Shown one piece after another: positions 1 to 64,000 of a DNA stretch of 64,000 nucleotides. Position 1 is the first letter of the stretch, and the number at the start of each line of letters is the position of its first letter. Source of the DNA: Nitrospira sp. (GTDB lineage: Bacteria; Nitrospirota; Nitrospiria; Nitrospirales; Nitrospiraceae); the NCBI GenBank assembly GCA_005116835.1, contig SWDM01000021.1, forward strand, positions 62,001 through 126,000, written 5' to 3'. The notes under the pieces were generated by a model. It was not told the origin of the DNA. It searched no databases and worked only from the letters and a program-made list of their open reading frames with translations. The translations under genes and the position numbers were made by a program.

Positions 1-108
1 GCGGCAACGTTGACGACGTCGCCGGTCCCGGTGCCTGCCGCCGTCTGGCTTTTCGGGAGTGGAATCGCTGCTCTTGTAGGAATTGCACGGCGACGGATGA
101 CGGTCTAA
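1..108 (+). CDS. VPLPA-CTERM sorting-tail protein, 3' end only
   Basis: The window opens inside this gene; reading from base 1 gives 35 residues and a TAA at 106-108. What is visible is a complete exosortase-type sorting tail: VPVPAAVWLFGSG, then a short hydrophobic helix (IAALVGIA) and the basic end RRRMTV. In this class the tail anchors the exported protein in the membrane until an exosortase-type transpeptidase processes it. The tail is close to those of the next genes, so this is probably another member of the same tandem group. The body of the protein and its function cannot be judged. Confidence 0.85.
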   Translation, partial: AATLTTSPVPVPAAVWLFGSGIAALVGIARRRMTV

Positions 109-208
109 TTCACGCGTCGTCTCTTCCATCGCTCAGGCGCGATGGAAGAAACAGCGTACCAAGTGAGGGATGGCACATGAAGAAAATGAGTGAAGGGAGT
201 GTAGAACA

Positions 209-976
209 ATGGGGATAATACGCAACAACCGAACGCGGGCGCTGCTGGGCTCTGTTCTCGGCGTGCTTGTGATCTGCTCGGCCTCGTGGGCATCAGCGGC
301 TGTAGCGCCGCCGTTGCCTGGGATGACGCTGCAGATCGGCAACGAAGCGTTCCAAGTGGACAATACGCTCTGGAATTATGATGTCACCAAGGATACATTC
401 AGCCTGACCGGTCCCTTTACGGCCAAGACGAGTGACGGCAGCAGCTTTACGATCGATAACGCCTATGCCATTCCCGACCCCGTGCTCTTCTTTTCGGGGA
501 GCGCCACGAACAATACTGGAAACCCCCTCGCCTATTCCTTTTCCTTTAACTCCCCACTGGTCCCGTCCTTATTGGGGCCTGTGTCGTCCCACGCCGAGCT
601 CGGCGTCACGCTGACCGACGGTCTCAACGACGGGGCGACGGTCCAGCCGAGCGTACCGGGCGGCACGATGCTGACCTCGTTCGATCTCTATGCCAACGGC
701 ACTCCCATCTCGAAGAATGTCAATATCGGCGATCCGTTCAACATTCTCAGCGGGACAGCCGGTACGACCTTCTCCGCAGACAACTCACTGGTCTGCGGTC
801 AAGCCTGTGTGACCATGTCGGCTCTTCTGTCCTTTACCCTGACCGGGCAGGATGCGGTCGGGTTCAGCGGCAAGGTCGTGCAGACCGCCCCGGTTCCCTT
901 GCCGGCGGCGGCTTGGCTGTTCGGCAGCGGACTCGCCGCTCTCGTCGGATTGGCGCGGCGACGGATGACGGCCTAG
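209..976 (+). CDS. Exported VPLPA-CTERM protein
   Basis: This is a 255-residue exported protein of unknown function. The ATG at 209 follows a GAAGGGAG ribosome site. Residues 1 to about 30 form a signal peptide (LLGSVLGVLVICSASWASA). The body is rich in Gly, Ser, Thr and Asn with beta-strand periodicity, as in many sorting-tail surface proteins. The C-terminus has the full tripartite signal: VPLPAAAWLFGSG, a hydrophobic helix, then ARRRMTA. A single CxxxC (CGQAC) lies near residue 200. By analogy with the VPLPA/PEP-CTERM families it is probably released to, or anchored at, the outer surface or extracellular matrix. No catalytic motif was recognised. A strong hairpin follows the stop. Confidence 0.85.
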   Translation: MGIIRNNRTRALLGSVLGVLVICSASWASAAVAPPLPGMTLQIGNEAFQVDNTLWNYDVTKDTFSLTGPFTAKTSDGSSFTIDNAYAIPDPVLFFSGSATNNTGNPLAYSFSFNSPLVPSLLGPVSSHAELGVTLTDGLNDGATVQPSVPGGTMLTSFDLYANGTPISKNVNIGDPFNILSGTAGTTFSADNSLVCGQACVTMSALLSFTLTGQDAVGFSGKVVQTAPVPLPAAAWLFGSGLAALVGLARRRMTA

Positions 977-981
977 AAAGA

Positions 982-1014
982 GGGACGGGCACCGGCGATG
1001 CCGGCGCCTGTCCC
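982..1014 (+). terminator. Hairpin after VPLPA-CTERM gene
   Basis: GGGACGGGCACCGGC (982-996) pairs with GCCGGCGCCTGTCCC (1000-1014) around a 3-base loop, with one G:U pair. It starts 6 bases past the stop codon of the 209-976 gene. No U-run follows, so it may protect the mRNA 3' end or act with Rho rather than as a classical intrinsic terminator. A diverged copy follows the gene ending at 2666. Confidence 0.5.
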
Positions 1015-1028
1015 TTCAGTGCGATCAG

Positions 1029-1074
1029 GAATCGAGTCGAGTAGTCTGTCGTTTATCGCCTCGCCTCGATTCTC
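1029..1074. repeat. Inverted repeat, copy 1 (GAATCGAGTCGAG)
   Basis: The left arm GAATCGAGTCGAG at 1029-1041 faces CTCGCCTCGATTCTC at 1060-1074. The same palindrome recurs perfectly at 2719-2766, at the same place relative to a VPLPA-CTERM gene stop. The whole intergenic stretch was therefore duplicated along with the gene. Confidence 0.6.
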
Positions 1075-1119
1075 GTTATCACTGAAGCGATGGAACGAAG
1101 TAGCAGCAAAGGAGTCGCC

Positions 1120-1779
1120 ATGAATGTCGCACGGTCTGTCGGTGCGCTTTGTCTCGCAGCGGTACTGGGGCTCTCGATCTACCCCGAACCTGCAGGGGCG
1201 GCTGTTGTGAACCTGACGCAGATCGACTTCGAATTCGACGGATCGCCCTGGACCCTCGGCTGGAAATTTTCGGTGAACGCTCCCTATGCTGTCGACTCGC
1301 TCGGCGTCTACGACTCCGGCCAGGACGGCCTGGCCGGCTCCGCGCAAGTCGGTCTGTGGCTGGCGTCTGGTGGTAGTCCGATTGCCGAGGCCAGCGTCCC
1401 GACAGGAACTGCCGGTGAACTCGACGGGTATTTTCGATTCACCGCGATCGCGCCTACGATCTTGACTCCCGGCACAGAATACATCGTGGGCTCGTACCTG
1501 TCGGGAGACCTCGCGACCGCGCTGTTCGGTGGCAACGGCACGGTCGATCCGCTTGTCACCGTGCTTGATGTGCGCTACTCGCCGGAAGGCAGCGCCGCAT
1601 TTGCGTTTCCGAGCGAGACCGATCCGGGTACCGACGGCGCGGCGTTCCTTGGCGGTAACTTTCGTGGCGCCGTCAGCCCTGTCCCCCTTCCCGCCGCCCT
1701 GTGGCTGTTCGGGAGTGGGGTGGCGGGGCTCGTGGCGATTGTTCGACGAAGATCATCGGTCAGCGTTTTCCAGCGCTGA
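1120..1779 (+). CDS. Exported VPLPA-CTERM protein
   Basis: This protein has 219 residues from the ATG at 1120, chosen because AAAGGAG lies 6-7 bases upstream; an upstream in-frame ATG at 1090 lacks a site and would spoil the signal peptide. The signal peptide ends near EPAGA. The body (residues about 27-190) reads as a beta-sandwich typical of PEP-CTERM proteins: it opens NLTQIDFEFDGSPW and has a DSLGVYDSGQDGLAGSAQVGLW stretch (shown only in part), resembling the DUF4082-like domains in sorting-tail proteins. The tail VPLPAALWLFGSG, helix and RRR follow. The function is unknown; it is probably an extracellular structural or adhesive protein. Confidence 0.8.
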   Translation: MNVARSVGALCLAAVLGLSIYPEPAGAAVVNLTQIDFEFDGSPWTLGWKFSVNAPYAVDSLGVYDSGQDGLAGSAQVGLWLASGGSPIAEASVPTGTAGELDGYFRFTAIAPTILTPGTEYIVGSYLSGDLATALFGGNGTVDPLVTVLDVRYSPEGSAAFAFPSETDPGTDGAAFLGGNFRGAVSPVPLPAALWLFGSGVAGLVAIVRRRSSVSVFQR

Positions 1780-1809
1780 GTGGGATTGAAGAGAGTTGAA
1801 ATATTTTTG

Positions 1810-1831
1810 TCACATCTGGTGCATCCATCGG
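1810..1831 (+). promoter_or_regulatory. Shared upstream motif TCACATCTGGTGCAT, copy 1
   Basis: TCACATCTGGTGCATCCATCGG lies about 90 bases before the ATG at 1923. The same motif (TCACATCTGGTGCAT, then ATCGG) lies about 108 bases before the VPLPA-CTERM gene at 5864. The repeated sequence, spacing and orientation suggest a common promoter or regulator site. No matching sigma-factor consensus was recognised. Confidence 0.35.
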
Positions 1832-1922
1832 AAACGATCGGTAGCCTCGCCCGTTGTTGCATGGTACGCAGAGGCAGGATGCTGGGTGTCTGTGTGTAAC
1901 CTGTAATTTTGAAGGGAGAAGC

Positions 1923-2666
1923 ATGATGAAGAGAAAGCAATGGGCTGGTTTTGCACTCGCTGCCACATTGCTGTGGCTCAGCGGGCCGGTGGCGGCCATG
2001 GCCGCGATAGTCAATCCTGGTGCGGGTCCCGCCTCCACGGGCATCCCTTATACATGGGGCGTCACCATGAATGGCAACGATACGACGGCTGGCTCGCCCA
2101 CACCCTATCAGGGCACTGTTGGGGCGCTCAGTTGGAGTGATCCAATTAATGATGGAGATCCCATAGGAGCAGGATGGACTCACACGTCAAATTGGACGGC
2201 GCTGACTCTGACGGAGGCCGCCAATCTTACTGTGACGCTGGCAGAGACGACGACGCCCTCGCCATCCGGCTTGTATCCCGCTTTCTCGCTCTATGCAGGC
2301 CAGCAGACCACCGACCTTGGCTCAGAACTTGGGTGCTGTGGGTGGCATGTCTATAACAATGCGGGGAATTTCGACTGGAGTACGGCTAACCCAACGTATG
2401 ATTCCAGCTCGTTGAACTATATCGGTAACGAAGGAAATCCAGGCCACTTGTCCTCGGTTACAAAGGTCTTTTCGCTCGAACCCGGGCTGTACACCCTGGT
2501 CTTCGGAGGCAATGCTCGGGATGTGACGGGGGCGACTCTCGGCTTTTCCATAGGGTATCAGGCGGCGCTCACGACCGCGCCGGTGCCGGTGCCTGCCGCC
2601 GTGTGGCTCTTCGGCAGTGGACTCGCCGCTCTCGTCGGACTCGCGCGGCGACGGATGGTAGCCTAG
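1923..2666 (+). CDS. Exported VPLPA-CTERM protein
   Basis: This protein has 247 residues from the ATG at 1923, which follows GAAGGGAGAAGC. The signal peptide is MMKRKQWAGFALAATLLWL, with likely cleavage after AAMAA. The body resembles PEP-CTERM beta-sandwich proteins (a TEAANLTVTLAETTTPSPSG stretch and a single CCGWH). The tail is VPVPAAVWLFGSG, the helix LAALVGLA, then RRRMVA. It is nearly identical in the tail and in the sequence after the stop to the 209-976 gene, which points to duplication or gene conversion. A motif shared with the gene at 5864 lies upstream. The biochemical role is unknown. Confidence 0.83.
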   Translation: MMKRKQWAGFALAATLLWLSGPVAAMAAIVNPGAGPASTGIPYTWGVTMNGNDTTAGSPTPYQGTVGALSWSDPINDGDPIGAGWTHTSNWTALTLTEAANLTVTLAETTTPSPSGLYPAFSLYAGQQTTDLGSELGCCGWHVYNNAGNFDWSTANPTYDSSSLNYIGNEGNPGHLSSVTKVFSLEPGLYTLVFGGNARDVTGATLGFSIGYQAALTTAPVPVPAAVWLFGSGLAALVGLARRRMVA

Positions 2667-2671
2667 GAAGA

Positions 2672-2766
2672 GGGACGGGCACCGGAGATGCCGGAGCCAG
2701 TTCCTTCAGTGTGACCAGGAATCGAGTCGAGCGACCGATTGACGTTCCATGGCCTCGACTCGATTC
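2672..2766. repeat. Copy 2 of the post-gene hairpin region
   Basis: The sequence is a diverged copy of 982-1074. It has the same AGGGACGGGCACCGG start, now with a weaker hairpin, followed by a perfect 13-base inverted repeat: GAATCGAGTCGAG at 2719-2731 and CTCGACTCGATTC at 2754-2766. It lies between a VPLPA-CTERM gene and the peroxidase-like gene and may act as a transcription end. Confidence 0.55.
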
Positions 2767-2848
2767 TCGCTTTCAGTGACTGGAATACATGGTTCGTTGC
2801 GGCTGGACAAGGTATGAACAAGTCCTCTGAAATTTTGAAAATACGACA

Positions 2849-4702
2849 ATGAGCAAGTTTACGCTTCGCGTCGGCATCGGTGTGGTGCTCGGAGTACTTT
2901 CAGTCACCGGCTCGGTTTTCTCGCAGGTTCCCGCCCCCGGCGATCCCCCTCGTCCTTCTTCCTTGAAAACCGTTCCGGTTCCCGAGCCGGCTAATATCAG
3001 CGACTTCGTGCAGGACCGCCAAGCTGCCATTCGACTGGGCAAGGCCCTGTTTTGGGACATGCAGGTCGGCAGCGACGGCTTGACGGCCTGTGCCAGCTGC
3101 CACTTCAGCTCCGGCATGGCCGATACCAGATCCAAGAACCAGCTCTCGCCCGGGTTGAAGCGCATTACGGCGACCGGCGCGCCCGATCCGGACGTGACGT
3201 TTTTCAGGAGCCTCGGTCCGAACGGACAACTCACGGCAGCAGACTTTCCCTTCTTCCCCCTGAGCAACGATGTGGCATCCTCCCAGGGAGTCCGCAACAC
3301 GCGGTTCCTCGGCGTCACCAACGGCCCTGCCGATCGCACTCTCCAGGAGCCAGATCCTGACGGTTTCCGCGTCGGATCGGTCAATGCCAGGCGCGTCGAG
3401 CCGCGCAATACGCCGACGGTGATCAACGCCGTCTTCAACCATCGGCAATTCTGGGATGGCCGCGCCGACAACGTCTTCAACGGCGTGAACGGATTGGGAG
3501 ATCGCGATCCCAATGCCAGGGTGTTTCGCGCCGACAATCCCAGCAATCCGCTTCCGGTCATCGTAAGGCTGGAAGATTCCAGCCTGGCGTCGCAAGCGGT
3601 CGGGCCGCCGGTCAACCATTTCGAGATGTCGGCGGCCGGCCGGACGATGCAGGATCTCGGCAAGAAGCTCGCGAGACCGTCTTTCAATCTTCGCCCGCTC
3701 GGATTGCAGCTCGTGCACCGCGAGGACAGTGTCCTCGGATCATTGAGCCAATGGCCACACCGCGGCTTGCAGACGGCCGGTTACACCGAGATGATTCAGG
3801 CCGCCTTTCAGCCTCAGTGGTGGAACTCGCCCAAGCTGATCCGGGTGGATGCCGCCGGAACCCCGACCGTCATCGACCCGCCTGCCGGGCTGTCGGCGCC
3901 GAACGAATTCACGCTGATGCAGTACAACTTCGCCTTGTTTTTCGGATTGGCCGTCCAATTGTACGAGGCCACGCTCGTGGCCGACGATTCGCCCTACGAT
4001 CAGTTCATGGATGGGAATCCCTCCGCTATCAGCCCGCAAGCCCAGTTTGGCGTGGATCTCTTCCGCAGCCAGGCACGCGGCCAATGCATCAACTGCCACG
4101 AGGGCGCGGAACTCACCGGCGCTTCGGTTCGTCAAGTGCGAGCCAGCCCGACCCGCATTCGGGACGGACAAGCCGCCGATCGGGGATTCAACAACATCGC
4201 CGTACTGGGTACGCTCCAGGATCTGAGCCTGGGCGCGAAGGATGACTTGGGAAACTGGTTGTCCACGGTGAAACGTCTCAACCCGCCTCCGCTGGAACCG
4301 ATCGTCGTGGACGGTGCCTTCAAGGTTCCCGGCCTGCGGAACGTCGAACTCACGGCGCCCTATTTCCACAACGGCGGCCAGCTCGACCTGCCGGCGGTCA
4401 TCGAGTTCTACAACCATGGCGGGGACACGCATGAAGAGTTGAAGACGCTCGACGGTATTTTTATTGAACCGATGCCGTTTATCAATTTCACGACAGAAGA
4501 GCGGCAGGCGCTCGAAGCCTACCTGGTGTCCTTGACCGACGTGCGGGTGCGCTTTCAGCAGGCCCCGTTCGATCACCCGCAACTGTTCATCCCGAACGGC
4601 CCCGGTGCGCCACGCAGCATCGCCCCTGGCGACCAGCTCACGGAGATTCCGGCGGTCGGGGCACAGGGCGGCGCGCCACAGAAGAAGTTTTTGGAGCCCT
4701 GA
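2849..4702 (+). CDS. Di-haem cytochrome c peroxidase/MauG-family protein
   Basis: This 617-residue exported protein has a signal peptide (residues 1 to about 26). Two haem c sites are visible: C81-A-S-C84-H85 and C413-I-N-C416-H417. The stretch EPRNTPTVINAVFNHRQFWD with GRAD after it is the family signature seen between the two haems in bacterial cytochrome c peroxidases. The second haem is followed by the usual PGLRNVELTAPYFHNGG segment. Family members reduce peroxide in the periplasm using cytochrome c electrons, or oxidise substrates as MauG does. At 617 residues it is much longer than classical CcpA (about 350), with extra length between the haems, so the substrate is uncertain. No partner gene adjoins it. 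Confidence 0.85.
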   Translation: MSKFTLRVGIGVVLGVLSVTGSVFSQVPAPGDPPRPSSLKTVPVPEPANISDFVQDRQAAIRLGKALFWDMQVGSDGLTACASCHFSSGMADTRSKNQLSPGLKRITATGAPDPDVTFFRSLGPNGQLTAADFPFFPLSNDVASSQGVRNTRFLGVTNGPADRTLQEPDPDGFRVGSVNARRVEPRNTPTVINAVFNHRQFWDGRADNVFNGVNGLGDRDPNARVFRADNPSNPLPVIVRLEDSSLASQAVGPPVNHFEMSAAGRTMQDLGKKLARPSFNLRPLGLQLVHREDSVLGSLSQWPHRGLQTAGYTEMIQAAFQPQWWNSPKLIRVDAAGTPTVIDPPAGLSAPNEFTLMQYNFALFFGLAVQLYEATLVADDSPYDQFMDGNPSAISPQAQFGVDLFRSQARGQCINCHEGAELTGASVRQVRASPTRIRDGQAADRGFNNIAVLGTLQDLSLGAKDDLGNWLSTVKRLNPPPLEPIVVDGAFKVPGLRNVELTAPYFHNGGQLDLPAVIEFYNHGGDTHEELKTLDGIFIEPMPFINFTTEERQALEAYLVSLTDVRVRFQQAPFDHPQLFIPNGPGAPRSIAPGDQLTEIPAVGAQGGAPQKKFLEP

Positions 4703-4770
4703 GCCCAACATCCTTGTGGCTGATGACGATGGGGCGAGAGCCCTGGTAACGACGCAGGTAGACAGGTAGA

Positions 4771-4838
4771 TAGGCTGAAGGTGTTCAGACCGAATAGACC
4801 AGACAGACCAAATCAGCCTTCAGCCTGAATCCCTGAGC
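4771..4838. repeat. Dispersed intergenic inverted repeat (GGTCTGTCTGGT family)
   Basis: AGGCTGAAGGTGTTCAGACC is followed by GAATAGACCAGACAGACC and ends CAGCCTTCAGCCTGAATCCC. It is built from the same units as the repeats near 10.5, 24.1, 39.2, 54.6 and 55.8 kb. It is purely intergenic and non-coding in all frames. Confidence 0.55.
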
Positions 4839-4861
4839 AGGGTTAAGGAGATCTGACGACA

Positions 4862-5290
4862 ATGGCGAGCCGGCAGAACGGTGAGAGAACGCGGGTGATG
4901 ATTGTGGAACAGGACTTGGATTTTGGATTGAAACTTGCCAATTGGCTTGCAACTCACGGCTATCAGCCGGTGCTCGTTTGGTCCGTTGATGCTGCCATCG
5001 ATGAACTCAGTGACATCCATCCACAGGCGATCTTTGTCGGACTCCAGTCTTCCGAGCCTCAGTCGCAGATGGACGTCGGTGAAGTCTTGCTCATGATCCA
5101 GACTATCTGTCCTCTCGTGCCGGTGATTGCAATGACGGATGAAACCGGCCAAGCCCAGACTCAGATTGTGTTTCGCCAGGGTGTTCGCCGTTTTCTAGTG
5201 AGGCCGGTAGAGTTCTCGCAGATTGGTGAGGTGCTCCAGTCTGAACTGAGCGCGGGCACTTATCCCGTTGCCGCGAACGGCACACAGTAA
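4862..5290 (+). CDS. Receiver-like (CheY-fold) protein with degenerate active site
   Basis: This 142-residue single-domain protein has an ATG preceded by AAGGAGATCTGACGAC. The fold pattern of a response-regulator receiver is clear: RVMIVEQDLDFGLKLANWL, then a beta-3 strand, and LVPVIAMTDET. Key residues are altered. The acidic pair is EQD, the phospho-acceptor position after beta-3 reads AIFVGLQSSEP with Gly where Asp is expected, and the conserved Lys before Pro is Arg (LVRPVEF). It is therefore likely an atypical receiver that is not phosphorylated in the usual way. There is no output domain and no adjacent histidine kinase. Its target is unknown. Confidence 0.7.
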   Translation: MASRQNGERTRVMIVEQDLDFGLKLANWLATHGYQPVLVWSVDAAIDELSDIHPQAIFVGLQSSEPQSQMDVGEVLLMIQTICPLVPVIAMTDETGQAQTQIVFRQGVRRFLVRPVEFSQIGEVLQSELSAGTYPVAANGTQ

Positions 5291-5366
5291 GGACCGATGA
5301 TCGAGGGACAGCTGAGAGCATGTTGCACGCTATCGCGGTCCCTGTTTTGACGGGAGGAATTATCGG

Positions 5367-5582
5367 ATGACTGGTCATCGTTGCCATGGCTTCATGTGTC
5401 CAGTGGATCTCCTGTTGGGGCGAGCGTCGGCCGGCATGACAGTGTTCTTGGATGGGCTGTATCGCCGTGGGGAGATTATCGACCGAGTGATCGCTCGAAA
5501 TCGCCTTCGTGCGAAGGACCGGCGATGTGCCGGACGACAGGTGAAGCCTCGTCAACCGATTCTCAGGATCCCGGCTTCTTAA
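5367..5582 (+). CDS. Small hypothetical protein
   Basis: This is a 71-residue ORF whose ATG is preceded at good spacing by GGGAGGA (5350-5356), the main reason to list it. It is basic (RRGEIIDRVIARNRLRAKDRR) with two cysteines near the N-terminus, and no domain was recognised. A competing 138-residue frame overlaps it but lacks a ribosome site. It may be an expressed small protein, a leader ORF or chance. Confidence 0.3.
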   Translation: MTGHRCHGFMCPVDLLLGRASAGMTVFLDGLYRRGEIIDRVIARNRLRAKDRRCAGRQVKPRQPILRIPAS

Positions 5583-5734
5583 TCCGGGCTAATGGCATGG
5601 CCCATGCGTGGTGGGGCTACCAATCTGCTCACATTTTTGGAACTGATTGCCGCCATGGCTCTGCCTCGGGATCAAGTGGCATTGACCGTGGAGGTGGCAA
5701 CTCACTGAGGATAATTATTCAGCGCAGAGATTTC

Positions 5735-5756
5735 ATCACATCTGGTGCATATATCG
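5735..5756 (+). promoter_or_regulatory. Shared upstream motif TCACATCTGGTGCAT, copy 2
   Basis: TCACATCTGGTGCATATATCGG matches the motif at 1810-1831 in 20 of 22 bases. It lies about 108 bases before the ATG at 5864. A weaker echo (CATCACATCTCAGGTACAG) lies just before the TIGR03790 gene at 8668. Confidence 0.35.
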
Positions 5757-5863
5757 GCACCCTTGTTGGACGAGCTTATTCACATAGAGCTATATGAATG
5801 CCGCTACCAAAATTGTTCATTGCATCACATGAGATCCCAGCAACCGACAATATAAGGAGAACC

Positions 5864-6634
5864 ATGATGAGATCGATCGCGTGCCTTGCCCTTGTTGCTA
5901 TCACCGCACTCATCGTTCCCTCGCTGGCGCCCGCCGCTACTGTAACGAGTGGCGCACTGATCATGAATCTCGACGCGGACGCCTGGGCGGGACTTGCCGG
6001 GGGATCCCCCAGTCCAGGCTTCGAGGCCTTAGTGCTCGATGAGTTTTTCGATCAAGCAGCAGCGACCTCTCGAACCGGCGCCCAGATCTTGGCCGACGAA
6101 ATTGTCGCCAACCCCTCGACGACCGGTCTCACCTATGGTGTCAACGGTTCGACCGTGACGAACCTGGCCGGCCGTTCCGCTCAGCCGACCGCCTTCACAT
6201 TCGATTCGAGTGATTTGACGGGAACAGCAACGGGGCAAATCGGGCTCGGCGGGGTGATGCGATTCGATGTCAACCCCCTGCTCGGCGGTGGAGATCTTCT
6301 GATCGGCGACTTCACGCTCGCGTACGACGCGACCCGAATTCAGGGATCCGGGTGGTTTCTGAAAAATAACATCGGTTTTCCTCTTGCGGCCTTCGATACG
6401 ACCAACGTGAATACCACGACCGGGCCCAATGCGTTCTCGCTTTTAGGCAACTTGACCGTGTCCCCAGAATTCGGAGGTTTGTTCCTTGCCCCGACGGATA
6501 TCGGCAAAGTGGTGGGGACCTTTAGCTTTCAGACACCGGCCCCTGTCCCCTTGCCCGCTGCCGTCTGGCTGTTTGGGAGCGGGCTGATCGGACTGGTCGG
6601 CATCGCCAGACGCAGGATGAAACGTCTGGCATAA
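5864..6634 (+). CDS. Exported VPLPA-CTERM protein (paralogue of next gene)
   Basis: This protein has 256 residues from the ATG at 5864, which follows AAGGAGA. The signal peptide ends near LAPAA. The mature N-terminus, ATVTSGALIMNLDADAW, and later FTFDSSDLTGTATGQIGLGG closely match the first half of the next ORF, so the two are tandem duplicates. The tail is VPLPAAVWLFGSG, the helix LIGLVGIA, then RRRMKRLA. The function is unknown; a secreted or surface structural role is inferred from the sorting tail. The next ORF starts 20 bases after the stop with its own ribosome site, so the two are probably co-transcribed. Confidence 0.83.
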   Translation: MMRSIACLALVAITALIVPSLAPAATVTSGALIMNLDADAWAGLAGGSPSPGFEALVLDEFFDQAAATSRTGAQILADEIVANPSTTGLTYGVNGSTVTNLAGRSAQPTAFTFDSSDLTGTATGQIGLGGVMRFDVNPLLGGGDLLIGDFTLAYDATRIQGSGWFLKNNIGFPLAAFDTTNVNTTTGPNAFSLLGNLTVSPEFGGLFLAPTDIGKVVGTFSFQTPAPVPLPAAVWLFGSGLIGLVGIARRRMKRLA

Positions 6635-6654
6635 CGACCCTTTTGGAGCCCCGC

Positions 6655-8505
6655 ATGAAATCGATTGCCTACTTCACGCTGACCGCCATCATGGCGGTCA
6701 GCGGGGGGATTGCACCCTCGGTTGCGTCCGCAGCCACAGTTACCAGCGGCGAACTGATCATGAACCTCGACGCCGCGGTGTTGGGCGCACTCAACCATGG
6801 GTCGAACCCGAACGTCCCAGCCCTCTATCTTGAAGAGTTCTTCGATCAGTCCGCGTCGAATGCTCGAACCCGCAACCAGATTGTGAACGACCATCTGGTG
6901 CCCGGCAATGAAGCCATTCCCTCAACCGGCCTTCGCTATGAAGTCAACGGGCCGACCGTCACCAATCCCACCGGCCGGTTCATTCAGCCGACCATTTTTT
7001 CCTATGACCCCGGCGACGTGACGGGAACGGCAACGGGTCAAATCGGGCTCGGCGGTGTGATGCGGATGCGTGGCGACTTTAACGGTATTTTCATCATGGG
7101 GGATTTCACGCTCAGCTATGACGCGAAGCGAATCACCGAAGGAGGGTCTGGGTGGTACCTGAAAGGGTACTTCGACAATTTTCAAGCTCCGACCTTCGAT
7201 ATGATTCATGTCACCACCACCGCCGGGCCGACATTGTTTACACTCGCGGGCGATTTAACCTTTACGCCCCTCGTCGCCAACGCCTTCTTTAATGGTGATG
7301 GCACGAATGGAAAAGTCCTGGGTGCCTTCACGTTTACCTCGCCCGCGCCGGTTCCTCTGCCGGCGGCGGCCTGGCTGTTCGGGAGTGGCCTGATCGGGTT
7401 GGCCGGATTGGCGCGCCGCCGTCGACATGGAGGGGTGGTGAGCAAGATACGATGGCCGATCTGCCTTGTCGCGGGCCTGCTCGTCTTGATGATGTTCTAT
7501 CCGCTTGGGGCTGTGGCGAGCGTTGTGAATATCGACACCGTCCTGGTCGGCAATGCCGGCAACGCCGCCGACCCGCTCACAGGCTATGGCGCCGTCTCCT
7601 ACAATTACTATATCGGCACGACCGAGGTCACGAACGGGCAATATGCCGCCTATCTGAATTCCGTCGATCCGCACGGAATCAATTCTCACGACGTCTACAA
7701 TCCCGATATGTCCAGTGACCTGCCCGTGTCCCGTGGCGGGATCGATTTCGACCCTGGCGCCTCCGCAGGGAACATGTACAGTCCCAAGCCGAATCACGCC
7801 GACAAGCCGGTGAGCTACGTCAATTTCTATGACGCAGCGCGGTTTGCCAACTGGGTAATGACGGGAGATACGGAGAACGGTTTCTACACATTCAGTGGCA
7901 CCAACACGATCAGCGGCGAAGGGGCACATGGGCCGAACCAACATAACGGCGTCAATTGGGTTGCGCTCCCGAGTGAAAACGAGTGGTACAAGGCCGCCTA
8001 TCACCAGAATGACGGCGTCACCGGCAATTATTTCTTATACCCGACGAGCAGCACCGCCGTCCCGACTGTTGCAACCTCGACACCGACCGGCGATATTGCC
8101 AATCCAGGCCAGAATGTCGCCAACTATAGTTTTGGCGCGACGTGGGGCGGCGCGGCGGGTCTTGGCAATGTTACCACGGTAGGCAGTGCCGGCCCAGGGA
8201 GCGCCAGCCCCTATGGCACGTTCGACCAGGGTGGCAATCAGCTTGAGTGGAACGATACCGTCATCGTCCGCGATCGCGGGATTCGCGGGGGGTCGCTCTG
8301 GCTCGAAGAGGAATCCCTGCGGTCCACCAACCGTGGTTCGTTCTTCTCGGAATCGGGGGGCAGCAGTATCGGATTTCGGCTCGCCAGCCTTGAACCGATC
8401 AGCGTCGTGCCGATCCCGGCTGCCGCCTACTTGTTTGCCACGGGGTTGATAGGGCTTACTTTGATGCGCGGGAAGCATCGTCGCAGGAGGCTGGGCACTT
8501 CCTAG
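6655..8505 (+). CDS. Fused ORF: VPLPA-CTERM protein plus FGE/SUMF1-like sorting-tail protein
   Basis: The ORF is 616 residues from the ATG at 6655 (TTGGAG upstream). Residues 1-260 are a complete VPLPA-CTERM protein with signal peptide, a body like the preceding gene, VPLPAAAWLFGSG, helix and RRRR. At about residue 261 (7435-7440) an in-frame GTGGTG begins what looks like a second signal peptide (SKIRWPICLVAGLLVLMMFY), preceded by GGAGGGG. The rest is a formylglycine-generating-enzyme-like (SUMF1/FGE-sulfatase) domain: YYIGTTEVTNGQYAAYL, LPSENEWYKAAYH, YGTFDQGGNQLEWN and GFRLAS. It ends with its own tail VPIPAAAYLFATG. Either two genes have lost a stop codon between them or the internal GTG gives a separate protein. 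Catalytic FGE cysteines were not seen, so a structural role is likely. Confidence 0.8.
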   Translation: MKSIAYFTLTAIMAVSGGIAPSVASAATVTSGELIMNLDAAVLGALNHGSNPNVPALYLEEFFDQSASNARTRNQIVNDHLVPGNEAIPSTGLRYEVNGPTVTNPTGRFIQPTIFSYDPGDVTGTATGQIGLGGVMRMRGDFNGIFIMGDFTLSYDAKRITEGGSGWYLKGYFDNFQAPTFDMIHVTTTAGPTLFTLAGDLTFTPLVANAFFNGDGTNGKVLGAFTFTSPAPVPLPAAAWLFGSGLIGLAGLARRRRHGGVVSKIRWPICLVAGLLVLMMFYPLGAVASVVNIDTVLVGNAGNAADPLTGYGAVSYNYYIGTTEVTNGQYAAYLNSVDPHGINSHDVYNPDMSSDLPVSRGGIDFDPGASAGNMYSPKPNHADKPVSYVNFYDAARFANWVMTGDTENGFYTFSGTNTISGEGAHGPNQHNGVNWVALPSENEWYKAAYHQNDGVTGNYFLYPTSSTAVPTVATSTPTGDIANPGQNVANYSFGATWGGAAGLGNVTTVGSAGPGSASPYGTFDQGGNQLEWNDTVIVRDRGIRGGSLWLEEESLRSTNRGSFFSESGGSSIGFRLASLEPISVVPIPAAAYLFATGLIGLTLMRGKHRRRRLGTS

Positions 8506-8667
8506 GCACCGCGTCGCCCCCCCCCTGTAATCCGCCGCACCTCGTTCGAAACAGACCAGGATTCTGTCATAAAGCCCTGGTCCCGGTCCCAGATCTCCCT
8601 GTAGCCTCGCGTCGATCATCGTCCTTTCCACATCCATCACATCTCAGGTACAGTAATCGATCGATCG

Positions 8668-10443
8668 ATGAAACCAACAATACGTCAGACCACTATCTTG
8701 TGCCTTCTGCTGTGTGCCGGCCTGCTCGGTAATCCCTCGCGCGCGCAGGCAGAGTTACAGCCGAATCAGGTCGTGATTCTCGCCAATGCCAAGAGTCCGG
8801 AGAGTCTGGCGGTGGCTTCGTACTATGCGGCGCAGCGCGGCGTACCCACGACTCACATCGTCCTGCTCGACCTGCCACTCCACGATAACCTTACCCGCCA
8901 GGAGTACGAGGAGTTCGTTGTCGCTCCGTTGCGGCGGACGCTCGAAGCCAAGCAACTCGCCTCGACCACCAGAGCCATCGTGACGACATACGGAATGCCG
9001 CTCCGGATCGAGGCGCCCATGCTTTCCAAAGATGAAAAGATCTGGCTGGCGGAGGCGCAGAGCCTGGTGAAGACCAGCCGCGCCAGGCTGGAACAACTCC
9101 AACGAACGTTCGAGCGGATGACGCCGGGATCACCGAAGATAGAGAGTCTGCCGACGAATTCCGCGCAGGAGATACTTGAAATGGCGCGGACCATGGCGCT
9201 CCTGCCGCGCGTCGATCAGGCTTGGCGCGCAGCCCTGCAGCAGATCCGGCAACTTCCTCAGCCGGAATCGGAGCGAGCGATGCAGGAATTGCTTCAACTC
9301 ACCCGGCAATATGGCGGATGGGGCATCCTCCTCCAGAAAGAAATGGGGGCCGACAACCCGACGATGACTGCCTGGCGGAGACTTCTCGAACAAACCAGTC
9401 CCTACTGGGCAGGACTCGGCCGCGGGCCGATCCGGTCCCAGCGTCAGCTGATTTATCGCTGGGCAGAACAACTGTTCGGTGTACGAGGCGCGCTCGAACT
9501 CGCCAGCGCCGAGGTGGATCTGCTCACCTACAGCTATGCCGATGCGAGCTTGGACAGCGAACTCAGTTTCTTGTGGTGGGATCGGGATCTCTACCCGGTG
9601 GCCTGGCGCTGGGGGAATCCACTATTTCAGGACTCGGATGCGATCCCGAACGATCTGCCCACCCTTATGGTCAGCCGATTGGATGCTCCGACGGCTGAGT
9701 TGGCGAAAGGGCTCGTCGATCAGGCGCTGCAGGCTGAGCGATCGGGATTGCAGGGAACCGTGTACTTCGACGCGCGTGGACTGAAAGCCAAAGGCGCGAC
9801 CGACACCTACGGGGTCTACGATCAAAGCCTGCGGGATGCGGCTGAGGTGGTGAAACAACGCTCAGAATACCGGGTCGTGCTGGACGATGCTGAAGCGACA
9901 TTGAGCAAGCGAGGATCGGCCCCGGATGTCGCGCTCTATATCGGGTGGTACAGACTCCGGTCCTATGAAGACGCCTTTACCTTCAAGCCGGGCGCGATCG
10001 GTTATCACATGGCGTCGGCTGAGGCGATCACGGTGCACGATCGTAGTGAACGAGGGTGGTGCAAAAATGCGCTGGAGCGGGGTATCACTGCCACGCTGGG
10101 GTCGGTGGGAGAACCCTATCTGGATGCGTTTCCGGAGCCGGCTCGCTTTACGGCGCTGCTGCTGACGGGAAAGTATTCCCTGGCTGAGGTCTATTATTTG
10201 ACGAGCCGCTATGTCAGCTGGCGGATGGTGCTGTTCGGCGACCCGTTGTACAACCCTATGCGGGGACGATCACGCCCGGCAGCCGACTCTGCGATGTCTT
10301 TGCCGGTCCCTCCCTCCGAGCGACCCTTCGGCGATCCCCCGACCAGGCTCGCGCAGAAACATCGGGAGCAACAGGATCAGACGGCCAGGCTGGTGAAACA
10401 CCTGCTCGATGCGGAAAGCGGCAGCCCAAAACCAACTCGATAA
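8668..10443 (+). CDS. TIGR03790 family protein
   Basis: This 591-residue exported protein has a signal peptide ending near ARAQA. The N-terminal pattern NQVVILANAKSPESLAVASY followed by YAAQRGVP and the loop IVTTYGMPLRIEA match what I know of TIGR03790. That uncharacterised family occurs only in genomes carrying exosortase systems, which fits the sorting-tail cluster just upstream. Late motifs (GSVGEPYLDAFPEP, SWRMVLFGDPLYNP) are also typical. Coiled-coil-like residues 120-200 interrupt the domain. The start is the ATG after ATCGATCGATCG, and no good ribosome site is visible. Its biochemical function is not known. Confidence 0.75.
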   Translation: MKPTIRQTTILCLLLCAGLLGNPSRAQAELQPNQVVILANAKSPESLAVASYYAAQRGVPTTHIVLLDLPLHDNLTRQEYEEFVVAPLRRTLEAKQLASTTRAIVTTYGMPLRIEAPMLSKDEKIWLAEAQSLVKTSRARLEQLQRTFERMTPGSPKIESLPTNSAQEILEMARTMALLPRVDQAWRAALQQIRQLPQPESERAMQELLQLTRQYGGWGILLQKEMGADNPTMTAWRRLLEQTSPYWAGLGRGPIRSQRQLIYRWAEQLFGVRGALELASAEVDLLTYSYADASLDSELSFLWWDRDLYPVAWRWGNPLFQDSDAIPNDLPTLMVSRLDAPTAELAKGLVDQALQAERSGLQGTVYFDARGLKAKGATDTYGVYDQSLRDAAEVVKQRSEYRVVLDDAEATLSKRGSAPDVALYIGWYRLRSYEDAFTFKPGAIGYHMASAEAITVHDRSERGWCKNALERGITATLGSVGEPYLDAFPEPARFTALLLTGKYSLAEVYYLTSRYVSWRMVLFGDPLYNPMRGRSRPAADSAMSLPVPPSERPFGDPPTRLAQKHREQQDQTARLVKHLLDAESGSPKPTR

Positions 10444-10482
10444 TCGGACTGCCGCTCCATCTCAGATCGTCAGTTCACAGAG

Positions 10483-10603
10483 GTTCAGGCTGAAGGCTGA
10501 TCTGGTCTGTCTGGTCTATTCGGTCTGTCTCGTGTGTTTGGTCGAACGAAATCAACCAGACAGACGAGACAGACCAGCTAGACCAACCTTCGGCCTGAAC
10601 ACC
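10483..10603. repeat. Long imperfect inverted repeat (GGTCTGTCTGGT family)
   Basis: The left arm begins GTTCAGGCTGAAGG and contains GGTCTATTCGGTCTGTCTCG. The right arm contains ACCAGACAGACGAGACAGAC and ends CCTTCGGCCTGAAC. The arms pair over roughly 50-60 bases with gaps around a short AT-rich loop. It lies between convergent genes (stops at 10443 and 10643) and could act as a two-way terminator. It is related to the other intergenic repeats in the window. Confidence 0.6.
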
Positions 10604-10642
10604 TTCAGCCTATCCACCTAACAGGTATCTCAGACCGACGTC

Positions 10643-12229
10643 TTACCACACCGGCGTCGCCTGATTATCGCTGGCTGCGAGGCCGTAATAATACACGGTG
10701 ACCTGTTTGGGATTCTTCCCGACGGGAATGGTTGCGGTAATTGCGTTGGTTGCCCCATCGATCAGCGAGACTGTACCGTTGACACCGGGCGTCGCGTTCG
10801 TGACCACCACTCCCTTTGCCGATCCTGCCCCCTGAGGACCAGTAATCCAGAGATCCATCGAGTGCATCTCCGCCGCAGGCAGGTCCAGTTCGAAAACAAG
10901 AGAAAGGAATGACGGATCGAAGATGAGCAGCAAGTCCTTCCTCAGGTTCGCTGCTTGCGCCGGATTTAAACCGCTGACATCGTTCGATTGCGTCATATAG
11001 ATCCGCACACCATCAGGCGTGAACTGGAAGTGCGACGGCCTGATGTCGCGCAGTCGAGGGAATGCAAGCTCTGTGGCTGAGAGGGCTCCCACGGCGGTCA
11101 GGTCAATGGACCCGAATGTTCCGAAGACGTGGTTTGGATCCGACCTGTCCTCACCGACTAAGAAAAGGGACTGGCCGTTCGGTGTGATGCCGACTGAATG
11201 AAAGACGGTCTGACTCGGCAGGGGAGGCGTGATATCCACTTTCCTGCTGGTAAGGCTGAGGGTATCTGGATTGATTTCCACCACCGTGCCGTAGCCGGCT
11301 AGATAACTGTAGATCATTCCTGTGGCCTGCGACCAGAATATCCCGGCCGGGGCGGCATGATTCGGTGTCGCCGTGCTGTTGGGGCCGACGTCACAGGTCG
11401 GGAACCCCAGCGCTTGCTCTTTGGCACTGTCGCAGAGGTCGATGGGTATGAGCCCGGGCAGCGTGACTGGGCTCCATCTGACCGCGCCCTGGCTGGGATC
11501 GGCGAGCAGCATGTCGATGAGCCCCGTGGTCTTGCTCGACACGAAGGCGAGCTCCTGCCGGTTCGGACTCGACGGCGTCGGGAGCGAGAAGGCGGCCAGA
11601 TGCTCCCCTGTTCCGGAGAGACAGACGGTGGTTGTCACACGGGGTTTCTCTCCTCCGGCACTCAAATGCGAATTGTGAAGGACCGTGACCGATCCTCCAT
11701 TGAAGCAGCCTTTGATCGTATCGTGGCCGGTGACCGGGTCGCCTTCGTTCATCGTCAAGAGCACTTCCTTGTCGCCCGGATACCGATAGATGCGCGTCGG
11801 ACGCTGGCCGAGTTTCACCAGCGGATTAGCAGGATTCACATCCAAGAAAGTCTCCAGAATCGGCGCCAGGGCCCCGATCGGATCGATGACGGCCACCTTG
11901 CTGGTGGCCGTGTTCGTCACAAAAACCCACTCGCCGAGTGAAAACGTCACGCCGCCGATCGCGTCAGTCTGTACCGGGCCAAGTGACAGGGTGCTGATGA
12001 CGGGAGACAGTTTCCCATCGAGTCTGAGCGTCGTGAGCGACGTGTCGTCCTGGTTGACGACCAAGGCCATCGGGGTGGAGAGAGGCGAATTTGCTTCCGG
12101 GCCACTGTCGCCGCCGCTGCTACAGGCTGCGAGCAGCATGAGTGTAAAGCACAGGGCATGGCGACCGATCGAGCGAGTGCCCAAGAGTGGTTTGTTGACT
12201 GAGATGGCGGAGTACCTTGTGTTGCTCAT
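10643..12229 (-). CDS. YncE-like beta-propeller lipoprotein
   Basis: This protein has 528 residues from the ATG at 12229, which has GGAGG 6 bases upstream; a longer frame to 12265 lacks a site. An N-terminal lipoprotein signal is visible (LCFTLMLLAAC, then SSGG). The body contains repeated blades of the YVTN/YncE type: VNQDDTSLTTLRLDGKLSPV, VTNTATSKVAVIDP and VVVTNATPGVNGTVSLIDGA. The C-terminal blade ends IPVGKNPKQVTVYYYG. Proteins of this class are periplasmic or surface seven-bladed propellers of mostly unknown ligand. It starts 13 bases after the stop of the barrel gene at 12243-13310, so the two are one operon. Confidence 0.75.
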   Translation of the reverse strand: MSNTRYSAISVNKPLLGTRSIGRHALCFTLMLLAACSSGGDSGPEANSPLSTPMALVVNQDDTSLTTLRLDGKLSPVISTLSLGPVQTDAIGGVTFSLGEWVFVTNTATSKVAVIDPIGALAPILETFLDVNPANPLVKLGQRPTRIYRYPGDKEVLLTMNEGDPVTGHDTIKGCFNGGSVTVLHNSHLSAGGEKPRVTTTVCLSGTGEHLAAFSLPTPSSPNRQELAFVSSKTTGLIDMLLADPSQGAVRWSPVTLPGLIPIDLCDSAKEQALGFPTCDVGPNSTATPNHAAPAGIFWSQATGMIYSYLAGYGTVVEINPDTLSLTSRKVDITPPLPSQTVFHSVGITPNGQSLFLVGEDRSDPNHVFGTFGSIDLTAVGALSATELAFPRLRDIRPSHFQFTPDGVRIYMTQSNDVSGLNPAQAANLRKDLLLIFDPSFLSLVFELDLPAAEMHSMDLWITGPQGAGSAKGVVVTNATPGVNGTVSLIDGATNAITATIPVGKNPKQVTVYYYGLAASDNQATPVW

Positions 12230-12242
12230 TGGAACCTCCGTC

Positions 12243-13310
12243 TTAAAAAAGCGGCGTCGTTGCAAAAGACTTGGTCATTCCGAACACGTAGCCGGTGTCT
12301 TGTTGTAGATTCCCATTGAAGTCGCGATAAATTGGCAGCTGCGCAATGGCATAGAGCTGGCCGTAATCGAACACATTGACGACGACGCCAGCTGAAAAGG
12401 CCAGATAGGTACTGTTGGTCGTGGGAATCGGGCGGTTGAGAATGTTCCCGTCGAGCAACACCGCGCGGTTGAGCGGCGCACCTTGAAATTCAAACAGCGC
12501 CGCCTCGATATTGTCCATGGTCTTGTACCGAAAATTGAACTGCGTGGTGAAGGTCAACCAGGGCAGGGTCACGAGATTCAATCCGGTATTCAGGGCATAC
12601 TCTTGCCCTGTCCGGTAGCCGTCTGAATTACGCAGGTTGTAGCGCCAGTGCCCGGATAGAAACTGATTCAGCCGATGCGGCAGCACCTCATAGGTCTGGT
12701 AGAAGCCAGGCTGGAACCCGAAGGCGCCTTTGCCGATCTGGAGTGAGGATTCGAGGAGTTGACCAGGAGCTCCTTCGTACCCATAGTCCCCGGTCGGGAA
12801 ATAGACTCCCATCTCAAGGACAACCATGCTGCGGAGCGTCGGCAACAGATTATACTTGAACTTCCCCATGACATCGCCGATCCCGCGATCATCGGAACTG
12901 GCGACGGCGCCGGCGCCGACCTGCCCAATTGCGGTGACATACCGATAGGGAACCAACAGGGCGAGACCGATCCGTTCGGTCAATCCGTAGTTGACGTCCA
13001 GCGTGGCAATTCGCACCAATGTACTGAGTTGAGTGACATTGCTATTGGCCAAGATCAGCTGTTTCGTCTGCTGGTTGGAAAACGGGATGGTACTTGCGCC
13101 CGACGGCGGTATTTCGTTGGGCGTATAGGTGTAGCTCAGGTTCACGGTGAACACACCGGCCGGCGACACCTGCTGCTGCGATCCGATGACGACAAAACAG
13201 CTTGCCGAGCCACAAGACGCCTCCGCAAGAGGGTTCCATCCTCCTATGATCGGCGCCAGCATGAAGGGGCATAGCAGCAGAAGCGCCCGCCGAGCCCCCG
13301 TCCAGGTCAA
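12243..13310 (-). CDS. Outer-membrane beta-barrel protein, TTG start coupled to HTH gene
   Basis: This protein has 355 residues. The best start is a TTG at 13310 that overlaps the TGA stop of the upstream HTH gene as TTGA. It gives a good signal peptide (TWTGARRALLLLCPFMLAP), while the longer open frame to 13823 runs antisense through other sequence. The mature part alternates aromatic and small residues and carries amphipathic strands (YGLTERIGLALLVPYRYVTA, VVLEMGVYFPTGDYG, FTTQFNFRYK). It ends in Phe, as outer-membrane barrels do. It resembles the transporter/phenol-degradation MetA-type barrel group (PF13557-like). The substrate is unknown; its partner may be the beta-propeller lipoprotein encoded next. 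Confidence 0.65.
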   Translation of the reverse strand: MTWTGARRALLLLCPFMLAPIIGGWNPLAEASCGSASCFVVIGSQQQVSPAGVFTVNLSYTYTPNEIPPSGASTIPFSNQQTKQLILANSNVTQLSTLVRIATLDVNYGLTERIGLALLVPYRYVTAIGQVGAGAVASSDDRGIGDVMGKFKYNLLPTLRSMVVLEMGVYFPTGDYGYEGAPGQLLESSLQIGKGAFGFQPGFYQTYEVLPHRLNQFLSGHWRYNLRNSDGYRTGQEYALNTGLNLVTLPWLTFTTQFNFRYKTMDNIEAALFEFQGAPLNRAVLLDGNILNRPIPTTNSTYLAFSAGVVVNVFDYGQLYAIAQLPIYRDFNGNLQQDTGYVFGMTKSFATTPLF

Positions 13311-13621
13311 AGGGCAGCCTGCTGCCGGAGCCGGACTCCTCCACGGTTGGACACTTGACGCTCGATCTGCATGGGCATTTTCTTGAGGGGTTGGCTCCCC
13401 GGAGGTGCTGTCACTGCGACCGGCACCCCGACGCAATGGTGATCGATCAAAGCGGCCACCGTATTGCTGAAGATCCGGAGACTGCCTGCACCCAGGCGAG
13501 TCCCGCCAAGCCGGCCATCTTCTACCCAACGGTAGACGGTCCACCGGCTGACGTTCAAAATTTTGGCAGCTTCTTCGACACGAAGAAGCTGCTTTTGCTG
13601 CAATGTGAAAGTCACGTCCAT
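13307..13621 (-). CDS. Excisionase-type HTH DNA-binding protein
   Basis: This protein has 104 residues from the ATG at 13621 (GGAGGG 9 bases upstream). Residues 10-60 are a MerR/excisionase-like winged helix: QLLRVEEAAKILNVSRWTVY, then RWVEDGRLGGTRLG and SLRIFSNTVAALI. The C-terminal 45 residues look disordered. It is a close relative of the 59-residue protein at 47940-48119, which sits beside exbB. Its stop overlaps the TTG start of the barrel gene, so translation is coupled. It is probably a regulator of this operon, although excisionase-like proteins also occur in mobile elements and no integrase is nearby. Confidence 0.75.
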   Translation of the reverse strand: MDVTFTLQQKQLLRVEEAAKILNVSRWTVYRWVEDGRLGGTRLGAGSLRIFSNTVAALIDHHCVGVPVAVTAPPGSQPLKKMPMQIERQVSNRGGVRLRQQAAL

Positions 13622-13841
13622 GATGTATCCCTCCACACTCATCCTGAGTGCCGCTTGACATTAGCAAGTTGAAAACATCTGCCTGAGCCGTTGGCCTTCG
13701 ATCATCACCAGACAGGGATGTCCAGGTCGAACGAGGTATCGGCAGATGTGGTGAATTCTTTGGGTAGGCGCGAGCCGTGAAAGCGTCGCACACTCCATAA
13801 AAGAGATTGCGCGCGCTCCGCACAGATGCTGGGCTACCTAC

Positions 13842-14153
13842 TCAATAATAGAGAGAAGATGCGGGTGGACCGCGAGAGAGGGAGAGAATAAGGTCGGTAT
13901 CGTCAGTCTGGTCAGCCGATTTGATGTCGACGGTTGAGAGAAAGGCAATGGTCGGAACGAAGACGGAGTCCGTAAGCTCGAACCCCTGTCCTACCCCGCA
14001 GAGCCACGAACAGAGTGCAGAGGAGTGGGTCGCTGCCTTGTGGTGTGCATGTTGCCCCTCATGGGCGACGGTTGCCGGTGAAGCAAGCGCAGGTACCAGT
14101 AGCAGGCAGGCCACCAGGGGCAGAATGAAGAGCTGTCGATTGAAACGAATCAC
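13842..14153 (-). CDS. Small exported His/Cys-rich protein, R-G-P-P C-terminus (DUF2946-like)
   Basis: This is the first of ten related small proteins in the window. It has 103 residues and a GTG start. An N-terminal hydrophobic segment or signal is followed by a metal-ligand-like cluster: H31, H35, H37, H38, H43, C48 and C52, in HEGQHAHHKAATH then LCSWLC. The C-terminus carries SRGPPASS. The members at 54308 and 55411 have H31, H35, H38, H43, C48 and C52 at the same residue numbers. The layout (membrane segment, His/Cys cluster, C-terminal R-[AG]-P-P) recalls the uncharacterised DUF2946 family, often found near TonB receptors and copper genes. I infer periplasmic metal binding. A diverged copy of the shared upstream element lies about 260 bases upstream. 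Confidence 0.65.
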   Translation of the reverse strand: MIRFNRQLFILPLVACLLLVPALASPATVAHEGQHAHHKAATHSSALCSWLCGVGQGFELTDSVFVPTIAFLSTVDIKSADQTDDTDLILSLSRGPPASSLYY

Positions 14154-14623
14154 GCCATCCTAACTTGGCCGATGCCATTGGCGACGGCTTGTATCAGCGA
14201 ATATATTGGGTCGTTTGAAACATCTTGCTCTCAGCCGAATCCGGCGGCACATTGCCCGTCGCGTTGACGAAAAAGAGTCGCGCGCGTCGTTCATGTGCCT
14301 CTGCGACCGTTTCACCAAAAAACCGATTCTCCGCATGTAACGGACCTGCGCGAGACACCGGTATAGGTAGCTGCCCCCTCGAGGGTGCACAATTAACATG
14401 CTCGTCGAGCACCTGTCTACCTACGCTTGCTCATGGATGCTACATTTTTGTATTCCTTATATTATCAGCGGGTCCTGGGCTGAGGCAGGTGCAGTCTTTC
14501 GAATCTGTAGGACTGTTGGTTGCCATGCGACAGGCTACTCCTTACGTTGTTCTGTGACGAAGAGGGGACAAGCTCGGCGCTCCCCTGCCGGGATCGGTAT
14601 CGGGAGGGAGACGGCGCCGTCGC
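14154..14623. other. 470-base stretch without a supported gene
   Basis: Only short overlapping frames without ribosome sites are present. The one recognisable item is the diverged shared element at 14412-14444. Around 14440-14465 the sequence is AT-rich (ATTTTTGTATTCCTTATATT), which could form a promoter for the minus-strand gene below. Confidence 0.5.
14412..14444 (-). promoter_or_regulatory. Shared DUF2946-like-gene element, copy 1 (diverged)
   Basis: The plus strand reads CCTGTCTACCTACG, then CTTGCTCATGGATGCTACA. It differs from the consensus (CTGTCTACCGACG, TCTGCTCACGGATGCTACA) at a few positions only. It lies upstream of the small His/Cys gene at 13842-14153 in the same orientation as the other copies, but farther away, at about 260 bases. 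Confidence 0.5.
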
Positions 14624-15217
14624 TCACCGCGCCATCCGCTTCTCAAAATATTCATCGTAGCGATGCACGAAGTCTTTCTGTGCAAGCGGCGCATGACAGG
14701 CGCGGCACTTGGTGAAATCTTCTGCCAAGGCTTTCCCGTCCGGCCCATACGCCGCAAACACCCACTGACCGTTCTTTAAATTGTCGGGCACCTCTTGTCC
14801 CCACCCTTCGCCCTTCCCCATCACGAAGACTTTAGCGAGATCGCCCTTGATCAACTGCCCATCCGCGCCGGCTTCTGGTGTCTCGCCGGCCATCTTGGCC
14901 TTATAGAGTTCCATGACCATCACGGTGCCGTTGGGAAACGGCTGCCCCACATTCGTCTTGGCGCCGATCGCATTAATGAACAACTCGCGCACCTGCTTCG
15001 CATCCGGTCGCTGAACTCCCGACAAGAACGTCGGCCAGTTCTGATACCCAGTCGGCAAGGCCAACTGACCATCTTTCGGTGTTGCCGTCGATGCCTTGGC
15101 CAAGGACGATGAGCCGGCCCCGCTCTCCATCCCACTGCACCCTGCCAGAGCGATCAAGATAATGGCTCCGGCCCCAAACGTGATGATCTGATTTACACGA
15201 CTTACTATCTTCTGCAT
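14624..15217 (-). CDS. Cytochrome P460-family lipoprotein, copy 1
   Basis: This protein has 197 residues from the ATG at 15217 (GGGGGAGGATT upstream). It has a lipoprotein signal with a lipobox ending LAGC27. The P460 domain runs from about residue 50: LPTGYQNWPTFLSGVQRPDA, then PFPNGTVMVMELYKAKM and GKGEGWGQEVP. It ends with the haem c site C171-R-A-C174-H175. P460 cytochromes are periplasmic and convert hydroxylamine, or nitric oxide plus hydroxylamine, to nitrous oxide or nitrite using a Lys-crosslinked haem, which fits a nitrifier setting. The gene is nearly identical in its 3' half to the copy at 17260-17808. The cross-linking Lys was not assigned. Confidence 0.85.
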   Translation of the reverse strand: MQKIVSRVNQIITFGAGAIILIALAGCSGMESGAGSSSLAKASTATPKDGQLALPTGYQNWPTFLSGVQRPDAKQVRELFINAIGAKTNVGQPFPNGTVMVMELYKAKMAGETPEAGADGQLIKGDLAKVFVMGKGEGWGQEVPDNLKNGQWVFAAYGPDGKALAEDFTKCRACHAPLAQKDFVHRYDEYFEKRMAR

Positions 15218-15312
15218 AATCCTCCCCCTCTGTGAACGGTCTTGAAGAAGCGCCCCGTCATCGGTGGATGAGAACGGGTGCGAATGTTGTGTCACGAAGA
15301 AACAATGTTCTC

Positions 15313-15792
15313 CTACTTGATCATGAGCAGGGTTCCTCCTAAATCCTTCGGATTGAGATGATCTCGATAGATCAAGGTATTCCCCCGGGTCGCATAGAAG
15401 AGGTCGCTGGTGGGGATACCGATGTATTTGGTCTCACCCGGCTTCAAGACGACTTGAGCCCTCAAGACAAACGGTGATCCGTCGTTGGTGGCATCTGTCA
15501 TTTGGAATCCCCGCTCACCGGCGGACTTGTTCGTCACCTTCAGCAGCACCGGCCGACCTGGCCTAACCTTGAAGTCGATCACTGTGGTCGGTGGGTACCA
15601 GCTCTTGAGCGTGCCAATTTCGATGGCGAACAGCTGCGCATCGACGTCGAGCTCTTTGAAGGATTGGCCGACCACTGAACCGGTTTCAAGGTCGCCGATC
15701 TCGACTCCACCAGCTTGCAACGCGAACGCCGATGTGCCTATGACGAGCAGACTCAACGAGACAAGAATGCCGACAACAAGATGCCTCAACAT
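15313..15792 (-). CDS. Exported cupredoxin-fold-like protein
   Basis: This 159-residue protein has a signal peptide ending near ALQAG. The strand pattern VIDFKVRPGRPVLLKVTNKS, then VVLKPGETKYIGIPT, is that of a cupredoxin/plastocyanin-like beta-sandwich. There is no convincing Cys-His-Met type-1 copper set, and the only late His is in YRDHLNP, so copper binding is doubtful. It lies 19 bases after the stop of the 15812-16153 gene and about 95 bases before the P460 gene, probably in one transcript with both. It may deliver electrons to, or stabilise, the P460 protein; this is inference from position only. Confidence 0.5.
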   Translation of the reverse strand: MLRHLVVGILVSLSLLVIGTSAFALQAGGVEIGDLETGSVVGQSFKELDVDAQLFAIEIGTLKSWYPPTTVIDFKVRPGRPVLLKVTNKSAGERGFQMTDATNDGSPFVLRAQVVLKPGETKYIGIPTSDLFYATRGNTLIYRDHLNPKDLGGTLLMIK

Positions 15793-15811
15793 GGGTTGAC
15801 CTCCTCTGTAG

Positions 15812-16153
15812 TTAAAGCGACGATGCTTGGGTACCGGATGATGGGATGCAGGGAGGCAAGCCCGTCTCTTCGAGCACTTGCCCCCCGATGACAGTCTCGC
15901 CGACGATAAGAAATACGGCCTTGACGCGTCTGGTGTGTTCGAGGAATGTTCCGCTGGCTACGGCTGTCACTTCATGCGAACCATCGGCTTGGGCCAGGTC
16001 GTTCTCGATCGCCACATGGTAAAAGTCGAATCCCTCAAATACCTTGCTAAACGCCTGCGCGCGCAGGAGCGCCACAAGCGGCGGCTCATCGGCGAATGCC
16101 GGGCTCGTGAGGCACAGGAGCATCGCCATTCCGAGTATGCACAGCAGACGCAT
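15812..16153 (-). CDS. Small exported protein of unknown function
   Basis: This 113-residue protein has a signal peptide (LLCILGMAMLLCLTSPAFA). The mature part has VALLRAQAFSKVFEGFDFYH and SHEVTAVASGTFLEHTR, with one Cys near the end. No family was recognised. It heads the probable operon 15812 - cupredoxin-like - P460. A perfect 12-base inverted repeat lies about 145 bases upstream (16296-16321). Confidence 0.5.
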   Translation of the reverse strand: MRLLCILGMAMLLCLTSPAFADEPPLVALLRAQAFSKVFEGFDFYHVAIENDLAQADGSHEVTAVASGTFLEHTRRVKAVFLIVGETVIGGQVLEETGLPPCIPSSGTQASSL

Positions 16154-16295
16154 TGCCGACCTCTTAAAAATATCGCCTTGCTAATCCGGTTACCGCCCCT
16201 GTATCTACAGACTCAGGCTGGCTCTTGCCTCTGCCTGCTCCATCGTCATGAGCCCGCGATGTCCGTCTGTGTCGGTGTTGGATGAATAGGGGAGA

Positions 16296-16321
16296 GGGAA
16301 ACGTATGGGCATACGTTTCCC
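16296..16321. promoter_or_regulatory. Perfect 12-base inverted repeat
   Basis: GGGAAACGTATG (16296-16307) faces CATACGTTTCCC (16310-16321) with a 2-base centre. The arms match perfectly. The tight spacing suits a dimeric repressor site, or a hairpin with a TGGGCA tip. It lies between the minus-strand genes starting at 16153 and ending at 16486, so it may be an operator for the P460 operon or a terminator of the zinc-ribbon gene. Confidence 0.4.
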
Positions 16322-16485
16322 TCCGTCGGGACTCCCTGCGTGGTCAGCGCAGTCCAACCTGTGAAGTCCCGCCCACAGTCTCTTCGCGCGAAGAGCATAC
16401 ATGTGCGCTCTGAGATCAGCGGCAATCGACGCATCCGACACGCAGCCGAATCGTCGATCAGAACCCGTCCGTCACGATCATCGGT

Positions 16486-16779
16486 TCAGGTATCTTGCCG
16501 TCCTTGCCGATAGCCGCAAGCATCCATGCCCGCGAACTTTTTGATGACGAAGACCGACCACAAAGCGACTGTGTGATCGGTCTTCGTCCGCCGATCGCTT
16601 CCGTAGGTGGGCGTTCGGACTCGCCTTGGTTTTGGGTACGAGCGGCGTTGACGGTTGGAGACGATGACATGGTCGCTAACGTCCCCGCAGTGAACGCATC
16701 GCAGGGCTGGGATCCTGCTTCCTCCCTCGTAGATGATCTCGGGTACGCTCAGGCCGGCACAGCGGGTGCATCGCATCAT
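16486..16779 (-). CDS. Small zinc-ribbon-like protein
   Basis: This protein has 97 residues with AAGGAG just before ATGATG. The N-terminus has a two-knuckle zinc-ribbon pattern: C4-x2-C7 and C28-x2-C31-G. The second half is basic and of low similarity to anything I recognise. It could be a nucleic-acid-binding protein or a short regulator. No operon partner is evident. The good ribosome site and the ordered Cys spacing argue that it is real; the C-terminal half may be altered by a frameshift. Confidence 0.5.
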   Translation of the reverse strand: MMRCTRCAGLSVPEIIYEGGSRIPALRCVHCGDVSDHVIVSNRQRRSYPKPRRVRTPTYGSDRRTKTDHTVALWSVFVIKKFAGMDACGYRQGRQDT

Positions 16780-17259
16780 CGCTCCTTATTACACGGTTGT
16801 AAGTTGTGGAAGGTCCTCGTCACGCGAGTTTCCCGCCTATACCGCGTTCATCGCCACGTCATGGATCATGGGCATGATGTCCAATGTCGTCACCCTCAGC
16901 ACTCCCCGAAGGGCCGAGGAATCGGATGGAGGCCACCTCCAACTCCTCGGGCAGGCCTGGAGAAGAGTGCGCAACTGCCAGACCCACTACCGGCTGCCTC
17001 ATACTTTTTTCTATTTCTGGCCCGTGTCCGCGCATGAGTCCTTGTACTCCGCGAACCATCCTAGGCCTTTGGCTGATCGACCCGAGCCCCCCTCGATCAA
17101 CCCGTCCATTAATTGGATGCGGAGTCACAACGGCTCCACAATTCAGCTATCCTGCCGTCGGCGTGGCGGGGGAGCGACCAACCCTGCGCTCCCCCCTACT
17201 GGAACATGTGTCAGGAGGTCAGCCGAACACCTGTCCCAATTCCACACGACCACACGGTG
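16780..17259. other. 480-base stretch without a supported gene
   Basis: Several overlapping frames run through here on both strands, including a 155-codon plus-strand frame that continues antisense into the P460 gene. None has a ribosome site, signal or recognisable motif. I see no structured RNA or repeat. Confidence 0.45.
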
Positions 17260-17808
17260 CTACCGCGCCGTCCGTTTCTCAAAATATTCATCGTAGCGAT
17301 GTCCGAAGTCTTTCTGCGCAAGCGGCGCATGACAGGCGCGGCACTTGGTGAAATCTTCTGCCAAGGCGTTCCCGTCCGGCCCATACGCCGCAAACACCCA
17401 CTGACCGTTCTTTAAATTGTCGGGTACCTCTTGTCCCCACCCTTCGCCCTTCCCCATCACCAAGATCTTCGCGAGGTCGCCCTTCACGAGCTTGCCATCC
17501 GCGCCGGTTTCCGGTGTCTCACCGGCCATCTTGGCCGTATAGAGTTCCATGACCATCACCGTGCCGTTGGGAAACGGCTGCCCCGCATTCGTCCTGGCGC
17601 CGACCGCGTTGATGAACAACTCGCGCACCTGCTTCGCGTCCGGTCGCTGAACCTCCGACAAGAACGTCGGTCCGTTCTGATACCCAGTTGGCACAGCCAA
17701 CTCACCGTCCTTTGGCTTCGCCGGCGCGGAAGCAGTCGGCGTCGGACTTACTTCAGTGCAGCCCCAGACCAGCACGGCACATAGTGCCAGCATCCACTGT
17801 TTTGTCAT
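17260..17808 (-). CDS. Cytochrome P460-family lipoprotein, copy 2
   Basis: This 182-residue protein has the lipobox VLVWGC17. The domain repeats the features of the copy at 14624: VPTGYQNGPTFLSEVQRPDA, PFPNGTVMVMELYTAKM and the haem site C156-R-A-C159-H160. Identity to copy 1 is very high from about residue 35 to the end, while the signal regions differ, suggesting duplication with promoter and leader exchange or recent gene conversion. It stands alone: the cupredoxin-like partner was not duplicated. It is probably a periplasmic hydroxylamine/NO-converting enzyme attached to a membrane. Confidence 0.85.
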   Translation of the reverse strand: MTKQWMLALCAVLVWGCTEVSPTPTASAPAKPKDGELAVPTGYQNGPTFLSEVQRPDAKQVRELFINAVGARTNAGQPFPNGTVMVMELYTAKMAGETPETGADGKLVKGDLAKILVMGKGEGWGQEVPDNLKNGQWVFAAYGPDGNALAEDFTKCRACHAPLAQKDFGHRYDEYFEKRTAR

Positions 17809-18150
17809 GCCAGAGTCCGTCTTTCACGCCGTTGACTGCCGTGGCGCGCTGTTCCGGTTCCACCTTGACGGATTTGATGGTGATCACCGGGTGGCTTCTT
17901 ACTGCTCTTGAGACCGACGGCATTCACACATGAAGGCCGGTCTGATCGCGACATCCTTTCAACACCCATCAAACAAAATAACCGGGGCGAAGGACAAGGA
18001 AGAAAAACCTGCGCCCCGGATCAGTCCGAGCGAGGAGGCAGCCCAACCCGGACATCGATAGATCAACAATCGTGAACTATGTGGAGACGAGACTGCGATC
18101 GGAGAAGGGAGCGCGAGAGAACTCAGTATGACACGACCGCCCGGGGTCCC
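17809..18150. other. 342-base gene-free stretch
   Basis: This stretch contains the terminator at 17974-18019 and the start of a block duplicated at 23.3 kb. The part before 17974 has no supported gene. Confidence 0.5.
17974..18019 (-). terminator. Intrinsic terminator of small gene 18151-18498
   Basis: On the minus strand CCGGGGCG (18019-18012) pairs with CGCCCCGG (17989-17982) across a loop of about 22 bases and is followed by TTATTTTG. An equivalent structure follows the paralogous gene at 23.5 kb. Confidence 0.6.
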
Positions 18151-18498
18151 TTATCCGATGAGGACAACGCGAACCGACGGAGGGGCACGGGAGCGGAGCA
18201 GAGAAGAAGAGGATGAAGAGATGGCCTGATGGGGAGACGAGACGACCAGCCAGAGGGCCGGGCCCATTGACAATGCCGGCGGCTCGGGTGCCAGCTCGGC
18301 ATCGGACGTGGCCTGACAGGCCCAGGCACAGAGCGCATTATGTGGACCGGCTTCGTCCGAACCATGGTGTGCATGGCTATCGGATGGATCGACGTGACGC
18401 AACGCGCAGCTCGCTGCCATGACCGCCAGCGACGCATAGACCAGGGCGACGAGCCCGGCGACAAGCATGGTATTGCGTGATCTAACAGAACGCATCAT
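18151..18498 (-). CDS. Small exported His/Cys-rich protein, R-A-P-P C-terminus (DUF2946-like)
   Basis: This protein has 115 residues from ATGATG at 18498, with GGAGAG just upstream. One membrane segment (about residues 10-32) is followed by H42, H44, H45, H53, C57 and C61 in HAHHG and LCAWACQ. The C-terminus is LLRSRAPPSVR. It is a recent duplicate of the 23486-23839 gene. The shared element at 18542-18574 lies about 45 bases before the start, and an intrinsic terminator follows, so it is a single-gene unit. A metal-binding or metal-sensing accessory role is inferred from the ligands only. Confidence 0.65.
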   Translation of the reverse strand: MMRSVRSRNTMLVAGLVALVYASLAVMAASCALRHVDPSDSHAHHGSDEAGPHNALCAWACQATSDAELAPEPPALSMGPALWLVVSSPHQAISSSSSSLLRSRAPPSVRVVLIG

Positions 18499-18541
18499 CA
18501 CTCTCTCCACGATGTCATTCCTTATACGCGTCAATGGATCA

Positions 18542-18574
18542 CCTGTCTACCGACGTCTGCTTACGGATGCTACA
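18542..18574 (-). promoter_or_regulatory. Shared DUF2946-like-gene element, copy 2
   Basis: The plus strand reads CCTGTCTACCGACG, TCTGCTTACGGATGCTACA. Read toward the gene, it runs TGTAGCATCC at the far end and CGTCGGTAGAC near the start, about 20 bases apart centre to centre. That is compatible with the -35 and -10 of an ECF-type promoter; this reading is inference. Confidence 0.6.
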
Positions 18575-18799
18575 GTATTCGATGCGACTCAGGTGTGTAG
18601 GTTGAAGGCTGAAGTCGGATTCTCGCAGGCTGCGGAACTACTCGATTGTTGCGTCATGCGCCGCGAGCAGCATCTGTGTCCAGCTGGGATCAGTAGCACG
18701 CACAGGATGCACAAGAAAGGCATCAGCGCGTGTGTGGCATGATGGAGGCGGTGAAGGAATGTGGAAGGAGCGCGTTCGGCTTCTAGTCATGATCGGCCA

Positions 18800-19132
18800 T
18801 TAGTACAGTTCGATGAGGTACTCTCCTTGTCGAAGGTATTCGAGTACTTGAGGAAAAAGTGGAAGGAGCCACCGGGTCAGCGCGGCATTTGAGCAATTTC
18901 CGATTCTCACCCACACAACGGGTGTTCTGCTTGTGGTGGCCAGTAACAGCATGTTCTTAAAGTCTTCGTCTTTCGTGATGATCATATGCTGATGCTGTAC
19001 GGCATAGTCCCATATGGCCTTATCAGTGGCGAGAAGCAACGTGGCGTCTTCCACATGCACAGCATGGTGACCGAGGGAGATGATCAGATGGGCGAGTGCT
19101 GGAGGTAGTTGCGCGTCAATGAGAAAGTTCAT
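18800..19132 (-). CDS. DUF5615 PIN-like toxin
   Basis: This 110-residue protein opens MNFLIDAQLPPALAHLI, the first acidic site of the Mut7-C/DUF5615 PIN-like fold. It continues with GHHAVHVEDATLLLATDKAIWDYA and ITKDEDFKNMLLL, the second acidic cluster, with TRTPVVWVRIGNCSNA-type sequence after it. Such proteins are presumed ribonucleases paired with DUF433 antitoxins. The ATG overlaps the stop of the DUF433 gene by 4 bases (ATGA), the classic coupled toxin-antitoxin order. All acidic positions expected of the fold seem intact. Confidence 0.8.
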   Translation of the reverse strand: MNFLIDAQLPPALAHLIISLGHHAVHVEDATLLLATDKAIWDYAVQHQHMIITKDEDFKNMLLLATTSRTPVVWVRIGNCSNAALTRWLLPLFPQVLEYLRQGEYLIELY

Positions 19133-19362
19133 CCGGCACGGAGCATGACGTGATCGGCTTGGGCGGCGGCAAATTCGAGGGCGGCTTGAATATCTTCTTT
19201 CTCAAGATACGGGTAGTCTCGCAGAATGTCTTCCGGGGAGACTCCAGCCGCGAGGAGGTCCAGCAAATCCTTGACCCTCATCCGCATGCCCCGGATGCAG
19301 GGGCGCCCTCCACACTGTGCAGGATTAATCGTGATGCGAGCCAAGAAGTTCATGCCGGGCAT
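19129..19362 (-). CDS. DUF433 antitoxin
   Basis: This 77-residue protein has the DUF433 signature: RITINPAQCGGRPCIRGMRM, RVKDLLDLLAAGVSPEDIL and YPYLEKEDIQAALEFAA. The fold is a small helix-turn-helix-like DNA-binding domain that neutralises DUF5615 toxins. The start at 19362 has GGAGGT close by, and an alternative ATG lies at 19353. The pair is probably autoregulated. It sits between a duplicated small-gene block and decayed receptor sequence, consistent with mobility. Confidence 0.8.
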   Translation of the reverse strand: MPGMNFLARITINPAQCGGRPCIRGMRMRVKDLLDLLAAGVSPEDILRDYPYLEKEDIQAALEFAAAQADHVMLRAG

Positions 19363-19430
19363 CTTACCTCCATGAAGGCATGGAGATCAATGTCATCAAT
19401 CAGTCGTGTCCGATTCACACGCGAATAGAT

Positions 19431-19900
19431 TCAGGTGGTTGACGTCGTCTCCCTGTTCGAATGTGGGATATCGGTCTTTGTGCCGCTGGTGGCGTTCTTG
19501 GCCGTGTACGATTCACGCGATGCAGTGACCAGCACCGGCTTGGCCTCGACGACCGGCACTTCTCCCGTTTCCTGCGGTCCAGCTGGCTGGTCCACACCAA
19601 TCGGTGGGAGTGGTACAGGAAGGGTCGCGGGCAGTGTAGGCAGCGCGTCAGACGGAGTCGGCCCTGCCGATTCCGACATCTGCTCACTGATGCCACAACC
19701 CTCAGAGTGGGACGAGGCGTTCTTGTTTGCTGAGGTCTGTGGAATGGCGATGGCGAGTCCGTCGGAACGGATGCTATGGAACGCGCCTTCGATCGTCATC
19801 GAGAGGCGCGGCAACACCGTATGTCCCATTGGGCGCAGACCAGTGCCACCAGACTCTGGTTCAAGGAACGATCAGCGTCGTCCAGCCGAACGCGTTTCTT
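19431..19900 (-). pseudogene. TonB-dependent receptor N-terminal remnant
   Basis: The frame 19829-19431 encodes VPLPPIGVDQPAGPQETGEV followed by PVVEAKPVLVTASRESY and NATSGTKTD. This matches the pre-plug region of the intact receptor at 35161-37527 (PVPIPPIG, then GEVPVVEAKPVLVVAQRESY, NATSGTKTN). It then diverges and stops at the point where the plug should begin. Upstream, another frame reads SLNQSLVALVCAQWDI, like the first helix of an STN signalling domain, and the present frame resumes with MTIEGAFHSIRSDGLAIAI. An STN-type receptor therefore appears broken by a frameshift and a large deletion. Confidence 0.6.
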
Positions 19901-20175
19901 TAGTCCACCCAGATCACAGTCAAGCCTGTAGCTTGGGCCGCGTCGCGCTGTTTGGCATCGCTGGTGATGAAGGGAATTGCCAGCCCTGAGGCGGCTTTGA
20001 ACATGATTGCTGACGCAATGTGTAGGGCGTTGAGTGCCCTCACATCCGTTTTCTGGACCAGCTCCTCGACGTGCCGGAGGACGTGCTCGCTCACCTCCAC
20101 GAGTTCCCAATAAGCTCGGTCTTTATGTAATCTCGATCGAATGGCGAGAAAATCCTGGGGCGTGAGTTCGCCGGA
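19900..20175 (-). pseudogene. VapC (PIN toxin) C-terminal fragment
   Basis: From about 20172 the frame reads ELTPQDFLAIRSRLHKDRA, then RALNALHIASAIMF, FITSDAKQRDAAQATGL and TVIWVD. This is the C-terminal half of a PIN-domain VapC, with the usual late D-A-x-Q-x-x-A-A motif. The N-terminal half with the first catalytic Asp is absent: upstream, the same frame runs antisense-like through the SmbP gene. No antitoxin is present. It is a remnant truncated by recombination next to smbP. Confidence 0.7.
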
Positions 20176-20242
20176 TTTCCGCCTCCTGCCGGTGCTGCTG
20201 GTAGCAGAAGATACCAGCAGCACCAGACCCGGGCTCTGTGAC

Positions 20243-20548
20243 TTACTTGCTCTTCTTCCCGTGGTGCCCCTTCGCTTCCATCTCGGCATGGGCGATTGAT
20301 TCGTCTGCATGGGTAATGGCTTCCTTCGCATGCTGCAGCGCTTCTTTGGCATGCGCATCACCCGTCCCCTTGATGGATTCTTCGATGTGATGGATCGCTT
20401 CTTTCGTATGCGCGACTCCTTCCTTGGCGTGCTTGATCACTTCCTGGGTATGATCGTCGCCCTGCCCTGCCAGCGAAATAGCCGGCTGCAGGCTCAGACC
20501 CACGCCGAGTACCGCCACTGCCATGACCGTCATCCATATCTGCTTCAT
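20243..20548 (-). CDS. smbP: SmbP-like small His-rich metal-binding protein
   Basis: This protein has 101 residues from the ATG at 20548 (AAGGAGGAACGTCC upstream). The signal peptide ends near SLAGQ. The mature protein is a helical repeat with His about every seven residues: HTQEVIKHAKEGVAHTKEAI, HHIEESIKGTGDAHAKEAL and HAKEAITHADESIAHAE, ending HHGKK. This is the pattern of SmbP, the periplasmic small metal-binding protein first described in Nitrosomonas europaea, which binds copper and other divalent metals in a helical bundle. Its role is probably buffering or scavenging periplasmic copper, which nitrifiers need in quantity. It is followed by a VapC remnant. Confidence 0.8.
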   Translation of the reverse strand: MKQIWMTVMAVAVLGVGLSLQPAISLAGQGDDHTQEVIKHAKEGVAHTKEAIHHIEESIKGTGDAHAKEALQHAKEAITHADESIAHAEMEAKGHHGKKSK

Positions 20549-20660
20549 TGGACGTTCCTCCTTCATAATTGTGAATGGACCCTTTCGAACTATCCGAGTA
20601 CCTACTTGTCTCTCCCAAGAAATTCTAATCACGTGGGGCCGGACAGGATCGCCCTCCCGC

Positions 20661-21836
20661 TCATCGCCTCACTCCTTTCTGTGCCTCCAGACTCGTCACA
20701 TTCGGCTGGTTCTGTTCAGGCGAGCGGGATGACTGGGTCTGGTGAACGCGAATCGCTGCCGCTCGTGCGGCGAAGAGGTTCGCTTCCACCGATTGCCCGA
20801 GGCCATGCAAGAGGCCGGCATAGCGTTCACAGAGCATGGCCACCCTTGGATGATGGGGCCCGAGCGTTTGCTGCTGGATCACCAGCGCCCGTTGATACCG
20901 GAGCTTCGCCTCATCCACGAGCCCTCGTTCGTGCGAAAGCCAAGCCCAATTCTCGAGAATCATGCCGGTCAGCGCGGCCTCCGGTCCTGAGGCCGACTCG
21001 CTGATGGCCAGCGCCTCACGGTAGTAGTGATCCGCGAGTTCGGGCAGTTCTTGGGCATGGTAGAGATTGGCCAGATTGTTCAGACAGATCGCCACCGATG
21101 GGTGGTGACGTCCAAAACGCTCGAGTCGGAGGGAGAGGGCTTGCCGATAGAGGGGTTCGGCATAGGTGTAGAAGCCCTTTTCTTTGTAGAGAGCCGCCAG
21201 ATTGTTCAGAAACGTCGAGGGGTCGATCAAGGTGGCTCCGTCGGCGCCAGCCAGGAAGGCCAGCGCCAGACGAAAGTGTGATTCGGCTTGCACGAGGCGC
21301 CCCTGTTTTCGATACAGTCCTGCAAGATTGTTGAGCCCGACGGCTAACTCCGGATGGCCGCGACCGAAGGCCCGTTCACCGATCGCGAGCGAGCGGAGAT
21401 AGGCGGCTTCGGCCTGCTCGAAGGCCCCTTCCTCCTGATAGATTTCTGCCAGATTGTTCAATGCGGAGCCTACATCCGCATGATCAGAGCCGAGGGCCTG
21501 TTCCCACCGAGCCAACGCCTGCTCATAGTATGGCTTCGCGCGCGCATACTGGCCTTGTGCATGGTAGACCAAGCCTAAATTATTCAGGGTCGCCGCCACC
21601 CGCCTGTCGCCGGGCTCAAATTGTTCGGCCTCATGGCGTGCCAAGAGAAACAGGCGCTCCGCGTCCTCATACTGGGCTTGATCTCGCGCCGTGGTTCCCG
21701 CTTCCGTCAATGTCTGCCAACGATCCGCGATATCTGCCTCTGCGCGCAAGGGGCTACAGGTCAGGAGAGAAATGATGAGCAGCACCAGACCTATTGGACG
21801 CCATCCACCACCGATCCCGTGTTTACTCGTCTGCAT
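20661..21836 (-). CDS. Exported TPR-repeat protein (kinesin-light-chain type)
   Basis: This 391-residue protein has GGGAGG just before its ATG. The signal peptide ends near PLRAEA. Residues about 35-370 are tandem 42-residue TPR units of the TPR_10/TPR_12 type, each with a LNNLAxLYxxQG core followed by A-E-P-L/Y-x-R-A-L: LNNLGLVYHAQGQYARA, LNNLAEIYQEEGAFEQAEA, LNNLAGLYRKQGRLVQAES, LNNLAALYKEKGFYTYAEP and LNNLANLYHAQELPELA. TPR arrays are protein-binding scaffolds, here in the periplasm. It lies 72 bases after the P460-like gene and is probably the last gene of the operon beginning at 23296. Confidence 0.85.
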   Translation of the reverse strand: MQTSKHGIGGGWRPIGLVLLIISLLTCSPLRAEADIADRWQTLTEAGTTARDQAQYEDAERLFLLARHEAEQFEPGDRRVAATLNNLGLVYHAQGQYARAKPYYEQALARWEQALGSDHADVGSALNNLAEIYQEEGAFEQAEAAYLRSLAIGERAFGRGHPELAVGLNNLAGLYRKQGRLVQAESHFRLALAFLAGADGATLIDPSTFLNNLAALYKEKGFYTYAEPLYRQALSLRLERFGRHHPSVAICLNNLANLYHAQELPELADHYYREALAISESASGPEAALTGMILENWAWLSHERGLVDEAKLRYQRALVIQQQTLGPHHPRVAMLCERYAGLLHGLGQSVEANLFAARAAAIRVHQTQSSRSPEQNQPNVTSLEAQKGVRR

Positions 21837-21908
21837 GCATCCTCCCTCGTCCGCCCGTGACTGTGAATTGTGCCAACTGTCCGTAGAGGTTCATGGCCGA
21901 CTGGGGTC

Positions 21909-22412
21909 TCATGCGAGCGGCAGATGGCGGATAGCACAGGCCGTCTTGCCCATCGGCAGCTGTTCACTGGCCGGCCCATAGGTCGCAGAGGCCCAAGCCC
22001 CGTATGGCAACCGACCAGCCTCGCCGGTTGTCACCGCGGCATATTTTTTCATGACAAACCGTGACACGAGCGGCTCATTCATCGCCTCGATCTGAGTGGT
22101 CTCCACGACGAACGCCGTGCCGACTGGAAGGGGCTGCTCGCCAGAGAGGATCGCGGCGTTGGGGCACACGTAGAAGCTGTGCCGCTGAAGCCGACCGCAC
22201 GACGCCGACTGAGATTCCACGACCGGCCAAGTCCGGTACCCCTCCGGCGCCGGCAAGAACTCCGGCTGGGCCTGAGAATGCCGCCAGTCCATCGCCAGCA
22301 GGGCAATGGCCAGCAATCGCGCGACGACACGGTGCAACGTCTGCTCACCGGTGTTTTCCGTCTGCATTGCCTGCACGAACGTGTGTTGCGCGCTATCAAG
22401 AATCAGAGACAT
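21909..22412 (-). CDS. P460-like protein with a broken haem motif
   Basis: This 167-residue protein has GAGGTGACGC before its ATG. It aligns with the P460 proteins of this window: LPAPEGYRTWPVVES, LPVGTAFVVETTQIEAM, VSRFVMKKYAAV and YGAWASATYGPASEQLPMGK. At the haem site it reads C159-A-I-R162-H163, so the second Cys of CxxCH is replaced by Arg. Covalent haem c attachment in the normal way is unlikely; it may bind haem by one thioether or not at all. The stop is directly after the His segment, so the end is about 18 residues short. It lies 3 bases after the gene at 22416-22970. Confidence 0.65.
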   Translation of the reverse strand: MSLILDSAQHTFVQAMQTENTGEQTLHRVVARLLAIALLAMDWRHSQAQPEFLPAPEGYRTWPVVESQSASCGRLQRHSFYVCPNAAILSGEQPLPVGTAFVVETTQIEAMNEPLVSRFVMKKYAAVTTGEAGRLPYGAWASATYGPASEQLPMGKTACAIRHLPLA

Positions 22413-22415
22413 GCG

Positions 22416-22970
22416 TCACCTCGTTTCTGATGAGAGAAGAAGCGTCACGGCTGTCATGTTTCCGGACAGCTCGATCCAGTAGCCGACCCCTTTCTTCAAC
22501 CGATACTGGATCGTCTTGAAGAGGGTGGCACAGCCTGTCTGCATCTCGAACTGCGTGGGCTCCACTCGCACCTGGCCGTGCACGACTTCAATCCAGACCG
22601 CAGCCCCCGCACTGATGCGGTAGAGCCCGTCCTCCGGGACGGACAACGCCACAAGCCCCGCGTTGGGACTCGAGAGTTTCGGCGTCGCGACAAGGGTGAC
22701 GGCCTCGCGGTGGTGCAGGGTTACCAAAAGCGTTTGCCGGTTCGGACTGATTGGCGGAGCAGCTCCACGTTCGGTCAGCGTGGTCAGGTCCTGTGGGGCG
22801 TTCGCCATCGCCGCCAGTTCCTTTTGGACATCCAGCGCATAGTGATCGCAATTGCCGCGCATCTCGTCGATCGGTCGCGAGGTCTGCGCAGAGGCCTCCC
22901 GCAGCGAGCCCTGTGCGAAGGCCGCCATACAGAGTCCGAGCCCAATGGTCCAACGTGAAAGTACGCTCAT
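22416..22970 (-). CDS. Exported protein of unknown function
   Basis: This protein has 184 residues from the ATG at 22970, which overlaps the stop of the upstream gene (ATGA). The open frame continues to 23405, but that part is antisense to the upstream gene. The signal peptide ends near EASA. The mature part has MRGNCDHYALDVQKELAAMA, then a beta-rich half (EAVTLVATPKLSSPNAG, LYRISAGAAVWIEVVHGQ, FKTIQYRLKKGVGYWIELSG). This resembles a small periplasmic beta-sandwich with two Cys. No family was recognised. Its coupling with the HEGH protein and the P460-like gene suggests a shared periplasmic role. Confidence 0.6.
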   Translation of the reverse strand: MSVLSRWTIGLGLCMAAFAQGSLREASAQTSRPIDEMRGNCDHYALDVQKELAAMANAPQDLTTLTERGAAPPISPNRQTLLVTLHHREAVTLVATPKLSSPNAGLVALSVPEDGLYRISAGAAVWIEVVHGQVRVEPTQFEMQTGCATLFKTIQYRLKKGVGYWIELSGNMTAVTLLLSSETR

Positions 22971-23296
22971 GGTGTCTTCGGCGCGACGGCCTGGTACCGC
23001 ACGTCTGCGGCATACAAACCATCCGTCTCCTCGGTCACATCCACCACCACGCGATCCCCGATTTCGACTATCGCGCGGCTGGTTGCCTCGCCGGTGGCGC
23101 AATATCGCGTGCTGTAGTCCAGCTGAATTGTGACCGTCCGCCCGTCTATACTGTTCACGATCAGCCGGCTGTCGTTCATGGCCGTGACGATGCCCGTCAC
23201 AACATGAATGTGGCCTTCGTGCGCCCACAACGGGCGAATATCGAAGAGCGCAACGAACAGGACCAGCACACATACCGTGAATCGTACGATCGTCAT
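22967..23296 (-). CDS. Exported small beta-barrel-like protein (DUF5666-like), HEGHIH N-terminus
   Basis: This 109-residue protein has a signal peptide ending near PLWAHEGHIH, leaving a His-rich mature N-terminus. The rest is a compact OB-like strand series: VVTGIVTAMNDSRLIVNSID, GRTVTIQLDYSTRYC and AIVEIGDRVVVDVTEETDG. That pattern fits DUF5666-type or copper-efflux accessory proteins. It is the first gene of the coupled set 22967 - 22416 - 21909 - TPR. The second duplicated block, with its terminator, ends only about 16 bases upstream, so the promoter must lie within or near that block. Confidence 0.55.
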   Translation of the reverse strand: MTIVRFTVCVLVLFVALFDIRPLWAHEGHIHVVTGIVTAMNDSRLIVNSIDGRTVTIQLDYSTRYCATGEATSRAIVEIGDRVVVDVTEETDGLYAADVRYQAVAPKTP

Positions 23297-23311
23297 TGAA
23301 GCACCCTGCAG

Positions 23312-23355
23312 TAAATAACCGGGGCGAAGGACAAGGAGGAAAACCTGCGCCCCGG
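23312..23355 (-). terminator. Intrinsic terminator of small gene 23486-23839
   Basis: On the minus strand CCGGGGCG (23355-23348) pairs with CGCCCCGG (23326-23319), then TTATTTAC. It is a copy of the structure at 17974-18019. Confidence 0.55.
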
Positions 23356-23485
23356 ATCAGTCCGAGCGAGGAGGCAGCCCAACCCGGACATCGATAGATC
23401 AACAACCGTCAATTGTGTGGACGAAAACTCGGATCGGATAAGGCAGCGCGAGAGGAATCACCATGAAACGGCCACCCGGGGTCCC

Positions 23486-23839
23486 TTATCCGATGAAGAT
23501 GAAGGGTTCCGACGGAGGCGCTCGGGAGCGAAGCAGAGAGGGAGAAAGCGAAGGGGTTTCCTGATTGGGAGACGAGACCACCAGTTGGACGACCGGGCTT
23601 ATTGATAACGCTGAAGGCTCCGTCGCTAGCCCAGCATCGGACGTGGCCTGACAGGCCCAGGCGCAGAGCGCATTGTGTGGAGCAGCTTCGTCAGAACCAT
23701 GGTGCGCATGGCCGTTGGAGGGATCGACGTGACGCAACGCGCAGCTTGCCGCCATGACCGCCAGCGACGCATAGATCAACGCCACGAACCCGGCGACGAG
23801 TATGGTATTGATATTGCGAGATCTAACAGAACGCATCAT
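23486..23839 (-). CDS. Small exported His/Cys-rich protein, R-A-P-P C-terminus (DUF2946-like)
   Basis: This 117-residue protein is a duplicate of the 18151 gene. A membrane segment (about residues 12-33) is followed by H44, H46, H47, H55, C59 and C63 (HAHHG, LCAWACQ), and the end is LLRSRAPPSEPFIFIG. The start is ATGATG after GGCGAGAGTG. All ligand positions are kept between the duplicates while the linker before the RAPP motif has changed more freely. That pattern suggests selection on the cluster and the tail. The shared element lies at 23883-23915. Confidence 0.65.
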   Translation of the reverse strand: MMRSVRSRNINTILVAGFVALIYASLAVMAASCALRHVDPSNGHAHHGSDEAAPHNALCAWACQATSDAGLATEPSALSISPVVQLVVSSPNQETPSLSPSLLRSRAPPSEPFIFIG

Positions 23840-23882
23840 CACTCTCGCCACGATGTCACTGCTTATACGCGTCAATCGATCA

Positions 23883-23915
23883 CCTGTCTACCGACGTCTG
23901 CTCACGGATGCTACA
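23883..23915 (-). promoter_or_regulatory. Shared DUF2946-like-gene element, copy 3
   Basis: The plus strand reads CCTGTCTACCGACG, TCTGCTCACGGATGCTACA. It lies 44 bases before the start codon of the gene at 23486-23839, the same distance as in copy 2. Confidence 0.6.
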
Positions 23916-24097
23916 GTTTGTGACACGACTCAGGGGTTCAGGCGGAAGGCTGTTAGGGATTGGGGTTCTTGCGCAACGAGGATTCATCTCTGCTTGAACC
24001 CAAGGTCGTAAAACCAACTTCAGCCTATCTACCTGAGTCATTACCAGTATTCTTACTATGCCTCCGCGCGAATGCGCCTGCACGTCTGGGACAAGCC

Positions 24098-24151
24098 CGG
24101 TCTGTCTGGTTCATCTGGTTAGTTTTATTCAACCAAACAAACCAAACAACC
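24098..24151. repeat. Dispersed intergenic inverted repeat (GGTCTGTCTGGT family)
   Basis: CGGTCTGTCTGGTTCATCTG and GTT face AACCAAACAAACCAAACAACCG around TAGTTTTATTC. The flanking 23981-24025 (TTCATCTCTGCTTGAACCCA, then ACTTCAGCC) recurs at 38449-38492. It lies in the 400-base gap before the His-rich gene at 24245 and has no coding content. Confidence 0.5.
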
Positions 24152-24244
24152 GATGGATAGATCTATCGGTGAGTCCGCCATTCGATTGATCTATTCAGGG
24201 GCCTGTGTTAGGTTTCTATAACCGATAGTGGAAAGTATGTAGTT

Positions 24245-24724
24245 ATGCGACTGATTTTTACCAAAGCATCCTGCCTGCGCACGATGATCCTCGTTTGGGC
24301 GATGACATGGACCATCATGGTCCCATTGTTCCATGTCCATCCCGAAGCCGATCATCATCATGGGGATGCGAGTCATGTTCATGGCGGCACGGTTCATACG
24401 GTGTTCTCTCCGGACCTCGAATGCGAGTACACGGAGACTGTCCACGATTCGACCTGTCCTGAAGCAGCGCATCAGCACCTTCAAGCTCGTGTCCATCCCG
24501 GTCATCCGGTCAATCATCCTGAGATTGAATTCTCACTGCTGACCGTTCCAGTCGATCGCCCACTGCCGAAGCCTGGGATTACGGTTGCTGAATTGCCAGT
24601 CGTCGATCGTACGACGGCTCAACGAGCTGTTGTTGTGGCTTCGTTGCACCCCGGCGCCTCGCAGACTATTCTGTTTCTCTCCACCACACTCCCTCTGCGC
24701 GCTCCTCCCTCCCAACCCATCTGA
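24245..24724 (+). CDS. Extended His-rich exported protein with R-A-P-P tail (DUF2946-like)
   Basis: This 159-residue protein is the only plus-strand member of the small family and the longest. One N-terminal membrane segment (residues 13-29) is followed by a dense ligand run: H30, H32, H37-H39, H44, H46, H51, C60, H67, C71, H76 and H78 (FHVHPEADHHHG, then HVHGG). It ends TLPLRAPPSQPI. It lies directly upstream of the czcB/czcA-like pair on the same strand, about 310 bases away, so it may supply metal to the pump or buffer its substrate. The shared element of the minus-strand members was not found here. Confidence 0.6.
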   Translation: MRLIFTKASCLRTMILVWAMTWTIMVPLFHVHPEADHHHGDASHVHGGTVHTVFSPDLECEYTETVHDSTCPEAAHQHLQARVHPGHPVNHPEIEFSLLTVPVDRPLPKPGITVAELPVVDRTTAQRAVVVASLHPGASQTILFLSTTLPLRAPPSQPI

Positions 24725-24880
24725 TCCATTTTTCATTTCTTGATGATCGAGTCACGCAGGCGTCTCGCCGTTAGATGTCGGTGAGAAGCGGTGCTCTTCC
24801 GTATTGCTGACCGTCGGTCTTTACGGAGATCGTGATCACGTCCGCTTTGAGCGCTCCCGCTTATCGCGGAGGGTCCGAGG

Positions 24881-25012
24881 ATGAAGCCTCCGAAGGAAGA
24901 GCGACAATCGATGACTCGTCAACGTAGAGCGTGGCTGCACGAGTGCGCCCATGCGTGCGCGGACATCGCCATCATCCTTGCTTGGCTTGGACGTGCGGTC
25001 GGTGGGATCTGA
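24881..25012 (+). CDS. 44-codon small ORF upstream of metal efflux genes
   Basis: The ATG at 24881 follows GGAGGG at 7-base spacing. It encodes 43 residues, basic at the start (MKPPKEERQSMTRQRRAW), then LHECAHACADIAIILAWLG with two Cys and two His beside a hydrophobic segment, and stops at TGA 25010-25012. It ends 21 bases before the czcB-like ATG, so it may be a small metal-responsive or membrane protein, or a leader peptide controlling the pump. No homologue was recognised. Confidence 0.4.
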   Translation: MKPPKEERQSMTRQRRAWLHECAHACADIAIILAWLGRAVGGI

Positions 25013-25033
25013 CGATTCAGAAGGAGACTGAGC

Positions 25034-26218
25034 ATGAACATGAGATGGAACGTACAGACCGGATCGTGCGCGCTCGCGCTGGTCCTGTTCGTGACAGCCT
25101 GTGGAAACCGCGGGAGTGAACAGCCGACTCAGGCGGCGAACGCGAACCCACAGTCCGTTGCTCCTCGCATCAGCATCATTCAGGCTCCTGCGACCGTGCG
25201 AGATCGAGTACAGATCGCCCCGGTCGCCGCACACATGGTTCCAGAAGTGGTGACGGCCCCAGGCGAAGTCGCGCTCGATCTGAAGCAGGTTGCCAAGATT
25301 ACGTCCCGGATTGAAGGGCAGGTAGACAAGATTCACGTTCAGCTTGGCGATCGGGTCAAGCCACGTCAGCCGCTTGCGGCTATCAGCAGCTTGCAGTTCG
25401 ATCAGTTGATCGAAGAATACCTCGTGAGCAAGGCGCAGGCCGATGTCGCCGAGAACAACTTCCGGCGAACGGAAAAACTGCGGGCCGAAGACATCGTGTC
25501 CGAGCGGAGGCTTATTGAAGACAAGGGCCGACACCTGGAAACGAAGGCGAGGTTCCAGCACGTCCGCGAGAAACTCCTGAACATGGGCATGATGGCAGAT
25601 GAACTACATCAGCTTGAGCGTGGAAGCCACCAGGAGGGGCATCACTATACCCTCACATCGCCGATCGCCGGAACGGTGGTCGCACAACACGTTGTGCGGG
25701 GACAGGGCGTCGCTCCTGGACATGAACTGTTCGAGATCGTCGACACGAGCCGGGTCTGGGTGTTTGCCAATCTCCCGATCGAACAGGCCAGGAAGTTCAA
25801 GGAAGGAGACGTGGGAACAATCCTGCCGAAGGGCAGTGAGCCAGTCACGGCTCCGCTCACCTATCTTGCGCCGGTCGCAGACGAGACCACGCGCACGATT
25901 CGAGTTCGGTTCGAGGTAGCGAACCAGCAGTACCGCTTGAAGCCACGAGAGTATGTGGATGTTCAGCTGGCCATCCCGAGTCCACCGACCTTGGCGATTC
26001 CCGTTTCGGCTCTGACGGTGGTGGACAAAATGCGTGGCGTCTTCGTTCAGCGGGAGACCGGGTATACATTCGTCCCGATCGAGGTCGGCCGCGAAGGCGG
26101 GGGATGGGTTGAAGTGCGCAAAGGACTGACAGAAGGTGAGCTGATGGTGGTCGATGGCGTCTTTGACCTGAAGAACGTTCTGCTCAAAGAACACATCGGG
26201 TCCGGAGAGGGAGGATAA
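25034..26218 (+). CDS. CzcB/CusB-type RND efflux periplasmic adaptor
   Basis: This 394-residue protein has GGAGACTGAGC before its ATG. A lipoprotein signal (LVLFVTAC, then GNRG) tethers it. The membrane-fusion-protein order is clear: first lipoyl half and barrel (VVTAPGEVALDLKQVAKITS, RIEGQVDKIHVQLGDRVKPR), alpha-helical hairpin (about 130-190), second lipoyl half (YTLTSPIAGTVVAQHVVRGQ), beta-barrel (VWVFANLPIEQARKFKEGD) and membrane-proximal domain. It links the inner-membrane CzcA-like pump to an outer-membrane channel to expel heavy-metal ions. The pump gene starts 1 base after its stop. No outer-membrane factor (CzcC) is in the window. Confidence 0.88.
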   Translation: MNMRWNVQTGSCALALVLFVTACGNRGSEQPTQAANANPQSVAPRISIIQAPATVRDRVQIAPVAAHMVPEVVTAPGEVALDLKQVAKITSRIEGQVDKIHVQLGDRVKPRQPLAAISSLQFDQLIEEYLVSKAQADVAENNFRRTEKLRAEDIVSERRLIEDKGRHLETKARFQHVREKLLNMGMMADELHQLERGSHQEGHHYTLTSPIAGTVVAQHVVRGQGVAPGHELFEIVDTSRVWVFANLPIEQARKFKEGDVGTILPKGSEPVTAPLTYLAPVADETTRTIRVRFEVANQQYRLKPREYVDVQLAIPSPPTLAIPVSALTVVDKMRGVFVQRETGYTFVPIEVGREGGGWVEVRKGLTEGELMVVDGVFDLKNVLLKEHIGSGEGG

Positions 26219-26219
26219 A

Positions 26220-30492
<4,273 letters not shown>

Positions 30493-30516
30493 CAGTCAAG
30501 ACAGTTGCTGACCCCT

Positions 30517-32739
30517 TCAAAACCGAAAGGTCCACCCCAGCTTGGTGCTGAGTTCCGAGACGTTGGAGTGCCAGCCACGCTCAGTATCGGCATGATGATT
30601 AAACACCAGGAAGAGGTCACTCCCCGGTTGCACGGCCCACCGCATCCGACTGTTCAGCCCGAATTCGTGCGACACGTTGTCGTATTGCCCCACCAGATTC
30701 CAACTCAGATTGCGCGTGAGAGTCATGTTGAGATTGAGTTGCCCGATGTGCACCGTAAACTTTCCATCCGGCAGATCCAGTTTGACTTGGCTGTAGGTGG
30801 CTCCTAGGTTGAAGAAGGTACTGGGCCGCCAGACCAGCCTCGCATCCAGATCCATCCGGCGGCCCTCGCGCACATACTCACAACAGCCGACTTCGATCGA
30901 CCCGCTCACCGCCCGGGTTGGCGCACTCGCCAGCGCCAGGTAATAGGTCAGGTAGGTATAGTTCCCCGATGGGATCATGACCCCCGGCGCAATTTCGAAG
31001 GGGACAAAATATTGCTCCTGAAACAGTATGGGGCCTGCCGAGATACCGTCCTGCGAGGTCGTTGTCAGCCTCAACTCCGGCAGCGAGATCACGCCTTGGA
31101 TGGTGCGATTGTCCAGCGTGGTCTTGTTCGTGGCCCCTAGTCCCAGCCGCACCGAATCCAGCCCCGCCGGTCGCCAGGAGCGCCCCACCCAGCCCTTGTA
31201 GTCGCGTGTGCCTGCCAGGTCGATAAACCCCAAGGCGGGGTTGAATGTGGCCCCTGATTGTCCAAATGTGAGCCCCGCATCCCAGGTAAAATTCGGATAG
31301 AGGAGCTTCGCGCCAAACGCATTGCCGGTCTGCCCTTCCCCCTCCGACCGCATGACATAGGCGTCCAGCTCGGCCACTTGCGACGTCCCCAGAAAGTTCG
31401 AGCTTTTGAGGGTCAAGTCTGCGCCCCCCAGGAGATTATCGGCTTTACTCGCGGGATTGCCGTGGGTAAAGACCACCCCGATGGATGATTCGTCGAAAAT
31501 ACCCATGCTCGCCCGGCCCACGGAGAGATTCTTGGAGTTGAGGCCATCCGTCTTGTCGGCCTGGACCGAGAGCAGGCCGAAATTCACCCGCCCCACTTGG
31601 CCGGTGACCTTCACCCCGGCCAGTAGATCGATCGGCGTCCGATCGAGGCCCAGGCCGATGCGCCGGGAGAAGAACGGCAGGGGCGTTTGCTCCGTGCCGG
31701 CAAACTTAAAATAGTTGGCATCCTGGTTGAAGAAGCGGCGCTTCTCCGGAAAGAAGAGCGGGAACCTGGTCAGATTGACTCGCCGATCGTCCACCTCCGT
31801 TTCCGCAAAGTCGGTATTGACGGTGAGGGCCGCGGTCACGGACGGGGTCACCTTATAATAGAGATCCCCGCCCGGCTTGAAGAGGAACGTATCGTTCCCG
31901 CCCGGCGTCTCGCGGGTGCCCGTGAACTTGGCGTAGGGCACGAGATCGATTCCGAGGCCCTGCCGCAGGCCGGTCAGTCCCTCCAAGTTCCCCGCATCGC
32001 CCATCGTGACCACTTGCTTGGTGCGGGTGGCGGCCGTCCACCGCATGGTTTCGTTCCTGCGGGGAATGACGCGCTCCACGTTAAAGCCCCACGTGGTCTG
32101 GTCGGGATCGAAACTGATCGTCTTCATCGGGATCGCCAGCTCAGCAGTCCAGCCCTGCTCGTCGATCACGGCCTCGGCATGCCAGATGCCATCCCACTCG
32201 AACTGGATCTGCAACCCGCCGTTCTCCGTGTCGGTATGGGGCGTAATGAGGCCATCGCGTCGGTTGGCCACGGCATTGACTTGAAAGTAATAGCCCCGCC
32301 GCCTGTCATGGAACGGATCGAGCGCCACCGCCACAAAATCATCTTGATCCATGGCAATATCGCGCTGGCGTTCCTTGGCAATAATCTTTTCCGGTTCAGA
32401 ATCGAAGGCCCGGACCCCGATGTACACATAATCGGCGTCGAAGAGCAGCCGCACCTCCGTCCGGGCACTCGGCGGGGCGCCTGCATTCGGAAAGGCCTGG
32501 GTAAACTCCGGCAGCACCGCCGCCCGCCCCCAGGCCGTGTCGGAGAGGCGGCCATCGATGATCGGAGGCTGCTCGGTCTTGACCATCTGCACACGACGGA
32601 GGGAGTCGTCTACGGCAGGAGCCTCGACCGGCGGTGGGGCCGTATTGAACAGGTCCGCCCCCGCAGCTGGCGTGGCGCTGAGCCAGCCGCCTGCGAGCAG
32701 GACACAGGTCAGCACCGCCACGACCCTCTGCCGCATCAT
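30517..32739 (-). CDS. DUF5916 outer-membrane protein with CBM9-like N-terminus, copy A
   Basis: This protein has 740 residues from ATGATG at 32739 (CAGGGAGC upstream). The signal peptide ends near PAAGA. A CBM9-like domain (about residues 45-225) reads PPIIDGRLSDTAWGRAA, TEVRLLFDADYVYIGVRAFD and GYYFQVNAVANRRDG. The DUF5916 region follows (VNTDFAETEVDDRRVNLTRF, FPLFFPEKRRFF), then a C-terminal beta-barrel ending WTFRF with the terminal aromatic of outer-membrane proteins. The function of the family is unknown; surface binding or transport is inferred. It lies 79 bases downstream of the PepSY gene and pairs with it as the second copy does at 39-42 kb. The IS110 element abuts its 3' end. Confidence 0.8.
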   Translation of the reverse strand: MMRQRVVAVLTCVLLAGGWLSATPAAGADLFNTAPPPVEAPAVDDSLRRVQMVKTEQPPIIDGRLSDTAWGRAAVLPEFTQAFPNAGAPPSARTEVRLLFDADYVYIGVRAFDSEPEKIIAKERQRDIAMDQDDFVAVALDPFHDRRRGYYFQVNAVANRRDGLITPHTDTENGGLQIQFEWDGIWHAEAVIDEQGWTAELAIPMKTISFDPDQTTWGFNVERVIPRRNETMRWTAATRTKQVVTMGDAGNLEGLTGLRQGLGIDLVPYAKFTGTRETPGGNDTFLFKPGGDLYYKVTPSVTAALTVNTDFAETEVDDRRVNLTRFPLFFPEKRRFFNQDANYFKFAGTEQTPLPFFSRRIGLGLDRTPIDLLAGVKVTGQVGRVNFGLLSVQADKTDGLNSKNLSVGRASMGIFDESSIGVVFTHGNPASKADNLLGGADLTLKSSNFLGTSQVAELDAYVMRSEGEGQTGNAFGAKLLYPNFTWDAGLTFGQSGATFNPALGFIDLAGTRDYKGWVGRSWRPAGLDSVRLGLGATNKTTLDNRTIQGVISLPELRLTTTSQDGISAGPILFQEQYFVPFEIAPGVMIPSGNYTYLTYYLALASAPTRAVSGSIEVGCCEYVREGRRMDLDARLVWRPSTFFNLGATYSQVKLDLPDGKFTVHIGQLNLNMTLTRNLSWNLVGQYDNVSHEFGLNSRMRWAVQPGSDLFLVFNHHADTERGWHSNVSELSTKLGWTFRF

Positions 32740-32818
32740 GCTCCCTGCGCCACATCGTCCTGCGAAGCACTCATCAGAATCGTCCGCCGTCGGCACCTCA
32801 CCGTTGGCACCCCCCAAT

Positions 32819-34129
32819 TCACACATGCGAGACAGTCGCAGGGGTAGTCCGCCGCGCGTGCGCCACCGCCTTCGCCCGCCGCTTCTTGAGCCACAGGTAG
32901 ATGCCGGTGACCGAGAGCATCGCCACGATGACGCCCATCACGCAGACGAAGATCTTGAACGGCAGGCCCCAGATCGCCGCCATATGGAGCGTAAGGATCC
33001 AAGTGGTGATGGTGCTGCCTGCATCCTGACCGGAGGGGAGGAGTAACCCAGCAAACGTTCCGGTTGTGTCATCGAACAGCACCGTGGTTCCGCCGAACTC
33101 GTCGCTCACATCCTGGTTGCTCTGCACCGTATAGAGGAACAGGCCCTTCTCAGAGGTATACACAAGGCTTTCCTCGCGCTGAACAATGAAGCCATGCATG
33201 CGTGCTTGTTCGGTCATCAGCCGAACTCCAATGGTATGCGCCTCACGCCAGTCCAGCACAGGATCCGGTTGCGGAGACTGGATGGCGGGCCTATCGCCGT
33301 AGGGGTCCTGCATGTCGAACAGGACTTTCATCACCGGGTAATACACCTGCTCGCTGAGATTGAAGGCCACGCTCGACCAAGCCAGCACGAACAACATGAT
33401 CCAGGTCCATAAGCCACTCGCGCGATGCAGGTCGAAGTTGAGGCGAAAGGGTGAGCTTCGCCAGTTGACCAGCCACGACGGCATCCATCGAATCCACCAG
33501 GAGGGGCGCACATCCAGGTGTGATGCCGCACCGTCTGTCCGCCTGCGAGGCAAGCTCGGGAAGGTCAGATAGACCCCAATGAAACAATCGAGCGTCCAGA
33601 TCACCGCCGCAATCCCGAACAGCCAAGTGCCGATGGAGCCGGGGACCGCGAGCCGGTAATGCAGCGCCACGATGAAGGGAATGACGTTCTGCCTCGTGAG
33701 CGGCCAGAAGTCATCTGAAACCTTCGCCCGTGACAGCTCGGCCCCGGTGTAGGGATCGAGCATCAGGGTATTGAAGGCGAGGTCAAAAGGTTGGCCGGTA
33801 GCCGGGTCTTCTCGCGGCTCGAGGCGCACCGCATAGGCTTCGTCAGGTTTCCGTTGAAAGGTGATGGTATTGATTCGGCCCTGCGGCAGCAGCGACAGCC
33901 CGTGCGCTCGTAGCGAGAACGGATCGAGCATCGGCCGCCCCTGTGCCTCGACCCGCGGCAGCGGATTGAGCCAGTGATTGAGCTCGTTATCGAAGGCGAG
34001 AATGCTGCCCGTCAGGCCCGCCACAATAAGGAAGAAGGCCATGAACAGCCCGGCGTAGCGATGCGCCAATACCCAGAACTGGCGTGTCGTGGACACCCAC
34101 TCCTTACTTGACCGGTTCGTTCCACTCAT
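32819..34129 (-). CDS. PepSY-TM membrane protein (putative ferric/siderophore reductase), intact copy
   Basis: This 436-residue protein has the PepSY_TM layout. TM1 is HRYAGLFMAFFLIVAGLTGS followed by ILAFDNELNHWLNPLPRVEA, the conserved post-TM1 motif. A periplasmic PepSY part contains VIPFIVALHYRLAVPG, TM2 lies around WLFGIAAVIWTLDCFIGVYL, TM3 follows DLHRASGLWTWIMLFVLAWS, and a last TM ends TGIYLWLKKRR. Conserved His residues in TM helices could ligate haem. Such proteins beside TonB receptors are believed to reduce ferric siderophores at the inner membrane. A truncated copy of the same gene lies 800 bases upstream, with a VapBC-like pair in between. Confidence 0.82.
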   Translation of the reverse strand: MSGTNRSSKEWVSTTRQFWVLAHRYAGLFMAFFLIVAGLTGSILAFDNELNHWLNPLPRVEAQGRPMLDPFSLRAHGLSLLPQGRINTITFQRKPDEAYAVRLEPREDPATGQPFDLAFNTLMLDPYTGAELSRAKVSDDFWPLTRQNVIPFIVALHYRLAVPGSIGTWLFGIAAVIWTLDCFIGVYLTFPSLPRRRTDGAASHLDVRPSWWIRWMPSWLVNWRSSPFRLNFDLHRASGLWTWIMLFVLAWSSVAFNLSEQVYYPVMKVLFDMQDPYGDRPAIQSPQPDPVLDWREAHTIGVRLMTEQARMHGFIVQREESLVYTSEKGLFLYTVQSNQDVSDEFGGTTVLFDDTTGTFAGLLLPSGQDAGSTITTWILTLHMAAIWGLPFKIFVCVMGVIVAMLSVTGIYLWLKKRRAKAVAHARRTTPATVSHV

Positions 34130-34189
34130 GGAATAATTCCTTACCTGAACGAGCGAGCAGGAATTTCACCTGTCAGGATTGGAGGTTCT

Positions 34190-34447
34190 ATGTTGGCCAG
34201 CATGACGGACAAGGGACAGGTCACGGTTCCCAAAGACATCCGTGATCGACTCGGCATTGCGGCGGGCAGCAAGCTCGATTTTGAGGTCCAGGACGACGGC
34301 ACCATCCGAGTGAGGGTGTTGGTACGCGGAGCCGACAATCTGTTCGGCATCGTCCGTCGCCCAGGGATGACGCCGCGGAGCATCGACGCAATGGATGAGG
34401 GTATCGCCGCCTCGGTGAAGGCCCGCAACCGCCGGTCGCGCACGTGA
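34190..34447 (+). CDS. AbrB/SpoVT-type antitoxin
   Basis: This 85-residue protein has GGAGGTTCT before its ATG. The swapped-hairpin AbrB domain covers residues 1-48: SMTDKGQVTVPKDIRDRLGI, then AAGSKLDFEVQDDGTIRVRV. The C-terminal segment (PRSIDAMDEGIAASVKARNR) is the usual toxin-binding tail. It overlaps the PIN gene by 4 bases (GTGA). It likely neutralises the toxin and represses the promoter in the 60 bases upstream. Confidence 0.85.
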   Translation: MLASMTDKGQVTVPKDIRDRLGIAAGSKLDFEVQDDGTIRVRVLVRGADNLFGIVRRPGMTPRSIDAMDEGIAASVKARNRRSRT

Positions 34448-34839
34448 TCGCGCTCGATACCAACGTGCTGGTGCGACTCGTCACCCGTGACGACGAGGCG
34501 CAAGCGCAACGCGCCAAGGCGGCGTTCGACGCGCAGGCCGGCGAGCCTGGCGGATTGTTCATCGCCGACGTAGTCCTGGCCGAGCTCTGTTGGACGCTGG
34601 CGCGCGCCTACCGGCTTGCGCGTCCCGACATCGCGCGCACCGTGCGCGCCCTGCTCGATAACAGCAGCATCGCCTTCGAATCGCCGGATGCCGTGCGAGC
34701 GGCTCTGATCAGCTTCGAGGCAGGGGCGGTGGATTTCCCCGATTGCCTGATCGTGGCCAAAGCCCGCCACGCCGGGTGCAGCCGCGTCTTCACCTTCGAC
34801 CAGCGCATGACCTCGCTGCCCGGTGTCGAACTGCTGTAA
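34444..34839 (+). CDS. vapC: VapC-type PIN-domain toxin
   Basis: This 131-residue protein has a GTG start inside the antitoxin stop (GTGA). PIN-fold acidic residues are in place: MIALDTNVLVRLVTRDD (first Asp), ADVVLAELCWTLARAY (Glu), AGAVDFPDCLIVAKARHAGC (Asp) and VFTFDQRM (Asp). It is presumably a site-specific ribonuclease acting on tRNA or rRNA, as known VapC proteins do. The pair is the only plus-strand unit between 30.5 and 38.5 kb. It separates an intact from a truncated PepSY gene, so it may have entered during the rearrangement. Confidence 0.87.
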   Translation: MIALDTNVLVRLVTRDDEAQAQRAKAAFDAQAGEPGGLFIADVVLAELCWTLARAYRLARPDIARTVRALLDNSSIAFESPDAVRAALISFEAGAVDFPDCLIVAKARHAGCSRVFTFDQRMTSLPGVELL

Positions 34840-34928
34840 TCGGCACGTCCCTCTCATCGTCCGATGCGCCTCATTCACCCTCCATCCGGGTCAAGCCCAA
34901 GAACATCCAAGATGATCCCCGTGCGGCA

Positions 34929-35150
34929 TCAGTGCCAAGGCCGCTCGCGCAGGTCGAACGGATTGAGCATCGGTCGTCCCTGCGCCTCCACCCGCTGCGG
35001 CAGATTGAGCCAGCCGTTGAGCTCGCCATCGAAGGCGAGAATGCTGCCGGTGAACCCGGCCACGATGAGAAAGAAAGCCATGAACAGCCCGGCGTAGCGA
35101 TGAATCAATACCCAGAAACGACGCGTCATGACCGGCCGTTGCTTCTCCAT
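34929..35150 (-). pseudogene. Truncated PepSY-TM gene (first 73 codons)
   Basis: The start at 35150 lies 10 bases after the receptor stop. The sequence RRFWVLIHRYAGLFMAFFLI, then AGFTGSILAFDGELNGWL and RVEAQGRPMLNPFDLRERP, matches the N-terminus of the PepSY protein at 32819-34129 almost residue by residue and stops just after. About 360 residues are missing. The order receptor - PepSY shows what the ancestral operon was. The copy was cut, and the homologous full gene now lies beyond the toxin-antitoxin pair. Confidence 0.75.
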
Positions 35151-35160
35151 GTGGCCATGG

Positions 35161-37527
35161 CTAATACTCAATTCGAATCGACCCCAAAAACGTGCGCGGG
35201 GTGGCGAAGTTGACAAAGCCGATATTTCCAAAACCGAGAGAAAAAGCATTGGTGGAGTAGGTCTGGTCCAGCAAATTATCGACATTCAGTTGCGCCGTGA
35301 CCTTTGACGTGCCGACGTAATAGCTGTATCCGGTCATGAGTCCTACCAAGACATAGCCGGAGGATTTAATGGTATTATCATTATCAACCACGCCATCCTG
35401 CCCATTCACACCACCGCCGAGCTTAAAGCCCTTCAGATCCCCTTGCTGAACCTCGTAGGTGGTCCACACACTACCCACATTGCGCGGCACGAACTGCAGG
35501 CGGTTGCCCACGGGAATAGTATTATCTTTAGTCACGCGAACATCCTGATTGGCGTAGGTGGCAATCACGTTCCAGCCCGGCAGGATTTCACCCTGGATAT
35601 CCAATTCAGGCCCCTTGCTTCGGACCTCGCCGACTGCGAGAGAGCACGGGCCGCCACCGCAATCGAATAGATGCGCGGGATCCGGCGTGGCCACATTTGT
35701 CTTGGTCAGGTTGTAATAGGCTAGGGTCGCCCGCAGGCGGCCATCGAAGAACTGGGTCTTGGCTCCCACTTCCCATTGCTGGGCGCTCTGGGGCGGCAAG
35801 GGCTTGCCCCCGAAGCCACGGCCATTATTCGCGCCAAAATTCTCCGCATAATTGCTGTACAGGCTTAACCAATTTTTCGGTTGCCACAACAGGCCTACAC
35901 GCGGCGTGACGGCTTGGTCTGTTTGTGGATCGCCTGGGGTGAACACCCCTTCCGCGCCCGCGCTCTTACTTGTCGTGTGCACATTTTGGTAGCGCAGACC
36001 ACCCATGACATGGACGTTGTAGGGTAACGTGATCTGGTCTTGCAGATACAGACCGTAATTATCGGTGTAGGACTTCCCTATAGTTCTCGTAGACTCATCG
36101 ATACCTGCAGGAGTACCTGGATGGATGGGATGATCGAGACTGATGGTTGAAAGATCATTAGAATTCGCTTGGTCTCCGGAAGAGTTCCATCGATAATAAT
36201 CGCCGCCGAACAGCAAGACATGCTCAAGCCCCCAGGTCTTGACGTGTCCGGTCAGATCCAGATTGGTGGCAACCGTATCGTTTCTAAAGTTACCACGGGC
36301 AAGAAGGCGGTCCACCGTACGGCTAACCAGATCAATATTGAGTGGGAATGCGTATCCATCTGTGTTGTCGTCCTGCCTTTTGAAAGACACCTGGTGCTTG
36401 ATGGACCAGTCGTCGTTGAACTGGTGCGACCAGTTGAAGCCCACGAAAATATGTTCAGATTTTAGTCTATTACGCTCCAACAGGTTCCGGCTATGGGGGA
36501 GATCGACCAAGTGATTATTAACGAGAGGCAAGAATTGGATATCTAGACTGGACAGCTTATGGAGGTAGTTCATTTCCAGGGTCGCCTGGGTGCGGGGGCT
36601 GATGTTCCATGTTACTATCGGCGCCAGGAACACATCCTCGCCCGTGACCAGATCGCGGAACGAGCCGCTGTTCTGATAGGACATATTGAACCGGTACAGC
36701 AGGGTCTCGTCTTTCGTCAACGGGCCGGTGGCATCGATGCTGGTGCGGTACAGGTTGTAGGAGCCAAACTGCTGGGTAAGCGAATAATACGGCGTCGCCA
36801 GGGGCTGCTTGGTGATGATATTTACCATGCCGCCTGGCTCGACCCGCCCGTACAGAATCGCCGCTGGGCCCTTGAGCACTTCGATGCGCTCCACATTGGC
36901 AAATTGCAGGCCAATGGGACCACCAGTACCCTCCATCCGAAACCCGTTGCGGAACAGGGTGCCGGTTTCGAAGCCGCGTAAAAAGAGAGTTACATCATTA
37001 AAGGTTCCCGTATGCGTGGTGACACCGCTGACATTCTTCAAGGCTTGGTCGATCTGGATGACCTGCTGATCCTTCAATACTTGTTGTGAAATCACCTGTA
37101 CGTTCAGCGGCGTTTCCATGATCGGTGTGTTGGTCTTCGTGCCGCTGGTGGCGTTCGGAACCCTGTACGATTCTCGCTGCGCGACGACAAGTACCGGCTT
37201 GGCCTCGACGACTGGCACCTCTCCCTTTTCCTGAGGTTCGATGGGTTGGCCTGAGCCGATCGGTGGGATCGGCACAGGAGGTGTCACCGTAGGCGAGGGG
37301 GAAGCTTCGGGTGGAGTCGGCTCAACCGCCTCCGTCGTTTTGGCTGTTTCCGTTGGTGGTGGTGGCACCTCCTGACTCTGCTGGGTCGGCACCGGCTTGA
37401 TCGGCCCGATGCAGGCCGTCAGGGCGATGGTCATCAGGAAGGCCCCGAGAGCAATTGAAAGGCCCCGGCTTATGATGCGTGAAGATTTGCGCTGGGGACA
37501 GGCGTGTGTGGTCAATGACACGTTCAT
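35161..37527 (-). CDS. TonB-dependent siderophore receptor
   Basis: This 788-residue protein has AAGGAGCATC before its ATG. The signal (residues 20-39) ends in a lipobox-like LTAC. A Pro/Thr-rich linker (40-105) precedes the TonB-box region (PVVEAKPVLVVAQRES). The plug runs PLNVQVISQQVLKDQQVIQI, ALKNVSGVTTHTGTFND, LFLRGFETGTLFRNGF, then VERIEVLKGPAAILYGRVEP and GGMVNIITKQP, the siderophore-receptor signature. The 22-strand barrel ends NVDNLLDQTYSTN and ATPRTFLGSIRIEY, with a terminal Tyr. It imports a ferric chelate across the outer membrane using TonB energy. Its downstream PepSY partner is truncated. A degenerate copy of the shared small-gene element may lie at 37590-37625, about 65 bases upstream. 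Confidence 0.9.
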   Translation of the reverse strand: MNVSLTTHACPQRKSSRIISRGLSIALGAFLMTIALTACIGPIKPVPTQQSQEVPPPPTETAKTTEAVEPTPPEASPSPTVTPPVPIPPIGSGQPIEPQEKGEVPVVEAKPVLVVAQRESYRVPNATSGTKTNTPIMETPLNVQVISQQVLKDQQVIQIDQALKNVSGVTTHTGTFNDVTLFLRGFETGTLFRNGFRMEGTGGPIGLQFANVERIEVLKGPAAILYGRVEPGGMVNIITKQPLATPYYSLTQQFGSYNLYRTSIDATGPLTKDETLLYRFNMSYQNSGSFRDLVTGEDVFLAPIVTWNISPRTQATLEMNYLHKLSSLDIQFLPLVNNHLVDLPHSRNLLERNRLKSEHIFVGFNWSHQFNDDWSIKHQVSFKRQDDNTDGYAFPLNIDLVSRTVDRLLARGNFRNDTVATNLDLTGHVKTWGLEHVLLFGGDYYRWNSSGDQANSNDLSTISLDHPIHPGTPAGIDESTRTIGKSYTDNYGLYLQDQITLPYNVHVMGGLRYQNVHTTSKSAGAEGVFTPGDPQTDQAVTPRVGLLWQPKNWLSLYSNYAENFGANNGRGFGGKPLPPQSAQQWEVGAKTQFFDGRLRATLAYYNLTKTNVATPDPAHLFDCGGGPCSLAVGEVRSKGPELDIQGEILPGWNVIATYANQDVRVTKDNTIPVGNRLQFVPRNVGSVWTTYEVQQGDLKGFKLGGGVNGQDGVVDNDNTIKSSGYVLVGLMTGYSYYVGTSKVTAQLNVDNLLDQTYSTNAFSLGFGNIGFVNFATPRTFLGSIRIEY

Positions 37528-37620
37528 GATGCTCCTTGTTGATTCTCATGGCCACCGGCCCTCTTCGAGGGAAAGATCCTCAAAGGAAGGTAGACGACCG
37601 ACGATGGACGCAGGAATGCG

Positions 37621-37953
37621 TTACGCGAGAATCAGCGTGGGAGGAGCACGGAGGCTGTGGCTGAGCGAATAAAAGAGTGGCGGCGGTCGGTCACGCGCGG
37701 CATGCGGATGAGGCAGCAGGGCGGTGAGGCGCTCATGGGGAGCAGATTCATCGAAGGGAATATCGAGTGTGGCCGATACCTGAGGCGGGTTGATCGGGGA
37801 GGAGGGATGCACACAGATTTCGTTGCAGTGCGACCCCTCAGGCGACAGGACATAGTGCTCGGCGAGTTCACCCCCGGTCCAGAGCGGAGTGATCCCGCTC
37901 ACCCAGCACATCAGCGGCAGGAGAAGACAGGCAATTGGTATCTTCCAGTTCAT
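37621..37953 (-). CDS. Small exported Cys/His protein, R-A-P-P C-terminus (divergent DUF2946-like)
   Basis: This protein has 110 residues from the ATG at 37953. One N-terminal membrane segment (residues 4-24) is followed by a looser ligand set: H33, H42, C43, C47 and H49, in SHCNEICVH. The end is SHSLRAPPTLILA. It lies between the receptor gene and the shared element at 38017-38049, so it is probably the first gene of a transcript that continues into the siderophore receptor 94 bases on. The cluster differs from the A-T-H/C-W-C form, so the bound metal or partner may differ. Confidence 0.55.
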   Translation of the reverse strand: MNWKIPIACLLLPLMCWVSGITPLWTGGELAEHYVLSPEGSHCNEICVHPSSPINPPQVSATLDIPFDESAPHERLTALLPHPHAARDRPPPLFYSLSHSLRAPPTLILA

Positions 37954-38016
37954 ATCCGGGACTCGATCCACAAGACACAGGCCCACAAGGCTACACTTCT
38001 AGCCCAGCCTCCCCTA

Positions 38017-38049
38017 CTTGTCTACCGACGTCTGCTCACGGATGCTACA
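38017..38049 (-). promoter_or_regulatory. Shared DUF2946-like-gene element, copy 4
   Basis: The plus strand reads CTTGTCTACCGACG, TCTGCTCACGGATGCTACA, identical to copy 3 except at its first bases. It lies 64 bases before the ATG at 37953. Confidence 0.6.
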
Positions 38050-38102
38050 GTTTTTTCCATGGCTCCGCGCGAATGCGCACACTCGGGGCCAGATCAAATT
38101 CT

Positions 38103-38453
38103 TCAAAACCGAAAGGTCCACCCCAGTTTTGCACTCAGTTCGGAAACTTTGGAGTGCCAGCCACGCTCGGTATCGGCGTTGTGATTGAACACCAGAAAGA
38201 GGTCGCTGCCCGGTTGCACGGCCCACCGCATCCGACTGTTCACACCGAATTCGTGCGACACATTGTCGTATTGCCCTACCAGATTCCAACTCAGGTTACG
38301 AGTGAGGGTCATGTTGAGATTGAGTTGCCCGATATGCACCGTAAACTTTCCATCCGGGAGGGCCAGCCTGACCTGACTATAGATCGCCCCCAGATTGAAC
38401 CAGGGACTGGGCCGCCAGACCAGTTTGGTATCCAAGTTCATGCGAGAATTCAT
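38103..38453 (-). pseudogene. 3' remnant of a DUF5916 gene
   Basis: The 116 codons match the C-terminal barrel strands of the DUF5916 protein at 39202-41430 almost exactly: RMNLDTKLVWRPSPWFNLGA, LPDGKFTVHIGQLNLNM and FNHNADTERGWHSKVSEL, ending WTFRF. The upstream 620 residues are absent and the sequence switches abruptly at about 38450 to an intergenic repeat. No signal peptide is possible, so this is a leftover of unequal recombination between cassette copies. Confidence 0.85.
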
Positions 38454-38595
38454 TTCTGCTTGAACCCAAGGTTGTAGAAATCGACTTCAGCTGGACACCT
38501 GAGTCGTTATCCCTTTTTGCGCAGGGGGAGTGCACCTGTCCAGAGCTGCCGGATCGTTTCTTGCTCAACTGGAACGGACAGGCTACAATCTGTCC

Positions 38596-38847
38596 ATGGT
38601 GAATTGGCGCCGGTTCAGGCCGGCGGATTTCGAGTATGATTTCGATGCGGACAAGCTTGCTGCGCACCGGGTTACGTTTGAGGAGGCTGTTGAGTGTTTC
38701 TTTTCCGATTTTGAAGTGCGACGGAACAAATCGTATCCGGATCGGTTCCAACTGATTGGGACCACCATCGGTGGACGGCAACTGAAGATCATTTTCCAAC
38801 TCAAACCGAACCAGATCGTTCGGATCATCACAGGGTGGCCGCTATGA
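38596..38847 (+). CDS. BrnT-like toxin
   Basis: This protein has 83 residues from the ATG at 38596. It has the BrnT (RelE-like fold) pattern: FEYDFDADKLAAHRVTFEEA, VECFFSDFEVRRNKSYPDRF, IGTTIGGRQLKIIF and VRIITGW. The usual lysine-rich start is modified (DADKLAAHRV for D-x-x-K-x-x-x-N-x-x-K-H-x-V). It is presumably an mRNA-cleaving ribosome-associated toxin. The stop overlaps the next ATG (ATGA), so the order is toxin then antitoxin, as in brnTA. Confidence 0.72.
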   Translation: MVNWRRFRPADFEYDFDADKLAAHRVTFEEAVECFFSDFEVRRNKSYPDRFQLIGTTIGGRQLKIIFQLKPNQIVRIITGWPL

Positions 38848-39134
38848 AAACGAAGCCTGAACCCCGCTCACGTCATGAGTCCGCTATTGACGAACTGGTC
38901 ACGGCGCAAGCCGATGACGACCGAGCCTGGACCGCTCCGATCCGCGTCCGTAGAACAAAACCTACGGCGATTTCCCTTTCCCCGTCCCAGGCCACACAAG
39001 CGGCGTATTTTGCGCGCCTGCATCATGAACGTGATCTCGACTCGTGGGTGCGCCGTGTCGTTCAAGAGCGGTTGGACTGGGAGCAGGCTGCATTCGCTGT
39101 TGTGAAGCGCCGCCTGCGCAGGAAGCCTGCCTAA
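38844..39134 (+). CDS. BrnA-like antitoxin
   Basis: This protein has 96 residues from the ATG at 38844, coupled to the toxin stop. The N-terminus is charged and disordered. The second half (PTAISLSPSQATQAAYFARL, then WVRRVVQERLDWEQAAF) looks like a ribbon-helix-helix-type antitoxin domain. The role is assigned mainly from the coupled position. The pair lies between a DUF5916 remnant and the full DUF5916 gene, at a recombination junction. Confidence 0.6.
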   Translation: MKTKPEPRSRHESAIDELVTAQADDDRAWTAPIRVRRTKPTAISLSPSQATQAAYFARLHHERDLDSWVRRVVQERLDWEQAAFAVVKRRLRRKPA

Positions 39135-39201
39135 AGCAACCGACCCAAAAGCACAGGTAACTCCTCAGGTGTTCAGCCTTCAGTCTGAACCCCTGAGCCC
39201 T

Positions 39202-41430
39202 TCAAAACCGAATGGTCCACACAAGTTTGGTGCTCAGTTCCGAGACTTTGGAATGCCAGCCGCGCTCGGTATCGGCATTGTGATTGAACACCAGAAACAC
39301 GTCGCTGCCTGGTTGCACGGCCCAGCGCATCCGACTGTTCATACCGAATTCGTTCGACACATTGTCGTATTGTCCCACCAGGTTCCAGCTTAGGTTTCGC
39401 GTGAAGGTCATATTGAGATTGAGCTGCGCGATATGCACGGTAAACTTTCCATCCGGGAGGGCCAGCCTGACCTGACTATAGATCGCCCCCAGATTGAACC
39501 AGGGACTGGGCCGCCAGACCAGTTTGGTATCCAAGTTCATGCGGTGGCCCTGGTTGAGATAGGCGCAACAATCGAGATGAATCGATCCTGCCACGGCCCG
39601 CGTCTTCGCACTTTCCAGAAAGAGGTGATAGGCCAGCCAGGCATACTCTCCGGGAGGAATGATGACGCCGGGCGCGATTTCAAACGGCGCGAAGTACTGC
39701 TCGCGCGTCACAAGGGGGGCAAAATTAATACTATCTTGCGAGGTCGATTTCACCGTCACATCCGGAAACGACAGGCTGCCGGTGATCGGACGCCCATCGA
39801 GTGTCGTCTTATCATCGGCGTAGAGCCCAAGCTTGACCGAATCAAGCCCCTCCGGCCGCCACGCGCGCGCCAGATATGCCGAATAGCTCCGCGTACCCGC
39901 CTGGTCGATAAACCCCAACGCCGGGTTGAAGTTGGTGCCCAGCTGGTCAAAGATAAGCCCCGCATCCCAGGTAAAATTCGGATAGAGCAGCCGTCCGCCA
40001 AAGGCATTCCCGGACTGCCCGTCCCCCTCCGACCGCATGAGATAGGCATCCATCTCCACCACTTGCGAGGTCCCCAGGAAGTTCGAACTCTTCAGGGTGA
40101 GATCCGCCCCCCCCAGGCGGTTCTCGGCATTCCGTAACGGATTTCCGTTGGTGAAGATCACGCCCACAGACGATTCGTCGAGAAACCCCACGCTCGCGCG
40201 CCCCACGGTGAGATTCTTGGAATTGAGGAAATCCGTCTTGTCAGCCTGAACGGACAGCAACCCCATGTTGAAGCGTCCGACTTCGCCGGTGACCTTCAGT
40301 CCCCCCAGCAGATCGATGGGCGTCCGATCAACGCCCAGTCCCATGCGCCGCGAGAAGAACGGCAACGGCGTCGTCGGCCCGCCTCCGCCAAACTGAAAAT
40401 AGTTGCCGTCTTGGAGGAAGAATCGTCGCTTCTCCGGGAAAAACAACGGGAATCGCGTCAGGTTGACCTTCCGATCGTCCACTTCTGTTTCAGCAAAATC
40501 GGTATTGATCGTGAGGGCCGCCGTGACAGAAGGCGTCACTTTATAATAGAGATCCCCGCCAAGCTCGAAGGGGAACTTATCGTTACCGCCTGGCGTCTCG
40601 CGTCTTCCCGTGAATTTGGCGTAGGGCACGACATCCACCCCGAGACCCTGCCGCAGGCCGGTCATCCCGTCCAGCTGGCCCGCATCGCCCATCGTGACCA
40701 CTTGTTTGGTGCGGGTGGCGGCGGTCCACCGCATGGTTTCGTTCTTGCGCGGGATGACGCGCTCGACGTTAAAGCCCCAGGTGGGTTGGTCTGGGTCGAA
40801 ACTGATCGTCTTCATCGGAATCGCCAGCTCCGCCGTCCAGCCCTGCGCATCGATCAGGGCTTCGGCGTACCAGATGCCGTCCCACTCAAACTGGATCTGC
40901 AACCCGCTGCCTTCCTCCGTATCGGTGTACGGCGTAATGAGGCCATCGCGGCGATTGCCCAGCGGGTTGATCTGAAAGTAATACCCCCGGCGCCGGTCAT
41001 GGAACGGATCGAGCGCGACAGCCACGGAGTCATCCCCGGCCATCTCGATATCGCGCTGGCGTTCCTTCGCGATAATCTGCTCCGGCGCGGCGTCGAAGGC
41101 CCGGACCCCAATGTACAGAAAGTCGGCGTCGAAGAGCAGCCGCACCTCCGTCCGGGCACTGGGCGGAGTGCCCTCATTGGGAAACGACTGCGTCAACGCT
41201 GGCAGTACCGCGGCTCGCGCCCAGGCGGCGTCGTCCAGGCGGCCATCGATGACCGGAGGCTCCGCGGTCTTGACCATCTGCACACGACGGAGGGAGTCGC
41301 TGACGGCAGGCGCCTCGACACGCGCGGGGGCCGCAGGGAGTAGATCTGCCCCCTCGGATGGCCTGACATTCAGCCAACCGCCCACGAGTAGCACACCGAC
41401 CACCAACGTCACGACCCGTTGCCGCATCAT
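39202..41430 (-). CDS. DUF5916 outer-membrane protein with CBM9-like N-terminus, copy B
   Basis: This 742-residue protein is homologous along its full length to the protein at 30517-32739. It has a signal peptide, a CBM9-like domain (PPVIDGRLDDAAWARAA, RTEVRLLFDADFLYIGVRAF), the FPLFFPEKRRFF motif and a barrel ending WTIRF. Differences concentrate in the barrel loops (residues about 520-660), as expected for surface-exposed parts. It lies about 90 bases after the broken PepSY gene, repeating the PepSY - DUF5916 order. Its 3' end lies in an intergenic repeat with the CCCTTCAAAACCG junction shared by the other copies. The substrate is unknown. Confidence 0.8.
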   Translation of the reverse strand: MMRQRVVTLVVGVLLVGGWLNVRPSEGADLLPAAPARVEAPAVSDSLRRVQMVKTAEPPVIDGRLDDAAWARAAVLPALTQSFPNEGTPPSARTEVRLLFDADFLYIGVRAFDAAPEQIIAKERQRDIEMAGDDSVAVALDPFHDRRRGYYFQINPLGNRRDGLITPYTDTEEGSGLQIQFEWDGIWYAEALIDAQGWTAELAIPMKTISFDPDQPTWGFNVERVIPRKNETMRWTAATRTKQVVTMGDAGQLDGMTGLRQGLGVDVVPYAKFTGRRETPGGNDKFPFELGGDLYYKVTPSVTAALTINTDFAETEVDDRKVNLTRFPLFFPEKRRFFLQDGNYFQFGGGGPTTPLPFFSRRMGLGVDRTPIDLLGGLKVTGEVGRFNMGLLSVQADKTDFLNSKNLTVGRASVGFLDESSVGVIFTNGNPLRNAENRLGGADLTLKSSNFLGTSQVVEMDAYLMRSEGDGQSGNAFGGRLLYPNFTWDAGLIFDQLGTNFNPALGFIDQAGTRSYSAYLARAWRPEGLDSVKLGLYADDKTTLDGRPITGSLSFPDVTVKSTSQDSINFAPLVTREQYFAPFEIAPGVIIPPGEYAWLAYHLFLESAKTRAVAGSIHLDCCAYLNQGHRMNLDTKLVWRPSPWFNLGAIYSQVRLALPDGKFTVHIAQLNLNMTFTRNLSWNLVGQYDNVSNEFGMNSRMRWAVQPGSDVFLVFNHNADTERGWHSKVSELSTKLVWTIRF

Positions 41431-41523
41431 GCGCTTCTCACCATATCGGCCTGCAATTCACATGTCGGACCGTCCGTCGTCTGTACGTCACCGTAGGCGC
41501 TCCCATTGACGCGTGTGACACAG

Positions 41524-42422
41524 TCATCGATTCGGCGCGTGGAGGTTGGACGTTGTTTTCGTCCGCCGTTTCCGCCACCACATGCGGAAACCAGTGACGT
41601 AGATCACCGGACAGGCCAGCCCGCTCACGAAGACCATCAGACGGCCAGCCCAGCCGAACGCCTGGCCGGAATGCAGCGGCCATTGCCAGTCCAGGAACGC
41701 TTCTCCGGCGCTGCGCCTTTTAGCGGGATCGCGCACCTCCAGAATGGCCCCGCTAAATTGATCGATGGTGACCGTCCGCTCAGACCAGAACGCACTCAGC
41801 CCCGGCACCGCTCGCCGGCTCACCAGATAGACGCCCGTCTCACCGTCCGGATATGTTGCTGCGGCAATCGCCAGGGCTCGTTCCGCTCCGATAGACGCCA
41901 GGCCAGGCACCGGTGTCGAATGTGGCGCCTCCGCTGGGCCCCGGGTGGCCGGAGAGAACAATTGCACCATCCAGACGAACGGCCCATTCACAATCATATC
42001 GACCCCCGATAGCAACACCGCGCCCAGGCTTTCGACGGCTGATCAGCATAGACGGCGAAGACGCCTTCGCTGCTTCCCGGCCCATAGATCTGGGTCACAC
42101 GGCTGCCCGGCGACACCTGTAACGCAGCAGCCAGTATCTCTCCTAACGACCGGTATTCCTGCTCTCCAGCCGGTACGCCTGACGGGACTGTCACCGTGAG
42201 CAGGGCCGGATTCAACCACTCGTCGATCTCCTGCCAACACACGAGCATGCTGCCGGTCACTCCGAAGACGACCAGCAGCGCCCCCACGAACAGACCCAGA
42301 TACGAATGCACCTCGATCCACAGCTGACGCCATGCCCGACGGCGGCTGAGGCCGGTCGCTCCCCTGCCCGCCGGACCGGCAAGATCGTGAGACGGTGAAT
42401 GTGTGGCGACTGTATCCCCCAT
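41524..42422 (-). pseudogene. PepSY-TM gene with frameshift and internal deletion
   Basis: The N-terminal frame (start 42422) reads RQLWIEVHSYLGLFVGALLV, then FGVTGSMLVCWQEIDEWLNP, and ends at 41994 after GVFAVYADQPSKAW. A second frame (42018-41524) resumes at GPFVWMVQLFSPATR and gives the C-terminal PepSY and TM part (FLDWQWPLHSGQAFGWAGRL, then VIYVTGFRMWWRKRR). The segment that should hold the second TM pair is missing, so about 100 residues are deleted as well as the frame changed. It is most likely non-functional, although the DUF5916 gene behind it is intact. Confidence 0.75.
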
Positions 42423-42606
42423 TGTCCTAGCACTCCATGCGAAGTGAGCCGGCACAGACCCTTGGGATCTCGGGCGCAATCCCGCTCCTGAAAATGGCAG
42501 AATCGCTCGGTAATCAGACCGAGAGTGATCAACCCGTAACACAGCCTCGCATCAGACGCGGCCTGTGGCTGGCTCAGAAATATTCAGTGGCTTCGTGTAA
42601 CTGGAA

Positions 42607-43005
42607 TCAGGAGAGGAAGAAGGGAGGACCACGGCCGTGAGCCGCAATCAGGGGTCTCCCTCCATAGGAAACCGCAAGCAGGAACAGAGGGGCGAATAAC
42701 GAGACAATAATCGGCAGACGGGGCACCTCGGGCAGGATAAACGCCGACTCATCCTGGGTGACGGCGCAGGCCCAGTTGAGCAGGGGACTGGCGTCGACCC
42801 GGCCATGATGGCACGGATTCAGGTCGCTCCCAGTGTGGAGGTGAAAGCTGCGGCTGGTCGGCCTCTCGAGGTCGGTGAAGCAGGTAAAACAGACGAAGCT
42901 AACCGTCAGCCGGATGCCAACAAGCAGGAAGACAACCAGCAAGACCAGTGAGGGGACCTGACCGCTTCGTCGGCGGGCATGCATGAAGTGGAGCACGTCG
43001 TTCAC
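42607..43005 (-). CDS. Small exported His/Cys protein, R-G-P-P C-terminus (DUF2946-like, subgroup 2)
   Basis: This 132-residue protein has a GTG start. It has a TM segment (residues 20-40), C39 and C42 at its end (VCFTCF), then SRSFHLHTG (H55, H57), C65, H66, H67 and C80 in LLNWACAV. A second hydrophobic segment, LPIIVSLFAPLFLLAVSYGG, precedes the end HGRGPPFFLS. It is co-linear residue by residue with the protein at 46856-47254, so these two form a subgroup with two membrane segments. The shared element at 43057-43089 lies about 50 bases upstream. It sits between a PepSY pseudogene and an intact PepSY gene. Confidence 0.6.
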   Translation of the reverse strand: MNDVLHFMHARRRSGQVPSLVLLVVFLLVGIRLTVSFVCFTCFTDLERPTSRSFHLHTGSDLNPCHHGRVDASPLLNWACAVTQDESAFILPEVPRLPIIVSLFAPLFLLAVSYGGRPLIAAHGRGPPFFLS

Positions 43006-43056
43006 CAGATATACCTATTGAGCGAAAGGGGCGTAATTGTACCCAACAGTGAGCGA

Positions 43057-43089
43057 GCTGTCTACCGACGGATGCTTACATATGCCACA
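43057..43089 (-). promoter_or_regulatory. Shared DUF2946-like-gene element, copy 5 (diverged)
   Basis: The plus strand reads GCTGTCTACCGACG, GATGCTTACATATGCCACA. The CTGTCTACCGACG half is unchanged, while the far half (ATATGCCACA for GGATGCTACA) has drifted. It lies about 52 bases before the start codon at 43005. Confidence 0.5.
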
Positions 43090-43142
43090 ATATTCGCGGT
43101 TGGACAACGGTGTGTCAGATTATGGCCACTCCATCCCTCCTT

Positions 43143-43233
43143 CATACATGCGATCCCGCCATCGGTCGAACACGCCGTGCGTGCGCCACCGCATTCGACC
43201 CGCGGCTTCTTGAGCCACAGGTAGACCCCGGTC
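43143..43233 (-). pseudogene. 3'-end remnant of a PepSY gene
   Basis: The minus strand encodes TGVYLWLKKPRVECGGART. The nucleotide sequence from GTGCGCCACCGC to GAGCCACAGGTAGA closely follows the last 60 bases of the PepSY gene at 32819. It abuts the stop of the unrelated-ended PepSY gene at 43239. It is a recombination scar. Confidence 0.55.
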
Positions 43234-43238
43234 TGTTT

Positions 43239-44315
43239 CTATCGCTTCCACCACAGCACAAAACCGGTCATCGCCATGAGTGCCGGCGCAAGGCCGACGA
43301 ACACGTAGAGGAGCCGTGACGGTTCGCCGGCGAACGTGCCGATGTGGAAGGCATAGGCGACGGTTTCGAACTTCGTCCACATGGATTGATGATTGATGTC
43401 GATGCGCTCGACCACCTCACCTGTGAGTGGGTCGAAGGCGACGGCACTTGCACCGAATCCCAGCAGTGGCGATGTGCCCGGTACATCGCCACTCACGCGG
43501 ACTGTGTCACCGGTCACGAAGGGAATGTACATCGATCGGACGACAAATCCAGGAAAGACGTCACGCGACTGTGCGAGCATCGCGCCCACCGACGCGCCCG
43601 TTGCTGGGGCAGGCTGGTACGTTCGCGTGGCCCAGGTCTCCGGGTCAAAGGCTGTTCGATTCATAAGAAAGCCGCTGAAGAAGATCGCCGCCACAAAGAA
43701 CAGCGTCCAGACACCTGCAATGCCGTGCAGGCCAAAGGCGGCCGTCCGCCAGTTGGCCCAATGCACCCGTTTCCGGCACAGCACTACAGAGAGAAAATGT
43801 TTGCGATAGAGCCAGATTCCTGTGACGAGTGACACCCCCACCGCAACGGTGATGAGTCCCATCCACAGCACACCGATCAAACCGAGATGCACGCTATAAT
43901 GGAACGTGAGGAGCCACTGCATGACATGGCTGGGATCTCGATGGGACCCGTCGCGTAAGACCGTGCCGCTGTAGGGATCGAGATTGAGGACAGCACTGCC
44001 GTCCATCCCATAATCGTGCTTGTCAAAATAGAGGCGAAATTCATAGGAGTCGTCGGGGCGCGTTGGAAACCACAGGATGATCATGCCGGTCGCATCAGGA
44101 TGCCTCGTGCGGGCGATCCGCGCCAGTTCATCTAACGGGAGCGGCGTCCCTGTCGGCGTCACCGTCAGTCGATCATGGTTCCACCAATGGTCGAGTTCTT
44201 GCCAGTAGACAAGCGCCGAGCCGGTGAGGCTCGCGCTGATGACGAACAGGCCGACCACCAGCCCCACCCACTGGTGGAGCGTGAAGAACACTGCACGCGA
44301 CGGTGTGTTTCCCAT
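43239..44315 (-). CDS. PepSY-TM membrane protein, intact (second type)
   Basis: This protein has 358 residues from the ATG at 44315 (an in-frame start also lies at 44327). TM1 is FTLHQWVGLVVGLFVISASL followed by TGSALVYWQELDHWWNH, then a PepSY segment (LPLDELARIARTRHPDATGM) and a middle part with FHYSVHLGLIGVLWMGLITV. The later TMs are FGLHGIAGVWTLFFVAAIFF and LLYVFVGLAPALMAMTGFVL. His residues at TM ends (HQW, FHYSVH, GLHG) are the likely haem or metal ligands. It follows the TonB receptor at 44422-46638 by about 105 bases, the receptor - reductase order seen elsewhere in the island. Its role is probably reduction of the imported ferric chelate. Confidence 0.8.
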   Translation of the reverse strand: MGNTPSRAVFFTLHQWVGLVVGLFVISASLTGSALVYWQELDHWWNHDRLTVTPTGTPLPLDELARIARTRHPDATGMIILWFPTRPDDSYEFRLYFDKHDYGMDGSAVLNLDPYSGTVLRDGSHRDPSHVMQWLLTFHYSVHLGLIGVLWMGLITVAVGVSLVTGIWLYRKHFLSVVLCRKRVHWANWRTAAFGLHGIAGVWTLFFVAAIFFSGFLMNRTAFDPETWATRTYQPAPATGASVGAMLAQSRDVFPGFVVRSMYIPFVTGDTVRVSGDVPGTSPLLGFGASAVAFDPLTGEVVERIDINHQSMWTKFETVAYAFHIGTFAGEPSRLLYVFVGLAPALMAMTGFVLWWKR

Positions 44316-44421
44316 GTGCGGTCTCACTCAGGTGAGCCGACTCTCGCCTGTGCGAGAGCCGGCACCTCAACCCACCATATCCCTCTCGATCGCACATCGT
44401 CCCGACCACCCATCACCCGGG

Positions 44422-46638
44422 TCAATAACTGATGCTGTAGCCGATCGTGGCCGTGGTTCCTCGCGCGGCAACATTGAAGCTGTTCGTGAACGCAATCTGA
44501 TTGAACGGTAGGACGTACTGCTGATTCAAGAGATTCTCGATGCCGAACCGTAAGGTCCCTGGCCCGGCTTTGACGGTGGTGATGAAGTCGACGATAAAGT
44601 ATTCCGTCATCGAGAAGGGATCGCCGAAGGGGTCGAGGCCCGAGTTGAACGCCGTCAGTGAGCGCCTGCGGCTTCCGGAGTACAGCATTTGGAGCCGGTT
44701 GCGCCATTGCCATTCCGGCACCGTCAGATGCTCAAGATAGCCGGTAATCTTCTGCGGCTGGAGGCTGAATCCATTGAGGGGTACGCGGACGTCGGGATTG
44801 AAGGCAATCGTATTATCCCCTTCAACGAAGGTGTAGGACCCTCCAATCCGCCAGCCTTCGTATGGCTGCACGTCCAGCGTGGCCTCGACTCCATAGATAG
44901 TTTGTGGACTCCGCTGCAGCGATTGGGTGAACTGATCGAAATTGAGACCCAGGCTCGATTTGGAGATGTATCCAGAGAGAGAGCTCTGGACCTTGCTCCA
45001 TTTGCCTCGCAGACCGAGTTCGTAGTTATTGACGCGCTGCGGCTGCAACTTGGAGAGGGCGATATTGCTGCCGGGCGTTGCGAACAACGCCGAATCGATC
45101 GATCCGACGGGCACGTTGAACCCCTGACTGAAGTTGAAGAACAGGTCCAAGGGGTCGATCAAATGGTACACAAAGCCGGCATTGAAGACCGTGGCGTCGA
45201 ATTTCACCGAACCGGCAGGAGTAAAGTTGCCCACACCGTCGGTGAAATCGCTGCTCGAAATCCCGAGCCGTTCGTGCCGCACCCCGCCGCGCACGACGAG
45301 CGCGGAAATCGGCGTCCACTCGCCTTGGGCGAATCCCGCAATCGAATCAAACACCCGCGACGGCAACAAGGGCGTTTGACCGATCTTGCGAAAGATTCGT
45401 CCGCCCGAGGCATCGAGGCTCGCGGGATCGTAGAGGTTCTGCCTATTGTCGCCATGCTGACTCGAGAAGTCCATGCCATAGGTCACCAGCGGCTTGCCGT
45501 ACAGGGGAATAGGCGTCGTAATTTCGACTCGCGTCCCGAGCACATCCGTTTGCGGCAACCCTTGCACTACATCGGTGCCTCCGAAGGGTCTGACGTCGAA
45601 GGTGGGGAAAGTCGTCCGCTGGCTGCGATAATAGCCCTGGATATGCACGCGGCTGTCGAGAAAGAGGTGCGGATGGGAATAGTCCAGGCTGATCTGCGAA
45701 TTCGTCAGTTTGGGTTGCTCGTCGAGCGAAAGACCGGGGATGTATCTGGCGTTGGTGCGAGGGAGCGCATCCACCGAAGGATCGGGGAAATGATTGGTGT
45801 CCTGCTGGGATTCCTTTCGGTTGAACGTAAGCTGCAGGCGGTGCTCCCCGAAGGTGGCTCCGAACTTACTGAGTACATTGTACGATCTCGTATCAGCAAA
45901 TCCGCCGATGGTATTCGTGCCAGGCATCGTTCGAGACCCTTCGGCGTCGAACATGCCACCTTGGTTATTAAACGTGCCGACGATATTGTAATCGAACCAG
46001 TCTTTTCTCCCTTGGAATCCCTGCGTGATGGTTCCGCTGAGACCTCGCGCCACCCGGGTTAAGGACCCGCTCCCTTGCACGTCGGTATAGAAGCTGGGCT
46101 TTCCTTCTCCCGCTTGCTTCGTGATGATGTTGATCAGTCCCCCGGTGGCACCGTTGCCATAGATCGCGGTGGCGCCACGGACGATCTCGATCCGTTCGAT
46201 GGCGCTGGGGTCGATGTGGGCAAGGTCCAACTGAATGGTGGGGCTGCTCAATTGCGGCACGCCATCGATCAAGACGGAGATTTGGCGCCCGCGGATCGTC
46301 TGCGAGGTGCCCGTGTCCATCGCGCCATCGTTCTGGGACATGCCGGGCACCAGCTTGGGTAGAATCTGTCCCAAGCTTCGGCTGGACGACACCGCAAGCT
46401 GTTGTTGGATCTGCTGTTCCGTGACGATGGTCACGGACTGGTTCAAGCTCCCGAGCGTCGTCGGGGTCCGTGTGGCGGAAATGACGACGTCCGATGCGCT
46501 CACGGCCGGGATCTCTTCAGACTGTTCCGTACTGCCCGACTCTGCCGCCAACAGCGGAAGAGCCGGATACAAGACGAGCAGACCGATGGCGATAATGACT
46601 CGATTTCTAACGGTGGAATACACAAGATGTCTCTTCAT
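44422..46638 (-). CDS. TonB-dependent receptor (ferric aerobactin/vibrioferrin type)
   Basis: This protein has 738 residues from the ATG at 46638 (AAAGGA upstream; an alternative ATG lies at 46659). The signal peptide ends near LPLLAAES. The TonB-box region is SDVVISATRTPTTLG. The plug has SVTIVTEQQIQQQLAVSSSR, LGQILPKLVPGMSQNDG, IRGRQISVLIDGVPQ and AIERIEIVRGATAIYGNGAT, then GGLINIITKQ. The barrel ends FGIENLLNQQYVLPFNQI and finishes in Tyr. The plug sequence resembles IutA/PvuA-type receptors for carboxylate-hydroxamate siderophores; the ligand is an inference. It is followed by a PepSY gene on the same strand. Confidence 0.88.
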   Translation of the reverse strand: MKRHLVYSTVRNRVIIAIGLLVLYPALPLLAAESGSTEQSEEIPAVSASDVVISATRTPTTLGSLNQSVTIVTEQQIQQQLAVSSSRSLGQILPKLVPGMSQNDGAMDTGTSQTIRGRQISVLIDGVPQLSSPTIQLDLAHIDPSAIERIEIVRGATAIYGNGATGGLINIITKQAGEGKPSFYTDVQGSGSLTRVARGLSGTITQGFQGRKDWFDYNIVGTFNNQGGMFDAEGSRTMPGTNTIGGFADTRSYNVLSKFGATFGEHRLQLTFNRKESQQDTNHFPDPSVDALPRTNARYIPGLSLDEQPKLTNSQISLDYSHPHLFLDSRVHIQGYYRSQRTTFPTFDVRPFGGTDVVQGLPQTDVLGTRVEITTPIPLYGKPLVTYGMDFSSQHGDNRQNLYDPASLDASGGRIFRKIGQTPLLPSRVFDSIAGFAQGEWTPISALVVRGGVRHERLGISSSDFTDGVGNFTPAGSVKFDATVFNAGFVYHLIDPLDLFFNFSQGFNVPVGSIDSALFATPGSNIALSKLQPQRVNNYELGLRGKWSKVQSSLSGYISKSSLGLNFDQFTQSLQRSPQTIYGVEATLDVQPYEGWRIGGSYTFVEGDNTIAFNPDVRVPLNGFSLQPQKITGYLEHLTVPEWQWRNRLQMLYSGSRRRSLTAFNSGLDPFGDPFSMTEYFIVDFITTVKAGPGTLRFGIENLLNQQYVLPFNQIAFTNSFNVAARGTTATIGYSISY

Positions 46639-46855
46639 GGCGGCACAAAATCCTTTCATCCCCTGCGTGGGGTCCCTCTGAGAGTCAGCGCATTACGGCG
46701 GAGCACGTTACCCGCCATGCGGCACAGGGTCACACGGTCTGCTCCCAGGCTGGTGCCCACCCGGCATCAGACGATGCTAGGCTCAGCACACAGGCAGGCT
46801 TGGACTGCATGGGTCCCCCGGCTCGTGAATGTTTACTGACGTTGTAGACTTGAGG

Positions 46856-47254
46856 CTAGGAGTGCGAGACAGGAGGACCACGGCCGTGCGCCGCAATCAG
46901 GGGTCTCCCTCCATAGGAGACCGCGAACAGGAACAGAGGGACGAACAACGAGACAATGATCGGCAGCCGAGGCACCTCGGGCAGGATAAACGCCGACTCA
47001 TCCTGGGTGACGGTGCAGGCCCAGCTGATAAGAGGATTGGCTTCGACCCGTCCATGATGGCACGGAATCAGGTCGCCCCCAGCGTGGAGGTGAAAGCTGC
47101 GGCTGGTCGGCTTCTCGAAGTCGGTGAAGCAGGTAAAACAGACGAAGCCGGCCACGAGACGGATACTGACCAGGAGGCATGCAACCAACAAGACCAGTGT
47201 CGGAGGCTGACCCGTTCGTCCGCGGACATGTATGAAGTGGAGTTCGCGGTTCAC
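46856..47254 (-). CDS. Small exported His/Cys protein, R-G-P-P C-terminus (DUF2946-like, subgroup 2)
   Basis: This protein has 132 residues from a GTG at 47254, chosen because it aligns with the start of the paralogue at 43005. C39, C42, H55, H57, C65, H66, H67 and C80 are at the same residue numbers as in the paralogue (VCFTCF, SFHLHAGG, CHHGR, ISWACTV). The C-terminal hydrophobic segment and HGRGPPVSHS are also kept. It is followed by the TonB receptor at 44422-46638, about 220 bases on. The shared element lies about 97 bases upstream. Conservation of every Cys and His between the subgroup members supports function. Confidence 0.62.
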   Translation of the reverse strand: MNRELHFIHVRGRTGQPPTLVLLVACLLVSIRLVAGFVCFTCFTDFEKPTSRSFHLHAGGDLIPCHHGRVEANPLISWACTVTQDESAFILPEVPRLPIIVSLFVPLFLFAVSYGGRPLIAAHGRGPPVSHS

Positions 47255-47350
47255 CAGATACACCTATCGAGCAAGAGGGTGATTATCATACATATCCATA
47301 AGCGCCTCTCTATAGAATAGAAGGGAGGGAATTTATATCGTATGGTCTCC

Positions 47351-47383
47351 CCTGTCTACCGACGTCTGCTCACGGATGCTACA
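47351..47383 (-). promoter_or_regulatory. Shared DUF2946-like-gene element, copy 6
   Basis: The plus strand reads CCTGTCTACCGACG, TCTGCTCACGGATGCTACA, the consensus form. It lies between exbB and the small gene at 46856-47254, which starts about 97 bases downstream of it. Confidence 0.6.
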
Positions 47384-47429
47384 AAATATGGCGGGCAGGC
47401 CTGAAGGCTTGTTCGTGGATGTACTTCGC

Positions 47430-47855
47430 TCACGATCCATGCAAGGTCTTGTACTGCGCGAGGAGTTCGCTGACGCGGCGACGGAGTACGTTGTTCATGA
47501 CCACGCACGGAATGGCGACCAGCAGCCCAGCCGCGGTGGCCTTGAGCGCAAGGCTCAGGCCGATCATGATCGATGCCACCGCCAACGTTCCAGATGTGCC
47601 CATCGTGTGAAACGTGAGCATGATGCCGAGAACCGTCCCGAGCAGTCCGATATAGGGGGCATTCGCCGCAACGGTGCCGATCACCACCAGTCGCCTGGTC
47701 AACGCGACTTCGCACAGATCGAGTGTGGGAAACTGCCTTATGTCCACCCGTCGAAAGAACAACCCGCGCTCCACCGCCACCCCGATCGCCCAGAAACTCA
47801 GCCCCAGCAAAAGCCCGATGACACCATACTCGACAAGTTCTTTGAGCCCTTCCAT
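47430..47855 (-). CDS. exbB: ExbB/TolQ-family proton channel subunit
   Basis: This protein has 141 residues from the ATG at 47855. TM1 is LVEYGVIGLLLGLSFWAIGV. A very short cytoplasmic part follows, then TM2 and TM3 with the family signature: VVIGTVAANAPYIGLLGTVL, GIMLTFHTMG and GLSLALKATAAGLLVAIPCV. It is shorter than typical ExbB (200 or more residues) because the cytoplasmic loop is reduced, as in small TonB2-type ExbB proteins. ExbB with ExbD uses the proton gradient to drive TonB. No ExbD gene is in the window. An HTH gene lies 84 bases upstream. Confidence 0.85.
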   Translation of the reverse strand: MEGLKELVEYGVIGLLLGLSFWAIGVAVERGLFFRRVDIRQFPTLDLCEVALTRRLVVIGTVAANAPYIGLLGTVLGIMLTFHTMGTSGTLAVASIMIGLSLALKATAAGLLVAIPCVVMNNVLRRRVSELLAQYKTLHGS

Positions 47856-47939
47856 CAGAACACACGGTCCTTTCTGCAACAGCTGTTCTCGATATTACTT
47901 GTCGTCACGCTTCATCCGCCACGTGTGCGTGGCGGGACC

Positions 47940-48119
47940 TCAGTGATCGATCCGATTCTCGGAGATCAGTTTATCGACCGAGTTGCCGATCACGCGCAAG
48001 CTCTGCTTACCGATTTTAGTCGCGGCCAACTTTCCTTCTTCGACCCACCGATAGACTGTCCAGCGGCTTACATTCAGAACCAGCGCCGCCTCGTTGACCC
48101 TGAGTAATTGCTTGTTCAT
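47940..48119 (-). CDS. Small excisionase-type HTH protein
   Basis: This protein has 59 residues from the ATG at 48119 (CGAGGTCAAG upstream; the longer frame to 48236 lacks support). It is almost only the DNA-binding domain: QLLRVNEAALVLNVSRWTVY, RWVEEGKLAATKIG, QSLRVIGNSVDKLI. It is the closest relative in the window of the HTH protein at 13307-13621. It lies between the receptor gene and exbB on the same strand, 118 bases after the receptor stop. It is probably a local transcription regulator. Confidence 0.75.
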   Translation of the reverse strand: MNKQLLRVNEAALVLNVSRWTVYRWVEEGKLAATKIGKQSLRVIGNSVDKLISENRIDH

Positions 48120-48237
48120 CTTGACCTCGCTTTCTGTCGTCGTCGGACTCATCACATTGTGAGAAGGCATCCGGGGAGGAGGGCGCCTGAAGGACGCCCT
48201 CCTCTCAGCCCGAAATCGCCTTGCGTGTTCCGACAAG

Positions 48238-50568
48238 CTAGAACAGTCCCAGCGTCACACCTCCATAGAAGGCCCGGCCATAGCCCGCAAAGAAAGCCTG
48301 TTGGAGGGCGGCAGCGCCGGCTGTTTCACCCGTGATCACCTGGCCAGATGCGGCGTACTTTTTATCCGCGATGTTGTCCACCTCAAAAAAGATTTTGGCG
48401 AATCGGAACCAGGAGTTGTTCAGCTCGAAATTCTTGTGAATGTTCACATTGGCGACCACATAGGAGGGGATACTAAACGTGTTGCTGTTGTTCAGGAAGT
48501 AGCTGTTGTAATAACTGCCTTCAACCCAGGCGCCCCATCCGGTCGGCCAATGATCGTAGGCGACTTTAGAATTCAAGACATCGGTCGGCACGTTCGGTAC
48601 ATTTTTCCCGTCTCGAACCAAGAATCCGGCTGCGGTATTCACCTGGTCCGAGAAGTTCGTGTATTTGGCGTCAATGTGTGTATAGGCTCCAGTGAGTCGC
48701 AGGCCCGTCGCCGGCCGCCAATCATAGCGGGCCTCGATTCCTCGATATTGAGACGAGTCGGCGTTCACTGTCGCCACGTTCGAACCCGACACCGCTCGCG
48801 AAATCAACTCATCCTTAAAGAACGTCCAGAACCCGACGAGTTCAACCGTCAGGGTCTGGGTCAGCTTGGACTCCGTCCCGATCTCAAAGTTGGCATTTTT
48901 CTGCGGCTTCAGGTTGAAGTTTGTCCCCGGTTGACCGGTGATCGGATCTCTCAGAAGATTGCCGAAACCAGGAATCCCATATCCCGTCGAGGCCCGGACC
49001 CAATGCCGATAGGCCTCCGCCGGTTTCCAACTCAGCGACATTTCCGGCGCCCAGTTGGTGAAGGTTCGGCTTGCGCTGATAGGAGCTGGATTTGCACCGC
49101 CGGTATAGTTAATCGCTTGCACACTCAACATTGATTGCTCGAAGCCTAATCCAGCAGCGAGAATCACTTTCGGCACAATTTCCAGTTCTTCTCGGAATCG
49201 ACCCCCGACGTTCCTGATAGTTCCCCGAGAATTCTGGATGAGGGTTCCCCTGGTGCCTTTGCCGTCGGCGAGGTTCTGAAAGGTTTGTGATTCCTGCTCC
49301 ATATTATTGAGAAAGAAGCCGACATAACTCCGCAACGGCATATCGAAGAGGCGTCCATCGTGCCGAAGATCGGCGTAATGCTTGAAATTCGGATTGACGT
49401 TGTCGCTGATCTGGGAGAAGGTCTGGTTGATGTCTTTGACGTCGTAGTCCGCTTCAAGCGTGAGGACCGTACTTGCATTGATTTGTCGCTCGTAGAGGCC
49501 TCCGACAATGGTGCGCCGATCCAGCCGACGTTGCGCCAGGCGTTCGGAGTCGCTACAAGAAGCGACCGTACAGGTTGCTGCCCCACCAGCCTGCCGATGA
49601 TCGAACGTGAACTGCGATTGCGTCAAACGGGTCGGCACAAAGGTATCCAGCCAATTGGTGATGGCCTTAAAGTAAAAATTCTGCTTGTCGTCGATCCTGA
49701 ATCGAAGATTCAGGTTGATGGTTTGCGTGCTGTAGTTGCTGTGCCTGATATATCCATCTTCACCCACGTTGCTGACGAAGAGGGAGGCGTCGAGATTCTC
49801 ATATTGTTTGCCTACGGCCATAGCCTCCTTGTGGTACCCAAAAGACCCCCCACTCCCAAACATCTCGACCCCATTGATGTCGCTGCCGCGCCGGGTTCTG
49901 AACTGCACCATCCCACCCAGCGCATAGTTATCGTAGAGCGAGGACGAGGCTCCTCGGATGACTTCGACGCTCCGCATAAACCAGGGGTCTTGGATGTCGA
50001 GGCGTGAGAGGCCGTCTGATTGTGTCTGCTGGAATCCGTCTTCGTAAACTTTAATGTCCCGAATGGCGAAGGTCGTCTTGGCGCCTTGGCCACGAATCAT
50101 CATGCTGAAGTCGCGCGGCCCGTTGGCCTGGCGCAAGACCACGCCCGGGAGCGATTCCATCGACTCCTTCATCGTTCTGGTTGGCTGAGAATCCGTTTCC
50201 GACGGATCCGTGGCCGATAACGAGAGGCCCTCCGGCCGTTTTTGAAAGCGTGTGCTCACGATGCTCGTATCGCTCAATTCATATTCGGGTATCGCTCCGG
50301 TGACCTGCGCCTGCTCCGGCGACACCTTCTCAGTGACCGTCTTGGGCTGCTCGGTCGGAGGCAACGTACTTTCACGGCCCTTTTGGAGATCATCCAGCTC
50401 TTGCAAGATGCCTTTGAGCTGTTCACGCAGTTGTTGCTCCCTCGAGCCTTGCTGCAAGGCCTCTGTCGCGGCCGGTTCTTGTGCCAGCGCGACGTGATCC
50501 AGAGCAACAGCACCTCCGAGCGCTGTGATTGCCACAATGATATGCCCCACTCTCTTGAACGACACCAT
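48238..50568 (-). CDS. TonB-dependent receptor with N-terminal coiled coil
   Basis: This protein has 776 residues from the ATG at 50568. The signal peptide ends near VALAQ. Residues 38-64 form a charged coiled coil (QQGSREQQLREQLKGILQEL), unusual before a plug. The plug is recognisable: TMKESMESLPGVVLRQANGP, FSMMIRGQGAKTTFAIRDIK, RSVEVIRGASSSLYDNYALG and GMVQFRTRRG. The barrel follows, ending in Phe (YGGVTLGLF). The same coiled-coil and plug start recur in the truncated protein at 52842-53195, so both come from one receptor subfamily. The ligand is unknown. The neighbouring TlpA and small His/Cys genes lie upstream on the same strand. Confidence 0.87.
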   Translation of the reverse strand: MVSFKRVGHIIVAITALGGAVALDHVALAQEPAATEALQQGSREQQLREQLKGILQELDDLQKGRESTLPPTEQPKTVTEKVSPEQAQVTGAIPEYELSDTSIVSTRFQKRPEGLSLSATDPSETDSQPTRTMKESMESLPGVVLRQANGPRDFSMMIRGQGAKTTFAIRDIKVYEDGFQQTQSDGLSRLDIQDPWFMRSVEVIRGASSSLYDNYALGGMVQFRTRRGSDINGVEMFGSGGSFGYHKEAMAVGKQYENLDASLFVSNVGEDGYIRHSNYSTQTINLNLRFRIDDKQNFYFKAITNWLDTFVPTRLTQSQFTFDHRQAGGAATCTVASCSDSERLAQRRLDRRTIVGGLYERQINASTVLTLEADYDVKDINQTFSQISDNVNPNFKHYADLRHDGRLFDMPLRSYVGFFLNNMEQESQTFQNLADGKGTRGTLIQNSRGTIRNVGGRFREELEIVPKVILAAGLGFEQSMLSVQAINYTGGANPAPISASRTFTNWAPEMSLSWKPAEAYRHWVRASTGYGIPGFGNLLRDPITGQPGTNFNLKPQKNANFEIGTESKLTQTLTVELVGFWTFFKDELISRAVSGSNVATVNADSSQYRGIEARYDWRPATGLRLTGAYTHIDAKYTNFSDQVNTAAGFLVRDGKNVPNVPTDVLNSKVAYDHWPTGWGAWVEGSYYNSYFLNNSNTFSIPSYVVANVNIHKNFELNNSWFRFAKIFFEVDNIADKKYAASGQVITGETAGAAALQQAFFAGYGRAFYGGVTLGLF

Positions 50569-50691
50569 AGCCCGTACTCCTTTGTTGTGATGAATGAAAC
50601 GGAACAACCGCCTCCGTGCAGACGCAAGCCGCGCGAGCTGCAGCTCTGTCAGTGCAGGGAGATGTCTGACGAACGTTACGTGGATGCGATG

Positions 50692-51000
50692 TTACGAATG
50701 AGGGGGTGCGCGGGAGTGAGCTGACTGCTGGGAAAGAAGATGCGAGACGGAAGACTCGACCAACGGCAGCATCGACACGAGGTGAAGCGGCTGCGTCTGT
50801 GGCGTGATTATAGAAAAGTCAACGGTTGGATTGGCGTCGCAAGCCCAGGCGCATAGAGAAGAATGTGTCGCTCCACCCTTGTGATGATGGGCTGAGCCTG
50901 GCTGGCTCTCGTGCGCAAAGAGACAGGTCACCGCACCGACCGATAGAGTCAGGTACAGCGTCGCAATGACCAGAGCGAAGGGGACAAAACACTTCTTCAT
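50692..51000 (-). CDS. Small exported His/Cys-rich protein, R-A-P-P C-terminus (DUF2946-like)
   Basis: This protein has 102 residues and an ATG overlapping the thioredoxin-like gene stop (ATGA), so translation is coupled. The N-terminal signal or TM segment (residues 5-27) is followed by H30, H38-H40, H46, C50 and C54 (AHHHKGGATHSSLCAWACD). The end is QSAHSRAPPHS. It is the only family member fixed in a tight operon: truncated receptor - BNR protein - TlpA - this gene - receptor. It may be the metal-binding partner of the thioredoxin, with its two Cys kept reduced by it; this is inference. Confidence 0.67.
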   Translation of the reverse strand: MKKCFVPFALVIATLYLTLSVGAVTCLFAHESQPGSAHHHKGGATHSSLCAWACDANPTVDFSIITPQTQPLHLVSMLPLVESSVSHLLSQQSAHSRAPPHS

Positions 51001-51539
51001 TTCCCGCTCTCCATCGCCTGCCGCATCATCGCCACAGCCTCGGGACTATCCCAGGCGCGAGGCCCGACTGCTCGCCCGACCAACGCGCCATTCATAGCGA
51101 TCACAACTGTGGTCGGAAGGCCGCGCACCATGAAGGACCGTGACACTTCCTGGTCTTCATCGAAGAGCACCGGCAGGCTGATTCCTAACTGAGAGAGAAA
51201 GTGAGCGATGCCTTGGCGCTGGAGATCCGTCGTCACGGTTAACAAGGCAAAGCGTGCAGGGTCCAGCTGTTGTTGCAGTCGCGCGAGAGACGGCATTTCT
51301 TCTTTGCAGGGTCCACACCAGGTGGCCCAAAAGTTGATAAGCACTACTTTCCCGGCCAACTCACTCGACTTTACGACCTTGCCTTCGAGCGTCGTGAGCT
51401 CAAAGGGCGCCGCCATGGTTCCTGCCGGCAACCGGGTCATCTTGAGCGAGACGAAGGGATCGCCGGCCAGCGCGGGACTGATCGAAACAATGCTCATGAG
51501 AGAGAGCAGCGCAGCGACCGAAACGTGTTTCAATGACAT
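50997..51539 (-). CDS. TlpA/ResA-type periplasmic thioredoxin
   Basis: This protein has 180 residues from the ATG at 51539, 7 bases after the BNR gene stop. The signal peptide ends near SPALAGDP. The thioredoxin fold reads APFELTTLEGKVVKSSELAG, VVLINFWATWC75GPC78 and GLPTTVVIAMNG with the cis-Pro. Such exported thioredoxins reduce cytochrome c or copper-site cysteines. Here the coupled downstream gene encodes a small protein with a C-x3-C pair in LCAWACD, a plausible substrate. A second TlpA of this island (54666-55220) is also flanked by small family members. Confidence 0.85.
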   Translation of the reverse strand: MSLKHVSVAALLSLMSIVSISPALAGDPFVSLKMTRLPAGTMAAPFELTTLEGKVVKSSELAGKVVLINFWATWCGPCKEEMPSLARLQQQLDPARFALLTVTTDLQRQGIAHFLSQLGISLPVLFDEDQEVSRSFMVRGLPTTVVIAMNGALVGRAVGPRAWDSPEAVAMMRQAMESGK

Positions 51540-51546
51540 AAGCACG

Positions 51547-52845
51547 TTACGGCTCCTGCTTTGCCAGGACTTTCGACGCCGGCAATTGAAGCGTTTGCAC
51601 CACCATGCGATGAGCCGGCATCGCATGCTCCATCCAGGCTATTGCGGCAAGCCCTTTCGAATTCATTGAGAGGGAGGGTGTCTGGCCTTTTTTCTCATTC
51701 AATTTCTGCGGCGAGCTGAATGACTGTCCACGATCTAGAGAAAGGCTCATCACGATTTCCCGCCTGACAGGGGATTGTTCTTCCCAGACGATCACGAGAC
51801 GACCCTCCGGATCGACCGCCATCTGCGGATGATCGGGGAAGGTTCCCTTGGAGACATTCAGTCTCTGCTTGGGCGAGAAGGTCTCTCCCCTGTCATCCGA
51901 ATAGGCGAGAAACACTGCAGGGGTTTCATCGACGCCTTCGGTGTACCAGACCACATAGAGCCGGCCAAGCCGATCTGTGCCGATTGAGGCAGGGCGATGC
52001 GGGCAGCCGGGGAATACCCACTTGTCGTGGCCGACAATCACCGGCGCAGAAAACGTCTTCCCTCCGTCTGTAGAACGGGCAACGACCGTTTCGCGGACCT
52101 CGCCTGGGAGAACCTTACGCCAGGCTATGTAGAGTGTCGCGTCCGGCCCGGTTGTGAGAGAGGTTCGGCAACAGACACAGGTGTCCTCATCCACTTTGAG
52201 GTTCTTTGAGACGGTGCGTCCACGATCGGTCGAGCGAGTCGTAAAAGTGCCTGATTCTTTCTTGCCTTCCCGTCCATCGATCCAGGCCACATGCACGACG
52301 CCGTCAGGGGCGATATGGATCGAGTCGAAACTGTGGCCGATGATCTGCTCATCGTCGTTCACCAAAATGGACCGTAGAAATGTTTTTCCGCCGTCTATGG
52401 ACCGGCTGAGCCGCAATTCGTTCGAGAAGGGTTTGTCAGGTGTCAGTCTCGGATGGGTCAAGGCCCATGTCAGGAACACGTCAGTTCCGGCCACCGCCAG
52501 CGCCGGTGCTTCTTGCCGCATGTAGGGCGCCTCGGTCGGCTGGTTGACTGTGACCGGGGCCCCGATCGGTCCCTCAATCTTTTCCGCTCTGGCATAGAGC
52601 ACCCTGCGTATCTCCTTGTCCTCTTCCACCCAGGCAAGCGAGATACGACCCTCGTTGTCGATCTGGACGGAAGGCCCGACCACCGCCCGCACTTTGTGAT
52701 CGGTCGTCAACTTCGGACCGAACTGCAACGAGTGATTCGGCTCAGCCAGCGCCATCGGCACGAACGAGACGACGCTGAACGCGACCCCGACCATCCAGGC
52801 CAGTCTCTGAGTGATGATTGTTCGTTCGATCATGGTAGGCCTCAT
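51547..52845 (-). CDS. Exported BNR/Asp-box (sialidase-fold) protein
   Basis: This 432-residue protein has a start that overlaps the stop of the truncated receptor (ATGA); another Met lies four codons later. The signal peptide ends near PMALAEP. The body is a beta-propeller with five Asp-box repeats of the S-x-D-x-G-x-[TS]-[FV] type: SIDGGKTF, STDRGRTV, STDGGKTF, SDDRGETF and SLDRGQSF. A CVCC (DEDTCVCCRTSL) stands between repeats 2 and 3, unusual for the fold and a possible metal or disulfide site. True sialidase catalytic residues (Arg triad, Tyr/Glu) were not identified, so binding rather than sugar cleavage is more likely. It is encoded with a TlpA and a His/Cys protein. Confidence 0.75.
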   Translation of the reverse strand: MRPTMIERTIITQRLAWMVGVAFSVVSFVPMALAEPNHSLQFGPKLTTDHKVRAVVGPSVQIDNEGRISLAWVEEDKEIRRVLYARAEKIEGPIGAPVTVNQPTEAPYMRQEAPALAVAGTDVFLTWALTHPRLTPDKPFSNELRLSRSIDGGKTFLRSILVNDDEQIIGHSFDSIHIAPDGVVHVAWIDGREGKKESGTFTTRSTDRGRTVSKNLKVDEDTCVCCRTSLTTGPDATLYIAWRKVLPGEVRETVVARSTDGGKTFSAPVIVGHDKWVFPGCPHRPASIGTDRLGRLYVVWYTEGVDETPAVFLAYSDDRGETFSPKQRLNVSKGTFPDHPQMAVDPEGRLVIVWEEQSPVRREIVMSLSLDRGQSFSSPQKLNEKKGQTPSLSMNSKGLAAIAWMEHAMPAHRMVVQTLQLPASKVLAKQEP

Positions 52846-53195
52846 TTCGATCCACGAATGGAGAATTGTGTGTCGTGCCCGCCTGAACCTTGCCGCGTGC
52901 TTACCCCCGGCACAGACTCCAGGGATTCTTTCATGCTTCTTGTCGGTTGGTCCGAGAATTCAGACCGTGGAACAGTGGACCGCGCCGTTCCTTCCGGTTG
53001 CGATTGGAGCCGGCGCAACTCACTCTCGATGTTTGCCCGCTCTCGCTGCAGTGTTTGAATCCGTGCCGTCTGTTCTTGTTCGTTCATCACGCCCTGTTTT
53101 TCTTCAGCCCAAATCGGCATAGCCACTATGCCAAAAAAACCCAATACCATGGCGGTTCGCGCTATCTTCAATCCTTGATCCGACATCAGGGACAT
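52842..53195 (-). CDS. Receptor-derived short protein: coiled coil plus start of a TonB plug
   Basis: This protein has 117 residues with a strong ribosome site (GAGGAGGGATTCT). The signal peptide ends near MPIWAEE. A coiled coil (residues 38-66: TARIQTLQRERANIESELRR) is followed by SMKESLESVPGVSTRQGSGG and FSIRGSK, then a stop. This is the same start as the full receptor at 48238-50568 (TMKESMESLPGVVLRQANGP). Everything after the first IRG of the plug is gone. The stop overlaps the BNR gene ATG (ATGA) and TonB is 19 bases upstream. It may be a truncated receptor, yet its signals and coupling are intact, so a retained function as a small TonB-interacting or decoy protein is possible. Confidence 0.65.
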   Translation of the reverse strand: MSLMSDQGLKIARTAMVLGFFGIVAMPIWAEEKQGVMNEQEQTARIQTLQRERANIESELRRLQSQPEGTARSTVPRSEFSDQPTRSMKESLESVPGVSTRQGSGGHDTQFSIRGSK

Positions 53196-53214
53196 AGAAT
53201 CCCTCCTCTCGTGA

Positions 53215-54081
53215 CTAGCCTCCGAGGCTATACACTATCGGGATATACACCGCGACTTCGGACGTGCCGAGCGGTTGATGCATATGGAGCGGGCACACCA
53301 AGCGGATGGATTCTAAGGCCGCGTTATCGAGCGCCTCATGACCGGAGCTTCGATGAACCTTCACCTCAGACAGGTGGCCATCGGCTCGAATGACCGCTCG
53401 AAGCACAACTTTTCCTTCATCACCATTGAGGCGCGCACTGCTGGGATAGCGTTTGATTTCAGCCAGTCTCCGTCTCAGCAATTCGGCCAGCCAGCCATGA
53501 TCAACTTTGACAACGGGAGCTGGACTGGATGCCACTGCCACCTGTGGCGCAGGCTCCTGCACGACAGATTTAGCCGGCTTGGCCAGTTCTGACTCGGCAA
53601 CGACGCTAGACGGTGATTCAACGATGACGTGTTCGGTTTGTTGCTCAACGGTGGCAGCCTGCGTCACCTCCGTTGATTGTTCCTCTTGTACCTGTGGAAC
53701 GATCTCGGTGCTCGGTTGCACCGCCACTGTCTCTTGAATCGGCTGGTTCGTCTCGACCACTTGGCGGATCTCGCGTTGCACAGCCGGCGTCACCTCCCGG
53801 GTTTGTACTTCCTGCGTGACCATTCGAGGCTTACGGGGGGGAGGGACTGCCGGACGTGGAGTTGGCGTGACAGGCTCCTGAGTTGGCTTGGTTTCAGCCT
53901 GAACTGTTTCTTGAATCCGTTGTGGCTCGACCAACGCGACGTCCCACGTGAACACTTCCTTCGGTACGACCGGTTTGACCTGCGCCATAAGTCCGAGGGC
54001 CACGGTCAGTGCCAGGCCGTGAAAAATCCCAGACACCACCCATCCTTGCAGGCGATATTGTCTATTTAGATTGACCATCAT
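53215..54081 (-). CDS. tonB: TonB energy-transducing protein
   Basis: This 288-residue protein has an N-terminal anchor (residues 12-33, GWVVSGIFHGLALTVALGLM) with the Ser-His pair of TonB anchors in VSGIFHG. A long Pro/Glu/Val/Thr-rich periplasm-spanning region (about 50-195) follows. The C-terminal TonB domain is YPSSARLNGDEGKVVLRAVI, RADGHLSEVKVHRSSGHEAL, then AALESIRLVCP. It transmits proton-motive energy from ExbB/ExbD to the outer-membrane receptors encoded here. It is the first gene of the tight operon continuing with the truncated receptor and the BNR protein. Confidence 0.9.
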   Translation of the reverse strand: MMVNLNRQYRLQGWVVSGIFHGLALTVALGLMAQVKPVVPKEVFTWDVALVEPQRIQETVQAETKPTQEPVTPTPRPAVPPPRKPRMVTQEVQTREVTPAVQREIRQVVETNQPIQETVAVQPSTEIVPQVQEEQSTEVTQAATVEQQTEHVIVESPSSVVAESELAKPAKSVVQEPAPQVAVASSPAPVVKVDHGWLAELLRRRLAEIKRYPSSARLNGDEGKVVLRAVIRADGHLSEVKVHRSSGHEALDNAALESIRLVCPLHMHQPLGTSEVAVYIPIVYSLGG

Positions 54082-54307
54082 GTGCTCACCACCGGTATGA
54101 ATGTGTGCTCGGTTTTAGGCCGGCCATTCCTTCTTCTGCAATTCACCAAAGGAGGAGAAGTCTCAGATGCAATATCTGTAATCATCGAACAGAAGACTGG
54201 CTTCATCTCTCCGATGTCTGATCGGGCAGCGACCGCGCTCTCTTTCAGGGGAAAGAAGGCGTGACCGCTGTCACCGGTAAGCTCGGAGGGTGAAAACAGA
54301 GGAGAAG

Positions 54308-54607
54308 CTATGCGAAGGGTGGCGCACGTGCTGGCGGCTGAACCGTGAGGATAGCACCGATCTGTGGTCCGATACGCTGTTGCGCGAGGAAAATGACCTG
54401 TTCAACAGGGGTGAAGTGGACCGAGGTTCCCTCGACGGCATCGGCAGCGATACAGAGCCATGAACAGAGTGCGGTAGCATGTGTCGCCGCGCTGTGATGC
54501 TCGTGTTGCCCCATGTGGGAAGTGAGCTGCGGGTAGACAATCCCGCTCAGCGCCACAAGCCAGAGGGCAAACCCTGCGATAGCAAATTGTCGAATCATCC
54601 GGCTCAT
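54308..54607 (-). CDS. Small exported His/Cys-rich protein, R-A-P-P C-terminus (DUF2946-like)
   Basis: This protein has 99 residues. A membrane segment (residues 6-26) is followed by H31, H35, H37, H38, H43, C48 and C52 in HMGQHEHHSAATH and LCSWLC. The end is PPARAPPFA. The ligand numbering is identical to the gene at 13842 despite 40 kb between them and different flanks, a strong sign of a real family. It lies 58 bases after the TlpA-type thioredoxin gene, echoing the coupled pair at 50692/50997. No copy of the shared element was found upstream. Confidence 0.67.
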   Translation of the reverse strand: MSRMIRQFAIAGFALWLVALSGIVYPQLTSHMGQHEHHSAATHATALCSWLCIAADAVEGTSVHFTPVEQVIFLAQQRIGPQIGAILTVQPPARAPPFA

Positions 54608-54665
54608 AATCCGTAATGCCTCTTCACGCTTCAGCCTTCAGCCTGAACCCCTGAGTTCTAAATAT

Positions 54666-55220
54666 TCATCGAAGAGCCGCTGCCTTCATCGGCTCTTTTT
54701 TCTGAATCCGTGCAACGATGTCATCGATCTTCTGTTCGGTCAGCAGGCCCCCCTTGAGGTATTCCTGCACGCGGCCCTCTTGGTCGATGAAGACGCTCAC
54801 AGGCAGCCCGAACACGCCGAATTGGTTGGCGACTTTATTGTCGCGATCCATCAAAACCGGGAACGTATGGCCATATTGCTTGATGTGCTCGCGAACTCTG
54901 GCGTCGTCTTCCAATTCGTTGACGGCGAGGACGACGAAGCCCTTGTCGCGCAGCTTGTCGTATGCGGTTTGCATCGCCGGCATTTCGGTCGTGCAGGGTT
55001 TGCACCAAGTGGCCCAAAAGTTCAGGAGCACGATCTTCCCGCGATACTGGCTGAGGCTCTGTTCCTTGCCAGTCAGGTCGGTCAGGCGAAAATCTTCTGC
55101 CTGCATGCCGACCGTCGGGACTCGCGAGCCCATGCTCCAGCCGTCGAAGGCAGGCAGCGCCATCAATGCTAGAAACAGTACAAGCCCCACAAGCAGGATG
55201 TTGGATTTCCTTGCTCGCAT
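54666..55220 (-). CDS. TlpA/ResA-type periplasmic thioredoxin
   Basis: This protein has 184 residues from the ATG at 55220 (AAGGAGGCTGAC upstream). An N-terminal membrane anchor (residues 8-26) is followed by DFRLTDLTGKEQSLSQYRGK, VLLNFWATWC73KPC76 and GLPVSVFIDQEGRVQEYLKG with the cis-Pro. The alpha-helical insertion with Glu (AVNELEDDARVREHIKQYG) is typical of ResA/TlpA. It is probably a membrane-anchored reductant for cytochrome c or metal-site cysteines. Small His/Cys genes lie on both sides (54308 and 55411). Confidence 0.87.
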   Translation of the reverse strand: MRARKSNILLVGLVLFLALMALPAFDGWSMGSRVPTVGMQAEDFRLTDLTGKEQSLSQYRGKIVLLNFWATWCKPCTTEMPAMQTAYDKLRDKGFVVLAVNELEDDARVREHIKQYGHTFPVLMDRDNKVANQFGVFGLPVSVFIDQEGRVQEYLKGGLLTEQKIDDIVARIQKKEPMKAAALR

Positions 55221-55410
55221 GTCAGCCTCCTTGGCTTCAAACATTTCGGTTACGAATGAGTACGAATTCGAGGATGAACCGTCTCCCTACCATGATGCCG
55301 CTGGTCCTTTCTCTCTATGAAGAATCGTTTAAACCGCTACCCCACAACCCATCAATAGGATCGTGCGATAGACAGATACGGCTCTGCTTGAGCCGTATGA
55401 GCAACGAAAA

Positions 55411-55716
55411 TTACAGAGAGAAAGACGGAGGAGCGCGGCTGAGAGAAACCCTGCAAGCCGCGATTGAAGGTTGCGCAGAATGGGGGAGTGCGACGAGTGC
55501 GATCGGACTGAGTTCATCCTGAAACGTGACCACCGCTGTATCGAGAACAGTCCCGGCTGCACACATCCAGGAGCAGAGCAGGGTGCCATGGGTGGCAGCC
55601 TGGTGCTGGGCATGGTGCCCTGCATGTTCGACCGACTGGGCTTGGGCCAATCCGCCTACGGAGAGGAGGCAGAGCACCAGGAGGATCGACAGGTATTTGA
55701 GGGCGCGGTGGTTCAT
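55411..55716 (-). CDS. Small exported His/Cys-rich protein, R-A-P-P C-terminus (DUF2946-like)
   Basis: This protein has 101 residues. The signal (MNHRALKYLSILLVLCLLSV) is followed by H31, H34, H35, H38, H43, C48 and C52 in HAGHHAQHQAATH, then LCSWMC. The end is VSLSRAPPSFSL. It is the last member on this side of the island and stands upstream of the TlpA gene with a 190-base gap. No ribosome site is obvious. Together with 13842 and 54308 it defines the main form of the family, A-T-H-x3-L-C-S-W-x-C. Confidence 0.65.
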   Translation of the reverse strand: MNHRALKYLSILLVLCLLSVGGLAQAQSVEHAGHHAQHQAATHGTLLCSWMCAAGTVLDTAVVTFQDELSPIALVALPHSAQPSIAACRVSLSRAPPSFSL

Positions 55717-55802
55717 CGGAAACGATCCAGGCTAAGTTCCTGAATGGTACTGGAGGCCGACTCGGCCTGTCAAGACTGTGGCTAGACGGTGTCAGCATTT
55801 CG

Positions 55803-55879
55803 GGTCTATCCGGTCTGTCTCGTGTGTTTGGGTGGACCAACCACGTAAACCAGACAGACTGAATAGACCAGATAGACCA
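55803..55879. repeat. Intergenic inverted repeat (GGTCTGTCTGGT family)
   Basis: GGTCTATCCGGTCTGTCTCG, then TGTGTTTGG, faces AACCAGACAGACTGAATAGA, then CCAGATAGACC, around TGGACCAACCACGT. The arms pair with few mismatches. It lies between the divergently transcribed small gene at 55411 and secA and probably separates the uptake island from the housekeeping genes. Confidence 0.6.
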
Positions 55880-56005
55880 GCCCGGCTGACGGTCATTTTC
55901 AGCATGTTGCCAAGCTGCTGCTTGTTATAGGATTCAAGGAAAGGGTATTGTATACTGCGAAAATTAATCTGGGAGACATCGCCGTTCGTCCGGAACGACC
56001 GTATC

Positions 56006-58741
56006 ATGGTTACGCAAATACTCAATCAAATTTTCGGCAGCAAAAACGATCGTGAAATCAAGGCAATCCTCCCGATTGTAGCGCGGATCAATGGTTTGGA
56101 GTCTGGCCTGACGCCGCTTTCCGATCAAGCCCTTGCGGACAAAACCCAAGAGTTCAAGAAGCGCCTTGGGTCCGGGGAGACCCTGGACGGCATTCTTCCG
56201 GAAGCCTACGCGGTCTGTCGTGAGATGTCCCGCCGCAAGCTGAACATGCGCCATTTCGATGTGCAATTGATCGGCGGCATCATTCTCCACAGAGGCCGCA
56301 TTGCTGAGATGAAGACCGGCGAAGGGAAAACCCTGGTCGGCACGTTGCCCGTCTATCTGAATGCGCTAGAAGGGAAAGGCGTGCATCTCATCACGGTGAA
56401 CGACTACCTGGCAAAGCGCGATGCTCAGTGGATGAGCGTGCTCTACCACGCGTTGGGATTGTCGGTGGGCATCATTCAACACGATGCCTCCTTTATCTTC
56501 GATCCGACCTATGAGGCCTCCGATAAACGGCTCCAGTCTCTCCGGCCCTGCACGAGGCCCGAAGCCTATCGTGCCGAGATCACGTACGGTACCAATAACG
56601 AGTATGGGTTCGATTATCTTCGCGACAACCTGGTCGTTACCGATTTGGCCCAGTGTGTGCAGCGGGAGTTGAATTTCGCCATCGTGGACGAAGTCGACAG
56701 TATTCTGATCGACGAGGCCCGCACGCCCTTGATTATCTCCGGTCCGACCGATGAAACCACCGATCTCTATTACCGCATCAACGCGATCATCCCGCAGCTA
56801 AAACCGGAACAGGACTACACGGTCGAGGAAAAAACGAAGACTGCCTCTTTAACCGAAGAGGGCAACGTCCGGGTCGAGAAGTTACTCGGTGTGGAGAATC
56901 TCTACGACCCCAACCATATGGATCTCGTTCATCACGTCGTCAAAGGGCTTCAGGCCTATGCCCTCTACAAACGGGATGTGGACTACGTTGTGAAAGAGGG
57001 TGAAGTCATCATTGTGGACGAATTCACCGGTCGGCTTATGCCGGGACGCCGCTGGAGCGACGGCCTCCATCAGGCGGTCGAAGCCAAAGAAGGCGTGAAG
57101 ATCGCCAACGAAAACCAAACCCTCGCCTCCGTCACCTTTCAAAACTATTTCCGGATGTACAAGAAGCTCAGCGGTATGACCGGAACAGCAGACACGGAAG
57201 CGGCGGAGTTCGCCAAGATCTACAACCTCGACGTCAACGTGGTGCCGACCAATCGCAAAATGATCCGGCTGGATTATGCCGATGTCGTCTACCGGACGGA
57301 GAAAGAAAAGTTTACTGCCATCGTCGAAGATATCAAGGAATGCCACGAGCGCGGCCAGCCCGTTTTGGTCGGCACGATATCCATCGAAAAGTCGGAGCGT
57401 CTGGCCGGCTACTTGAGCCGGAACGGGGTCAAACACAACGTCCTCAACGCCAAACAGCATGAGCGGGAAGCCGAGATCATTGCCCAGGCCGGACGCAAAG
57501 GCGCCGTCACCATCGCCACGAACATGGCAGGCCGCGGCACCGACATTCTCCTGGGCGGCAATCCCGACTACATGTTTAAACAGATTCTGTACCGGGAAGA
57601 GAATCTGACGGAGGCAGGCAAGCAGGAAATCTTCGAACGGATTAAGGCCGACTGCGAGAAGGACAAGCAAGAGGTCATTGCGGCAGGCGGACTCCACATT
57701 CTCGGAACCGAACGCCACGAAAGCCGCCGAATCGACAATCAGCTTCGAGGCCGCGCCGGACGACAGGGCGACCCCGGTTCGTCGCGCTTCTACCTGTCGT
57801 TGGAAGACGACCTGATGCGCATCTTCGCGTCGGAGCGGGTTTCCCAGTTGATGCTCAAGCTCGGCATGGAAGAAGGTGTCCCGATCGAACATGGCATGGT
57901 CACGCGGGCGATCGCCAATGCCCAGAAGAAGGTCGAGGGCCACCATTTCGAAATCCGGAAACAGCTGCTGGAGTACGACGACGTCATGAACAAACAGCGC
58001 GAGGTGATCTACCAGCACCGGCGCGCCGTCTTGGGCGGAACCAATCTCAAGGAAGATCTGCGCGGTATGATGGACAGCCTGGTGGAGTCCGCGCTGAACA
58101 TCTATTGTCCGGCTGAACAATATTCTGAAGAATGGGATCTCAAGGGGCTCGGTGAACTCATGCATGGCCAGTTAGGCCTCGATATCAGCCAGGGCAAGGG
58201 GGACGGCGGCGAATCGCTTCGCACCATGGGGCGCGATGCCTTGCTTGAAGACCTCCGCGCACAATTGCGCGATGCTTACGATCGGAGAGAACAAGAGCTC
58301 AGCCAGGAACTGATGCGTTTCCTCGAAAAGACCTTCATGCTTCAGGTTATCGACCACCATTGGAAAGATCATCTCCTCGGGATGGACCACCTGCGCGACG
58401 GGATCGGATTGCGCGGCTACGGCCAAAAAGATCCGCTTATCGAGTACAAGCGTGAGGGCTACGACCTCTTCGCCGGCATGATGGAACGGGTCAAATCCGA
58501 CACGCTCGATCGGCTCTTTCACGTGCAGGCGGTCCGGCACGAAGAACAACCGACCGACGCCGCACCGGCTTCCCCTCCTCCGCCCCCCGTCATCTCACGC
58601 CCCCAGCCTGCGCTCATTCTCAATCGCGGAGAAGAGCCGCTCGCCCCGCAGACAGTTCAGCACAGCGACGACAAGGTCGGCCGCAACGACCCCTGTCCCT
58701 GCGGCAGCGGGAAGAAATACAAGAAGTGCCACGGAGTGTGA
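56006..58741 (+). CDS. secA: Protein translocase ATPase SecA
   Basis: This 911-residue protein is full length for SecA. The Walker A site is M102-KTGEGKT (K108, T109). DEVD follows in [20 protein letters not shown]. The preprotein cross-linking and helical scaffold domains are present, with [19 protein letters not shown] and [20 protein letters not shown] in the second ATPase half. A Pro-rich linker leads to the C-terminal zinc site C897-P-C899-x8-C908-H909, which binds SecB and ribosomes. It drives Sec-dependent export, which most signal-peptide proteins in this window would use. The start is the ATG at 56006, with a weak ribosome site. Confidence 0.97.
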
Positions 58742-59806
58742 GGGGGCTTGCTACGCCTCCCACTCTCCCGCACGGCAATTCGACCGTTCTACATCTCGCC
58801 ACTGCTTAGTGTCGAAACTCGTTCCGTCCCATGCGACGCATGAACGGAACTTCGGACATCGACACTACTCGCTTTCAGCGAGCCGCAGTGGCTCGACAGA
58901 ACGGTGCCCGAATTGCCGTGCAGGTCGTTTGGAGGCGTAGCAAGCCTGTTGGTGGGTGAGAGAGGATGGGGAGGGAGGCTCGGGCTGCCGAAGGGCGTGG
59001 ACCTTCGGCGTCGCCATGATGCGACGGGCTTCCATGGCCACTCTCACCGGTTCACACTTCATCACGCACGACTCTAAAACTGCGCCGAAGCGTCGCAATG
59101 TCGTCGTGCGCGGCCGTCACTACCTACTGAGATATGGCAGACGCCATGGCGAGCACCTCACTCCACATCCCTTCCAGCCGAGCCGGAAAGAGGATAAAAA
59201 GGGCCTCGGTCAGTTCCAGCTTTCCTTCCCCGGAGAATCTCAGTGGGTCCCCGCTTCTCCGGCAAGGTCCGCGAGAAGCCTCAGCGTCGTGAAAGTGGTG
59301 GGGGCTCGAAACCAAGAAGAGTAAGCCTGCGAGGAGGGCTGTGATAAAAATCAAGCGCCTCAGTCCTCATCCCTTCCAGCCGAGCCAAGATGGAAGAAGA
59401 AGGAAATGGGTGCAAGGTCTTCAGAACGCGTATTTCATAAAGCGACCTGCCAGTGTCAGATTCTTGATCGCAGGCTCTGCCCCCTTTACAAAATCTCCCC
59501 TAAGCTCGCTTGTTATAGCCTCAGGCATGGGGGCTGATTGATCTTCTACTGCGCGCGTCCTACGAGGGCCTTCAGAGGCCGCGCGTTGCGCGAGCATAGA
59601 AGATCATCAGGCTCCATCCCTTCTTCCCTCTCGAATCGCGATATTCACCTGATTTTCCAGTATCTTCGCCTTGACTTATCTGTACCCCAAGGCTAATCTA
59701 CAACTCTTTTTCCCCTCTTTGACCCTTCAAGGGGGAGGGGATGGGTGTCTCCTCAACTTTAGCGGTCACTTTTCTTGTGTTGTCGATGGGATAAGAGGAG
59801 TTGCTT
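58742..59806. other. About 1.06 kb intergenic region between secA and midA
   Basis: No frame here has a ribosome site or recognisable motif. Visible items are a hairpin near 58810-58863 (GTGTCGAAACTCGTTCCGTC against GAACGGAACTTCGGACATCG), a repeated phrase CATCCCTTCCAGCCGAGCC at about 59166 and 59371, and a long inverted repeat at about 59538-59611 (TGATCTTCTA against TAGAAGATCA with GC-rich inner arms). Its length suggests eroded genes or a structured spacer; the function is not known. Confidence 0.5.
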
Positions 59807-60997
59807 GTGATAACCGGGCATCCTGAACTCATCGCTGCTATTTCCTCCGAAATCATCCGTCACGGACCGATTCCTTTTGTCCGCTTTATGGACCTGGCGC
59901 TCTATCACCCACAATATGGCTATTACATGCGTCAACCCGCCAGTGCAGACAAGGAGCGTATCGGCTGGTCAGGCGATTTTTACACCAGCTCCGATGTCTG
60001 TCCGGTCCTCGGTCGCGCACTGGCTGCCCAGGCGAGGCAAATGGACGAAATCTTGGGCGGTCCTACGCCCTTCACCATTGTTGAAATGGGCGCGGGCAAA
60101 GGATTGTTTGCCAGGGATTGTCTGGCCGCGATCCAGGATCAACAAGAAAACTTTGCCTCGCGAGTTCGCTACGTGCTGATTGAACGTAGCCCTGTGATGA
60201 GGGAACTGCAGCGCCGGAACCTGGCTTCCTGGCTGAGCAGGCCCGGGCTTGTTACCTGGGTAGAAGGCCTCGATGGGCTGGCTCCGCAGAGTGTGACCGG
60301 TCTGTTCTTCAGCAACGAATTGGTGGATGCTTTTCCGGTACACCGGATTCAAGTCAACACCGGTCAGACTGAAGAGGTCTATGTAGACTATCGGAACGGA
60401 GGCTTTGTAAGCTGCCTCAAGCCCCTCTCGACAGCCCCGCTTGCCCAATACCTCGCGCAATTGAATACGACGTGGCCTGATGGGTATCGAACCGAGGTGA
60501 ATCTCCACGCGCGGAGCTGGATGGAACAGGTCGCTCAGCGGATGGATCGCGGATTTGTCGTGACGATCGATTACGGCCATACGGAGCAGGATCTCTACGG
60601 AGCAGAGCGGAAGGAAGGGACGTTTCTCTGCTATTTCCAGCAACAGACGAACGAGGATCCTTTCATCCGCGTCGGAGAGCAGGACATGACCGCTCATGTG
60701 GACTTTTCGGGTCTGGCTACCGTCGGTGAAACGCAGGGACTCCATGTGACGGGGTTCACGAACCAAATGAGTTTTCTCATGGGGCTTGGCATTGAAGAGA
60801 TGATCGGGAGCTTGGAGCCGGAAAGCCCGGAGTTTTATGCTGCGATTCATCTCCTGAAGCCTGACGGCATGGGCAGCACATTCAAGGTGCTCGTTCAACA
60901 CAAGGGAGTCCAATGTCCTGAACTGGACGGATTGAAATTCAAGCCGTTCTTCGGTTCGGCGCTGGCGCGAAATGAGTCGAATGTCCTCACGTCATAA
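59807..60997 (+). CDS. MidA/NDUFAF7-family SAM-dependent methyltransferase
   Basis: This protein has 396 residues from the GTG at 59807, which has GAGGAG at good spacing; a TTG at 59801 sits too close. The family signature is clear: GPIPFVRFMDLALYHPQYGY, then DFYTSSDVCPVLGRALAAQA, FTIVEMGAGKGLFARDCLAA (SAM-binding motif), YVLIERSPVMRELQRRNLA and LFFSNELVDAFPVHRI. The eukaryotic relative NDUFAF7 methylates an Arg of the 49-kDa subunit of complex I during assembly. Here the gene sits just before nuoA-nuoB-nuoCD, and NuoD is the 49-kDa homologue, so a matching role is a reasonable inference. Confidence 0.85.
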   Translation: MITGHPELIAAISSEIIRHGPIPFVRFMDLALYHPQYGYYMRQPASADKERIGWSGDFYTSSDVCPVLGRALAAQARQMDEILGGPTPFTIVEMGAGKGLFARDCLAAIQDQQENFASRVRYVLIERSPVMRELQRRNLASWLSRPGLVTWVEGLDGLAPQSVTGLFFSNELVDAFPVHRIQVNTGQTEEVYVDYRNGGFVSCLKPLSTAPLAQYLAQLNTTWPDGYRTEVNLHARSWMEQVAQRMDRGFVVTIDYGHTEQDLYGAERKEGTFLCYFQQQTNEDPFIRVGEQDMTAHVDFSGLATVGETQGLHVTGFTNQMSFLMGLGIEEMIGSLEPESPEFYAAIHLLKPDGMGSTFKVLVQHKGVQCPELDGLKFKPFFGSALARNESNVLTS

Positions 60998-61050
60998 AGT
61001 CATCATATCTCTCGACTTGAAGACGTTCAAACTCTTGGACTGGTTGAGAC

Positions 61051-61422
61051 ATGGATAGCGCGCATATTTCAGAGGGCTATATTCCGATCGTCTTGTTTAT
61101 CGTCGCGGCCTTTGCCTTCGGCGCAATCTCCTATTATGCCGCTGCGCTCATAAGGCCGGCTCGTCCCTATCGAGCCAAGTTGGCCCCCTATGAGAGCGGA
61201 AGCCCACTGTTTTCCGACGCGCGCATCCAGTTTCCGATGCGCTACTACATCATCGCGATGCTGTTTGTGATCTTCGATATCGAAGTCATCTTCATGGTTC
61301 CCTGGGCCGTCCGGTATCAATCGCTCGGCCTGCTGGGACTTATTGAAATGATGGTGTTTATCGCTATCTTGCTGGCCGGATTTTGGTATGCCTGGAAGAA
61401 GGGAGCGCTCGATTGGGACTAG
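61051..61422 (+). CDS. nuoA: NADH-quinone oxidoreductase subunit A
   Basis: This 123-residue protein has three TM segments: YIPIVLFIVAAFAFGAISYY, YYIIAMLFVIFDIEVIFMVP and IEMMVFIAILLAGFWYAWKK. The conserved loop YESGSPLFSDARIQFPMRYY is the NuoA signature, and the acidic FDIEVIF in TM2 is intact; many NuoA have Cys in the loop (E-C/S-G), here Ser. It is a membrane subunit of complex I near the quinone site. It starts 53 bases after midA. Confidence 0.95.
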   Translation: MDSAHISEGYIPIVLFIVAAFAFGAISYYAAALIRPARPYRAKLAPYESGSPLFSDARIQFPMRYYIIAMLFVIFDIEVIFMVPWAVRYQSLGLLGLIEMMVFIAILLAGFWYAWKKGALDWD

Positions 61423-61440
61423 CGCGCCTAACGCGCGCAG

Positions 61441-61508
61441 TTAGGAGTTCTGGGTTGTGAGTTTTGAGTTAGGTGTGGAAACTCAGAACTTAGAACTCAT
61501 AACTCAGC
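61441..61508. repeat. Intergenic inverted repeat with AACTCA units
   Basis: GGAGTTCTGGGTTGTGAGTT, then TTGAGTT, faces AACTCAGAACTTAGAACTCA, then TAACTC. It is AT-richer than the flanking nuo genes. It lies wholly between nuoA and nuoB; a hairpin could set differential expression of the operon. Confidence 0.5.
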
Positions 61509-61524
61509 ATTGGAGCGAAGCGAC

Positions 61525-62004
61525 ATGAGCTTTCTAGAGAGACAGTTTGAAGCGAATATTCTGACGACCAATCTGGATGCGGTCGTCAATTGGTCCCGGA
61601 AGTCGGCTTTGTGGCCGATGACGTTCGGCCTCGCCTGCTGCGCCATTGAAATGATCGCGAGCGTGTCGTCGCGGTACGATCTCGATCGATTCGGCGCCGG
61701 GGTCTTTCGGGCCTCGCCTCGGCAGGCCGACCTCATGATCATCGCCGGCACAGTGACGCGCAAGATGGCGCCGGTGATTCGCCGCATCTATGACCAGATG
61801 CCGGAACCGCGCTATGTCATTTCTATGGGCTCCTGCGCCACGTCTGGCAACCACTACAACAGTTATGCGGTGGTTCAGGGCGTCGACCAGATCATTCCAG
61901 TGGACGTCTATGTGCCGGGCTGTCCACCCCGTCCGGAAGCGTTACTCGACGGATTAATGAAGTTGCAGGAAAAGATTCAGCGGGAAAAGGTGTTTGTGAG
62001 ATGA
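61525..62004 (+). CDS. nuoB: NADH-quinone oxidoreductase subunit B
   Basis: This protein has 159 residues from the ATG at 61525 (GGAG 9 bases upstream); a TTG at 61510 is not supported. The four ligands of the terminal N2 [4Fe-4S] cluster are C38, C39, C104 and C133, in [18 protein letters not shown] and VPGCPPRPE. The protein passes electrons to quinone at the interface with NuoD. Confidence 0.96.
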
Positions 62005-62107
62005 CCCGCGAGACGAGCAAGAGTAGCGGGAAATGCGTGACTGGCCAGTCGCGCTTGTCTCGCAGGTCTTGCGTTTCACCTTTCACCTTTTACGTTTCAC
62101 GGCGACC

Positions 62108-63859
62108 ATGAAAGCACTGCTCGACAGCCTGAAGACGAAGTTCCCGGACGCGATCCTCGCGACCCGTGTGGATGCCGCGCGCGCCGAGACCTCTGTCACC
62201 GTCGACGCCGCGCGGCTGCTCGATATTGTGCGTTATTTGCACGATGCGCCGGAGGCGGCGTTCGATCATCTCACCGATATCTGCTCGGTCGATTATCCGG
62301 AAGACCAGCTGCGGTTCGAAGTCGTGTACCACTTGCACTCGCTCTCGCTTGGGAGGCGTCTACGTCTCAAGGCACGCATCACAGAAGATGACCCGACGAT
62401 AGCGTCGGTGACAGGAGTTTGGAAGGGCGCAGAGTTTCTGGAGCGGGAAGTATACGACATGATGGGCATTCGCTTTACAGGCCATCCCGATCTCCGTCGC
62501 ATTCTGCTGCCGGAGGATTATGACGAGGGGTACCCGTTAAGAAAGGACTTCCCGACCGAAGGACGAGGGTGGCGAAGCCGGTTTGAATTCATTCCGAGGT
62601 TCGACGAGGCCCCGGTTGAAGTCGTTGAGAGCGAATTCTCCGAAGAACAGAAAGAGGTCTTTCGCGCCGAGCCTGGCGTGCCCGATCCGCAGCGGCAAGA
62701 GGAACTGCTGCTGAACATGGGGCCTCAGCATCCGAGCACGCATGGCGTGTTGCGTGTTGTGCTCATGCTGAACGGCGAACGGATCGTGAAGGCCACACCG
62801 GATCTCGGTTATCTGCATCGAGGCGTTGAGAAATTGTCCGAGGGCCTGACCTACATGCAGATCATTCCGCACACGGACCGGCTCGACTATGTCTGCGCTA
62901 TGTCCAACAATTACGCCTATGTGCGCACGGTAGAAAAATTGCTCGAGATCACGGTGCCGATCAGGGCCGAGTACATCCGCACCATCGTGGCGGAGATGCA
63001 ACGTATTATCGGGCACCTCTTTTGGCTCGGCACACAGGCGCTCGATATCGGCGCGATGACCGTGTTCTTCTGGACCTTTCGGGAGCGCGAAGTCTTGCTG
63101 GATATGTTCGAGAAGCTCTGCGGAGCCCGCCTGACTCTGAACTACTATCGCATCGGCGGGGTCGACAGCGATTTCACCCCCGAGTTGGTTCAAGGAATGA
63201 AATCGTTCCTCGAAATCTTTCCGGAGAAGGTGAAGGAGTACGATGCGCTTATCGCGTCGAACCGTATTTGGCTCGGCCGCACGAAGAACATTGCCGTGCT
63301 CACAGCCGAAGATGCGATCAATTTCGGCTGCACTGGGCCGGTCTTGCGAGGGTCCGGCGTTGCCTACGATGTCCGCAAGGCCGAGCCCTACGGCGTGTAC
63401 GACAAGGTCGATTGGGAAGTGCCGATCGGCAAACAGGGCGATACCTACGACCGATACTGGATCCGCATGGAAGAAATGAGGCAGAGCGCCAGAATCATCG
63501 CGCAATGCCTCGATCAGCTGCCGGCCGGACCGATCATGGCAGAGGCGCCGCAATATATCCCGCCGCTCAAAGAACTAGTCATGCGGGACATGGAAAGTCT
63601 GATCCATCATTTCATCATTTACACTCAGGGCATTAAGCCGCCCAAAGCTGAGACCTATTGCGCGACTGAGGCCCCGAAGGGTGAGTTAGGATTTTTCATC
63701 GTCAGCGACGGCAGCGCCAGGCCCTACCGGCTGAAGATCCGCGCCCCATCATTCGTGCATATGGGGGCCTTCGATCACATGGCGCGAGGCTATCTGATAT
63801 CCGACATCATTACGATCTTCGGGACCTATGACGTGGTGATGGGGGAATGTGACCGCTGA
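62108..63859 (+). CDS. nuoCD: Fused NADH-quinone oxidoreductase subunits C and D
   Basis: This protein has 583 residues from the ATG at 62108; the longer frame to 62033 runs through an intergenic repeat. Residues 1 to about 185 are NuoC (LTDICSVDYPEDQLRFEVVY, ending FPTEGRGWRSRFEF). A linker leads to NuoD from about 205: LLNMGPQHPSTHGVLRVVLM, GYLHRGVEKL and PHTDRLDYVCAMSNNYAY, ending FGTYDVVMGECDR. The quinone-site His (PQHPSTHG) and Tyr are present. The C-D fusion occurs in several lineages. The fused subunit sits at the base of the peripheral arm; its D part is the likely MidA substrate. Confidence 0.95.
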   Translation: MKALLDSLKTKFPDAILATRVDAARAETSVTVDAARLLDIVRYLHDAPEAAFDHLTDICSVDYPEDQLRFEVVYHLHSLSLGRRLRLKARITEDDPTIASVTGVWKGAEFLEREVYDMMGIRFTGHPDLRRILLPEDYDEGYPLRKDFPTEGRGWRSRFEFIPRFDEAPVEVVESEFSEEQKEVFRAEPGVPDPQRQEELLLNMGPQHPSTHGVLRVVLMLNGERIVKATPDLGYLHRGVEKLSEGLTYMQIIPHTDRLDYVCAMSNNYAYVRTVEKLLEITVPIRAEYIRTIVAEMQRIIGHLFWLGTQALDIGAMTVFFWTFREREVLLDMFEKLCGARLTLNYYRIGGVDSDFTPELVQGMKSFLEIFPEKVKEYDALIASNRIWLGRTKNIAVLTAEDAINFGCTGPVLRGSGVAYDVRKAEPYGVYDKVDWEVPIGKQGDTYDRYWIRMEEMRQSARIIAQCLDQLPAGPIMAEAPQYIPPLKELVMRDMESLIHHFIIYTQGIKPPKAETYCATEAPKGELGFFIVSDGSARPYRLKIRAPSFVHMGAFDHMARGYLISDIITIFGTYDVVMGECDR

Positions 63860-63865
63860 TGCAGC

Positions 63866-63942
63866 GAATGTTCAATGGTGAATGGACAATGTTTAATTTC
63901 AGGAATCCCCATTCCACATTTATCATTCAACATTGAACATTC
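63866..63942. repeat. Intergenic inverted repeat with GAATGTTCAA units
   Basis: GAATGTTCAATGGTGAATGG faces CATTCAACATTGAACATTC around an AT-rich centre. It lies in the 94 bases between nuoCD and the next gene. It is the same kind of short, AT-rich, palindromic spacer as the one between nuoA and nuoB, but with different sequence. Confidence 0.5.
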
Positions 63943-63953
63943 AGGATGCACAC

Positions 63954-64000
63954 ATGTTGATCGAAAAATATAAGCAGGAAATAGACAGCATCCTATCTCG
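63954..64000 (+). CDS. Start of the next nuo gene (probably nuoE), partial
   Basis: The ATG at 63954 opens a frame that reads MLIEKYKQEIDSILSR and leaves the window. The charged helical start (E-I-D-x-I-L-x-R) resembles the N-terminus of the NuoE [2Fe-2S] subunit, and the position after nuoCD fits. Sixteen residues are too few for certainty. Confidence 0.5.
   Translation, partial: MLIEKYKQEIDSILS

Follow-up and report, generated by a model that had tools for sequence, protein, structure and literature searches.

The gene described here lies at 53195..52842 on the minus strand of the window, the whole 64,000-nucleotide stretch of Nitrospira DNA that was analysed, and encodes a 117-aa, putatively exported half-plug protein that we label SHORT (52842..53195; supported by its ORF, its orthologues and the selection acting on it). 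It follows tonB (53215..54081, minus strand; TonB_C, 3e-15), whose stop codon is separated from the SHORT ATG by 19 bases, and a GGAGGG ribosome-binding site (53201..53206, minus strand) ends 5 bases upstream of that ATG; purine-rich sites are found at most orthologues as well. The gene directly after SHORT encodes an exported BNR-repeat (propeller) protein (51547..52845, minus strand; profile match), and its ATG overlaps the SHORT stop as ATGA. The preliminary description had reported the 117-aa ORF with its strong ribosome site, the 19-base spacing and the ATGA overlap, and all of these were found again, though the start at ATGA is not itself certain because a second in-frame ATG follows 12 bases downstream. 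Orthologues in the genus overlap the BNR gene as ATGA or GTGA, with another ATG about 12 bases downstream. The propeller protein carries a CVCC motif and is 80-90% conserved in the genus, and some relatives have a second, more distant copy nearby.

Further along the same strand are a TlpA-like thioredoxin (50997..51626; profile searches), a small His/Cys-rich exported protein (50692..51000; an ORF with no family in Pfam/NCBIfam searches) and TBDT1, the operon's full TonB-dependent receptor (48238..50568; Pfam plug 2e-14, barrel 4e-30), whose nearest solved relatives are YncD/PqqU (1.5e-39). The small protein is one of three small exported proteins in the window (50692-51000, 54308-54607 and 55411-55716) that combine a His-rich stretch with a CxWxC-type motif; each lies near a TlpA-like gene and they recur in related operons, and where tested they matched no Pfam or NCBIfam family above cut-off. 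A short excisionase-type HTH protein (47940-48236) comes after the receptor, as it does in most relatives. No sigma/anti-sigma partner was seen among the identified genes of the operon. Elsewhere in the same genome there is an AMO gene (PF02461; G000:C16:398023-398727), so the host is probably a complete ammonia oxidiser.

Architecture of SHORT and of the full receptor

By inspection, residues 1-30 of SHORT (53106..53195, minus strand) appear to form a signal peptide with likely cleavage between IWA and EE, and its orthologues likewise begin with a hydrophobic stretch and a small-residue cleavage site, suggesting that the protein is exported. A helix or coil follows at residues 40-65 (53001..53078, minus strand), with conserved leucines at 49, 60 and 63, and then a half-plug at residues 67-117 (52845..52997, minus strand) that ends in SIRGSK and was assigned from a Pfam match and an alignment to BtuB. 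Residues 70-116 match Pfam Plug (PF07715) with E = 6e-8 over profile positions 7-53 of 107, which is not a complete plug domain. Pfam gave no match to the C-terminal 22-strand beta barrel, and neither Pfam nor NCBIfam gave a match to the STN domain of FecA/FpvA-type signalling. The predicted structure, of moderate confidence (mean pLDDT 69, pTM 0.25), has two helices, one long and one short, and a beta hairpin, the long helix having a pLDDT of about 85 at residues 41-60; the plug in a monomer model of the receptor had a pLDDT of only 20-30. A search of solved structures with SHORT alone returned no significant match. One candidate for a complementary C-terminal half-plug in the same genome (C17:176349-176477, profile positions 56-106) was rejected as a fragment fused to an unrelated C-terminus. 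This locus (G000:C17:176349-176477; L102 4191-4652, minus strand) is true receptor debris, with a C-terminus resembling a DUF433-like segment and unrelated genes around it.

The layout of the receptor is a signal peptide, a coil, about 45 residues that include a Ton box (DxSIVSxR), a plug and a barrel, whereas that of SHORT is a signal peptide, a coil and the half-plug. Alignments place these parts in TBDT1 (all on the minus strand) at residues 43-66 for the coil (50371..50442), residues 100-107 for the Ton box DTSIVSTR (50248..50271) and residues 112-160 for the half-plug matching SHORT (50089..50235). The preliminary description had taken plug segment and coil alike to be shared with TBDT1. 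The plug match stands, and the coil holds as an element only: both proteins have one of some three heptads directly behind the signal peptide, but the two sequences are not convincingly homologous. The Ton box, present between signal peptide and plug in the operon receptors, is absent from all 19 SHORT proteins that we collected, and four copies have a K/P/A-rich linker in place of this region (all of them type II, see below).

Distribution, constraint and origin

The same short form occurs in six further species of the genus, out of 32, at 59-77% identity. In each case it is flanked by tonB and the BNR gene and precedes the full receptor by about 2.7 kb, and a full receptor at this position was seen in none of the genomes examined. 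A strain-specific truncation or assembly error, which the preliminary description had named as the outcome that would overturn its reading, is ruled out by these six species and by the presence of the same form in other genera. Among 175 Nitrospiraceae genomes, SHORT without an in-frame stop was found in 19 species, one copy in each, spread over nine genera of this one family; one of these copies (G075) has no clear start codon. A search of 396 genomes of the phylum at E <= 1e-6 found none outside the family, the matches there being to full receptors only. All 19 proteins end 1-9 residues after SIRG, with C-termini of SK, TK, SGK, a similar residue pair followed by K, or a glycine-rich tail whose last residue is R.

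Three gene orders were seen. In type I the order is tonB, SHORT, BNR, TlpA, small Cys/His protein and receptor; in type II it is tonB, BNR, TlpA, small protein, receptor and SHORT, with SHORT at most about 15 bases from the receptor in most cases; and in type III it is tonB, SHORT and TlpA2. In one genome (G173) SHORT follows the receptor, but tonB has moved. Every genome with SHORT also carries a full receptor, and the operon is widespread without SHORT too. Co-occurrence of SHORT with the receptor coil was also looked at, with no clear link. In four genomes (G020, G025, G028 and G030) only remains of SHORT are left in the gap between tonB and the BNR gene, such as REESLESVPGVSACQGA in G025, and in three of the four IRGSK is followed by a stop; in three others (G061, G070 and G074) frame changes disrupt SHORT or its N-terminus is missing. 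Since SHORT has been lost or has decayed in several species in which the receptor operon persists, it must be dispensable. Judged by sequence, the decay in these relics looks different from anything in the 19 kept copies. Within the genus an AMO gene is present in five of seven genomes with SHORT and in none of four with relics, although these are small numbers from related genomes, and a link between SHORT and ammonia oxidation was rejected because other genera carry SHORT without AMO.

Within the genus, SHORT has a pairwise dN/dS of 0.19-0.38; in other genera the value for one pair, G170/G171, goes up to 0.58. The constraint is uneven along the protein, with a pN/pS of 0.22 for the half-plug, 0.38 for the coil and 0.68 for the signal peptide, and under random mutation at the observed divergence a stop would be expected in 90-99% of copies. 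A receptor pseudogene should show relaxed selection and no conserved end, and neither was found given the dN/dS of 0.19-0.38 and the common end. SHORT is thus almost certainly a real, conserved and functional gene, and the comparison of sequences indicates that it is an old gene under selection and not a broken receptor. The view that it is a gene kept in a tight operon, already taken in the preliminary description, is borne out by conservation, selection and operon position together.

Selection has also not acted evenly within the half-plug. In receptors the apical loop that links PG to the SIRG strand hardly varies (mean entropy 0.25), while in 13 of the 19 SHORT proteins, those of types I and III, it is relaxed (entropy 1.33, 31% identity to the receptor consensus). 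The same proteins keep 74% identity to that consensus in the alpha1 helix and 83% in the SIRG strand, and both of these elements are conserved in SHORT as tightly as in the receptor. Some fixed residues are specific to SHORT, namely R77, F/L/M80 and a mostly acidic residue 82. With helix and strand kept and the loop relaxed, the constraint appears to lie on the frame of the half-plug and not on its loop, a pattern that favours a docking or frame role over cargo binding.

A tree of the 49 columns from PEG to IRG placed the 19 SHORT proteins on one side of a branch and 65 receptors on the other with support of 80/80, though with so few columns this is not proof. One old origin fits this grouping apart from the receptors. 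Type II copies retain the receptor-like GPRDFN loop. Most likely, SHORT arose by a single partial duplication of the 5′ end of the operon receptor gene, stood beside the receptor at first and later moved to tonB.

The half-plug border and a possible role in gating

The wider question is how TonB-dependent transporters can open while the outer membrane stays tight. A handful of E. coli and Pseudomonas proteins, studied by force spectroscopy and simulation, are the basis for the model of a plug built from two halves. Force spectroscopy divided the BtuB plug into a weak subdomain at 23-73 and a strong one at 73-136 (Hickman et al., PMC5413942), and FpvAI is described as having a comparable plug in two parts (PMC10994204). 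When SHORT is aligned with BtuB from E. coli K-12, IRG falls at residues 68-70 of mature BtuB and the end of SHORT at 71-73; the limits of its half-plug are equivalent to BtuB 23-73. The existence of the SHORT family and this match to the half-plug border are the points of interest. A natural gene under selection whose end coincides with that border would provide evolutionary evidence, of an independent kind, for the half-plug as a unit. SHORT would also be a small and testable reagent with which to study gating, from a nitrifier (judged by its AMO gene), a kind of host in which importer biology has been little studied.

As a class, regulatory or modulatory roles still explain SHORT best. Among the mechanisms we ranked a half-plug acting in trans first, followed by a partner driven by its coil, a TonB decoy and a cargo catcher. 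We give a probability of about 0.35 to the first, in which SHORT would be a Ton-box-less half-plug, putatively exported, that acts in trans on receptor gating. We hold slightly more tentatively to its fuller form, in which SHORT may be the force-labile half-plug split off into an exported protein of its own and working on the gate in trans, an undescribed accessory subunit of Ton-driven import. The mature protein would be a small periplasmic one, in which a short helical coil runs straight into the N-terminal half-plug of a receptor. When the half-plug of the receptor itself is drawn from the barrel by TonB, SHORT could dock in its place against the force-resistant half-plug or the barrel wall and, without being pulled itself, limit leakage or shape opening and re-closing. 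The preliminary description had proposed a regulator or a decoy; its observation of the gene was right and understated, and its interpretation is partly supported.

Some observations put demands on the trans half-plug. According to work cited in PMC11658791, the FepA plug behaves as if unfolded when isolated, so a free half-plug such as SHORT may not fold, and any folded model needs folding to take place on the receptor. In types I and III SHORT adjoins tonB and not the receptor, which counts against this mechanism, as do its loss from species that keep the receptor operon and the modest confidence values of the SHORT model. In G002 and G027 (L028 10590-12980; L031 6678-9008) the operon receptor has been replaced by a type divergent from that at 48238-50568 of the window, at a distance of about 43% from other receptors and 17-20% from each other, while tonB, SHORT, BNR and TlpA remain of the local kind. 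SHORT is therefore not tied to a single receptor type, and a half-plug acting in trans would need a tolerant docking site. The divergence of SHORT tracks that of TonB more closely than that of the receptor, but a control pair, TonB against TlpA, gave an equal value (0.60), so this test does not discriminate between partners.

Less probable than the trans half-plug, though the strongest of its competitors, is that the coil of SHORT pairs with the N-terminal coil of the receptor and the half-plug blocks or spaces the neighbouring Ton box, setting how often TonB engages the receptor. Binding to the receptor's coil had been raised in the preliminary description, and the data neither support it nor speak firmly against it. 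Both proteins do have a coil after the signal peptide, with conserved leucines in SHORT, and the only receptors without one are in G025 and G030, where an intact SHORT has also been lost. Nearly all receptors of the family have the coil whether or not SHORT is present, however, so the receptor coil has another role, and the coil of SHORT is less constrained than its half-plug.

A decoy or brake that binds the C-terminal domain of TonB and lowers the TonB available to the receptor, as the preliminary description suggested, would account for SHORT lying directly after tonB in types I and III. The Ton box is the established TonB-binding element of receptors, and its absence from every SHORT protein makes a simple decoy unlikely; type II copies follow the receptor instead of tonB, and the closer tracking of TonB carries little weight given the control.

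We consider it more doubtful again that the half-plug catches cargo, binding the substrate in the periplasm and handing it to the BNR, TlpA or small Cys/His protein. In BtuB-like plugs the apical loop is expected to face the ligand, and this is the loop that is relaxed in type I and III SHORT though nearly invariant in the receptor. In favour of a catcher, labile half-plugs touch the ligand in BtuB and FhuA (PMC5413942), and ferric enterobactin is bound at 5 uM by the FepA plug on its own (PMC11658791). Debris, or a translation-coupling leader whose protein has no role, is largely refuted and very improbable, as the decayed copies in seven genomes and the overlap of the next gene's start with the SHORT stop are outweighed by purifying selection, open frames with the same end in 19 species, and survival at three places in the operon, at one of which SHORT is not overlapped by a following gene.

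Comparison with known systems

A partial literature search found no report of stand-alone plug proteins, nor of a half-plug gene accompanying PqqU. Compared with the plug of TonB-dependent transporters (PF07715; BtuB, FhuA, FepA), SHORT is homologous over the first half, QPTRxMKESxESxPG...IRG, and is encoded together with tonB and a receptor. It differs in covering only the first ~50 of ~107 profile positions, in having neither barrel nor Ton box, and in being a separate gene. TBDT1 resembles YncD/PqqU over plug and barrel (1.5e-39), but its score against PqqU, 189 bits, is far under the PqqU cut-off of 1200 bits. The force-labile half-plug of BtuB (23-73, PMC5413942) has a C-terminal limit matching that of SHORT at BtuB 71-73, but it sits within the transporter and is pulled via the Ton box, whereas SHORT would be a free protein in which a coil replaces the Ton box. 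A parallel to the proposed action of SHORT is the colicin B N-terminus passing FepA, a separate polypeptide that has been modelled in the gap left by the unfolded half-plug (PMC8546555). Colicin B, however, is foreign, has its own TonB box and shows no homology, while SHORT is endogenous and has no Ton box.
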